Below are positions 1 to 34,389 of a DNA stretch of 34,389 bases, in pieces (the stretch's first letter is position 1; each line of letters starts with the position of its first letter). Source of the stretch: a virus. The stretch is taken from IMG/VR virus record IMGVR_UViG_3300035666_000099, positions 1-34,389 of that record; one strand, given 5' to 3'. The position numbers and the translations under genes are program-made. The notes beneath the pieces are model-generated. The model was not told where the DNA came from. It saw only the letters and a list, made by a program, of their open reading frames with translations, and searched no databases.

Positions 1-590
1 CACCCGACCGTGGAACCGACAAAGACCAGCGTGAAAGCGGCATCCTCGACATTGCAGGTCATATCCTCGGCCAAGGATTCGATGTTCGATCCGTTGCGGG
101 CGATGGTGAGGTTGTTGGTGTCGAAGGTTCCCGCGTAGTCGAGGACGGTGATCGTGTCGCCATTCGACGGGGTCGCGGGCAGGGTGAGCGTCCATGCTGC
201 GCTGGTTGTATCGGCGGCAACTTTGTCTCCGACCGCCGCCGTGTAGTTCGCTGCCCGGATCTGGAAGTTGGCCGGATCAGCGCCCACACTTGAAGCCCCG
301 AGAACAACATTCCCGCTCTGCCCATTCACGCTATTGACCGGATAGTCGCCAGCATATTCCCAATCGGTCGCCAGTCCGGCATTGTTGCGTCGAATATAAA
401 TGCCCGCTACGTGACGGTTGACCAGCCACACCCCTGTAGATTCCCGAACTAAGAAAGCCGCCCCGACGGCAGGATCGCCGATCGTAATAGGCAAATCGGC
501 AAAGGTGGCGACTTCACCCTCGAAGACGACGGCACCGCTTGACCCCGTGATGTCGAGGTTTCCGGTAAAGGGGTTGAAGCTCCAAGCCAT
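1..590 (-). CDS. Tail fibre/appendage protein, N-terminal part (cut by window edge)
   Basis: An open frame of 196 codons runs from an ATG at 588-590 (minus strand) through the window start without a stop, so the C-terminus is missing. The N-terminus begins MAWSFNPFTGNLDITG. A segment near residues 84-98 reads VNSVNGQSGNVVLGAS, the 'VNGQ-GNVVL' pattern common in phage tail fibres and receptor-binding appendages. Further on, TLTLPATPSNGDTITVLDYA and NNLTIARNGSNIE fit a beta-solenoid or beta-sandwich repeat. Its start lies one base after the stop of the 77-aa gene upstream, so it is the last visible gene of the leftward morphogenesis operon. The fibre role rests on motif resemblance; the receptor is unknown. 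Confidence 0.72.
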   Translation of the reverse strand, partial: MAWSFNPFTGNLDITGSSGAVVFEGEVATFADLPITIGDPAVGAAFLVRESTGVWLVNRHVAGIYIRRNNAGLATDWEYAGDYPVNSVNGQSGNVVLGASSVGADPANFQIRAANYTAAVGDKVAADTTSAAWTLTLPATPSNGDTITVLDYAGTFDTNNLTIARNGSNIESLAEDMTCNVEDAAFTLVFVGSTVG

Positions 591-591
591 C

Positions 592-825
592 TTAACTCTT
601 TAGAACGCGGGTGAGATTGGTGCCGCTGTAGGAAAAGTTGCGGGTCTCGACGACCGAGCCGTTGAGCTTATACTCGACCTTCGTCAGGTTGCTTCCGGCA
701 TAGGTCAGCGCGATGTCGTCCCAGGTCGGAGTATTCGAGTGCATGATGTCGTTGATCTTCTGCAACGACCGCTCGGTATAGTCCTCGCGCAGCGGGGTGT
801 TTCCTTCTGGATAATAAGCGGGCAT
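592..825 (-). CDS. Small hypothetical protein of the tail module
   Basis: This 77-aa protein (MPAYYPEGNTPLREDYTERS...) sits between the HNH-like gene and the tail appendage gene. Its second half (ALTYAGSNLTKVEYKLNGSVVETRNFSYSG) is rich in beta-prone, asparagine-containing stretches, as in virion accessory proteins. The start ATG follows the upstream stop by only five bases in the string AAGTAATAACATG, and the stop TAA lies just before the ATG of the appendage gene. I recognise no family. A head-tail joining or tail accessory role is an inference from position only. Confidence 0.65.
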   Translation of the reverse strand: MPAYYPEGNTPLREDYTERSLQKINDIMHSNTPTWDDIALTYAGSNLTKVEYKLNGSVVETRNFSYSGTNLTRVLKS

Positions 826-829
826 GTTA

Positions 830-1042
830 TTACTTAATACTCCGGTTCACGGACCTCGGCAACACGGCCAGATTGCTGGAGTGGTTGCTCATGCCGTTTT
901 TATGATGCACGTCCTTGCCGTCGCCTTTGCTCACGTAGCCCGCTTTAGTCATCTTGCGGCGGGCCGCATTGCGTTGAGCGCGGCGCTTCTTCTGGATCGG
1001 CGAAGCATGGTAGCTCTCGTATTCTTTTTTATAGTCCCTCAT
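830..1042 (-). CDS. Small HNH-like protein
   Basis: A 70-aa, very basic protein. Residues 10-32 are Lys/Arg rich. The C-terminal half contains DVHHKNGMSNHSSNLAVL followed by NRS, resembling the core of HNH/His-Me finger endonucleases (D-x-x-H-K-(D/N)-G ... N ... N-L). Phages often carry such proteins close to terminase and portal genes, where HNH nucleases can assist DNA packaging. The N-terminal Cys pair of larger HNH enzymes is absent, so this is a minimal version. Its start overlaps the 3' end of the portal gene by four bases. The fold is likely; catalytic activity is not shown. Confidence 0.62.
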   Translation of the reverse strand: MRDYKKEYESYHASPIQKKRRAQRNAARRKMTKAGYVSKGDGKDVHHKNGMSNHSSNLAVLPRSVNRSIK

Positions 1043-3360
1043 GGCATCATCGGTTGTGCAGCCGGGGCAATCTCGGCGGCGGTTTTGGCATCCTTGAGGG
1101 CAAGCTCCTGCATCGTCTTGGCCTGTTTGGTCTGCATGTCGATCTGGTGCTTCTCGATCTGCATCTGAAGTTTGGCCCGACGCTCGGCGAGGTCGGCTTG
1201 CGCCTTCGGAGAAAGCATCTGCGCTTCGGCCAACTGCTGCTCCATCTGGGCAATCCGCGCTCTCTCGGCTTCGATCGCACGGGCTTGCTCGGCCTCTTGT
1301 GCTTTCGCTTGCTGCTCGGCTGCGGCCTGAAGCTCATCACCCAAACGCTGTGCCGAGGCATTGAGTTGCTGGAACCGCTGGCGCATGAGACCGATCTGGT
1401 CCTGACGGGCCACGTCGGGGGCGAGCAACTGCAAGTGTTCGCCCAAGTGCGGCAACATCGTCTGGTAAGCGGCAAGCGCGGCGGCAGGGTCGGCCTGACC
1501 TTGCGAGATAGCTTGGTCGAGTCCGTCGAGGGCGGTGAGGTGACGTGAAGCGTGGATGAAATGGTTTTCGCCCGAGGACACCGGCAACCCGGTGCCAGCC
1601 GTCATCGTGGCGTTTTCGAGGAGCGCAATCTTGTCGTCGATCGGAGTCCGCAAAGTCGTGGACGGCGACGGCAGATAGCGGTCGACTACTTCCTGCCCGA
1701 AGCGGGCGGCGATGCGGTCGCGGAGAAGATTGATCCGCCCCGCCTCGTCGAGCGACCCGAAGATCTGCATCGTCTCGTCGATCGCCGCACTCCGCATCCC
1801 AGGGCTTCCGTAGCCGATGGCACGGACGGGCTCGACCGTATTGAAGCGGTGGATCGCTTCCTCTGGAACCCCACGCGCCATACAACGGCGCTTGAACTCG
1901 ATCGCCTCGCGACCGCCGGGTTCGTTCGCGGCATAATCCCGTGACACTAAACGCCTGTATGCTTCACGAAGAAGACGTTTCCAAGGATGGTAAAATAAAT
2001 TGATCGCCGCTGCACCGAGCACCGCTTCCTGCTGCAACTGGGCGCGAACCTCGTAAGCCGTCCTCGACTGACCATCCGGCGTGACCGCCCGTGACTGATA
2101 GCCGACGGTGCGGTTCTGCATATTCATCGTCAGATCATTGAGGACTGGGATGAGGTTCTGCTGGTAGTTCGGGATCGCCTTGTCGACGATCTTCAGCCCT
2201 GGGGGGAACAGCGCGTAGGGGCCGTAGTAAGAAAGGGTCAGATCTTCGAGGGCACGGGAGCCGTTGTCGCCGGGCTGGACGATCAACGCGCTCGAAAGCA
2301 AAGCCCCGTCGACCATGCCGCAGCGGAGGCGATTCAAAAGCTGGATGTGTGGATACACCTTGTATCCAAGTCCACGGATGCCGTGGTAGGTGCCGTTGCC
2401 GACACCGTAACAAAAGGTAACAAAGCAATTCGTCGGGGCGTCGAAGCGATTCGGCTTCTTGAAGAGGAAGTCCTCTTCTTTGGCGTTCTCGTCGGATCCG
2501 ATCGGATCTTTAAGGAAGATGAGGTGGCTGACTTTCTTGTCGAACTCGCGCACCCACATGTGGACGACGTGGACTTTCTTCCCGCGGCTGTTGCCGTAGA
2601 GGAGGTCGTTATTCTTGAGTTCGACTTCGAGCTTCTCCCACTCACCGGCCTCTTGGAACGAACTGTCGCGGCAGGCACGGATTAGTGCCTCTTTGACCAT
2701 CTTCACGTTCCAGCCAAGGTCTTTAGCCACGGCGGGGTCTTCAATGAACTTGTAAAGCTGATGCGCTTGGTATTCGCGGTCGACTGTGGCGACCTCGATC
2801 TCCCACTCGGAAGCGCGTGTTCCACGCGGAATGCGGAACTCGGACAAGCCAGCCACGCGCCAACGCCAATCGACCTCGTCCTCAAAATAACAAACCCCGA
2901 CACCATGCGAGACGAACTGGTCGGCCAGCATTTGATGGTTAAATTCAAACTCCTGCCACTCTTTGAGCGTCCGATGAAATTCTTCGGCCAAGACGCGCTC
3001 CCACTCGACGCGCTGCTCGGGCGAGCCGTAGTCGATGGTGATCCGCGCCATAACATCGACTGAGGAGGTCAGGTCGTAGTATCCAGCCAAGGCTTGCTCC
3101 TTGAGGGAGGCGGCTTCACCGAAATCGAGATTGGTCCGCTCGCCTTGCCCCATCTCGATGAGATCCTGCTGATTGAAGGGAGCCGCGCCATTGAACATGG
3201 CATCGACCAAGGCGCGGTTCTTGGATGATCCCTGATCGGAGTCCTTGATCGCTTTGTAGATCGATCGAGCCGAATTGACGTTGTCGACGCGCATCTTCGG
3301 AGCCTTTCCATTTTCGTCGAGGCCGAGGATTTCGAGGGGGGCTAGTTCGGAATTTGTCAT
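1039..3360 (-). CDS. Phage portal (head-tail connector) protein
   Basis: A 773-aa protein, the size of large podovirus-type portals. It forms the dodecameric DNA gate at one capsid vertex and docks the terminase. The body (residues ~60-600) has portal-like segments such as the helix-rich LAEEFHRTLKEWQEFEFNHQ and RLVSRDYAANEPGG regions. The last ~120 residues form a long coiled coil rich in Gln, Ala, Glu and Lys (QQAKAQEAEQARAIEAERAR), typical of barrel or scaffold-contacting portal tails. The start overlaps the stop of the upstream glycosyltransferase-like gene by 4 bases (AAATGAC). Assignment is by sequence character and by position in the same operon as the terminase; no capsid gene lies between them. 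Confidence 0.78.
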   Translation of the reverse strand: MTNSELAPLEILGLDENGKAPKMRVDNVNSARSIYKAIKDSDQGSSKNRALVDAMFNGAAPFNQQDLIEMGQGERTNLDFGEAASLKEQALAGYYDLTSSVDVMARITIDYGSPEQRVEWERVLAEEFHRTLKEWQEFEFNHQMLADQFVSHGVGVCYFEDEVDWRWRVAGLSEFRIPRGTRASEWEIEVATVDREYQAHQLYKFIEDPAVAKDLGWNVKMVKEALIRACRDSSFQEAGEWEKLEVELKNNDLLYGNSRGKKVHVVHMWVREFDKKVSHLIFLKDPIGSDENAKEEDFLFKKPNRFDAPTNCFVTFCYGVGNGTYHGIRGLGYKVYPHIQLLNRLRCGMVDGALLSSALIVQPGDNGSRALEDLTLSYYGPYALFPPGLKIVDKAIPNYQQNLIPVLNDLTMNMQNRTVGYQSRAVTPDGQSRTAYEVRAQLQQEAVLGAAAINLFYHPWKRLLREAYRRLVSRDYAANEPGGREAIEFKRRCMARGVPEEAIHRFNTVEPVRAIGYGSPGMRSAAIDETMQIFGSLDEAGRINLLRDRIAARFGQEVVDRYLPSPSTTLRTPIDDKIALLENATMTAGTGLPVSSGENHFIHASRHLTALDGLDQAISQGQADPAAALAAYQTMLPHLGEHLQLLAPDVARQDQIGLMRQRFQQLNASAQRLGDELQAAAEQQAKAQEAEQARAIEAERARIAQMEQQLAEAQMLSPKAQADLAERRAKLQMQIEKHQIDMQTKQAKTMQELALKDAKTAAEIAPAAQPMMP

Positions 3361-4112
3361 TTTTGCAGGGCTTCTATGAGCGAACCGTCTTTACATCCGT
3401 GAACCACGGCGGCATCGGCGGGCACAGGACCGTAGACCGAGAGGTCGTCGATCGGATCGCAGTAGATCTCGCCCTTCGGTCCGATCTCGTAGTTCTTCGT
3501 CCGCCAGTTGTTGTGAATGAGTTGGGAAACTGCCGTGTTCGGACGCATCTCGTGGCGGAGGTAAACGTCGAAGGGTTCGACATTTGGGCCGTCGTCGATC
3601 CGGACATAGCTCCAAAGGAGTGAGCGGTTATGGAAATCAGCCGGATAAACGCACGTCCCGATAACATGCTCGCCATCGACTTTGACGAATTCGCCCGACT
3701 TGCGGTCGAGCATTCGGGTCGGCTGGACGGCTCCCAGAAAGGGCTTCTGGGCTTGATTGTATTCGGTCTCAATGGCATCGAGCCAATCCTCACGGATCGG
3801 CGTATTATCGGCCTCGAACCAATACCAAGTGTCCTTGTTTCCACTGTGCTGGAGGTGGCGAACCGTGCGAGCCCAGAGGTGGTTGGCACTCTGGGGCCAG
3901 CCGAGTTCGCATTCGGAATCCGGAACAAAGAGGTCGGCCGAGGCGAAGAGCGGGGCCAATCTCTCTTTCAGGGCGGCGGCTTCGTCCTTGGTCTGGATCG
4001 TGCCGACGAGGAGGAGCTTGTGGCGCGACAAGCCGCCCAATAGCTCAAGATGGCCAGCCAGAGCGGTGGCGAGCTTCAGGTCGGCCTTGGACACAGGAAG
4101 GACTAGCAGCAT
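3357..4112 (-). CDS. Glycosyltransferase-like protein (GT-A type, putative)
   Basis: A 251-aa protein. The N-terminus (MLLVLPVSKADLKLATALAGHLELLG) is a beta-strand/helix start. A central segment WYWFEADNTPIREDWLDAIETEY matches the metal- and nucleotide-sugar-binding 'EADN/DxD' region of GT-A glycosyltransferases, followed by an FLGAVQPTRM strand. It would transfer a sugar in the cytoplasm; the acceptor is unknown. It sits with a GT9-like gene and a SAM methyltransferase between portal and terminase, so phage DNA, virion protein or host glycan are all possible acceptors. The start ATG directly abuts the motif ATAACCCCACAACC (4113-4126), which itself encodes the tail of the upstream gene. Confidence 0.6.
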   Translation of the reverse strand: MLLVLPVSKADLKLATALAGHLELLGGLSRHKLLLVGTIQTKDEAAALKERLAPLFASADLFVPDSECELGWPQSANHLWARTVRHLQHSGNKDTWYWFEADNTPIREDWLDAIETEYNQAQKPFLGAVQPTRMLDRKSGEFVKVDGEHVIGTCVYPADFHNRSLLWSYVRIDDGPNVEPFDVYLRHEMRPNTAVSQLIHNNWRTKNYEIGPKGEIYCDPIDDLSVYGPVPADAAVVHGCKDGSLIEALQK

Positions 4113-4531
4113 GGTTGTGGGGTTATTATATCTGCAAATGCGGTCTCCAACAAATCCCAGTTGTCCGGCTGACGATGCAGCCGCGGCGAATAGTTAATTT
4201 TCTTCCGCTCGGCGATCTCGTCAAATCGCCAGAAGACGAACTTCTCCACGTCCGGTAACCAAGCGGCCAAGATATCGAAGTCGCCTTTAAGATAGGACAC
4301 TTTGACCGGACCTCTCCCGCGGCAGACCATCACGCCGTAAGTATTGTCGCGATCGGCATAGATCGAGGCAGTCTTGATTTGAATAGAGACCGGACGCATT
4401 GGCGGTCGGACCACGATCGCATCCGCCGGCCGCGCATGACCATTGGACGTGTAAACCCACCAGCCCCGTCGCAGAGCTTGGGTGGCGAAGATCGACTCGG
4501 AGATGTCTCCGGTTTTACAGGCGTCGTTCAT
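4103..4531 (-). CDS. PD-(D/E)XK endonuclease-like protein
   Basis: A 142-aa protein with the pattern GDISESIFATQALRRGWWVY ... ARPADAIVV ... VSIQIKTAS. These are the E, D and (Q)xK elements of PD-(D/E)XK endonuclease families (PDDEXK_5-like) whose members read G-D-x-x-E, D, then Q-(V/I)-K-T. The full core lies in the first 60 residues. The rest (FWRFDEIAERKKINYSPRL) is typical C-terminal decoration. It may act as a resolvase or restriction-like nuclease; the substrate is not predictable. It overlaps the downstream GT gene by 10 bases, and the upstream GT9-like gene ends inside its start (TAAATGA). Confidence 0.6.
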   Translation of the reverse strand: MNDACKTGDISESIFATQALRRGWWVYTSNGHARPADAIVVRPPMRPVSIQIKTASIYADRDNTYGVMVCRGRGPVKVSYLKGDFDILAAWLPDVEKFVFWRFDEIAERKKINYSPRLHRQPDNWDLLETAFADIITPQPCC

Positions 4532-5505
4532 TTAGAGACCGCGTCGACCAGCGGCTTAACTTTACCGAAGATTTGGAATGCGCTGTCGCGCCGGACGAGG
4601 TGCGGGATGCGGACCGCATTCTGCCGGTCGACCTCTTGGGCGGCGGATTCGTCGTTGAGGTAGCGGTCGTAACCTTTAAGGTGCTTAGTCGCCAGACGAT
4701 GTGACTTGAAGGTGACCCGCTCGCCCGTTCTCCGTGAAATCACTTGCCAGCCGCCCGGAGGTAGGACGTTGCGGTCGACATCCGGTGGTGGGATAAACTC
4801 AGGGATATCCAGGCTCGGGATTCCTCCATCGTAGGAGTAGAAACCATTCTTGCGCGGGTAGAGGCAGTCGGGCGTCCAGAGGCATGTCTCTTGGATAAAC
4901 GGAACTCCGAGACCGATCGCCAAGCTCATCGGCGAAGACTGGTTGCCGATGAAAAGATCCGCGCCCGCGATCAGCCGGGCGAGTTCGAGGTAGTCATTGG
5001 TGATCGCATACTCCGCATGAACCTTGCTGACCCGTCGCAGTTCCTCGACTTCGTGCGGTAGACCGACAAAGAGAAGTTGTGTGCCGAACTTCTCGCCGAT
5101 CTCATCCCAGCGGAAGTAAGGATTGTGGTATCGCGGGCTGCGATGACAAACGATGCGGCCTCGGGATTTGGCCGACGGCGCGACCTTCAACCAAGGTTCC
5201 GACTCCGCATTGGCATTAACCCAATCGCTCTGAAGCTCCATGAGGCTGACGCCGTAGATCAGCCCGCCATTACGGAACGTGGAGAAATTGACGCAGTGCT
5301 CGTTCTTCGGCGCATCCCCGTGAATCACCTTACCGATGTAGTCTTGGGATTCAAGGAGTGGACGAAGCACGTTGGCCCGCTCGGGCGTCATCTTCGCGGT
5401 CCACGGACGGGAGTTCAGATACAAGTTGCCCTTACCCAAAGCCCGGATCGCGGGCAGAGCGTAGATGACATCACCTAGATCCCCGCTATGGAAGTAATTC
5501 ATCAT
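4528..5505 (-). CDS. GT9-like (heptosyltransferase-type, GT-B) glycosyltransferase
   Basis: From the ATG at 5503-5505 the protein starts MMNYFHSGDLGDVIYALPAIRAL, the classic N-terminal GDLGD-x-(I/V) loop of GT9 ADP-heptose:LPS heptosyltransferases. The C-terminal domain has ELARLIAGADLFIGNQSSPMSLAIGLGVPFI, the GT9 nucleotide-sugar site (D-x-x-x-G-x-x-S-G/P-x-x-H/S-x-A). An 18-codon 5' extension exists, but the GT9 motif starts at this ATG and the extension lies wholly inside the upstream gene. About 75 extra C-terminal residues follow the GT-B core. Such enzymes in phages may alter host surface glycans or decorate phage components. Family assignment is fairly firm, the acceptor is unknown. 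Confidence 0.7.
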   Translation of the reverse strand: MMNYFHSGDLGDVIYALPAIRALGKGNLYLNSRPWTAKMTPERANVLRPLLESQDYIGKVIHGDAPKNEHCVNFSTFRNGGLIYGVSLMELQSDWVNANAESEPWLKVAPSAKSRGRIVCHRSPRYHNPYFRWDEIGEKFGTQLLFVGLPHEVEELRRVSKVHAEYAITNDYLELARLIAGADLFIGNQSSPMSLAIGLGVPFIQETCLWTPDCLYPRKNGFYSYDGGIPSLDIPEFIPPPDVDRNVLPPGGWQVISRRTGERVTFKSHRLATKHLKGYDRYLNDESAAQEVDRQNAVRIPHLVRRDSAFQIFGKVKPLVDAVSK

Positions 5506-5677
5506 CCGGCTCAGTGGCCGTGTTTTCCTGCTCGTCTTGGTTGAAGTAGCCGTCCTCACGGGAAAGCACCTCCGTCACCGCGTCGATCGCCTGAAGCCAA
5601 TCAACAGCCGTCAACGAAATCATCCGCAGCGGCGGTGCGCCTTTGCGTAATTCCTCGACTGTGACCCGATACGACAT
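5486..5677 (-). CDS. Small acidic hypothetical protein
   Basis: A 63-aa protein (MSYRVTVEELRKGAPPLRMISLTAVDWLQAIDAVTEVL...) with a beta-alpha start and an acidic, disordered tail (EDGYFNQDEQENTATEPDDELLP). Its last 20 bases overlap the start of the GT9-like gene in another frame, consistent with translational coupling. The preceding stop of the methyltransferase lies within the motif ATAACCTC (5701-5708, minus orientation). I recognise no family. Confidence 0.6.
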   Translation of the reverse strand: MSYRVTVEELRKGAPPLRMISLTAVDWLQAIDAVTEVLSREDGYFNQDEQENTATEPDDELLP

Positions 5678-5704
5678 GATGCGCTTAATATACTACACGC
5701 GAGG

Positions 5705-6211
5705 TTATGATTCTTTTCCCAAGACAATGCCCCACGAGTAGTCATCGAAGTCGGCCTCGGTCCACACTTCGTCGCGGATGTTGCCGGCCTTGAGCACTCT
5801 CTTTTTGAAAGTCTTGAGTGAGTAGTCGGCCTCTTTGTGCGCCTCGTTGATTGGTTGACCCGTGGCCGCGCAATGGGCCAAGAACCGTTGCTGGTCGGGG
5901 GCCAGAATGAGGAGACGACCGCCCGGCTTGAGCACGCGAAGCCACTCTTTGACCACTGCGACTTGCTCATTGTAGGTGAAGTCCTCGATCAGGTGCGAGG
6001 CGTAGACCCAGTCGAGGGTGTTATTCTTGAAAGGCAGACTCCGGGCGTCACCGCCTAGATGCTGTGGTGCCGACCCGACCGAGGTGTAAGGCTGCGGCAT
6101 GTCAAAGCAGATGGCATGGGGGACAAGCGGGTCGCCGCCGTAACCGAGGTCGATGCCGTAGCCTTGGGTATGTGGCAAAAACCAGTGTCGATATTTTTCG
6201 GTCTCACTCAT
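5705..6211 (-). CDS. SAM-dependent class I methyltransferase
   Basis: From the ATG at 6209-6211 this is 168 aa (MSETEKYRHWFLPHTQGYGIDLGYGGDP...). Motif I is YGIDLGYGG (residues ~17-25). The acidic post-I element is CFDMPQP and a GDARSLPF segment lies near residue 55. Motif IV-like DWVYASHLIEDF and LKPGGRLLILAPD (motif post-IV/V) complete a Methyltransf_11-type fold. Start choice: an upstream start adds 11 residues lying entirely in the preceding gene, whereas this ATG overlaps the upstream TGA as ATGA. The substrate is unknown. Placement beside two glycosyltransferases suggests a shared modification pathway (inference). Confidence 0.75.
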   Translation of the reverse strand: MSETEKYRHWFLPHTQGYGIDLGYGGDPLVPHAICFDMPQPYTSVGSAPQHLGGDARSLPFKNNTLDWVYASHLIEDFTYNEQVAVVKEWLRVLKPGGRLLILAPDQQRFLAHCAATGQPINEAHKEADYSLKTFKKRVLKAGNIRDEVWTEADFDDYSWGIVLGKES

Positions 6212-6429
6212 TCTACCCAACCCTCCGGTATCTCCACATCCCATCCGCGCCCCTCCATCGGGTTGCCGTAGATACGAATGTCGGGCGAGAAGTAGTGCTT
6301 GGGTTCTCCGCCGTTGAGCCGGACGATCCAGACCGAGTTTGTCGCCAGCCCATAATCCATAAACAGGATTGCTTCACCTTCGCCATGAGGCGTGTGGACC
6401 AGGAGCGGGGTGCGCCATTCATGGATCAT
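6208..6429 (-). CDS. Small hypothetical protein
   Basis: A 73-aa protein, MIHEWRTPLLVHTPHGEGEAILFMDYG..., compact and beta-rich (GEAILFMDYGLATNSVWIVRL), ending in an acidic tail. The pattern 'lhGeG.AlfmvDYG...n..W.V.l..G....y..pdIriy.N' is one I associate with small phage proteins of unknown function. It overlaps the methyltransferase start by four bases (ATGA) and lies two bases from the gene upstream. Confidence 0.6.
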   Translation of the reverse strand: MIHEWRTPLLVHTPHGEGEAILFMDYGLATNSVWIVRLNGGEPKHYFSPDIRIYGNPMEGRGWDVEIPEGWVE

Positions 6430-6430
6430 A

Positions 6431-6679
6431 CTAATCCCAATACCTCTGACTTCCGGTCAGCTTCCCGCCCATCATGCGTTCGAGCACAGCCTCGGCATCC
6501 CACGCATAGACCCCACCCGCGTAGCATGTCTGCACGCCGAAGAGATCGCTGAACCTCTCACGGTCCAATCCTGCCCCGTTGATCGCTTCATCCAACTCGG
6601 TCCACGGAACATGGTCCATTGGTTCACGCTTCACGTTGCAGCCGATCTGGGTCAGGCGCGGGTATTCGGTGCTCACCAT
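6431..6679 (-). CDS. Hypothetical protein, 82 aa
   Basis: MVSTEYPRLTQIGCNVKREPMDHVPWTELDEAINGAGLDRERFSDLFGVQTCYAGGVYAWDAEAVLERMMGGKLTGSQRYWD. The sequence is helix-turn-helix-like in rhythm (WTELDEAINGAGLDRERFSDLF), but I cannot assign a DNA-binding family. The start overlaps the 3' end of the DUF5872-like gene by seven bases, so it belongs to the same operon. Confidence 0.55.
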   Translation of the reverse strand: MVSTEYPRLTQIGCNVKREPMDHVPWTELDEAINGAGLDRERFSDLFGVQTCYAGGVYAWDAEAVLERMMGGKLTGSQRYWD

Positions 6680-6939
6680 AAATCCTTACAGGCCCAATAT
6701 CCCGCGGTGGATTTGTCCTTCTTGGCCGCGCAGTTGTGGCGGCTGCGGAAGTTGGCGCGGCGCTTCGGGTTCTTGTGCTTGGTGAAGTCCGACATCGAGG
6801 AGTCCCCGAAGTGGACGACCTTCGCTGTTCCAGCCTTCTTGCCCGGCACGAAGACTGACTTCTTCTTCGCGGCCGGTGTGATCCCCGCCATCTTGCGGGG
6901 CTTATACAGCGTGACCTTCTTGCCTTTGTAGGTAGCCAT
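6673..6939 (-). CDS. DUF5872-like phage protein
   Basis: An 88-aa basic protein, MATYKGKKVTLYKPRKMAGITPAAKKKSVFV.... Its second half reads KVVHFGDSSM ... KNPKRRANFRSRHNCAAKKDKSTAGYWACKDLW, matching the conserved DUF5872 pattern (VxFGD ... RRxxFRARHxC ... K..ARYWSCxxW). This domain is frequent in phage structural regions and is also found at the ends of capsid maturation proteins; its function is not established. A strong Shine-Dalgarno GGAGGTAATC lies directly before the ATG, one of the clearest in the window. Confidence 0.78.
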   Translation of the reverse strand: MATYKGKKVTLYKPRKMAGITPAAKKKSVFVPGKKAGTAKVVHFGDSSMSDFTKHKNPKRRANFRSRHNCAAKKDKSTAGYWACKDLW

Positions 6940-6941
6940 GA

Positions 6942-7079
6942 TTACCTCCGCTTCTTCGCTGAGAATCCCCCGCGCTTATTCTTCATCTTCGCGTAGGTCT
7001 TGGGCTCGATGGTGGACTTGGACTTCGGACGGGACGTGCCCGCCTTCCGACGTTTGTTGATGTTTTCGTATAGGCTCAT
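6942..7079 (-). CDS. Small basic phage protein, 45 aa
   Basis: A short reading frame MSLYENINKRRKAGTSRPKSK ... YAKMKNKRGGFSAKKRR. Almost a third of residues are Lys/Arg. The N-terminus 'LYeNIn.kRk.G.srpk..stis.k.Y..M' is a recurrent small protein type next to DUF5872-like genes in phages. It overlaps the membrane peptide gene by ATGA and carries the Shine-Dalgarno for the next gene in its last codons. It may bind nucleic acid or capsid, which is inference. Confidence 0.7.
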   Translation of the reverse strand: MSLYENINKRRKAGTSRPKSKSTIEPKTYAKMKNKRGGFSAKKRR

Positions 7080-7180
7080 AAAATTCCGAGCCAGTAGCTC
7101 GTCATCAGGAGCACCGCGAAGAACGCGACCAGCAAAGCCAGCGCATACTCCTCGGGTCCGATTGGATCTGGCTCCATCAT
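7076..7180 (-). CDS. One-helix membrane peptide, 34 aa
   Basis: MMEPDPIGPEEYALALLVAFFAVLLMTSYWLGIL: an acidic N-terminus and one hydrophobic helix covering residues ~12-34. The length fits a single membrane span, so a holin-like or inner-membrane accessory role is possible but not shown. The start lies one base after the motif ATAACCGCACAACC (7182-7195, minus orientation), and the stop overlaps the next start (ATGA). That arrangement supports it being translated despite its size. Confidence 0.6.
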   Translation of the reverse strand: MMEPDPIGPEEYALALLVAFFAVLLMTSYWLGIL

Positions 7181-7206
7181 AGGTTGTGCGGTTATGATCC
7201 CATGTC

Positions 7207-8985
7207 CTAAAAACGTGTCAACTGGCTGGCGGTCCGGCGCGGTGCGAATTTTCCATTGGTCATTGTCTCTTTCCAGCGTGTCGAACCCCCGCGTCGGGAG
7301 CTGCCTTCCTGGAGTGGCCGTAAACCGAACCTCTCCCGTATAACGTCGAGGAGGACGAATGCGGCGTCAGCGATGTCTGGTGATCGGCCGGTGCGGGCCT
7401 TCATATCCGCCTTCGGCTCTACTATCACCTTCATCGAACCCGACTTTCGCGTGTCGTAGTTCCGGCTGGTCATTTCCCGCGCCAAGTCGGGTCCGACCCC
7501 CCGAAGCTGGCCGTTCTGAAGAAACTCCTTGGCCGAGAACCACAGTTCGGTCACCCGATTGACATACTTGTCCTCGCACTTAGTCGGGTCGTAAGTCGAA
7601 AGCGATCGGCTCGAGGGAGCGCCACCGAAATGGACACGCAGAAACTCGTTCGATCCGCAGACCGTGGCGAGCGCGTCACAGAAGGGAACTCCTCCGCCGG
7701 TTACATCGACGCCGACATTCCGCCACGGGACGCCAGCGTCTTTGATAATGGTGAGGATTTGTTTAGCGATCTGGAAAGTGCGGGGTTCGGGGTTAGATGC
7801 CTCGTCTTCAAGGTAATGGAACGTGTCGAACGATACCTGATCGGCTCCATCTTTGTTCTGGCCATAGGAGCCCAGATAGAGGACACATCGGTCTCCGCCG
7901 CTCACAAAGGAAGGGTCGATTCCAGCCACCCGCTCGACTCGGCCCTTCCAAACGGGCTTTTGATCGGCTTGGAACCGGATGATCTCGGCCTCGCTGTAGA
8001 TGGCTTTGCTGACCGCCTGCGGCGGCCAAAAACCCCGGTAGTCGCGCCAGAACAGCGGCGAATCTTCGCCTAGTCGTGTGCGCGCCTCATCAATCTTTTC
8101 CCACTTTTGGATCGGCCAGCGGTTCTGAGATTCTAGATAGTTCGGGTTTTTTAATGCGTCGAAGTGCAAACACACCCCGCCGAGCTTGGTCTCCCACTGA
8201 TCCATGTTGACGTTGATCGAACCCCATCCGTCTTTCGGCTCAACAAATTTCCCAAAGGGATCGTAATACGACACCGGATTAGCCGCCGCGCACACGTGCA
8301 GCACGGGGTTGTTGGCCATGTTGGAAAGCGCCGTGTCGATCAGCGCATGACTGAGTTCGGACAGCTCGTCGGCGGCTAGATAAACACGAGCGGCTTTCAT
8401 GCCTCGCATTTTGCCAGTGACTTCGTTGGATTTTCGGGCCTCGGCCGGAATGAGGTATATGCCGGCCTGCTCTAGGCGCTGGCCTTCTTTCATCACGTAG
8501 ATGGCAGGAGTCGGAGTGTCGGTCAACTTGGCGGGCGCCACGTCCTTAATGGCGGGCCAATACCGCTGCACGGCGCCCCAGACCCGTTTTTTGGCATCGC
8601 GGATCGAGGTCGAAGTCAGCAACCCGAGCGTATGGAAAGGGGCCGCCAGCCAGTTCAGCAAAACCCAGACGGCCATAAAGTCCGACTTGCCGCTGCTCCC
8701 GCAGCCTGCGAAACCGACATAGCGGTGGTTACAGCAGGCATGGAGCATGTCGTCAGCCCAGGGGTGCCAAACGAAGTTCTCGGTCTTTTTATTCCAAAAG
8801 AATCTGGCCGCACGTTTGAAGTGTTCCTCGCGGCCCAAGCTCTCCGGCGAAAACCGGCCTTCGCGATACATGAACAGCTCAACGGCCCATTCGGTAAACT
8901 CCTGTGGGAAGACGTAGCCGTATCGCTGGATGGATCCGGCAGGAATCGTCGAGGCGTCGTTAATGAGACATGGTCGAAATAGCAT
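7207..8985 (-). CDS. terL: Terminase large subunit
   Basis: A 592-aa packaging motor ATPase and nuclease. The ATPase domain has a Walker A variant GFAGCGSSGKSDF (residues ~91-103) and a Walker B-like RVYLAADELSEL (~205). The nuclease domain has GIDPSF (first RNase H-like aspartate), GVDVTGGG and the final SPDIADAAFVLL, matching the D ... D ... D arrangement of TerL nucleases. It cuts concatemeric DNA and drives it into the procapsid through the portal. It is the first gene of the leftward arm, divergent from the integrase. No small terminase subunit is evident beside it. Confidence 0.9.
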   Translation of the reverse strand: MLFRPCLINDASTIPAGSIQRYGYVFPQEFTEWAVELFMYREGRFSPESLGREEHFKRAARFFWNKKTENFVWHPWADDMLHACCNHRYVGFAGCGSSGKSDFMAVWVLLNWLAAPFHTLGLLTSTSIRDAKKRVWGAVQRYWPAIKDVAPAKLTDTPTPAIYVMKEGQRLEQAGIYLIPAEARKSNEVTGKMRGMKAARVYLAADELSELSHALIDTALSNMANNPVLHVCAAANPVSYYDPFGKFVEPKDGWGSINVNMDQWETKLGGVCLHFDALKNPNYLESQNRWPIQKWEKIDEARTRLGEDSPLFWRDYRGFWPPQAVSKAIYSEAEIIRFQADQKPVWKGRVERVAGIDPSFVSGGDRCVLYLGSYGQNKDGADQVSFDTFHYLEDEASNPEPRTFQIAKQILTIIKDAGVPWRNVGVDVTGGGVPFCDALATVCGSNEFLRVHFGGAPSSRSLSTYDPTKCEDKYVNRVTELWFSAKEFLQNGQLRGVGPDLAREMTSRNYDTRKSGSMKVIVEPKADMKARTGRSPDIADAAFVLLDVIRERFGLRPLQEGSSRRGGSTRWKETMTNGKFAPRRTASQLTRF

Positions 8986-9088
8986 AAGTCAAAATGTGCC
9001 AAAACTAGTCACCAACCTCCGGCACACGGAAATTTGATAATGGTGCAAAGTTCTGATGTTGTTGGTGTTTGTGGCACTAAGAAAACGA

Positions 9089-9113
9089 CTTCGAATCCCG
9101 TGCGCGCTGCCCA
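9089..9113 (+). other. Possible attP core (tRNA 3'-end-like)
   Basis: The sequence TTCGAATCCCGTGCGCGCTG followed by CCCA looks like the T-loop (TTCGAAT), the 3' T-stem and the acceptor end of a tRNA gene. No complete tRNA surrounds it: the upstream T-stem strand (ACGAC) does not pair fully with CCCGT. A 3' tRNA fragment beside a tyrosine integrase gene is the expected form of a phage attachment core. The acceptor end has one C too many for a perfect CCA end, so the match is approximate. Confidence 0.38.
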
Positions 9114-9151
9114 ATTTTCAAATTTGTAAATTGGCTTGTTTACTCTGTTAT

Positions 9152-9180
9152 TTGAAAAGTTACGTGACATTTGGTATTAT
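9152..9180 (+). promoter_or_regulatory. Sigma70-type promoter for the integrase
   Basis: TTGAAA (9152-9157) and TATTAT (9175-9180) are separated by exactly 17 bases, close to the sigma70 consensus. The predicted transcript would start near 9187 and give a short leader to the integrase ATG at 9242. The sequence is AT-rich against the GC-rich surroundings. Confidence 0.6.
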
Positions 9181-9241
9181 TTTTTAGGCGAGGTTATGAC
9201 TAATTTTGAACGAATTGGCACACACTTACGTCAAATATAGC

Positions 9242-10525
9242 ATGACGAAATCCACCCTTATTGAGACCGCGCCGGGGCGCCACGAACTGCACTTGAACGG
9301 CTCCAAAGTGAGCATCCGCGAGACGCGAAACAACAGCTACAAGTTCTTTCGACTGAATTGGCGCGTGGGGCGGCGCGGCTTCCGTCGTGCGTTCTCCAGC
9401 GCCGACAAAGCCATCGCAGAAGCCGAGCGCATCGTTCGCGACCTGGCCCGTGCGGAGGGGGAAAAAACCACTGTCCGCAGTGAAGACATCGTCTACTACC
9501 GCGAGTGTGCTCGTAAGCTCGGGTCGGTTCCGCTCCACACTGCGGTCGAATTCTATCTCAAATTTCATCGCATCGGGGCGCCGCGCAAAACCCTCGCCGA
9601 AATCGCCGACGAGTTTCTCGAAGCGGCCAAGGCAAGAAGCGTATCAAGGAGATACAGGGAAAGCATCACGTCCGCGAACAACCTATGGAAGAAATGGGCG
9701 GGCGCAATGAGTTTGCCTGAAATCACGACCGGATTCATTGAACGCAAGTTCTCCGATAGCGAGTTCACCCCGACCTACAAAAAGAATCTTTTGCGGGCAT
9801 TCCGCGCTCTGGAACTCCACGCCGTCCGCATGAAATACGTCGGCCGTGAATACGAAAGCGTGGCCGAGACCATCAAGCTGCCCTCGACCAAGCACAGCAC
9901 CCCCGCCGTGTTCACACCGGAGGAATTGATGCGGCTTTTCATCGTAGCCCAACCTCACCAGATTGCCTACGTGGCGACGATGGCTTTTGCGGGGGCGCGG
10001 CGCGCAGAGTTTGAGCGCATGACGCCGGAGCATTTTTCAGTCGAAGAAAACGTAGCCGCGATCAACGCGGAGATCGCCAAAAAAGGATCGCGCCGCGTCC
10101 TTGAGCTACCGAGCAACCTCAAAGAATGGCTGGCCGTGGCCAAGCTCCCCGCAAGTGGGAGCCGCCCGAGCAGGAAAAGCATCGCCGCCATTTCCTACAA
10201 GGACCGGCTCAAGGATGTCGGCTTGGTTTGGAAACAGAACGTCCTGCGCCATTCATTTTGTTCTTACCACCTCGCGCTCCACCGGAACGCGGCCTTGACT
10301 TCGGAGCTGGCGGGAAACTCCCCGCAGATGCTCCGTGAGCATTACAAGTCCTTGGTCACCCCGGCGGCGGCAAGAGCGTGGTTTGAAATAACCCCACAAA
10401 AGGTGTTTGACTTCGCCACCGCACATTCGCTAGAAAGGTTGTTATCGTGGACGCTCGAACGCCAAAACGAGAAGGAGAGTGAATTTTCAGAAAACCCAAC
10501 AGAAAAGAAAAACCAAAATGCCTAA
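9242..10525 (+). CDS. int: Tyrosine recombinase / phage integrase
   Basis: The ATG at 9242 gives 427 aa; an upstream TTG (9206) would add 12 residues without better support. The N-terminal ~90 residues form an arm-binding-like domain (KFFRLNWRVGRRGFRRAF). A core-binding SAM-like domain spans ~115-210. The catalytic domain carries the first Arg in FAGARRAEFERM (~250), LRHSFCSYHLA (~334), and the Tyr nucleophile in LREHYKSLV (~366). The His two or three residues before the box II Arg is Asn here (QNVLRH). It would recombine attP with the host attB, and the neighbouring tRNA-like sequence supports this. Expression is probably from the 9152-9180 promoter. Confidence 0.9.
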   Translation: MTKSTLIETAPGRHELHLNGSKVSIRETRNNSYKFFRLNWRVGRRGFRRAFSSADKAIAEAERIVRDLARAEGEKTTVRSEDIVYYRECARKLGSVPLHTAVEFYLKFHRIGAPRKTLAEIADEFLEAAKARSVSRRYRESITSANNLWKKWAGAMSLPEITTGFIERKFSDSEFTPTYKKNLLRAFRALELHAVRMKYVGREYESVAETIKLPSTKHSTPAVFTPEELMRLFIVAQPHQIAYVATMAFAGARRAEFERMTPEHFSVEENVAAINAEIAKKGSRRVLELPSNLKEWLAVAKLPASGSRPSRKSIAAISYKDRLKDVGLVWKQNVLRHSFCSYHLALHRNAALTSELAGNSPQMLREHYKSLVTPAAARAWFEITPQKVFDFATAHSLERLLSWTLERQNEKESEFSENPTEKKNQNA

Positions 10526-10808
10526 TCAACTAAAAGCAGGAACCAGACGGCTCTCGTATATCGAAGACCGGATCAACGCCAAAGCACTCGATGTTTTAGC
10601 TGCGGCACAATCAACCAACGTCTCGGCTTTAATCCGCCAAGCGACGGAAAAGTTCCTCCGCGACGTGGACAAAGACGGATCTGTCCGCAAAATCGCCAGC
10701 CAAATAGCAAGCCAACTGCCAGACGACGCTGAAGAGCGCGCCACAGCCAACCTCGATCCCGACACGCTCGAGGCGCTGACGGCAGTGATGAAGAAAATCC
10801 GCAAATAA
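10518..10808 (+). CDS. Ribbon-helix-helix-like small DNA-binding protein
   Basis: The ATG at 10518 gives 96 aa, overlapping the integrase end by 8 bases. The region TRRLSYIEDRINAKALDVLAAAQSTNVSALIRQATEKFLRD (residues ~8-48) has the strand-helix-helix rhythm of CopG/Arc-type repressors, including 'SALIRQA'. The remainder is an acidic helical tail. Small RHH proteins beside phage integrases often act as repressors or directionality factors. Role not proven. An upstream GTG at 10479 is less likely, as it would overlap the integrase coding end deeply. Confidence 0.6.
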   Translation: MPNQLKAGTRRLSYIEDRINAKALDVLAAAQSTNVSALIRQATEKFLRDVDKDGSVRKIASQIASQLPDDAEERATANLDPDTLEALTAVMKKIRK

Positions 10809-10860
10809 TCTCACACGCCAGCCCCACCACCAAACCCGTAACGTAAATCACATAATAACC

Positions 10861-11076
10861 ATGCACATTACGATCAATGAACAACTGACCCTCAAACTCC
10901 AAAAACTCGCGAATGAAGTCAACCTTCCGGCTGAACGTCTCGGGCAACTGTTTGTCGAAGATATGATTAACAGCTACCTTTTCACCCATGACGGAACCAG
11001 CGCCTTGCGAGACAACATCACTGACGAAAAAACTGCGGGGGCTTCGCAACCCGAAGCTCATCCGCAGCTTTGCTAG
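10861..11076 (+). CDS. RHH-like small protein
   Basis: A 71-aa protein whose first 40 residues (MHITINEQLTLKLQKLANEVNLPAERLGQLFVEDMINSYL) fit a short beta strand plus two helices, as in ribbon-helix-helix DNA-binding proteins. The ATG directly follows ATAATAACC with no Shine-Dalgarno. The C-terminal ~30 residues overlap the next gene in another frame for 89 bases and look low in complexity there, so the real functional part is probably the N-terminal two thirds. Confidence 0.5.
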   Translation: MHITINEQLTLKLQKLANEVNLPAERLGQLFVEDMINSYLFTHDGTSALRDNITDEKTAGASQPEAHPQLC

Positions 11077-11182
11077 TAGCCCTGAGCTGGAGAAATCGCT
11101 GGTCGAGACGGCTGCCAAAACCGGCCTCTCGATCAGCGAGATCATCCGCAACGCACTGACCAAAACATTGATCGAAGGATAA
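10988..11182 (+). CDS. RHH (CopG-type) small DNA-binding protein
   Basis: A 64-aa protein whose C-terminal half, LEKSLVETAAKTGLSISEIIRNALTKTLIEG, is a clear CopG-type ribbon-helix-helix signature (helix, 'TGLSxSEIIRxAL', helix). It starts inside the preceding RHH-like gene and overlaps it by 89 bases in a different frame. The two may form a regulatory pair, or one may derive from the other by a frame-shifted duplication. The stop TAA begins the gene-junction motif at 11182-11195. Confidence 0.6.
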   Translation: MTEPAPCETTSLTKKLRGLRNPKLIRSFASSPELEKSLVETAAKTGLSISEIIRNALTKTLIEG

Positions 11183-11198
11183 TAACCTCGTCACCTTT

Positions 11199-11486
11199 AT
11201 GACCATGACCATCGAATGCGCGTCGTTCAAAGCGACGCCAGTCGGGGAAGGCCGTGTCCGGCTGGACATTGAAAACCCCGTGCAACAGCGCAAGTCCGTT
11301 TACGGATCATCCGAAGCCGTCGCCCGATTGAGCGAAATCTTCGGCAAACCACTCCACCGCAACTCGCTGGCCTACTGGCGCAAGCAAGGGCTTCCCTGCA
11401 CGCGCATTGGAGACCGCAAACTGATGTATAGCGAAGACGACCTCGTCCGTTGGGCGCAAGGCCGGATCACTTCCGCCGTCCCGTGA
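11199..11486 (+). CDS. Excisionase/MerR-like helix-turn-helix protein
   Basis: A 95-aa protein. Residues ~33-92 read GSSEAVARLSEIFGKPLHRNSLAYWRKQGLPCTRIGDRKLMYSEDDLVRWAQGR, the winged-helix pattern of excisionase-family (HTH_17) proteins: a helix-turn-helix, 'YWRKQGLP', 'IGDRK.MY..DDLVRW'. Such proteins bend attachment-site DNA or act as small regulators. A second ATG lies at 11205. It follows the motif ATAACCTCGTCACC (11182-11195) with no Shine-Dalgarno, and its TGA overlaps the GTG of the next gene. Confidence 0.68.
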   Translation: MTMTIECASFKATPVGEGRVRLDIENPVQQRKSVYGSSEAVARLSEIFGKPLHRNSLAYWRKQGLPCTRIGDRKLMYSEDDLVRWAQGRITSAVP

Positions 11487-11911
11487 ATTCACGACAGAAA
11501 GGCAAACGGGTCGAGCGCCTTTGGCGGGACCAACTCCGCGAGGCAGGGTTCCTCAAGTCGTTTCGCGGGCAGCAGTATTGCGGCGCGGCCGGTAATGCCG
11601 ATGTCGTTTGTCCCGAATTGCCGTGGGCGCATTTTGAGGTCAAAGGCGTTCAGAACTTGAACGTGCTCAATGCGATGAAGCAGGCGATCACCGATAGCGG
11701 CACTAAGACGCCGGTCGTCGCGCACAAGAAAAACGGCGAGCCGTGGTTGGTCACGATGCTCGCCGCTGATTGGCTGGAACTCGTAAAGGAGTCCGACCGC
11801 GTGGTTAGCGAATGTCTAGGAGATCGCCAAGCAGACTCTCCGACGACGAGCGACGGCGCTCCGACATGCGACGAGACATGCGCTCCAGCTTCATGTCATC
11901 CGATTCCGTGA
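11483..11911 (+). CDS. PD-(D/E)XK nuclease, Holliday-junction-resolvase-like
   Basis: With GTG at 11483 (GTGA overlapping the previous stop) the protein has 142 aa. It begins MNSRQKGKRVERLWRDQLREAG, with the catalytic Glu of Hjc/RecU-like enzymes in the first helix. Then come GNADVVCPELPWAHFEVKG, giving the Asp and the E-x-K, and TPVVAHKKNGEPWLVTM. This is the usual set for phage Holliday-junction-resolvase-like or VRR-NUC-type proteins, which cut branched DNA before packaging. An in-frame ATG at 11450 would add 11 residues inside the preceding gene. The last ~35 residues overlap an antisense gene and look unstructured. Confidence 0.72.
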   Translation: MNSRQKGKRVERLWRDQLREAGFLKSFRGQQYCGAAGNADVVCPELPWAHFEVKGVQNLNVLNAMKQAITDSGTKTPVVAHKKNGEPWLVTMLAADWLELVKESDRVVSECLGDRQADSPTTSDGAPTCDETCAPASCHPIP

Positions 11912-12047
11912 CATACAAGACATTGCCCTGCCTCTGGACCCAGACGATTTGGTTATCCCCGCTCGGGTCGACGATGTAGGAAACGTCTCCGGCCCATGCG
12001 CTTCCGGCTAACAAACTTGCTACAACTACTGCGTTAATAATTTTCAT
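11805..12047 (-). CDS. Small exported protein (antisense to the resolvase end)
   Basis: An 80-aa protein with a clean signal peptide: MKIINAVVVASLLAGSAWA followed by GDVSYIV, with AxA-type cleavage after residue 19. The mature part (DVSYIVDPSGDNQIVWVQRQGNVLYVTESDD) is beta-like and ends in a basic, serine-rich tail. It is the only minus-strand gene in the replication arm, overlaps the end of the resolvase by 107 bases, and diverges from the helicase gene with 18 bases between them. The start context ...CTCAACCTATG matches other starts in the window. Function unknown; a periplasmic protein is likely. Confidence 0.55.
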   Translation of the reverse strand: MKIINAVVVASLLAGSAWAGDVSYIVDPSGDNQIVWVQRQGNVLYVTESDDMKLERMSRRMSERRRSSSESLLGDLLDIR

Positions 12048-12065
12048 AGGTTGAGTTTGACATAG

Positions 12066-14465
12066 ATGACAACTAAAGCGTTCAAACTATTCCCCTACCA
12101 AGAAGACGCCGTGGCGCGGCATATCAAGATCCTCGACTCTGTTGGGGCCAGCCTCGACGGGACCGGCTGCGGCGGCGGAAAAACAATCATTGCGAGTGCG
12201 GTTGCGGCACGGTTTGCCATACCGACGTGTGTTATAGCGCCGAAGTCAGTGCTGGTGAAGTGGGAGAGCACCCTAGCCGCGTTCGGCGTCGTTCCACTCT
12301 TCGTCCTGAACCCAGAAAAGTTACGGAACGGGAACACGCCCTGGCTCAAAAAGATCCCGAACGGGGGTAAAAAGGTAAAGTTTGAGTGGAATATACCCGA
12401 GCGGTGTCTTTTGATTTTCGACGAAGTTCACATGTTCGGCGCACACAGCTCCCAGAACGGGAAGCTGCTCGAGACTGCGGCCGGCCATTACACCCTGATG
12501 CTCTCGGCGACCGCCGCCGAGAACCCGCTGCGAATGAAGGCGATCGGGGTCAACCTCCGGCTTTTCACGCCGAGCTACTACTGGAAGTGGGTCAGGGACA
12601 TGGGTGCCGAGAAATCGCGGTGGGGCGGCTTGGAATGGGATCCCTACACGAACAAGGACAAGATGGACCGGCTGCACCATTCGCTATTCGTGAATCGCGG
12701 ATATCGCGTGTCCGAGGAGACCCTGCGGGAACAGTTGCCGGAATTGATGACCTCGGACGAGCCGCTTTGGCTGTCGCCTGCCGATCGTGCCACCATCAAA
12801 GAACTCTATGACGAAATGTCCGATCCAGACGATCCAGGGGCCGTCAAAAACCTCCGCCAACGTCAAGTGGTCGAAGCAGTCAAAGTCCCCTACCTCGTCG
12901 AGAAAGCCAAAGAGCTGGTCGAGGCGGGAGGTTCAGTCGTCCTTTTCCTCAACTTCCATGAATCCATCGACAAGGCAAGAATCCATTTTGACGATAACTG
13001 CGTCCTCGACGGACGCGTCCCTCAAACCCAAAGAAAAAAGACCCAAGACTCCTTTCAAAAGAACGACCTCCGAGTCGTCATCGTCCAGATCGCGGCCGGC
13101 GGCCAAAGCATCGACCTACACGACCTTGACGGACGTTTCCCACGTATTGCGCTTATATGTCCCCAGTTCTCGGGGACTGTCGAGGAGCAGGCTGTTGGAC
13201 GAATCTGTCGGGTGGGTGCAAAGTCTCGGGCGCTTGCAATCCGTCTTTACGCAGGAGGAACAGTCGAGCAAGCGGCGCTGAAGTTGACCGCGCAAAAACG
13301 CCAGAATGTAGAAATTCTCAACCGAGGCAAAAATAATTTGAACGAACCCGAAACAACCGAAGTCACACCATCTATGCCCGCAGTCATAACCTCACAACCC
13401 GCCCACAGCGAGCACTCTCCCTCCTCCCTCAAACTCAAAGCAATATGTCCAGGATTCCGCAACGACCAGACGAGAGACAAGAGCGCGGCCGACAGGGGAA
13501 CTCTCGGGCATCTGGCCGTGGAGAAGGAAAACCTAGACGTTATACCGCCGGAGGATACGCGGCTCCGCGACGCAGCCGCTATGTGCTTGAAATATCTGGC
13601 ACACCTCCGCGGCCAAACCAAGGACGCGAAGGAGATTCGCGAGAGACGTTACAAGATGCTCGATCAGTTCGGACACATCGACCATCTGATCCTGCACGGA
13701 AACAAGTGCGAGCTGGTCGACTACAAGTTTGCCTTCAGTGCCTACGAAGCGGATTCACCGCAATTTTGGGCCTACTCCGTGGGTGTTTGGGATGCCCATC
13801 CCGAGACGGAAATCGTCACCGCCCACGTCGTCCTTCCATTTCAAGGGGCTATTGATGTCGAGTCGTGGTCGCGGTCATCCGACTACGAGCGGCTCTCGGC
13901 GCAAACCGCCGCGATCATCGAAGCGGCTCGACGCAATAACCCCGAGACTTATCAGACCGGCTCCCACTGCGCGTGGTGCGGCCAACGGGCCGTCTGCCCG
14001 AAGCTGAACAACCTCGCGCTCGCCGTGGCGAGCCAATACAAACCCGAGGAGCTGACCTTGCCGGACAAATACGATCCGGCCCTGATCGACGATCCGCTCG
14101 TCATGGCAACGGCCAAGCGACTTGGCCCGATCCTCAAATCGTGGGCCGAGAAAGTCGACCAACGCGCCTTGGAAATGCGGCTGCACGAAGGGATCGAAAT
14201 CCCCGGCTTCGAGCTGGCCGAGCGGTCGGCCCCTTTCAAAATCGTCGACGCGCAGGCTGCGTGGGACGTGGTCAAAGACACAATCACACCGGAAGCCTTC
14301 GCAGCCTGCGCCGACGTGTCGATAGGCGACTTGGAGAAAGCGGTGGCGAGAACGGCCAAACGCGGGACGATGAAGTCGGCCAAGGAAGAACTGCGCTGCG
14401 CCTTACTTGACGCCAACGCCGCCAAATCGGAGGGCCGCATCCACTTTCTACGAAAAACAATTTAG
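12066..14465 (+). CDS. SF2 helicase fused to Cas4/DUF2800-like nuclease
   Basis: A 799-aa protein. Helicase part: Walker A GTGCGGGKT (residues ~32-40), motif II DEVH (~118), motif III SAT (~148), and motif VI QAVGRICRVG (~376-385). Nuclease part from ~residue 450: GTLGHLAVE, FGHIDHLI and ELVDYKF giving the D and (D/E)xK elements, then CAWCGQRAVCPK (~634-645), a Cys cluster that may bind a Fe-S cluster or zinc as in Cas4/AddB-type nucleases. Such a protein could unwind and resect DNA for recombination. The linker (residues ~430-455) contains an ATG at 13374 and the gene-junction motif at 13386-13399, so two polypeptides or a recent fusion are possible. Confidence 0.82.
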   Translation: MTTKAFKLFPYQEDAVARHIKILDSVGASLDGTGCGGGKTIIASAVAARFAIPTCVIAPKSVLVKWESTLAAFGVVPLFVLNPEKLRNGNTPWLKKIPNGGKKVKFEWNIPERCLLIFDEVHMFGAHSSQNGKLLETAAGHYTLMLSATAAENPLRMKAIGVNLRLFTPSYYWKWVRDMGAEKSRWGGLEWDPYTNKDKMDRLHHSLFVNRGYRVSEETLREQLPELMTSDEPLWLSPADRATIKELYDEMSDPDDPGAVKNLRQRQVVEAVKVPYLVEKAKELVEAGGSVVLFLNFHESIDKARIHFDDNCVLDGRVPQTQRKKTQDSFQKNDLRVVIVQIAAGGQSIDLHDLDGRFPRIALICPQFSGTVEEQAVGRICRVGAKSRALAIRLYAGGTVEQAALKLTAQKRQNVEILNRGKNNLNEPETTEVTPSMPAVITSQPAHSEHSPSSLKLKAICPGFRNDQTRDKSAADRGTLGHLAVEKENLDVIPPEDTRLRDAAAMCLKYLAHLRGQTKDAKEIRERRYKMLDQFGHIDHLILHGNKCELVDYKFAFSAYEADSPQFWAYSVGVWDAHPETEIVTAHVVLPFQGAIDVESWSRSSDYERLSAQTAAIIEAARRNNPETYQTGSHCAWCGQRAVCPKLNNLALAVASQYKPEELTLPDKYDPALIDDPLVMATAKRLGPILKSWAEKVDQRALEMRLHEGIEIPGFELAERSAPFKIVDAQAAWDVVKDTITPEAFAACADVSIGDLEKAVARTAKRGTMKSAKEELRCALLDANAAKSEGRIHFLRKTI
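13386..13399 (+). promoter_or_regulatory. Gene-junction 14-mer inside the helicase-nuclease reading frame
   Basis: ATAACCTCACAACC, an exact match to the ATAACCTCNNNACC motif seen before many starts. Here it is translated as part of the linker (VITSQP). It follows an in-frame ATG (13374) by nine bases. The same string with a C in place of the T stands before the start at 4112. Confidence 0.5.
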
Positions 14466-14474
14466 CGGAGGTGA

Positions 14475-14488
14475 ATAACCTCACCACC
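14475..14488 (+). promoter_or_regulatory. Gene-junction 14-mer
   Basis: ATAACCTCACCACC, 10 bases after the stop of the helicase-nuclease gene and ~50 bases before the next ATG (14540). Identical to the copy at 18999-19012. Confidence 0.5.
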
Positions 14489-14539
14489 GCGAAACCGCAG
14501 GCAGACGGCATCTGCCCAACAAAATCAGAAACAAACAAC

Positions 14540-15307
14540 ATGAGCAAAATCAGCTTCGAGGATCTCGAAAAGCAACCGGCTGCCACAGAGGAAAAAACCC
14601 TCGTGACCGCCGAATCCAAACAACTCGCGACCGCCGTGCCGGTGGGTAATCCGGCCAACGGCTTGATCGGCGAGTGGACCGCCCAAGACACGCGCCTCCC
14701 GCGCCTCAACTTGGTCAACAAGTCGGGTGAACTAGCCAATACGTTCATCCCTGGCACCTACGTCATCAACAAGGAGCACCAGATCAACGGCTTGGCCGAA
14801 GGCTCCCGCGAAAAGAGCGCACCACTCAACGTGATCGTCGCTTCAATGGCCAAGCAATACCAAGAGAACATTCCGTTTGAAGAACGCGACGCGAAGCCCG
14901 CGCAGGTCTTCAACAGCTCGTCCGAAGTGTTCGCCTCCGGCGGTCGCATCGACAGGGCGCAGAAAGAAGGCTGCTTCTCCGAGATCGCGCACATCGAGCT
15001 GTTCATCGAGCAGCCTGAGACGCTCGACGAGGACGCGGCGGCGTTGTTCTACAACACGCTCGGCGGAAAGAAATTCGCCCGTGTCATCTGGACAGTTTCG
15101 GGAACGGCGTTCGGCGCCGTCGCTGTGACTGTGGCCTCGGCCCTGCGCGGTCATCTCTCGCAGACGGGTATCGTCGGCGGATGGTGGCATCTGTCTTCCA
15201 ACCTCATCAAGGGGCAGAAGAACAGTTGGTGGCAACCGGCAATCCGCACCAACGGACTGACCGAAACCAAACTCCGCGAAGAAGTCGAAGCGGTTCTTTT
15301 CAAATAA
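14540..15307 (+). CDS. Conserved phage protein, possibly ssDNA-binding
   Basis: The ATG at 14540 gives 255 aa (MSKISFEDLEKQPAATEEKTL...). An upstream GTG at 14471 would add 23 residues that read through the gene-junction motif (MNNLTTAKPQ), so the later start fits better. The N-terminal ~45 residues are low complexity and acidic; from ~60 on it is a compact alpha/beta protein (RLPRLNLVNKSGELANTFIPGTYVIN, ARVIWTVSGTAFGAVAVTVASAL). Position between the helicase-nuclease and polymerase is typical of phage ssDNA-binding or recombination accessory proteins. That role is inferred from context only. Confidence 0.55.
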   Translation: MSKISFEDLEKQPAATEEKTLVTAESKQLATAVPVGNPANGLIGEWTAQDTRLPRLNLVNKSGELANTFIPGTYVINKEHQINGLAEGSREKSAPLNVIVASMAKQYQENIPFEERDAKPAQVFNSSSEVFASGGRIDRAQKEGCFSEIAHIELFIEQPETLDEDAAALFYNTLGGKKFARVIWTVSGTAFGAVAVTVASALRGHLSQTGIVGGWWHLSSNLIKGQKNSWWQPAIRTNGLTETKLREEVEAVLFK

Positions 15308-15313
15308 CAACCT

Positions 15314-15412
15314 TTGGCAGGATCAGGGATTGCGGCGGCGGTTAAGGTTTTATCCTCTGGTTATTTCTAGTCCCCTGTTCCCGTAACCGCATAAAAGCGG
15401 GAACCCTGCCAA
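15314..15412 (+). ncRNA. Candidate structured RNA with pseudoknots
   Basis: Outer 8-bp stem TTGGCAGG (15314-15321) with CCTGCCAA (15405-15412), perfect. Inside, GCGGTTA (15338-15344) pairs with TAACCGC (15384-15390), and GTTCCCG (15377-15383) pairs with CGGGAAC (15398-15404), both 7 bp and perfect. The 15338 pairing crosses the second hairpin, an H-type pseudoknot. CAGGG (15324-15328) can also pair with CCCTG (15373-15377). No gene occupies this gap. The transcript would lead into the Nmad1-like gene, so a cis-regulatory RNA is possible. I match it to no known class. Confidence 0.5.
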
Positions 15413-15420
15413 TCAACTCA

Positions 15421-15472
15421 GCTTCCGGTCGGAGGAAAACAGCATTGGGGGCATGGGCCTCCGGCCGGAAGC
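15421..15472 (+). terminator. Long GC-rich hairpin
   Basis: GCTTCCGGTCGGAGG (15421-15435) pairs with CCTCCGGCCGGAAGC (15458-15472): 15 bp with a single G-U. The loop is 22 bases. A short CCACTTTTC follows, a weak U-run, so this may be a terminator for the upstream transcript or the lower half of a regulatory leader. It ends 9 bases before the next ATG. Confidence 0.55.
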
Positions 15473-15481
15473 CACTTTTCT

Positions 15482-15877
15482 ATGGGAGCAATGAAACAAC
15501 ACATTCTTGAACAACAAGACCGCGACGAGCGTGTCGAACGCCTGAAGGAACTCAACAACATGGAGTCCGACCAGGAATGGATCGACACCCTCGCCGACAT
15601 CATCGGGATCGAGACCGATCTCGGCAGGAAATCATTCCACGCGCTGTGCGAAGCAGCCATCCTTCTGGACTCAAAAAACCGCGACTACGGTCCGGGAAAC
15701 ATTTCGGCTTTTGGTGAGCGCGGTGTGGTCGTGCGACTAAACGACAAGGTCGAAAGGCTGAAGACACTGGTCTGGAACGGAAAGAGTCCAGAACACGAGA
15801 AAGTCGCGGACACTTGGATCGACATCGCCAACTACGGAATTATCGGCCTGCTCTGCCACAAAGGCGTGTGGAAATGA
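15482..15877 (+). CDS. Nmad1/DUF1599-like nucleotide-modification-associated protein
   Basis: A 131-aa protein. The C-terminal ~90 residues read FHALCEAAILLDSKNRDYG ... FGERGVVVRLNDKVERLKTLVW ... VADTWIDIANYGIIGLLCHKG, matching the DUF1599 / nucleotide modification associated domain 1 pattern (K..DYG, G..VR..DK..RL, D...D.ANY.I). Proteins of this type occur in phages that alter nucleotides, but their reaction is not established. ATG codons at 15482 and 15491 are both possible; the sequence GGGAGCA lies between them. A structured leader precedes the gene (15314-15472). Its stop overlaps the next start (AAATGA). Confidence 0.72.
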   Translation: MGAMKQHILEQQDRDERVERLKELNNMESDQEWIDTLADIIGIETDLGRKSFHALCEAAILLDSKNRDYGPGNISAFGERGVVVRLNDKVERLKTLVWNGKSPEHEKVADTWIDIANYGIIGLLCHKGVWK

Positions 15878-16068
15878 CCGCACGTCGAGTCTGTTCCGCG
15901 ATGGCTATGGCCGTCACCGCAGCCGTGGTTGTCGGGTTTGGCTCCGCATATCTAGAGGTTCATAAGCGCCACCAGATGTCGGAAGAACTCGCGCAATGGC
16001 AACTCGAAGAGTGGAAAGAAAACCTGCTCACCGAGCGCCAACGCGAACTTATCGGAGGGAGCAAATGA
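15874..16068 (+). CDS. Small membrane protein, 64 aa
   Basis: The ATG at 15874 (in ATGA) gives MTARRVCSAMAMAVTAAVVVGFGSAYLEVHKRHQ... with a basic N-terminus, one hydrophobic span at residues ~8-26 and a charged helical tail (QMSEELAQWQLEEWKENLLTERQREL). A type II single-pass topology with a cytoplasmic or periplasmic coiled coil is likely. An upstream start at 15814 would lie entirely within the Nmad1-like gene. Possible lysis or membrane-anchor role, no family recognised. Confidence 0.5.
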   Translation: MTARRVCSAMAMAVTAAVVVGFGSAYLEVHKRHQMSEELAQWQLEEWKENLLTERQRELIGGSK

Positions 16069-16154
16069 TCCCGATCGTCGGACTGTTCGTTTCTTGGGTC
16101 GGTCTATTCGGATTCGGAGCATGGCTCGCCGCCAAAGGAGGAGATGCTAAATGA
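16065..16154 (+). CDS. Tiny membrane peptide, 29 aa
   Basis: MIPIVGLFVSWVGLFGFGAWL followed by AAKGGDAK. One hydrophobic span covers almost the whole peptide. It overlaps the preceding stop and the following start by four bases (ATGA) on each side, the tight coupling typical of a real gene, and the sequence AAAGGAGGAG near its end provides a Shine-Dalgarno for the next gene. Confidence 0.5.
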   Translation: MIPIVGLFVSWVGLFGFGAWLAAKGGDAK

Positions 16155-16423
16155 GAACTTACACTGTCGTCATCGACGAAGACGTTCCTCTAGCAGACAA
16201 GAAACCAGGCGAACAGTCGCGGTATCAACATCCGCTGTCCTACCTACTGGGTAATCTGAACGTCGGCGACTCGTTCATCTATCCGGCCTCGACCTGTGAA
16301 GGGTTCAATGGGCTGCGATCCATTGCATCAAGCACCGGCCGTCGCGGCGGTAAGAAGTTCGCGACCCGACTCGTCACTGACGGAGAAGGCGTCGATCGCC
16401 TTCGTTTCTGGAGGACGGCATGA
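16151..16423 (+). CDS. Small conserved-type phage protein, 90 aa
   Basis: MRTYTVVIDEDVPLADKKPG ... with the core YLLGNLNVGDSFIYPAST ... GKKFATRLVTDGEGVDRLRFWRTA. The pattern 'L.VGDSF.vp ... R ... G.KF.TR ... g.R.WR' recurs in short phage proteins of unknown function. A strong Shine-Dalgarno (AAAGGAGGAG) lies ~5 bases before the ATG. Likely a small DNA- or protein-binding regulator; no specific role. Confidence 0.62.
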   Translation: MRTYTVVIDEDVPLADKKPGEQSRYQHPLSYLLGNLNVGDSFIYPASTCEGFNGLRSIASSTGRRGGKKFATRLVTDGEGVDRLRFWRTA

Positions 16424-16533
16424 GCGCCGGTTGGTTTCTCATCGGTCTCGCCGTCGGCATTGTGCTCGGCGGACTCGCAACCTACGGAGCCATCTTCGCG
16501 TGGGCGGTCCGCAACGGAGAACGCGAGGGATGA
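16420..16533 (+). CDS. Tiny membrane peptide, 37 aa
   Basis: MSAGWFLIGLAVGIVLGGLATYGAIFAWAVRNGEREG. A glycine-rich hydrophobic span (residues ~5-28) carries G-x-x-x-G spacing that favours helix packing. Basic residues follow on the C-terminal side. It overlaps the previous stop (ATGA) and lies three bases before the next gene. Function unknown. Confidence 0.5.
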   Translation: MSAGWFLIGLAVGIVLGGLATYGAIFAWAVRNGEREG

Positions 16534-16536
16534 GTT

Positions 16537-16791
16537 ATGCCACACGTTCTGGACAATCTCGCTTTACTCAAGGGGTGTATGCGGAAGCGTCCGTTCGAGT
16601 CAAAGGAAGCAGCCGAGTCGTTGAATCCAGAGGACTTCCGCGTCTATCTCTGTCCCTTTTGCAACAAGTGGCATCGGTCGTCCAAGCCGCACCTCAAACA
16701 AAAACTCATCGCGAGGAAAAAACGCGACAAGCAATACCGCAAGGCGAAGGCGCTAAAGCGCAAAGAGTTCTTCAAGCAGTATGACCCCTGA
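16537..16791 (+). CDS. Zinc-ribbon-like small protein
   Basis: An 84-aa basic protein. YLCPFCNKWHRSSKPHL (residues ~37-53) has C-x-x-C ... H ... H, a zinc-binding CCHH-type knuckle. It is followed by a Lys/Arg-rich helix (KKRDKQYRKAKALKRKEFFKQ). It resembles the CPHCGGAHLT protein at 32179-32547 in organisation. A nucleic-acid-binding accessory role in replication is probable from composition. It overlaps the next gene by 11 bases. Confidence 0.62.
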   Translation: MPHVLDNLALLKGCMRKRPFESKEAAESLNPEDFRVYLCPFCNKWHRSSKPHLKQKLIARKKRDKQYRKAKALKRKEFFKQYDP

Positions 16792-16972
16792 CGTTACCAT
16801 AGGTCGCATCAACTTCGGGCCGCGTGATTCATTCACGACGCTCGGGCAGGTGGTCGAGAAACTTGCAGCCCAAGAGGAATTGATCGACGGCCTGCTTCTT
16901 CTCGTCAGCGATCTGAAGACCGAAAACGCGTGGCTGCGGTCGCACCTTCCAGAACAACTTCACGAACTCTGA
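16781..16972 (+). CDS. Small coiled-coil protein, 63 aa
   Basis: MTPDVTIGRINFGPRDSFTTLGQVVEKLAAQEELIDGLLLLVSDLKTENAWLRSHLPEQLHEL. The last ~40 residues form a heptad-like helix (LGQVVEKL..QEELIDGLLLLVSDLKTENAWLRSHL), likely a dimeric coiled coil. It overlaps the zinc-ribbon gene by 11 bases and lies two bases before the polymerase. Function unknown. Confidence 0.55.
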   Translation: MTPDVTIGRINFGPRDSFTTLGQVVEKLAAQEELIDGLLLLVSDLKTENAWLRSHLPEQLHEL

Positions 16973-16974
16973 TC

Positions 16975-18786
16975 ATGGCTGTCGCGATCGACTTTGAATC
17001 CTACTACGACAACGAAACGAGCGTGACCACGCTCGGGGCTTACAACTACGCCCGCGCCACGGACATCTACATGGTCGCTATGTATTCGGACGCCGGTTGG
17101 CAGTATGTCGGGCCACCGGCCGGTGCGCCGTGGGATGCTTGCGCCGGTCAAGAATGGCTCATGCACAACGCTGCGTTCGACCTGACGCTTTACCAAGCGT
17201 TGGTCGAGGAGGGGAAAGTCAAACGAGTCGAGCCGAAGGCGGTCTACGACACTGCGGACATGGCGGCCTACCTCGGATACCCGCGCTCGCTCAAGGAAGC
17301 CGCTTTCTATCTGGCCCACCTCGAGCTGAAGAAGTCCACCCGCGACAACATGAAAGGCCGGCATTACACCGTGCCTCCTGGAACGGACTTTCTCGCGCTA
17401 CCCAAACGCAAGCGGATGGACAACGATTTCAAGATGGAGATCGCCCGTTACGCGCTTCTGGATGCCAAAGCCACGCTGCAAATCTGGAAGATCCACGGAC
17501 ACAAGTGGCCGGAACATGAACGCCTGATCTCCAAGAAAACCCGCGAGATGACCATGCGCGGTGTCCCTTTAGATGTGGAAGCGACCAAAAGGGCGACGGT
17601 AATCCTCGAAGAAGAAGCGGAACGCGCTGCCAAGCTCATCCCCTGGGCGGGAGACTCGGACATCGCGCTCCTCTCGCTCCAAGCGATCAGGGATCAATGC
17701 ACCAAGGAAGGCATTCGTGCGCCCTCCACCTTCGCCGAGAAAACGACCGAAGGAGCCGAGTGGGAAGCGGAATTTGCCGACCAGTATCCGTGGGTTCGTG
17801 CCGTGCGGGACTACCGCAAAAGCAATAAGCACCTCAAGACAGTCCGCGCCATGCTCGCGAGGAAAAAGCCCGCCTCGGTCTGGATGCCATACGACATGAA
17901 ATACTTCGGGGCCGTGACCGGACGCGACAGCGGCTCGGGCGGATGGAACGCGCAGAATCTCCCCAAAGGCCAAGTGGCCGGTGTGGACATCCGCAACCTG
18001 ATCAAAGCCCCCGAAGGCTACACGCTCCTGATCTGCGACCTCTCCCAGATCGAAGCGCGGTGCATCTGCTATCTGGCCCGTGATTGGAAAAGCCTTGAGC
18101 TGATGAAAGGCTCCGACGTTTACGAAGCGCACGCCCGAGCAACGATGGGCTACACCGACCCGCGTCCACTCAAGGACGTGGACAAGAAAATGCGCCAGCT
18201 CGCCAAGGCCCGCGTCTTGGGCTTGGGCTACGGCTGCGGGGCGGAGAAGTTCCGCTACGTGGCCAAGATCATGGCCGGACTCGACATATCTTCGCAGGAA
18301 GCGCAAGAAATCGTGCAGTCCTACCGCCAGTCAAACGTCGCCGTCACCCGCCTGTGGCGGACTCTTGACCGGACGATGCGGAACTCCATCGACAGTAAGG
18401 AGCAGAATTTCACAGTCACCCTCCCCTCGGGCCGCGAGTTGGTCTACCGCAACGTGACCTGCTCGGGCGAAGGCCGTGGTGACTACCAGTGCAAAATCCC
18501 GCGCAACGGAATCATGGCCACGACCAAGCTGTATGGCGGTCTGCTGGCAGAAAATATCACCCAGGCGTTGGCGAGGGATGTTTTCATGGATCGCTACCTC
18601 GCGCTGGAAGCCGCTCGCTTCCAAGTGCTGATGCGCGTCCACGACGAAGTTGTCATACTCGTCGAAGAAAGATTGAGCGAAACCGCCAAGACCGAGGTCG
18701 AACGTATCATGGTCACGCCGCCGGAATGGTGTCCGGCGCTGCCCCTCGGTGCGGAAGTCGTGACCTCAAAAATATATCTGAAGTAA
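16975..18786 (+). CDS. Family A DNA polymerase with 3'-5' exonuclease
   Basis: The ATG at 16975 gives 603 aa (MAVAIDFESYYD). Exonuclease: DFESYY (~6-11) and HNAAFDLTLY (~63-72) supply DEDD residues; a later YALLDAKATLQIW gives the last Asp. Polymerase: motif A ICDLSQIEAR (~353-362), motif B KMRQLAKARVLGLGYG (~404-419), and motif C RVHDEVVILVEE (~553-564). No 5'-3' exonuclease domain, as in T7-type and many phage replicases. The motif A Glu region and the YG of motif B are intact. It copies the phage genome with the primase-helicase downstream. An upstream start at 16930 lies inside the coiled-coil gene and is rejected. Confidence 0.93.
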   Translation: MAVAIDFESYYDNETSVTTLGAYNYARATDIYMVAMYSDAGWQYVGPPAGAPWDACAGQEWLMHNAAFDLTLYQALVEEGKVKRVEPKAVYDTADMAAYLGYPRSLKEAAFYLAHLELKKSTRDNMKGRHYTVPPGTDFLALPKRKRMDNDFKMEIARYALLDAKATLQIWKIHGHKWPEHERLISKKTREMTMRGVPLDVEATKRATVILEEEAERAAKLIPWAGDSDIALLSLQAIRDQCTKEGIRAPSTFAEKTTEGAEWEAEFADQYPWVRAVRDYRKSNKHLKTVRAMLARKKPASVWMPYDMKYFGAVTGRDSGSGGWNAQNLPKGQVAGVDIRNLIKAPEGYTLLICDLSQIEARCICYLARDWKSLELMKGSDVYEAHARATMGYTDPRPLKDVDKKMRQLAKARVLGLGYGCGAEKFRYVAKIMAGLDISSQEAQEIVQSYRQSNVAVTRLWRTLDRTMRNSIDSKEQNFTVTLPSGRELVYRNVTCSGEGRGDYQCKIPRNGIMATTKLYGGLLAENITQALARDVFMDRYLALEAARFQVLMRVHDEVVILVEERLSETAKTEVERIMVTPPEWCPALPLGAEVVTSKIYLK

Positions 18787-18792
18787 TAACCC

Positions 18793-19002
18793 ATGCTGCC
18801 CCACAACCTTATCCGTAACTTTGAGCGTATCAGCGATTGGCGCACACCCGACCGCTATCAGGAAGAGAACGACGGCTACGTCACCATCGAGCGCGACCCG
18901 CTCCACCGCAAACACGAGGCGTTCTGCTGGAAGGCGGACATGACCCACGAACACCTCCTTACGATGTGGATGGGCGGACATTGGTTTGTCCGTAAAGCAT
19001 AA
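18793..19002 (+). CDS. Hypothetical protein, 69 aa
   Basis: MLPHNLIRNFERISDWRTPDRYQEENDGYVTIERDPLHRKHEAFCWKADMTHEHLLTMWMGGHWFVRKA. Rich in His, Trp and charged residues, with no recognisable domain. It follows the polymerase by six bases in AAGTAATAACCCATG and precedes the methyltransferase across the motif at 18999-19012, so it is a fixed member of the replication operon. Confidence 0.6.
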   Translation: MLPHNLIRNFERISDWRTPDRYQEENDGYVTIERDPLHRKHEAFCWKADMTHEHLLTMWMGGHWFVRKA

Positions 19003-19012
19003 CCTCACCACC
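18999..19012 (+). promoter_or_regulatory. Gene-junction 14-mer before the methyltransferase
   Basis: ATAACCTCACCACC spans the stop TAA of the 69-aa gene and ends three bases before the methyltransferase ATG (19016). No Shine-Dalgarno is present between, so this motif is the only upstream signal for that start. Confidence 0.55.
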
Positions 19013-19015
19013 TCG

Positions 19016-20533
19016 ATGAAATACCTTTCCGTCTGTTCCGGCATCGAAGCGGCCTCGGTCGCGTGGGAGCCGCTCGGCTGGCAACCAGCCGCGTTCTCCG
19101 AAATCGAACCCTTTCCTTCGGCGGTGCTCGCCCACCACTGGCCGTCGGTTCCCAACATGGGCGACATGACTAAATATGAAGAATGGAAACTTGATCCAAT
19201 CGGAATTCTGGTCGGCGGAACGCCATGCCAGTCCTTCTCCGTCGCCGGCCTCCGCAAAGGTCTCAAAGACTCGCGGGGAGGACTCATGCTTACCTATCTG
19301 GAAATCGCTCAACATTTTCGGCCTCGATGGATTGTCTGGGAAAACGTCCCCGGCGTCCTCAGTTCAAACGGAGGACGGGACTTTGGTTCCTTCCTCGGGG
19401 CGTTGGGCGACTTGGGGTATGGGTGGGCTTATCGCGTGCTCGATGCTCAGTGGGTCAGAACACAACGGCATCCCCGTGCCGTCGCGCAACGCAGGCGACG
19501 TGTGTTCGTTGTCGGATGTCTTGGAGACCCGATCCGTGCCGCCAAGGTTCTATTTGAGTCCGAAAGCGTGTGCCGGGATTATAAGGCGGGCGGCAAAAAG
19601 AAACAAAGTCCTGCCGGAGCATCTTCGCCGCGCTCTGGAAGCGGGATCCAAGTCGCCGGAGCCCTCGACACCCAATGCGGTGGCGGCAAGCTGACCCACC
19701 AATCTCTGGCCAACGGCCACGTCGTCGGCGCTCTCTCGGCGGAAGACGGCGAGCAGGGGCTCACCACAGTCCAAGCAGCCAAGTCGGGGATGCTGATCGC
19801 CACGGGCGACGGGCAGACTGCCGATCCGCTCACGGCGCACGAAGCCAATACTTACACGCACGAAGGCTCCACGTTCCGGCTGCGGAATTGCGTGGCGCTA
19901 CAAGACACCACGACGCGGGAGAAAGGCCAGAACGGCAAGGGCTGGAGCGACGATGGCTCAAGCTACACGCTGGACGCCGCCGCGACTCAGGGAGTTGCAA
20001 CCATCGCGCCTCCCCTCACCCGCAATCCCTACGGCGACCACGAGTCCCGCGAAGGCGTCCTCGTTCCGGCCCGCATGGCGGCGTTCGGCGAATACGTGGA
20101 AGACGAGACCGCATCGACCATGAAGGCCCGTGACTTCCGCGACGCGACGGACTTGGTTGCCCACTCGCTGAGAGGCGAAGGGTTCGACGCAAGCGAAGAC
20201 GGCACAGGACGCGGGACGCCGATTGCCGTCGACACCTACAACCAGACAGTCAGCGATACCTCGCAAGCCATTTCATCGGCGGCGAGCGACATCAACCACA
20301 CCGGCGGGGTGATCGTGCCGCACGCCGTCCGCCGCCTCACCCCCACGGAGTGTGAAAGGCTTCAAGGCTTTAATGACGGACACACCCTCATCCCTTGGAA
20401 GGGTAAACCCGCCGACCAATGCCCTGACGGGCCACGCTACAAAGCCCTCGGTAACTCGATGGCCGTGAACTGTATGGAATGGATCGGCCAACGCATCGCT
20501 TTCTACGAACATCATAACCTAACAACCCCATGA
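19016..20533 (+). CDS. C5-cytosine DNA methyltransferase
   Basis: From the ATG at 19016 it has 505 aa. Motif I LSVCSGIEAASVAW (~3-16), motif IV GGTPCQSFSVAG with catalytic PCQ (~68-79), motif VI WENVPGV (~107-113), motif VIII AQRRRRVFVVG (~156-166), and motifs IX/X RRLTPTECERLQGF and YKALGNSMAVN (~440-490). It places methyl groups on cytosine in phage DNA, likely shielding it from host restriction. The target-recognition region between motifs VIII and IX is ~270 residues long, with Gly/Ser/Thr-rich repeats such as ATGDGQTADPLTAHEANTY and SQAISSAASDINHTGG, a phage-type variant. An upstream TTG start is rejected because it would lie in the previous gene. The final codons overlap the next gene by four bases. 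Confidence 0.92.
   Translation: MKYLSVCSGIEAASVAWEPLGWQPAAFSEIEPFPSAVLAHHWPSVPNMGDMTKYEEWKLDPIGILVGGTPCQSFSVAGLRKGLKDSRGGLMLTYLEIAQHFRPRWIVWENVPGVLSSNGGRDFGSFLGALGDLGYGWAYRVLDAQWVRTQRHPRAVAQRRRRVFVVGCLGDPIRAAKVLFESESVCRDYKAGGKKKQSPAGASSPRSGSGIQVAGALDTQCGGGKLTHQSLANGHVVGALSAEDGEQGLTTVQAAKSGMLIATGDGQTADPLTAHEANTYTHEGSTFRLRNCVALQDTTTREKGQNGKGWSDDGSSYTLDAAATQGVATIAPPLTRNPYGDHESREGVLVPARMAAFGEYVEDETASTMKARDFRDATDLVAHSLRGEGFDASEDGTGRGTPIAVDTYNQTVSDTSQAISSAASDINHTGGVIVPHAVRRLTPTECERLQGFNDGHTLIPWKGKPADQCPDGPRYKALGNSMAVNCMEWIGQRIAFYEHHNLTTP
20514..20527 (+). promoter_or_regulatory. Gene-junction 14-mer before the primase-helicase
   Basis: ATAACCTAACAACC lies within the last codons of the methyltransferase (HNLTTP) and two bases before the primase ATG (20530). 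It differs from the consensus at one base. Confidence 0.5.
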
Positions 20534-22929
20534 ATCTTGACCATGCCCCCGAAGACTTCGGCTTGGACCGCTGTCCAACCGCCGGAGAAGGATGCCACGG
20601 CTGGATGTATAAAGCCGCCCACCGGCTTGTCGCCGCCGGATTTGACGACAACGAGATCGAGGAATGGATCGACGCTTGGCTCGGCCGACCCGCCCAACCC
20701 CGCGAGATCGCCAACACCCTTTCCAAGGTCCGCGCCGAAGTCGAAGGCAAGATCCCGCCGCGCAAGACAGTCGGAGCCAAACGCCCGAAGGACGAAGCCG
20801 CGATAGCCAAGCTGCTCGAGGCCGGTCCGACCTCGGTCGAGGAGTTCATGGCAACCAGTCCGGTTGATGTGAGTGAAGTGGGCGCCAGCACAGTCCTGCG
20901 CGCACTATTCGGATGCCCCGACAGCAGCAACCAAGCAAAGACCATCCTCTTCACCGACATGCTCTCCCAAGGGCAGCTCGTCTGGTCGCCCAAGACGGAC
21001 GACGAGGATGTGGTGCGCCTAGGCCGCACGAATACCGAGGGCGCATGGTTTCTCCTCAACCCGGTGACCGGCGACTGGACTCCCCGCGACGAGGCCAAAC
21101 CGACCCGCCGCTCGGAGTCGAGCCTCACCGCTTACCGACACGTCCTGATCGAAGCCGACAACATGCCACTGGAAGAGTGGCTTACTATCTTGCGTGGAGT
21201 AACATTACCGATCGTGTCTGTAACCCTGTCTGGAAATGCCTCGGCCCATGCCATTGTCAGGGTGGACGCAGCCGATCGTGACGAATGGCTCGCCGCGGCC
21301 AAACAAATTGCCGACGTGGTCGTTCCGCTCGGAGCCGATCCGAACGCCATCACTGCCGTCCGGCTCACGCGCCTTCCAGGGGTGACGCGAAAAGACAACG
21401 GAAAAAGCCAATCGCTGATCTACTTCAATCCGAATGCCGAAAAATTGGCCGTTAATAGCCCAACCCCGTCGAAATCCACGGAATCGGAAGGAGGGGGTCA
21501 AATTGCCGCCCCCCTTGCCGAGGACAGCACAAACGATGCTTTAGCCGCCGGAAACGGGGATAGCGCCTCACCAGAGATGTCCAAACCGCCCACCAATGCG
21601 AATAAAGGCGGACGCTTTGAAGACATTTACTACGACGGTAAGGCGTTCTTCATGCGCTCGGCCGAGGGAATCTGGTGCTACGAAATGACCTCCGTGCTGA
21701 CCAGCACGCTGAAGACCCGCGGATGCTCGGATCGCGTCCCGAAAGGCGGAACCTGCTCACAGCTCGACACCGCCAAAGAGGAACTGCGCCGCAAGCGAAG
21801 GGTTCACGGCGCCGGACCGAGGCTCTACAGCCAGAGCGAGGTCTGGTTTGAGGGCGGCAAGAAATACCTCAACACCGCCACAGTGAAGGTGACACCGGCC
21901 GCGCCGGAGGCCGGAGCCTGGGGCGAACACTTCCCGCGCTACGCCAGCGTCCTCGACAACGTCTTCACCCTGCCGGACTACAAGGACACCTTCCTTGCGT
22001 GGGCCAAACGATTCTACGAGTCGGCCGAGGCCGGTGATCTCAAGCTCGGCCAAGCACTCATCATGTGCGGCCCCGTGCACTGCTTCAAAACCTTCCTGAT
22101 CGAGAAGCTCCTCGCTCCGGCGATGGGCGGCTATGCCGACCTCTCTTCGATCGTCTCGGGCGAGGGCAACGGGTTCAACTCGGAGCTGTTCCACTCTCCC
22201 CTCGCCGTGATCGACGACTCCAAAGCCGCCGAGAGCGAGGCCCAACTCAACCGCTACGCCAGCGCGGTCAAGAAGCTCGCCGCCCACGGACGCCACAAAT
22301 ACCACGAGAAGTTCGTCACGCCGATCCTCGTGGAATGGAAAGGCCGTGTGGTCATCGCCGCCAACGACGACGTGGTCTCGATCAAAGCCGTCCCCACCCT
22401 GGACGTATCCAACGAGGACAAGCTCATCGTCTTGGCCATGCAGTCTTGGGAAGACCAGCCCGGCCCCGAGTATTTCGCCAACGTGGAAAAAGACGAGCTG
22501 CCGCACCTTCTGGCTTGGCTCAAGGCTTGGACGATCCCCTTCCGCCTCACCGACCCGACTAGCCGCTACGGCATCCGCAGCATCATCGCCACGGAGATCC
22601 GCGCCAAGATCGAAGCCTCTGGCGCCAAAGCCGAGCTGCGCGACACCCTGAACGCTTGGTGGCGGCGCAAGCCCGACGAGGAACGCAAGGTGGCGTGGGA
22701 AGGCACGACCGTCGATCTGCATCAATCGTTCCACACCATCTTCGACAACACGTCGCTGACCAACCAGTGGCCGGTGCGGATTCTAGGAAGGCGGCTTGGG
22801 GACTTGGCCACGACTCCCGACTCGGGCGTCTCGGTAGTCTCCAAACGCTACGGCAAGGATAAGGTGACTTTGTGGCGGATCGAACCGCCGGCAGTCGAGA
22901 CACCGGACGAAGACCAAGATCCGTTCTGA
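20530..22929 (+). CDS. Primase-helicase (AEP-like primase region, SF3/DUF5906 helicase)
   Basis: A 799-aa protein. Residues ~1-75 (GWMYKAAHRLVAAGFDDNEIEEWIDAWLGR) resemble PriCT-type accessory domains. Residues ~190-320 (YRHVLIEADNMPLEEW, VTLSGNASAHAIVRVDAADRDEW, DPNAITAVRLTRLPGVTR) look like an archaeo-eukaryotic primase fold. After a low-complexity linker (~320-355), the C-terminal SF3-type helicase has Walker A MCGPVHCFKTFLIEKLL (~512-528), Walker B LAVIDDSKA (~556-564), and VVIAANDDVVSIKAVP, a sensor-like strand. It would prime and open the origin. A 600-bp non-coding region follows directly, the usual place for an origin. Confidence 0.85.
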   Translation: MNLDHAPEDFGLDRCPTAGEGCHGWMYKAAHRLVAAGFDDNEIEEWIDAWLGRPAQPREIANTLSKVRAEVEGKIPPRKTVGAKRPKDEAAIAKLLEAGPTSVEEFMATSPVDVSEVGASTVLRALFGCPDSSNQAKTILFTDMLSQGQLVWSPKTDDEDVVRLGRTNTEGAWFLLNPVTGDWTPRDEAKPTRRSESSLTAYRHVLIEADNMPLEEWLTILRGVTLPIVSVTLSGNASAHAIVRVDAADRDEWLAAAKQIADVVVPLGADPNAITAVRLTRLPGVTRKDNGKSQSLIYFNPNAEKLAVNSPTPSKSTESEGGGQIAAPLAEDSTNDALAAGNGDSASPEMSKPPTNANKGGRFEDIYYDGKAFFMRSAEGIWCYEMTSVLTSTLKTRGCSDRVPKGGTCSQLDTAKEELRRKRRVHGAGPRLYSQSEVWFEGGKKYLNTATVKVTPAAPEAGAWGEHFPRYASVLDNVFTLPDYKDTFLAWAKRFYESAEAGDLKLGQALIMCGPVHCFKTFLIEKLLAPAMGGYADLSSIVSGEGNGFNSELFHSPLAVIDDSKAAESEAQLNRYASAVKKLAAHGRHKYHEKFVTPILVEWKGRVVIAANDDVVSIKAVPTLDVSNEDKLIVLAMQSWEDQPGPEYFANVEKDELPHLLAWLKAWTIPFRLTDPTSRYGIRSIIATEIRAKIEASGAKAELRDTLNAWWRRKPDEERKVAWEGTTVDLHQSFHTIFDNTSLTNQWPVRILGRRLGDLATTPDSGVSVVSKRYGKDKVTLWRIEPPAVETPDEDQDPF

Positions 22930-23040
22930 GCGCATAAATAGCGTAGAAATTACGCTGTAGGTGAAGTGTGGCTTGAACTATTGTGCGTTTTCTAGTCGCC
23001 CAGATCGAAGCTGTTGCCGTGAAACGGCTGCGCCGGGGCT

Positions 23041-23068
23041 CTGAAGCGTGAAGAATGAGGCGTGATCC
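23041..23068. repeat. Heptamer repeat tract 1 (RTGARNC)
   Basis: Four consecutive 7-base units CTGAAGC, GTGAAGA, ATGAGGC, GTGATCC. The same loose unit, (A/G)TGA(A/G)(C/G)C, recurs at 24097-24117 and 25116-25150, always between genes. Confidence 0.5.
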
Positions 23069-23098
23069 GCCCGCCTTTATCGAGAGTCGGGTATCTAT

Positions 23099-23388
23099 TA
23101 CAGGGTTGACTTTCTGTTCCCCCAGCCTAAAAAGTCATGTTCCCCCATGTTAAGTCGTTGTCGTCGAGTGGTTTAAGCCCATCTGGGGGAAAAGGGGGGT
23201 TGGTTTGGGGGAGGCGCGTGGGAAAACGGGGTGCTGGCGACACCCCCTTATATAATATATTTTTGAAAGAGAAAAAGGGTAAGGGTGTTCCCCTTTCCCC
23301 CAGACAGGACTTAACTCGTTGATTTTCAGACACTAAAGGTCTGGGGGAAAACCAGGGGGAACACTGGGGGAACAAAGTCAACCCTGTA
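23099..23388. repeat. 286-bp inverted-repeat element with TA ends (MITE-like or origin)
   Basis: Terminal inverted repeats: CAGGGTTGACTTT (23101-23113) plus GTTCCCCCAG (23116-23125) on the left match CTGGGGGAAC plus AAAGTCAACCCTG (23364-23386) on the right, with a 2-base indel between blocks. TA flanks both ends (23099-23100, 23387-23388). Inside are several more GTTCCCCCA / TGGGGGAA(A/C) copies (23139-23147, 23184-23193, 23294-23303, 23342-23350, 23355-23362), a GGGGTG-CACCCC stem, and an AT-rich core near 23247-23265. TA-flanked inverted repeats fit a mariner/IS630-type MITE; iterons around an AT-rich core fit an origin. Confidence 0.55.
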
Positions 23389-23516
23389 ACGCGATCTCAG
23401 ATGTGGCTATTTTAGACCCTTTGTGACACTTCGCTCTCGGCTTCACTGGTTACGCAAACGTAACTGGCTTCCCGCGCCGGCCTCGCTTTAGTTAAAGCCG
23501 GAATGGAGGTGATCTT

Positions 23517-23654
23517 ATGTATCGAACAACCGAACTCGGTTTGGCCTACGGGCCTTATGGCGGCGTCGGCTACTTCGAGCGGCGTGAACGGAAGGCTGTC
23601 GTGACTGCTTTCCGCTGGCGTCGTTTGCTGAAGTATCTCGCTTCCCTACTGTAG
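23517..23654 (+). CDS. Small basic protein with perfect Shine-Dalgarno, 45 aa
   Basis: ATG at 23517 is preceded by GGAGGTGATC (23506-23514 area), essentially a full complement of the 16S anti-SD, far better than most starts here. The product is MYRTTELGLAYGPYGGVGYF followed by ERRERKAVVTAFRWRRLLKYLASLL, Gly/Tyr-rich then basic-amphipathic. It overlaps the convergent 72-aa gene by nine bases. Two dyads upstream (23449-23464, 23485-23498) may regulate it. Function unknown. Confidence 0.5.
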   Translation: MYRTTELGLAYGPYGGVGYFERRERKAVVTAFRWRRLLKYLASLL

Positions 23655-23864
23655 TCGCAGCTCGCGCTCGTCGAGAATCTCGGCTAGGCGGTCCCTGACC
23701 CGTTCAAAGGTCCGGTATTCCTCGGCCGAGTTGTCGGCGTGCTTGATCTGGTTCCGGAGGTAGTCGAAGAGATCGCTAATCACCCACTTCCAATCGGCGC
23801 CTTTCAGCGCGTCCTGATGCTCCTGGGAGTCTTCGGGAATGGTGAACTCGAGGATGGCTTTCAT
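23646..23864 (-). CDS. Conserved-type phage protein, 72 aa
   Basis: MKAILEFTIPEDSQEHQDALKGADWKWVISDLFDYLRNQIKHADNSAEEYRTFERVRDRLAEILDERELRLQ. The start 'MkA.leF.lPed..e...A..g..w......l...LR..iKh' is a recurrent small phage protein family of unknown function. It is a lone minus-strand gene in the rightward arm, facing a small plus-strand gene. A TATATT box lies in minus orientation near 23882-23890, about 20 bases before the ATG, and may be its -10 element. Confidence 0.68.
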   Translation of the reverse strand: MKAILEFTIPEDSQEHQDALKGADWKWVISDLFDYLRNQIKHADNSAEEYRTFERVRDRLAEILDERELRLQ

Positions 23865-23981
23865 TTTATTATTTACGCGGTTAATATAGCACGAACAGCT
23901 TAGACTTTATGCCGTTCATGTGCTGCACGAGTTAATAACCGGAAAAGCTGCAAAAAATTGACAGCCCATCAATATGATAGT

Positions 23982-24093
23982 CCTATGCGGCGCGGCGGGT
24001 CTACAGAGGGACGGTGGTGGGTTGGGTGGTGGGTCTACAGATATGAAAGCCGCGCCCTTTACTCTATCAACATGAGTATTTGTGCCGCATAGG
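23982..24093. repeat. Nested inverted repeats with internal direct repeats
   Basis: CCTATGCGGC (23982-23991) is the exact complement of GCCGCATAGG (24084-24093). GGCGCGGC (23989-23996) pairs with GCCGCGCC (24049-24056). The two left arms share three bases, so the pairings compete. GGGTCTACAG occurs twice between them (23997-24006, 24031-24040). A small ACTC-GAGT hairpin lies at 24061-24077. It could be a switchable RNA or a protein-bound DNA site. Confidence 0.5.
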
Positions 24094-24096
24094 TGC

Positions 24097-24117
24097 ATGA
24101 GGCGTGAACCATGAATC
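24097..24117. repeat. Heptamer repeat tract 2
   Basis: Three 7-base units ATGAGGC, GTGAACC, ATGAATC directly follow the GCCGCATAGG arm of the nested inverted repeats. Confidence 0.45.
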
Positions 24118-24417
24118 TTGGCTCATGTCTCTGATCCACAGCAACTTACGCCAATTCCTCAAAAACTGAGGCTAACAGAGTAGGATCGAAAAGACCCGCT
24201 GCCTTAAATATATGTCGGCCTCATTCGGCCTGCCCTTTCTCCATCGGTTTGCTCGCTTGGCTGCTTGGATTCGGCAAAGCGGACAAGCAGTAGGGCATAA
24301 CCTCTGTGGTGATTAACAGAGTAATTCGGGGGGATCCCTCCCTTTGTTTATGGAGACGGCGACATGAGTCGCTCCGATCCGAAACAAACACCCTATGACA
24401 CGAAGGGATGAAGTCGT

Positions 24418-24434
24418 AGTCAGATTGTCTGACT
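24418..24434. promoter_or_regulatory. 17-bp palindrome, copy 1
   Basis: AGTCAGA-TTG-TCTGACT, a perfect 7-3-7 dyad, 27 bases before the ATG at 24462. Same arms as five other copies downstream while the centre differs, as expected for an operator or a three-base-loop RNA hairpin. Confidence 0.65.
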
Positions 24435-24461
24435 GCTGCTTGTCGTGTCTTTAAAAAACGT

Positions 24462-24881
24462 ATGGACAAAAACCAAAGCAACAAACAACGCGCAGCCTTG
24501 GCCGCGCTCGTGCAATCCGTTCGCGCTGGCCACAAGGCCGCCGAGAACGTGGCGAAGTTCGGCAAGGCGGCAATCGCCGCTGGCGTGACACGCGATCAAT
24601 TCGTCGCGGCGTTGCAGAAGATGTGGGGCATGAGCAAGCACCGCGTCGGCAGCAAAAACTACCGCGCCATCGTTTCCCGCGTCAGCTATTGGACGCTGCA
24701 AGCGGGATACGACAAGCGCCGCAAAGACGACAAGGCTCCGGCCAAACCCGTCTCCGTTCCTCGCGGCGCCGTCGAGGCCGTGTTGGAAATGCTCGTCAAC
24801 AACTTCAACGTGGACGAGGACGCGGTCGCTGCCGTTGTCCGTGCCATCGCGGCCAAGGCGAATGGCTTCGTCGTTGAATAG
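24462..24881 (+). CDS. Hypothetical helical protein, 139 aa
   Basis: First gene of the accessory arm. MDKNQSNKQRAALAALVQSVRAGHKAAENVAKFGKAAIAAGVTRDQFVAALQKMW... is Ala-rich and basic, mostly helical, with a linker at ~85-98 (KRRKDDKAPAKPVSVP) and an acidic C-terminal helix pair. Composition suggests a small nucleic-acid-binding or scaffold protein; I recognise no family. The stop TAG lies inside the second palindrome copy (24880-24896). Confidence 0.6.
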   Translation: MDKNQSNKQRAALAALVQSVRAGHKAAENVAKFGKAAIAAGVTRDQFVAALQKMWGMSKHRVGSKNYRAIVSRVSYWTLQAGYDKRRKDDKAPAKPVSVPRGAVEAVLEMLVNNFNVDEDAVAAVVRAIAAKANGFVVE

Positions 24882-24896
24882 TCAGACGATCTGACT
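24880..24896. promoter_or_regulatory. 17-bp palindrome, copy 2
   Basis: AGTCAGA-CGA-TCTGACT, perfect. It starts within the stop codon of the 139-aa gene and lies 14 bases before the next ATG (24911). This copy has no large hairpin upstream, unlike copies 3-6. Confidence 0.65.
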
Positions 24897-24910
24897 AACT
24901 GCACAACACC

Positions 24911-25102
24911 ATGAAAGTGGAACAAACGACAACGAAACCGAAACGCCGCAAGCGTTTCCACGAGAACACGTCCGAGAGTTACGATCTCGGATTCCAACCC
25001 GTCGCCAAAGAGGACATGGACGCCCGTTCACGTTACCTCGCGGCGAACAACCGACACTTCGGGGCGAACATTGGGTTTGCCCTCGAGCGTGTCTCCAAGT
25101 AA
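24911..25102 (+). CDS. Small basic hypothetical protein, 63 aa
   Basis: MKVEQTTTKPKRRKRFHENTSESYDLGFQPVAKEDMDARSRYLAANNRHFGANIGFALERVSK. A basic N-terminal patch (KPKRRKRF) and a compact C-terminal region. The start context is CACAACACCATG without a Shine-Dalgarno. It ends in AAGTAATAACC, where the gene-junction motif begins. No family recognised. Confidence 0.55.
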   Translation: MKVEQTTTKPKRRKRFHENTSESYDLGFQPVAKEDMDARSRYLAANNRHFGANIGFALERVSK

Positions 25103-25115
25103 TAACCGCATCACC

Positions 25116-25150
25116 ATGAACCATGAAGCATGAAGCACGCAGCATGTTCC
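25116..25150. repeat. Heptamer repeat tract 3
   Basis: Five 7-base units ATGAACC, ATGAAGC, ATGAAGC, ACGCAGC, ATGTTCC follow the junction motif ATAACCGCATCACC (25102-25115). It supplies four ATG codons in two frames, so it blurs which start is used for the next gene. Confidence 0.55.
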
Positions 25151-25296
25151 TTGACGCGGAGCCTTCCGACGAAGTTGCGGAGGCCCCAGAGTGGCGGCCC
25201 GGCCAGACAACGCCGCCTGAACCCGACGAAAGCGGACAATCGTTCGGTTGCTACCATCCTGCACGGGATGAACGCGGAGGTTGCTATGCGGAATAG
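25144..25296 (+). CDS. Small acidic protein, 50 aa
   Basis: MFLDAEPSDEVAEAPEWRPGQTTPP followed by EPDESGQSFGCYHPARDERGGCYAE. Acidic, proline-rich, with two Cys and a His near the end. An in-frame ATG at 25123 inside the heptamer tract would add seven residues. Its last codons contain the Shine-Dalgarno and start of the membrane peptide, a coupled arrangement. A competing frame across the same stretch is basic and low complexity, so I prefer this one. Function unknown. Confidence 0.4.
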   Translation: MFLDAEPSDEVAEAPEWRPGQTTPPEPDESGQSFGCYHPARDERGGCYAE

Positions 25297-25375
25297 CCAG
25301 CTCAAGACCGAGTGTCTCGAGAAGCTGGTCATTCTCGCCCTGCTCCTCGTGTGGCTCATCTTTGCCTTGATGTAA
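25286..25375 (+). CDS. Tiny membrane peptide, 29 aa
   Basis: MRNSQLKTECLEKLVILALLLVWLIFALM: one hydrophobic helix at the C-terminus (residues ~14-29). GGAGG lies five bases before the ATG, good evidence for translation. A longer frame from 25130 exists, but its N-terminal part competes with the acidic gene. It ends in TAATAACC. Confidence 0.5.
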   Translation: MRNSQLKTECLEKLVILALLLVWLIFALM

Positions 25376-25386
25376 TAACCACGCAG

Positions 25387-25471
25387 GAGATTACCCGCTC
25401 CCTTCTTTGCGGGAGGGAGCGGCCATCTCATGCGCGGCGAGTGCCGTGAATGGGAGTCAGACGATCTGACT
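25387..25471 (+). promoter_or_regulatory. Three-hairpin leader module with palindrome copy 3
   Basis: Outer stem GAGAT (25387-25391) with ATCTC (25425-25429); inner stem CCGCTCCC (25395-25402) with GGGAGCGG (25415-25422). A small CGGC-gagt-GCCG hairpin (25435-25446) follows, then AGTCAGA-CGA-TCTGACT (25455-25471). Directly after comes TAAATCAAACAACTAA, shared with copy 4, then the start region of the MGLDMY gene. Without a clear U-run it is not a plain terminator. Confidence 0.62.
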
Positions 25472-25501
25472 AAATCAAACAACTAAATGGAGGTATCCAA
25501 T

Positions 25502-25966
25502 ATGGGATTAGACATGTATCTGACCGCGTCCAAGTATGTTGGGCGTTGGTCTCACGGAAACGAAAAAGAAAAGCAAGCATACGACGCGATTACCAAAGCC
25601 GCAGGGCTTGGCGGTTTCGTCTGCGATGAATCGCCATCACTCAACGTTGAGTTGAATGTGGCGTATTGGCGCAAGGCCAACGCCGTTCACCAATGGTTCG
25701 TCGATAACGTGCAGGGCGGCGAGGACAACTGCTCCCGCTTCTACGTGAGCAGGGACAGCATGAGCGAACTCGTCACGCTCTGCAAAAAAGTGATCAAGAC
25801 GGGCGATGCAAGCGAGTTGCCGCCGCAATCGGGGTGCTTCTTCGGAACCACGGAAATCGGCGACGACTACTTCTTCGACTTGAAGAACACGGTCAAGCAA
25901 CTGACCGCCGTCTTGAACGACAAGCGGTTTGATACCTGCGAGTTCTACTACCAAGCATCATGGTAA
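25502..25966 (+). CDS. Conserved 'MGLDMYL' phage protein, 154 aa
   Basis: The ATG at 25502 has GGAGG eight bases upstream. The protein begins MGLDMYLTASKYVG and contains VAYWRKANAVHQWFVDNVQGGEDNC near residues 55-80 and CFFGTTEIGDDYFFDLKNTV further on. This N-terminus and the 'YWRKANAIH.WFV..VQ' segment recur in phages as a conserved hypothetical protein. Its role is not known. The upstream ATG at 25487 would lose the Shine-Dalgarno position and is less likely. Confidence 0.72.
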   Translation: MGLDMYLTASKYVGRWSHGNEKEKQAYDAITKAAGLGGFVCDESPSLNVELNVAYWRKANAVHQWFVDNVQGGEDNCSRFYVSRDSMSELVTLCKKVIKTGDASELPPQSGCFFGTTEIGDDYFFDLKNTVKQLTAVLNDKRFDTCEFYYQASW

Positions 25967-26289
25967 TGAAACTCATCAACGGAGAGGCACGTGCCAAGGC
26001 GCATCCTGACACGTGGGAGATTCCGACCCCGCGTGAACGCATGTCGCTTGAGGCCGGCGACGTGGTCAAGCTCGGCTTCACCCTCGACGAACCGCTCGAC
26101 GGGTGCAGCGGCGAACGTCCGTGGGTCAAGGTCACTCGTGGCATGGACGCCACGGGATTCTACGAGGGCGAGATCGACAACGATCTCGTGGTCATCGACG
26201 GCCTGAAGTTCCAAGGCCGCACCATGAAGCTCGGTGCGCGGGTCAAGTTCAAGCCCAAGCACGTGTTGGATCGCTACGTCTGGGACTAG
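25960..26289 (+). CDS. DUF2314-like protein, 109 aa
   Basis: LEAGDVVKLGFTLDEPLDGCSGERPWVKVTRG ... FYEGEIDNDLVVIDGLKFQGRTMKLGARVKFKPKHVLDRYVWD matches the DUF2314 pattern (G..VKL.F ... ERPWV.V ... F.G.i.N ... G..V.F ... i.D). These domains occur in small stand-alone proteins of unknown biochemical role. It overlaps the previous stop (ATGGTAATGA); ATGs at 25960 and 25966 are both possible. A nested hairpin follows the stop immediately. Confidence 0.68.
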   Translation: MVMKLINGEARAKAHPDTWEIPTPRERMSLEAGDVVKLGFTLDEPLDGCSGERPWVKVTRGMDATGFYEGEIDNDLVVIDGLKFQGRTMKLGARVKFKPKHVLDRYVWD

Positions 26290-26371
26290 CGAGACACACC
26301 ACTCCCTGCCCCCACAGGGAGTGTCAGTCTCGCAGCCTCATGGCTGTCGGGAATTGTCAGACGATCTGACT
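26289..26371 (+). promoter_or_regulatory. Three-hairpin leader module with palindrome copy 4
   Basis: Outer stem GCGAGAC (26289-26295) with GTCTCGC (26327-26333), 7 bp; inner stem ACTCCCTG (26301-26308) with CAGGGAGT (26315-26322), 8 bp. Small hairpin CAGCC-tcat-GGCTG (26333-26346), then TGTCAGA-CGA-TCTGACT (26355-26371), with one arm-end mismatch. It is followed by the same TAAATCAAACAACTAA as copy 3 and then the 204-aa gene. Confidence 0.65.
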
Positions 26372-26403
26372 AAATCAAACAACTAACATGGAGAAAACTA
26401 ACC

Positions 26404-27018
26404 ATGCCCATAGCAAAACCCAACCTCGCTGGCATCGGCGTCAAGCCGAAGGCCAGCACCAAGAAGAACTACCCCGAGCTGCCCAGCACTCCCGAGACGG
26501 AGTCGCTGGTCGCCGACTACATCAACCTCGTCGCCGAGCTTGACGCCCTTGAGGGTGACATGAAGCTCAAGCGTTCGACGTTGGTTGAGCAAGCGCGGTC
26601 GTTCTTCTTCCCGCACTACCACGGCAAGACGGATGTCGAGTCGTCGGTCGAAGCCAAGTCCGCCACGGGCGAGTCGCTGCTCGTCACGTTCTCGTCCCGC
26701 TACAAAGCGGTGCCGGACGAGTCCCTGATCACCGACATCGTCGGCCCCGACCTGACCGAGCGGTTCTTCCAGAGCCGCTACGAGATCAAGATCGACGGCG
26801 ACAAGATCCCCGTGGGCAAGGCCGACGAGCTGCTCGGCAAGATGGTCGAGCTGTTCCAGAGCTACAGCGCAGCCGATGCGCTCTCCCAGAAGTCGGTCAT
26901 CTGCCCGACGCCGGAGTTCCATACGGCACGGCACACGGCGTTGAGTGTTGAGCAGAACCTCGCCATCGACAACGCCTGCCCCATCGTGGTGTCGGTCAAG
27001 ACGAAAGGCCGCAAGTGA
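26404..27018 (+). CDS. Hypothetical protein, 204 aa
   Basis: MPIAKPNLAGIGVKPKASTKKNYPELPSTPETESLVADYINLVAELDALEGDMKLKRSTLVEQARSFFF.... A short Pro/Lys-rich N-terminal tail leads to a helical hairpin (VADYINLVAELDALEGDMKLKRSTLVEQA), then a beta-containing domain. I recognise no family. Strong GC-rich codon use, ATGGAGAAAACTAACCATG leader without a standard Shine-Dalgarno. It shares its operon with the ligase-like gene, so a nucleic-acid role is possible. Confidence 0.62.
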   Translation: MPIAKPNLAGIGVKPKASTKKNYPELPSTPETESLVADYINLVAELDALEGDMKLKRSTLVEQARSFFFPHYHGKTDVESSVEAKSATGESLLVTFSSRYKAVPDESLITDIVGPDLTERFFQSRYEIKIDGDKIPVGKADELLGKMVELFQSYSAADALSQKSVICPTPEFHTARHTALSVEQNLAIDNACPIVVSVKTKGRK

Positions 27019-27245
27019 AGATATACAAACTTGCCGTGTGTCGCACGATGCGTGTTGTTGCTGACCTCTACATCGAAGGCGACAGCGAAGAAGACGCCAA
27101 GGCTCGTTTCCAGCATCAGTTGGAGAGCGAATCGTGCAGCCAGCTTGAAGACGCAGCTATGTGGGGAGAGATCTTCTACTACTGCATCGACAAAGCCGGC
27201 CCCTATGCGAGCGACTACGAAGTCGTGGACGTGAGCGAAGAATGA
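27015..27245 (+). CDS. Hypothetical acidic protein, 76 aa
   Basis: Starts with GTG in a GTGA overlap: MKIYKLAVCRTMRVVADLYIEGDSEEDAKARFQHQLESESCSQLEDAAMWGEIFYYCIDKAG.... A beta-strand plus helix start ('YIEGDSEEDAKARF') resembles small DpnD/PcfM-like or ferredoxin-fold phage proteins, only a weak similarity. Acidic. It overlaps the ligase-like gene start by four bases. Confidence 0.55.
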   Translation: MKIYKLAVCRTMRVVADLYIEGDSEEDAKARFQHQLESESCSQLEDAAMWGEIFYYCIDKAGPYASDYEVVDVSEE

Positions 27246-27868
27246 ACCCGCCAACCTATCCGGCCCGCCCGATGAACGGCGGGTCGCTGGAGAAAGCGCG
27301 TCAGAAAATCAATCCTGATGCGTGGGTCTACGAACCGAAGATCAACGGCTGGCGCGTGCTGATCGACGTGAGGAACAAGCTCATGTGGTCACGCTACAAC
27401 CAGCCGTCCTCGGTCGAGCATAAGTATGCGTCCGTCCTCGACAGACTCGCTGACGCGCTTCGCGGCGCGTTCTGCGACAAGCCGGTGTGGCTCGACGGCG
27501 AGATCCTCGGGCAGCGCGCCTCCTGCGTGGGGCGCGGTTCGCTCGTCGTGTTCGACGCGATCATACCGCACGCGGCGTTTAGCCCGTGGTTTGAACAGCG
27601 TCGTTGGCTCGACGTGGTCATGTCCGACGTGAGCGAAGACTGGGACATCAATGCCCTGCCCAAGCAGGACACGATCTACCGGCTGCCTCATGTCGGTGAC
27701 GCAGTCGCCGAGGGCTTCTACGAGAGACTCAAGGCGGCCAACGCACGGCTCGGAGTCGAGCTGTATGAAGGGGTCGTCGCCAAGCGCGCCGACAAAGCAT
27801 ACCCGATCCAACTCCGTTCTCCCGCACAGGAGACGACCGATTGGATCAAGCATCGTTGGAAATACTAG
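27242..27868 (+). CDS. ATP-dependent ligase-like nucleotidyltransferase (minimal)
   Basis: The ATG at 27242 gives 208 aa. Motif I EPKINGWR has the adenylated Lys (~33) but reads K-x-N-G instead of the usual K-x-D-G. Motif III/IIIa VWLDGEILG (~82-90) and VVFDAI (~101-106), motif IV EGVVAKR (~177-183) and motif V WIKHRW (~201-206) follow in order. These are nucleotidyltransferase motifs of ATP-dependent DNA/RNA ligases. The protein ends right after motif V, so there is no OB-fold and motif VI is absent. It would seal nicks in phage DNA or RNA; which nucleic acid it uses is undecided. Confidence 0.7.
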   Translation: MNPPTYPARPMNGGSLEKARQKINPDAWVYEPKINGWRVLIDVRNKLMWSRYNQPSSVEHKYASVLDRLADALRGAFCDKPVWLDGEILGQRASCVGRGSLVVFDAIIPHAAFSPWFEQRRWLDVVMSDVSEDWDINALPKQDTIYRLPHVGDAVAEGFYERLKAANARLGVELYEGVVAKRADKAYPIQLRSPAQETTDWIKHRWKY

Positions 27869-27882
27869 AAAGGAGGTGACGC

Positions 27883-28383
27883 ATGAAGATGTCTGTCGAA
27901 ACAGCGATGGAGATATGGAAGTTAGGAGGCGGCGTAGCCGCATCCGAATGGCAGGAGAAGACGCCCGGCTGGAGCCGACGCGGCCCGATTTATCGGCGCC
28001 GTCCGACGCCGGTCTACTGCTTGGAATACGAACGACAAAAGCTCGAAGACCTCGCTAACCACGAACATAGCTCGGGCCACGACCCTTATTGGTTGACCAT
28101 CCTGACCAATGTGATGCGCCGTGTCCCGAAGGCCCGCAAGGTTATTGTCGTGGCCGACGCAGCTAGTCTGCGGTCATCGTGCGAGCTTGCCAAGATTCCC
28201 ATGCCGCAACGCAATGTTGACGGCTCGTGGAATGTGGGCGGCATCGTCGCCACGCCCGAGGTTTGGGCCGAGAGCGCACGCAAGTTCACCGAAGCATTCG
28301 GCCCGAGGCATGAAGCCGAACCACGCTACGCGTGGCAGGAGCTTGCCAAAAGGCTTGCCTCTCCAGCCGTCATGGCATCATAA
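27883..28383 (+). CDS. Hypothetical protein, 166 aa
   Basis: A perfect Shine-Dalgarno AAAGGAGGTGACGC precedes the ATG. MKMSVETAMEIWKLGGGVAASEWQEKTPGWSRRGPIYRRRPTPVYCLEYERQKLEDL... The middle (VPKARKVIVVADAASLRSSCEL) looks like a beta-helix Rossmann-type strand, not enough for a family. Basic N-terminal half. Its stop opens the junction motif ATAACCTC (28380-28387), and a structured leader follows. Confidence 0.58.
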   Translation: MKMSVETAMEIWKLGGGVAASEWQEKTPGWSRRGPIYRRRPTPVYCLEYERQKLEDLANHEHSSGHDPYWLTILTNVMRRVPKARKVIVVADAASLRSSCELAKIPMPQRNVDGSWNVGGIVATPEVWAESARKFTEAFGPRHEAEPRYAWQELAKRLASPAVMAS

Positions 28384-28396
28384 CCTCGCAAGTTAT

Positions 28397-28474
28397 GAGA
28401 CCCGCGCCCCCTGCCCCCACGGGGGGCGTCAGTCTCGCAACTGAAGTTGCCGAGATTAGTCAGGCCATCTGACT
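28397..28474 (+). promoter_or_regulatory. Three-hairpin leader module with palindrome copy 5
   Basis: Outer stem GAGAC (28397-28401) with GTCTC (28432-28436); inner stem CGCCCCC (28405-28411) with GGGGGCG (28422-28428); small hairpin GCAAC-tgaa-GTTGC (28437-28450). Then AGTCAGG-CCA-TCTGACT (28458-28474), with one arm substitution (G opposite T). A junction motif ATAACCTCAACACC follows (28476-28489). The downstream gene is the vWA protein. Confidence 0.65.
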
Positions 28475-28513
28475 AATAACCTCAACACCCACTAGAAAGA
28501 AAACCAAAAACCT

Positions 28514-30229
28514 ATGCCCATTAAATACTACACGTCGCATCTGAAGACCGTGGTGGACGACCATCACATCGACTATCGGACACGCGGACGTTTGCCCGAG
28601 ACCTACGACGTGACGTGGGTCGACAAGCGGCACCCCTGCAAGACGGGTTGCTGGAAGTTCAACCACGCCACGGGTCGCCACGAGATCCGCTTGTCGGTCG
28701 TGGCTTACCCCACGATCGCCAAAGGCGGACCGGCCGAAGGCAAGCGCATTGCGGTTCCCGACTTGTATCGCAATGTCTACGAGCATGAGGCAGCTCATTC
28801 GCTCTACACGGACAAAGACCTCATCGGTCTCGGCAAGGAGTTGGCCTCACGGAAGATTCCGTGGCGGCTGATGAACTTGTTTGAGGACTGCCGCATCGAG
28901 CGTCTGTGGATACGGAACGAACGCAGCTTCAAGCAGTTCGGCTGGAAGCGTTGGGAGCCGCATGGCGATCCCGACAAGACAAGTGCGACAGGTTTGCTGT
29001 TTGCCTTGAAGAACGAGGGCGTTACGCCGGGCGGTCGTTTGCCCACGGCTGTCGTCCGTCACTTCAGCAAGCACAAGAACCTGCGATCAGTCGTCCGCTA
29101 CTTCAGCGACATCCTCCGTGCGCCGGACACCAAGAGCCTGATTCCCATTCTGGAACGCTGGCTCAAGGAGTTCCCTGCCACGGGCGACGACACGATGGAG
29201 GGCGAAGGCGGCGACGGCACCGGCGATTTGGGAGAGGCCATCGGCGAGGCAAGCGGCGGCACCAAGCCGTCCGATGTCAAAGCCAAGGATCCCAAGGGGA
29301 ACGGCGCTGCGCGTGACAAAGCCGAATCGTCATCGTCCGGCGAGGACGGCGATGGCGGCAAGCCGAGTGAAGAAAGCACCCGCGCCAAGAGTTGCGAGAC
29401 ACCCTCGCATGGCTCCGGCACGGTTGGCGGCAAGGCGTCGGCGGTCATCCCGACCTCGGCCGACGAGACGCGTTACGCGTTGATGCTTTCCCGCATGTTG
29501 GCATCGGCCTTCCGCAAGAAAGGCGCCACGGCCAAGGGGCCGACCTCGGTCGCCTCTCGCAAGCTCAACATGCGCGGCATCATCCGCCGCGATTGGCTGC
29601 GTCCGTTCATCGGCAAGGTGTTCGGCAACACGAGCAAGCCGCATATCCCGCTCGTCATCGACTGCTCCGGCAGCATGGCGGCCCTCACGTTTGTCGATCG
29701 CGAATGCAAAGTCAGCAAGCGCACCGACGATTGCGCCCGCATCCTCGTGCGTGCGTTCAACGAGCTAACACGGCGCGGCCTCATCACCTGCACTGTCTAT
29801 TGCACGGCGCAAGGTGGCTGCCATGCACGCGCTGTCTTGCCCGTGCGTGAGGCGGACATCACCGGACGCGGCAGCAAGATACGCATCGAAGCCTTCAGCG
29901 GCAACGAGGGTATCGGCAAGACGCTGCGACCGATGACCACGGATGCTTTGTATAATTACGAGCATCCCAAAACGACAGGCTCGTTCTTCAACGAGATCGT
30001 CGCCAACTCGAAAGTCGCCATCGTCTACACCGACGGCCAGATCACCGACGCTCCCGTCAATCGTGTCCCGTTGCACGCACGCGGTCTCTATACCGTGGGC
30101 GTTTACGCGGGCGTTCACGACTTCACCGAGGAGCTTCGCAAACACTTCGACTATGCGGTCAGCCGCAACTCGTTGTGGTCGGTCGCCGATGCGCTTGTCC
30201 GCACGATGCAGACCATCCCGACCAAGTAA
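28514..30229 (+). CDS. Metallopeptidase-like/vWA domain protein (MoxR partner)
   Basis: A 571-aa protein. The N-terminal domain contains VYEHEAAHSLYTD, an HExxH zinc motif (~92-96), and NLFEDCRIERLW (~120-131), with a Glu placed to complete a gluzincin-type site. A disordered, charged linker (residues ~225-320: EGGDGTGDLGE ... SSSSGEDGDGGKPSEE) follows. The C-terminal vWA domain has the MIDAS motif DCSGSM (~382-387) and VYTDGQITD (~505). This is the CobT/vWA partner type that works with MoxR-type AAA+ ATPases in remodelling or maturing protein complexes. The matching AAA+ gene follows directly. The target in a phage is unknown. Confidence 0.8.
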   Translation: MPIKYYTSHLKTVVDDHHIDYRTRGRLPETYDVTWVDKRHPCKTGCWKFNHATGRHEIRLSVVAYPTIAKGGPAEGKRIAVPDLYRNVYEHEAAHSLYTDKDLIGLGKELASRKIPWRLMNLFEDCRIERLWIRNERSFKQFGWKRWEPHGDPDKTSATGLLFALKNEGVTPGGRLPTAVVRHFSKHKNLRSVVRYFSDILRAPDTKSLIPILERWLKEFPATGDDTMEGEGGDGTGDLGEAIGEASGGTKPSDVKAKDPKGNGAARDKAESSSSGEDGDGGKPSEESTRAKSCETPSHGSGTVGGKASAVIPTSADETRYALMLSRMLASAFRKKGATAKGPTSVASRKLNMRGIIRRDWLRPFIGKVFGNTSKPHIPLVIDCSGSMAALTFVDRECKVSKRTDDCARILVRAFNELTRRGLITCTVYCTAQGGCHARAVLPVREADITGRGSKIRIEAFSGNEGIGKTLRPMTTDALYNYEHPKTTGSFFNEIVANSKVAIVYTDGQITDAPVNRVPLHARGLYTVGVYAGVHDFTEELRKHFDYAVSRNSLWSVADALVRTMQTIPTK

Positions 30230-30237
30230 CTCCGCTC

Positions 30238-30325
30238 GGGAGACACAGCGCCCCTTCCAATTCCGGAGGGGGCGCACGTCTCCCCGCAACCCATGTTGCG
30301 GAGGAGTTTGTCAGACAGTCTGACT
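30238..30325 (+). promoter_or_regulatory. Three-hairpin leader module with palindrome copy 6
   Basis: Outer stem GGGAGAC (30238-30244) with GTCTCCC (30278-30284); inner stem GCGCCCCTTCC (30248-30258) with GGAGGGGGCGC (30265-30275), one G-U; small hairpin CGCAAC-ccat-GTTGCG (30285-30300); then TGTCAGA-CAG-TCTGACT (30309-30325). This is the most complete module, directly before the AAA+ ATPase. Confidence 0.68.
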
Positions 30326-30363
30326 AAACGAAACGATAGAAACTACAGAAAGAAACAAAACCT

Positions 30364-31698
30364 ATGGGTAAATACACAAACGAACAAATCAACGGCATGT
30401 CTTATGGCGTAGCCAAAGCTGCTGTCCGTGAGGAATACGGCAAAGACGGAGCCAAGGGCTGGTGGGTCTCGGAGGCAACGACGGATCTGCTCAAGTCCCT
30501 GCTCAAAGGCGAGGTCACTCCCGCCGATGCGATGGCCAAAGTCGTGGCGGCCAAGGCTGCCAAGGCCGGACTGCCCACGGGCGGCGGGGGCATCGACCCC
30601 ACGGCGCTCAAGCCGATCGAGGACAAGCTCAACGACTTGGCGGCCAAGCAAGTTGTGCTCGACGCCGAGACCAAGAAGTTGATCGGCGACCTCGACAGCG
30701 AGACGCGCAAGATGCTCGGCGAGACCAACGACACGTTCGTCAAGTTGCAGGACGAGATCAAAGCGGCGCTCGCGGCTGGCCCGAAAGCGGCGGCGGCCAT
30801 CGCCCCGCTCCTCGGCGTGGCTACCACGTCGTCGTCTGATCCCGTGCTGGCTGTGTTGGAGCGTTACTGCGCTCCAGGTCGCGCCGTCAAGCCCGTCATC
30901 GTTCGCGGTGAGCCGGGCAGCGGCAAGACCTACGGCGCACGCTTGCACGGCCAGACCGCAGGGTTCGATCGCTACATCGAGTTCGGCATCCACGAGCAGA
31001 CTGAGGCTAGCGAGTTCCTCGGCAACTTGTCGCCCGATCCGGCCATCGGCTGGATGGACGGCCCGTTGACCGAAGCGTTCCGCGCAGCAGCCAGCGGCTT
31101 GACCGTGTTGCTCTGCCTCGACGAGTATTACCGCTCAATGGGCGGCGCACGCACGCCGTTGCTCACGGCGACCTCTCCCGCCCGCTTGCCGAGCGGTGAG
31201 AAGGTCTACCGCCTCCGCACCGGCCGCGCCATCCTCGACCCTGCCACGGGGGCTTACGTCTCCGAGGTCATCGAGGCGCCTGTCTGCAACCTCGCCATCG
31301 TCGCCACGACCAACGTCGGCGCGCAGTTCAACGTCGATCTCGGCTGCCCCGCCGAGCGCGAACGCTTCAAAGCCGTCCACGTGGACGTTGACGAGGCCAA
31401 GCTCCGCTCGGTCTGCGCTGCCGTCGCATCGGCCAAGGGCTTCAGCCCCGCCGTGGTGGAACGCATCATCGCGTTCTACCGCCAATGCAAGATCCTCAAG
31501 CAGGACGGATTCGTCGAGCATTGCCCGTCGACCCGACTCCTGTCCGAGGCCATCGAGTTCGCCGACAGCGAGACGAACATCAAGTCGTCGATCCGCGACA
31601 TCGGCATCGACATCTGGGCGGGCCTGACCATCGAAGGCAAGCCCGAGACCGAGCAGATCAAGCGCATCGACGCGGCTCTCAACAAGGCGTTCGCATAA
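30364..31698 (+). CDS. MoxR/CbbQ-type AAA+ ATPase
   Basis: A 444-aa protein. N-terminal ~140 residues are helical with a coiled coil (LKPIEDKLNDLAAKQVVLDAETKKLIGDL). AAA+ core: Walker A VRGEPGSGKTYGARL (~180-193), Walker B LLCLDEYYRS (~248-257), sensor 1 LAIVATTNVGAQ (~310-321), and an Arg-rich ERERFK (~331-336) acting as arginine-finger candidate. This matches MoxR/CbbQ/NorQ-like ATPases, which act with vWA partners to remodel or activate target complexes. The vWA partner is the gene just upstream. Start context is AAACAAAACCTATG. Confidence 0.82.
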   Translation: MGKYTNEQINGMSYGVAKAAVREEYGKDGAKGWWVSEATTDLLKSLLKGEVTPADAMAKVVAAKAAKAGLPTGGGGIDPTALKPIEDKLNDLAAKQVVLDAETKKLIGDLDSETRKMLGETNDTFVKLQDEIKAALAAGPKAAAAIAPLLGVATTSSSDPVLAVLERYCAPGRAVKPVIVRGEPGSGKTYGARLHGQTAGFDRYIEFGIHEQTEASEFLGNLSPDPAIGWMDGPLTEAFRAAASGLTVLLCLDEYYRSMGGARTPLLTATSPARLPSGEKVYRLRTGRAILDPATGAYVSEVIEAPVCNLAIVATTNVGAQFNVDLGCPAERERFKAVHVDVDEAKLRSVCAAVASAKGFSPAVVERIIAFYRQCKILKQDGFVEHCPSTRLLSEAIEFADSETNIKSSIRDIGIDIWAGLTIEGKPETEQIKRIDAALNKAFA

Positions 31699-31716
31699 CC
31701 TGCTCACCTTGCAACC

Positions 31717-31744
31717 GCCCCTCTCCCAGAAACGGGAGGGGGGC
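31717..31744 (+). terminator. Hairpin after the AAA+ gene
   Basis: GCCCCTCTCCC (31717-31727) pairs with GGGAGGGGGGC (31734-31744), 11 bp with one G-U, then ATTTCAT. A possible rho-independent terminator with a short U-run, ~30 bases before the next ATG. There is no 17-bp palindrome here, unlike the modules upstream, but the junction motif ATAACCTGCTCACC (31695-31708) precedes it. Confidence 0.55.
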
Positions 31745-31774
31745 ATTTCATCAACCAAGAAAGGAAACAAAACC

Positions 31775-32005
31775 ATGTTAGAAATCATCACCCGTCCGCT
31801 CCTCACAGGAGATACCGAACTCGACTACGCCGACATCCCCACGCCGGAACACGTCGAGGCCGAAGTCCAACGCATCGAATACGAGCGCAACTCGTGGGCC
31901 CGCAAACGCTATTCGGCGTTCGCCAACTACGACGTTGACGCACTCACCTTCGACGAGCCGGGCTTCATTGTCCCAGACCATGAACCCGTGGAGGAGTTTC
32001 TATGA
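31775..32005 (+). CDS. Small acidic hypothetical protein, 76 aa
   Basis: MLEIITRPLLTGDTELDYADIPTPEHVEAEVQRIEYERNSWARKRYSAFANYDVDALTFDEPGFIVPDHEPVEEFL. Start at 31775 follows AAGAAAGGAAACAAAACC, the leader type seen before other genes here; an upstream TTG at 31709 would run through the hairpin. Acidic, one helix (VEAEVQRIEYERNSWARKRYS). Overlaps the next gene by ATGA. No family. Confidence 0.6.
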   Translation: MLEIITRPLLTGDTELDYADIPTPEHVEAEVQRIEYERNSWARKRYSAFANYDVDALTFDEPGFIVPDHEPVEEFL

Positions 32006-32172
32006 AAACTGATCCACACATCCTCGAAGCGGCGGCGCACTTCAACGCGCACTACGATTACAGCATCGACGCGATCCTGACCTTCGTGTCCGTGGCCTTG
32101 CACCACGCGCACCAAGTCCAACTCGCTCGCGTCAAAGCACAAGACCCGCAACTAGAACTACCTATCGAGTAA
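32002..32172 (+). CDS. Small hypothetical protein, 56 aa
   Basis: MKTDPHILEAAAHFNAHYDYSIDAILTFVSVALHHAHQVQL followed by ARVKAQDPQLELPIE. A helix with several His residues. GGAG lies about eight bases before the ATG, and the gene overlaps the previous stop by four bases. Function unknown. Confidence 0.55.
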   Translation: MKTDPHILEAAAHFNAHYDYSIDAILTFVSVALHHAHQVQLARVKAQDPQLELPIE

Positions 32173-32178
32173 AACATT

Positions 32179-32547
32179 ATGAGCATCATGGACATCATGG
32201 AAGACATCAAACACAACGTCGATGCGGCGTTTGCCACACGGCAAATGCTGCGGGTCGGCGTCGCCTACGACTTGTCGCGCTTCGACGAGCCGAGGGACAT
32301 AGACTGGGGCGTCCGCGAAGAAGACGCGGTTCGGCATAAACAACCGAGCCGCGAGCGCGGCTGCCTCGGCAAAGCCAGCCTTGGCCGCAACTACGTGCGC
32401 CAAGCCAACCGCATCGCCCGCAAACGCAACAAACGCTACGGCGTTTATCGTTGCCCGCATTGCGGCGGTGCTCACCTGACAACCAAGTTGGATCAGCAGG
32501 ACAAATACGCCCCGCTGCTCCACGTAACCAAGGAGGTAAATAAATGA
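32179..32547 (+). CDS. Zinc-ribbon-like small protein, 122 aa
   Basis: MSIMDIMEDIKHNVDAAFATRQMLRVG... The C-terminal part has a basic stretch (VRQANRIARKRNKRYGVY) and RCPHCGGAHLTTK, a C-x-x-C plus H knuckle as in phage Zn-ribbon accessory proteins and in the 16537-16791 product. It could bind nucleic acid. The stop TGA overlaps the next start (AATGAG). Confidence 0.6.
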   Translation: MSIMDIMEDIKHNVDAAFATRQMLRVGVAYDLSRFDEPRDIDWGVREEDAVRHKQPSRERGCLGKASLGRNYVRQANRIARKRNKRYGVYRCPHCGGAHLTTKLDQQDKYAPLLHVTKEVNK

Positions 32548-32795
32548 GTAACTACGAAACACTCAAAGAAGTAATCGGAAGGTATCACGATGACGCGCAA
32601 AAAAAGCTCATCGACAACAACAACGAGATCGAAATCTTGCGAAAGAAATTGGCTGACCGCCACAACAGATACCAAGTTGACCCCAACGAAATGTTGGCTG
32701 CGGCAGACGAACGCTACAAGTTGGAGATCCGCGCCGAGTATTATCGCGGCATCGCTGACTTCTCGCGTGATCTGATTCGGAGGTTCAGCGTATGA
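32544..32795 (+). CDS. Coiled-coil hypothetical protein, 83 aa
   Basis: MSNYETLKEVIGRYHDDAQKKLIDNNNEIEILRKKLADRHNRYQVDPNEMLAAADERYKLEIRAEYYRGIADFSRDLIRRFSV. Long amphipathic helix at residues ~5-42 with heptad spacing, and a second helix after 50. GGAGG lies eight bases upstream of the ATG. Overlaps the next start by ATGA. No family. Confidence 0.58.
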   Translation: MSNYETLKEVIGRYHDDAQKKLIDNNNEIEILRKKLADRHNRYQVDPNEMLAAADERYKLEIRAEYYRGIADFSRDLIRRFSV

Positions 32796-32956
32796 TCTCA
32801 TTTCAACAACAAGGCGATTTACAATGGCTCCAGATCGGGCGCGGAAAGCCTCGCCTTGAGCTATATCTCCGTGGCTGGCATTGGGCGTGGCGCGACTACG
32901 GCAATGTCCTCACAATCGCTATTCCCGGCCTCGTTCTTCGCTGGCTGCGGTATTAA
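32792..32956 (+). CDS. Small hypothetical protein, 54 aa
   Basis: MISFQQQGDLQWLQIGRGKPRL followed by ELYLRGWHWAWRDYGNVLTIAIPGLVLRWLRY. Rich in Trp (five) and Arg, with an aromatic-hydrophobic C-terminal half that may contact membrane. GGAGG lies about nine bases before the ATG, which overlaps the previous TGA. Function unknown. Confidence 0.52.
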   Translation: MISFQQQGDLQWLQIGRGKPRLELYLRGWHWAWRDYGNVLTIAIPGLVLRWLRY

Positions 32957-33008
32957 ATTGAACGCGTAATAACCTAACTTAGTCTTAACCTTAATGGAGA
33001 AACCAACT

Positions 33009-33308
33009 ATGAAACATCGAGATCTCACCACTCCCCTGCTCGATCCCGAGGTGTATATCCACCTCGCCCGAGTCCTCAACGTGCAACCCAAACCCAAAGG
33101 CCCGAGCCTCTGGCACCGGCTGGCGAAGTTCGCCGCTCAATTCAAGGGCAAAGGATCCAGCGGCGGCGCCCTCTGGCTGGCTCTGTTCCTTGTAGCATGT
33201 AGCCCGAGGCCCGAGCCGAGAGCCATTGACCATGCAAGTTTGGTCTGGGTGCAACCGAAGCAGAACGATAAACCCAAAGCCGGAACCCTTCCGCGCTTTG
33301 AATTCTAG
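33009..33308 (+). CDS. Possible lipoprotein with internal lipobox, 99 aa
   Basis: MKHRDLTTPLLDPEVYIHLARVLNVQPKPKGPSLWHRLAKFAAQF... then GGALWLALFLVACSPRPEPRA (~58-75). LVAC-S is a lipobox after a short hydrophobic segment, but it is preceded by ~50 cytoplasmic-looking residues, unusual for a lipoprotein. It may be a membrane-tethered protein or the lipoprotein may start internally, as o-spanins can be embedded. ATGs at 32994 and 33009 are possible; the second follows AACCAACT. Low functional certainty. Confidence 0.5.
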   Translation: MKHRDLTTPLLDPEVYIHLARVLNVQPKPKGPSLWHRLAKFAAQFKGKGSSGGALWLALFLVACSPRPEPRAIDHASLVWVQPKQNDKPKAGTLPRFEF

Positions 33309-33324
33309 AAAGGAAAACCAACCT

Positions 33325-33573
33325 ATGTTTGCAACCGAGAAAACGCTCAAGGACGCCCCTATCAAACTCAAGGGCATCCGCGTCAAACATTCCTGCGGCT
33401 TCGTCAACAAGGCGGCCTGCAAGAAATTCATCATGGGCTACGCCAAGGAGTCCCGTCACCATACGTTTAGTCGTTTAGATCCAGCTATTTACGACGAACT
33501 TAACGGCGTCCTCCGCAAGCACATGCGGTCGATCGTGGTCCGCAACCCTAGTTTTGGAAAGACCATCCGATAA
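33325..33573 (+). CDS. Hypothetical basic protein, 82 aa
   Basis: The ATG at 33325 follows CTAGAAAGGAAAACCAACCT. MFATEKTLKDAPIKLKGIRVKHSCGFVNKAACKKFIMGYAKESRHHTFSRLDPAIYDELNGVLRKHMRSIVVRNPSFGKTIR. Two Cys, five His and a basic C-terminus; it may bind a metal or nucleic acid. A longer frame from 33226 would run through the previous gene and is rejected. No family. Confidence 0.6.
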   Translation: MFATEKTLKDAPIKLKGIRVKHSCGFVNKAACKKFIMGYAKESRHHTFSRLDPAIYDELNGVLRKHMRSIVVRNPSFGKTIR

Positions 33574-33590
33574 GGGACTTGCGCGGTGTA

Positions 33591-33604
33591 ATAACCTCGC
33601 TACC
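33591..33604 (+). promoter_or_regulatory. Gene-junction 14-mer before the SprT-like gene
   Basis: ATAACCTCGCTACC, in the 38-base gap between the 82-aa gene and the SprT-like ATG (33612), seven bases before the start. Confidence 0.5.
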
Positions 33605-33611
33605 TTGCCGA

Positions 33612-33905
33612 ATGCCTAAACGGAGGGGACGTGCAAAGCGCGTGCAGATCGACGGACACCGCTGGACGATACGCCTTCAGCGTCCCCCCGAGAAGGGGCC
33701 GTATGACGGCCTCTGCGTCAAGGACGACCGGACTATCTACCTTCATCCTGATGCCGTGAAAAGTCGGGGTATCGAATTGGTCTGCCACGAGCTGATCCAC
33801 GCCCGTCTCTTCGATATCGACGAGGAGGCAGTCGAGGAAATCGGCCGCCTCTGCGGGGAAGTCTGCGCTTGGGTGGCCAAACACAACGACGGAGTCATTA
33901 TATGA
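33612..33905 (+). CDS. Minimal SprT-like zinc metalloprotein
   Basis: The ATG at 33612 gives 97 aa, with a basic N-terminus (MPKRRGRAKRVQIDGHRWTI) and VCHELIHARLFDIDEEAVEEIGRLCGEVC, in which HELIH is the zinc/catalytic HExxH. The surrounding 'TIYLHPDA...RGIELVCHELIHARLFDIDEEAVEEI' fits a SprT/WSS1-like zincin core. No longer SprT domain or zinc ribbon is present, so it is a minimal version, perhaps acting on DNA-bound proteins. It follows the junction motif ATAACCTCGCTACC (33591-33604); an upstream start at 33579 is less likely for that reason. Confidence 0.7.
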   Translation: MPKRRGRAKRVQIDGHRWTIRLQRPPEKGPYDGLCVKDDRTIYLHPDAVKSRGIELVCHELIHARLFDIDEEAVEEIGRLCGEVCAWVAKHNDGVII

Positions 33906-34180
33906 ACAAGGAACAATTATGGAGTTTTCTCATCCAGCACAATCCAAGGCTGGTGGAAGACCCACACTTCACTGCGGACAGCATCCGCCGCTTTTTTGAG
34001 ATCGTGTGGAACGCGGCTTACCACGCGGCTTCCCGAGATTGGAATAACCGCGAGCGGGAAATATCCGGCGCCGACGAAGAGGAACAGGAGTTCCTCGAGA
34101 TGATGGGGGTGCTGGCCGGCATGGCGGAAGAAATCAAAAAGAAAATCTCCGATGATCAGAAAAAAAAGAACAAGGAATAA
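33902..34180 (+). CDS. Helical acidic hypothetical protein, 92 aa
   Basis: MNKEQLWSFLIQHNPRLVEDPHFTADSIRRFFEIVWNAAYHAASRDWNNREREISGADEEEQEFLEMMGVLAGMAEEIKKKISDDQKKKNKE. Mostly helical, acidic middle and a Lys-rich tail. ATG at 33902 overlaps the SprT-like stop (ATGA), so the two may be coupled. No family recognised. Confidence 0.6.
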   Translation: MNKEQLWSFLIQHNPRLVEDPHFTADSIRRFFEIVWNAAYHAASRDWNNREREISGADEEEQEFLEMMGVLAGMAEEIKKKISDDQKKKNKE

Positions 34181-34190
34181 CGATCCAGCC

Positions 34191-34389
34191 ATGAGCGATG
34201 GGGCGACAGCCCACCGCAAGTGGTTCATCGAAATCTACGGGCAGATTTGCAACCACTATGACCAGCACCGTCTGGTTCTGGAAGCCCTTGACGGGGGCAA
34301 CGTAGAACGCGCTGCGGAGCTGATCGAAACCCTCGTCGAGGAATACGAGGACGATGTCCGCAAGCTCACTGCGGACAGGGTCCTTCCAG
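34191..34389 (+). CDS. Hypothetical protein, N-terminal part (cut by window end)
   Basis: An open frame from ATG at 34191 reaches the window end without a stop (66 codons): MSDGATAHRKWFIEIYGQICNHYDQHRLVLEALDGGNVERAAELIETLVEEYEDDVRKL. The helix-rich 'DQHRLVLEALDGGNVERAAELIETLVEEYEDDV' resembles the all-helical ligand-binding domain of FadR-type (FCD) GntR regulators, but the HTH half is missing, so this may be coincidence. The start is 10 bases after the previous stop. Confidence 0.5.
   Translation, partial: MSDGATAHRKWFIEIYGQICNHYDQHRLVLEALDGGNVERAAELIETLVEEYEDDVRKLTADRVLP

Follow-up and report, generated by a model that had tools for sequence, protein, structure and literature searches.

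Lineage-private palindromes in the leaders of a phage gene array, and a candidate protein that may read them

The window analysed here is the whole of a 34,389-nucleotide stretch of viral DNA (IMG/VR record IMGVR_UViG_3300035666_000099, positions 1 to 34,389), and the features of interest are six short palindromes, or dyads, within an array of genes that all lie on the + strand. The array is headed by a promoter-like motif (TTAACAGAGTAA, 24313..24324, +), a putative promoter, which is kept before gene 1 in relatives and also heads other transcription units; it is not repeated at the dyads. Gene 1 (24462..24881, 139 aa) is flanked by dyads 1 and 2 and is our candidate for the dyad-reading protein. 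It is followed by ORFs of 63 aa (24911..25102; orthologues at 47%–51% in the relatives G003, G004, and G006) and 81 aa (25130..25375; partial matches in the same three relatives), and by genes of 159 aa (25487..25966; phrog_7971, function unknown), 109 aa (25960..26289), and 204 aa (26404..27018; orthologues at 45%–50% in G003, G004, and G006). Next come an ATP-dependent DNA ligase-like protein (27242..27868; PF01068, E 4.3e-5, under the curated cut-off), a 166-aa gene (27883..28383), and a 571-aa gene (28514..30229; orthologues at 60%–61% in the same three phages) that has no Pfam match and in which HExxH-like and DxSGS (VWA-type) motifs can be read. The last dyad-led gene encodes an AAA-family ATPase (CobS/MoxR-like; 30364..31698; PF07728, E 3.8e-4; phrog_249, E 1e-5). 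An integrase-like gene (phrog_1) is present as well.

All six 17-bp dyads that an earlier note on this DNA had reported are found, position and centre alike, and none is assigned a strand. Dyad 1 (24418..24434, AGTCAGATTGTCTGACT) lies inside the gene 1 leader, and dyad 2 (24880..24896, AGTCAGACGATCTGACT) overlaps the end of gene 1, with the next ORF 14 nt on. The others are dyad 3 (25455..25471, again AGTCAGACGATCTGACT), dyad 4 (26355..26371, TGTCAGACGATCTGACT), dyad 5 (28458..28474, AGTCAGGCCATCTGACT), and dyad 6 (30309..30325, TGTCAGACAGTCTGACT). The arms were said to be kept, and this holds exactly for half of them (3/6 match AGTCAGA-N3-TCTGACT), whereas copies 4 and 6 have T as their first base, and in copy 5 position 7 is G. 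At up to three mismatches the window holds seven matches, against 0.98 expected, and 0 of 100 shuffles reach seven. Among viral contigs the exact pattern occurs in 87 stretches, with more than one copy only in a near-identical contig; in so large a collection, chance alone should yield isolated 14-base matches. The dyads occupy short intergenic regions of one transcription unit near the starts of non-structural genes, 10–50 nt 5′ of the start codons, in leaders and not at a promoter. Read directly, these leaders are A-rich and often contain GAAAGGA, and no sigma-70 promoter is matched in positions 24000–31800 of the window.

Each of dyads 3–6 follows two hairpins on the + strand, first a nested and next a small one; copies 1 and 2 have neither. 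Before dyad 3 these lie at 25387..25429 (GAGAT:ATCTC, CCGCTCCC:GGGAGCGG) and 25435..25446 (CGGC-GAGT-GCCG), before dyad 4 at 26289..26333 and 26333..26346 (CAGCC-TCAT-GGCTG), and before dyad 5 at 28397..28436 and 28437..28450 (GCAAC-TGAA-GTTGC), the nested member being identified in each case by folding and compensatory change. Those before dyad 6 lie at 30238..30284 (leader z −7.1; compensatory change) and 30285..30300 (CGCAAC-CCAT-GTTGCG). The folding of the four leaders is strongly non-random (z −4.5 to −7.1). Compensatory changes had been claimed for the leader. They are clear in the nested hairpin, where 93% of cells are paired and 29 two-sided changes are seen versus 10.3 in shuffles; in the small hairpin they come mainly from one comparison (CGCAGC/GCTGCG in G003 versus CGCAAC/GTTGCG in G004, in an otherwise identical leader), and for the dyad the claim fails. 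The order of nested hairpin, small hairpin, and dyad is likewise real in copies 3–6, but it is not a general rule. The dyad precedes the hairpins in G003 at 6211 and takes the expected place of the small hairpin in G004 at 26334 and 26987, and the leaders of more distant phages do not always include the hairpins. The same hairpin class also occurs without a dyad at 31717–31744. No U-tract follows the nested or small hairpins, none of them is among the terminator-like sites listed for the window, and the nested hairpin lacks the combination of GC-rich hairpin and U-tract that defines an intrinsic terminator; Rfam gives no match at its curated threshold. The evidence supports regarding the nested and small hairpins as RNA structures that are separate, lineage-specific features and are not tied to the dyad.

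Could the dyad itself act as RNA? It might be an mRNA hairpin that forms, with the hairpins upstream, one structured regulatory RNA on which an RNA-binding gene 1 protein or a nuclease acts. The position of the sites in leaders just before start codons, with no promoter there, would suit such control, as would the covariation of the nested and small hairpins and the ability of the dyad arms to pair across a short loop. We nevertheless think it quite improbable, as the hairpins do not always accompany the dyad and arm changes within phages are one-sided and mostly destroy pairing (26 unpaired, two G-U, seven paired), with a single two-sided paired change across 11 phages. Moreover, some dyads are near-perfect palindromes to the very centre, as is expected of a DNA site for a dimer. 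The dyads thus look like DNA binding sites rather than a third hairpin in a structured RNA, and the comparison supports the dyad as the general part of the system, apparently behaving as a DNA site. Of the three roles proposed earlier, namely regulatory RNA, processing signal, and terminator–operator unit, the evidence supports the operator part of the last.

Searching with the AAA or the VWA-like protein by itself returned the near-identical contig only, and relatives were reached through PolA and a primase alignment. The primase search found no host genome, and no host prophage was found. Across these uncultured phages, the same slot in the same kind of array holds a repeated palindrome that differs from lineage to lineage, so that the consensus varies between related phages: there are 11 private types, with 4–12 copies each, all of 16–20 bp with short arms around a 0–5-bp centre. 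The orthologous leaders of one gene (MCKLAGW...) match in their flanks in four phages and contain four different dyads. Unlike the palindrome of the window, the site that fills the slot in the siblings G009, G012, and G016 is an asymmetric 14-bp sequence (GTGCTGGCCTCTTA), present in 11–16 copies in one orientation. Intermediates are also seen, namely leaders with two tags, an old tag in decay next to a new one, and an old tag with an internal deletion of 15 nt. At 24961 in G004 a dyad appears to have been gained by insertion, as selfish short repeats spreading without function might do; however, the sites are confined to the leaders of one array, stay in place before orthologous genes as their sequences change together, and track gene 1. 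This reading is scarcely credible and was rejected. Recombination sites at which accessory genes are swapped would fit the variable gene content of the relatives and the different gene that follows dyad 3 in the near-identical contig G001. However, G001 keeps remnants of the old genes beside the new one, and sites that change while the flanking genes stay are the opposite of what such exchange predicts; this reading is very unlikely and was likewise rejected.

Gene 1 is found in every phage with dyads and is missing from G009, G012, and G016, which have none. The alignment of G003 and G004 (~93% identical) breaks off immediately 5′ of dyad 1 and is picked up again immediately 3′ of dyad 2. Their gene 1 products show no sequence relationship, and their array dyads are different too, as are other genes. 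G023 and L102 have a dyad in common and agree in the final ~45 aa of gene 1 but not in its N-terminal part. Similarity of the gene 1 C-terminal region correlates with dyad similarity (r 0.59, p 0.0002; Mantel test, all ten phages, L192 left out), a signal that leans on the G023/L102/L180 group (r 0.28, p 0.08 minus G023 and L180). The gene 1 alignment of all twelve rows is too divergent for one search profile. In an out-of-sample test, a gene 1 profile picked up a further contig, L201, which as predicted bears a private dyad of its own, in seven copies. Comparison of gene 1 with Pfam, PHROGs, NCBIfam, PDB, and fold collections gave nothing convincing and no known DNA-binding family or fold. 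An arginine repressor N-domain match was weak (E 0.0095), ranked under designed helical proteins, and was set aside. AlphaFold models the gene 1 product of the window poorly (pLDDT 57); its model for L102 is better (pLDDT 79.5), showing a small, wholly helical protein that matches nothing in the PDB. The sequences themselves show that the sites are repeated, intergenic, and private to lineages, that they occur and are replaced together with gene 1, and that some leaders are double-tagged.

We put at roughly 70% the reading that the dyads are operators of one network, to which the small, helical gene 1 protein binds as a dimer, probably blocking or ending transcription locally, and in which lineages swap reader and tags. 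The operators would lie in the untranslated leaders of gene 1 and of most array genes or gene groups, 3′ of a single promoter-like motif. A local block at bound dyads within the transcription unit would let gene 1 regulate both its own expression and that of every array gene, as a stoperator-like repressor that plausibly belongs to lysogeny and immunity. Here DNA binding, repression rather than activation, and the immunity role are what we infer. The gene 1 protein might instead turn the array on, for example by recruiting RNA polymerase locally, with the dyads as activator or antitermination sites; gene 1 does come first behind the promoter-like motif, as early activators often do, and each gene has its own site. 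This seems unlikely, given that 79 dyads show no −35/−10 enrichment or other promoter-like element at a constant spacing and that palindromes 3′ of a promoter better suit a block. Under the operator reading, each lineage would have its own reader and matching tag; a switch of lineage would replace gene 1 with its flanking sites, and the other sites would turn over through leaders bearing old and new tags. That the tag changes together with a small gene at the array head suggests a rewirable gene-control network rather than an RNA element. We would give even odds to a fuller "slot and reader" design, in which every accessory gene leader bears a lineage-private tag, exchange of the reader re-specifies the network as tags turn over, double-tagged leaders are the intermediate, one sub-lineage has even traded its palindrome for an asymmetric tag read by another protein, and the reader is a new sequence-specific binding family.

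This touches an old question, namely how a multi-site regulator changes specificity with its network unbroken. Usually, as with phage immunity groups, nothing but the outcome of such change is visible; the close relatives here display intermediates, with the old and the new site in one leader, sites in decay, and a replaced reader. At least 11 site types and their candidate readers are open to direct test.

The earlier view that no element of this form had been described was too strong, as cluster K mycobacteriophages carry repeats of a closely related kind, the extended start-associated sequences (ESAS; PMC3203893). These are 17-bp imperfect inverted repeats with a 4–13-bp spacer, found before several non-structural genes and tied to a 13-bp start-associated sequence (SAS) and SigA-like promoters; their consensus varies between subclusters, with departures that argue against RNA pairing, and their authors suggest DNA-binding proteins of different specificity (PMC3203893, PMC11373665). 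The dyads resemble them in preceding non-structural genes and in a consensus that differs among related phages, but are compact palindromes (16–20 bp, 0–5-bp centre) without SAS or SigA-like promoter (SAS GGGATAGGAGCCC at the start codon is absent from the dyad leaders, read directly). They also have a candidate reader gene that swaps along with the sites, which ESAS still lack. The stoperators of cluster A mycobacteriophages are likewise phage-specific sites, in many copies in short intergenic regions, whose motif diverges in step with the repressor; they are 13 bp, asymmetric, and in one orientation, and are read by a known monomeric immunity repressor, ending transcription (PMC6550527, PMC9283540). 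The dyads are similarly numerous and phage-specific and likewise lie in short gaps between the genes of a transcription unit, but are palindromic, with a small protein of no known family as candidate reader; the asymmetric GTGCTGGCCTCTTA is nearer to stoperators than the dyads are. Phage SPbeta also repeats an element (SPBRE) at several intergenic regions, within promoter regions, where it is bound by the master repressor MrpR, which has a tyrosine-recombinase fold (PMC10516654); the gene 1 product is small, is predicted to be helical, and belongs to no known family. The closest known systems are the ESAS of cluster K and the stoperators of cluster A.

Searching IMG/VR yielded, besides the near-identical contig G001, a family of phages whose DNA polymerase and primase are about 54%–75% identical to those of the window, a 34.4-kb piece of its virus record. 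An accessory-gene array sits behind the primase in each relative, and most have their own repeated palindrome in the same pre-gene slot. The window and G001 carry AGTCAGA-N3-TCTGACT; the types private to other contigs (tags) are AATCAGAA-N2-TTCTGATT (G003, G005, G006), ACTCAACA-N2-TGTTGAGT (G004), AGTCCGTTAACGGACT (G022), AGTCGCAAACGCGACT (G023, L102), TTGTCCGGAATTCCGGACAA (G024, L190), TTGTCGGAATTCCGACAA (L180), TGTCCG-N5-CGGACA (L179, L189), TTGTTCG-N4-CGAACAA (L182), WATCCGTT-N-AACGGATW (L192, L193), and TTGTCCGTGNCACGGACAA (L201). Tabulated against phages, these types fall close to the diagonal, the clear exceptions being mutual remnants in G003, G004, and G006 and a partial overlap among TGTCCG types. 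Dyads are mostly intergenic, commonly 10–50 nt upstream of a start codon, even though roughly 70%–85% of the array is coding. In array intergenic regions, dyad surroundings are enriched for ATAACC/TAATAACC, lying downstream in 10 of 79 cases versus 2.5 when shuffled.

The six window dyads stand where the earlier note placed them, a count matched by no dinucleotide shuffle. That note also saw the dyad, in copies 3–6, as the third of three hairpins with compensatory changes. A nested and a small hairpin do precede copies 3–6, folding far better than shuffled sequence, and their arms change together, but copies 1 and 2 lack them and the dyad arms behave differently. Across 11 phages, one-sided departures from the dyad consensus comprise 26 unpaired, seven giving a pair, and two G-U; two-sided departures comprise one paired and two unpaired. 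Because these departures are mostly one-sided and unpaired, the pattern is, on sequence grounds, that of half-sites for a dimeric DNA-binding protein, probably read as DNA and not as RNA. In eleven leaders of the W/G003/G004/G006 lineage (W, the window), 93% of nested-hairpin pairs are retained. Two-sided changes number 29, versus 10.3 ± 2.4 for shuffled controls and no more than four for slid versions, a test whose independence is overstated, as the leaders were picked for folding. Both arms also change in orthologous pairs (nested, G003/G006; small, G003/G004). No U-tract was found 3′ of the hairpins, and the one after 31698 stands without a dyad. Small hairpins at window 28437–28450 and 30285–30300 and near 28850 in G004 share (C)GCAAC/GTTGC(G) arms around differing loops and could be vestiges of an earlier kind of tag.

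The candidate reader is gene 1 (window 24462–24881, plus strand), the first array gene, lying between the first dyads; its product (126–169 aa across phages) matched no known family. Dyads are present wherever gene 1 is found with enough flanking sequence, and three siblings lacking it (G009, G012, G016) also lack dyads. In these three, the slot just before genes is instead filled by GTGCTGGCCTCTTA, in 11–16 copies of single orientation (L158 13451–19324, with equivalents in G012 and G016). Much of the G003 genome matches G004 at about 93% identity, and their alignment stops at 1605, just upstream of dyad 1, and restarts at 2083, just downstream of dyad 2; among G003 genes unmatched in G004, gene 1 alone has a same-place counterpart in every dyad phage. 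G023 and L102 share a dyad and an identical C-terminal stretch of the gene 1 product, but not its N-terminal part, suggesting that the C-terminal part may be the reading domain. The statistical association between C-terminal and dyad similarity is positive but rests on few pairs. As a check of prediction, a gene 1 search recovered a new contig, L201, with seven copies of a new palindrome, which flank gene 1 on either side and precede later genes.

The leader of the MCKLAGW... orthologue holds four different dyads in four phages amid matching surroundings. One leader has both tag types in G003 and G004 alike, another in G004 has gained the new tag beside a decayed old one, and a 15-nt deletion has removed the old tag from a third, again in G004; these leaders suggest that turnover passes via a double-tagged intermediate. 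Hybrid sites (L102 11559; G022 8427 and 10290) join half of one type to a half resembling another (AGTCGC...CGGACT; AGTCCC...CGGACT), as if caught mid-turnover. Within a 159-aa gene, ACTCAACGTTGAGT (window about 25640–25653) equals the G004 dyad arms without their centre. Directly after dyad 3 (window 25472–26083 versus G001 20015–20600), a different accessory gene in G001 replaces most of two genes, fragments of which persist.

No promoter-like element was found at the dyads. TTAACAGAGTAA (core TAACAGAGTAA), a candidate phage promoter, occurs once at the array head (window 24313–24324, before gene 1) and at other unit heads, as near 9140 on the minus strand ahead of the terminase unit, and is conserved at such heads in G003, G004, G022–G024, G009, G012, and G016. 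Given this distribution, the dyads probably sit within one transcription unit. The presence of an integrase-like gene suggests that dyad control may be tied to lysogeny. The best named primase relative among phage records, from an Akkermansia phage (32% identical across 29% of the query), is only a hint of the host. Placement inside one unit would favour elongation block by a dyad-bound protein over classical promoter repression, a likeness to the stoperators, the repressor sites of cluster A mycobacteriophages. Departures from consensus have likewise been used to argue for DNA rather than RNA in the ESAS inverted repeats of cluster K mycobacteriophages (PMC3203893), as for the dyads here.
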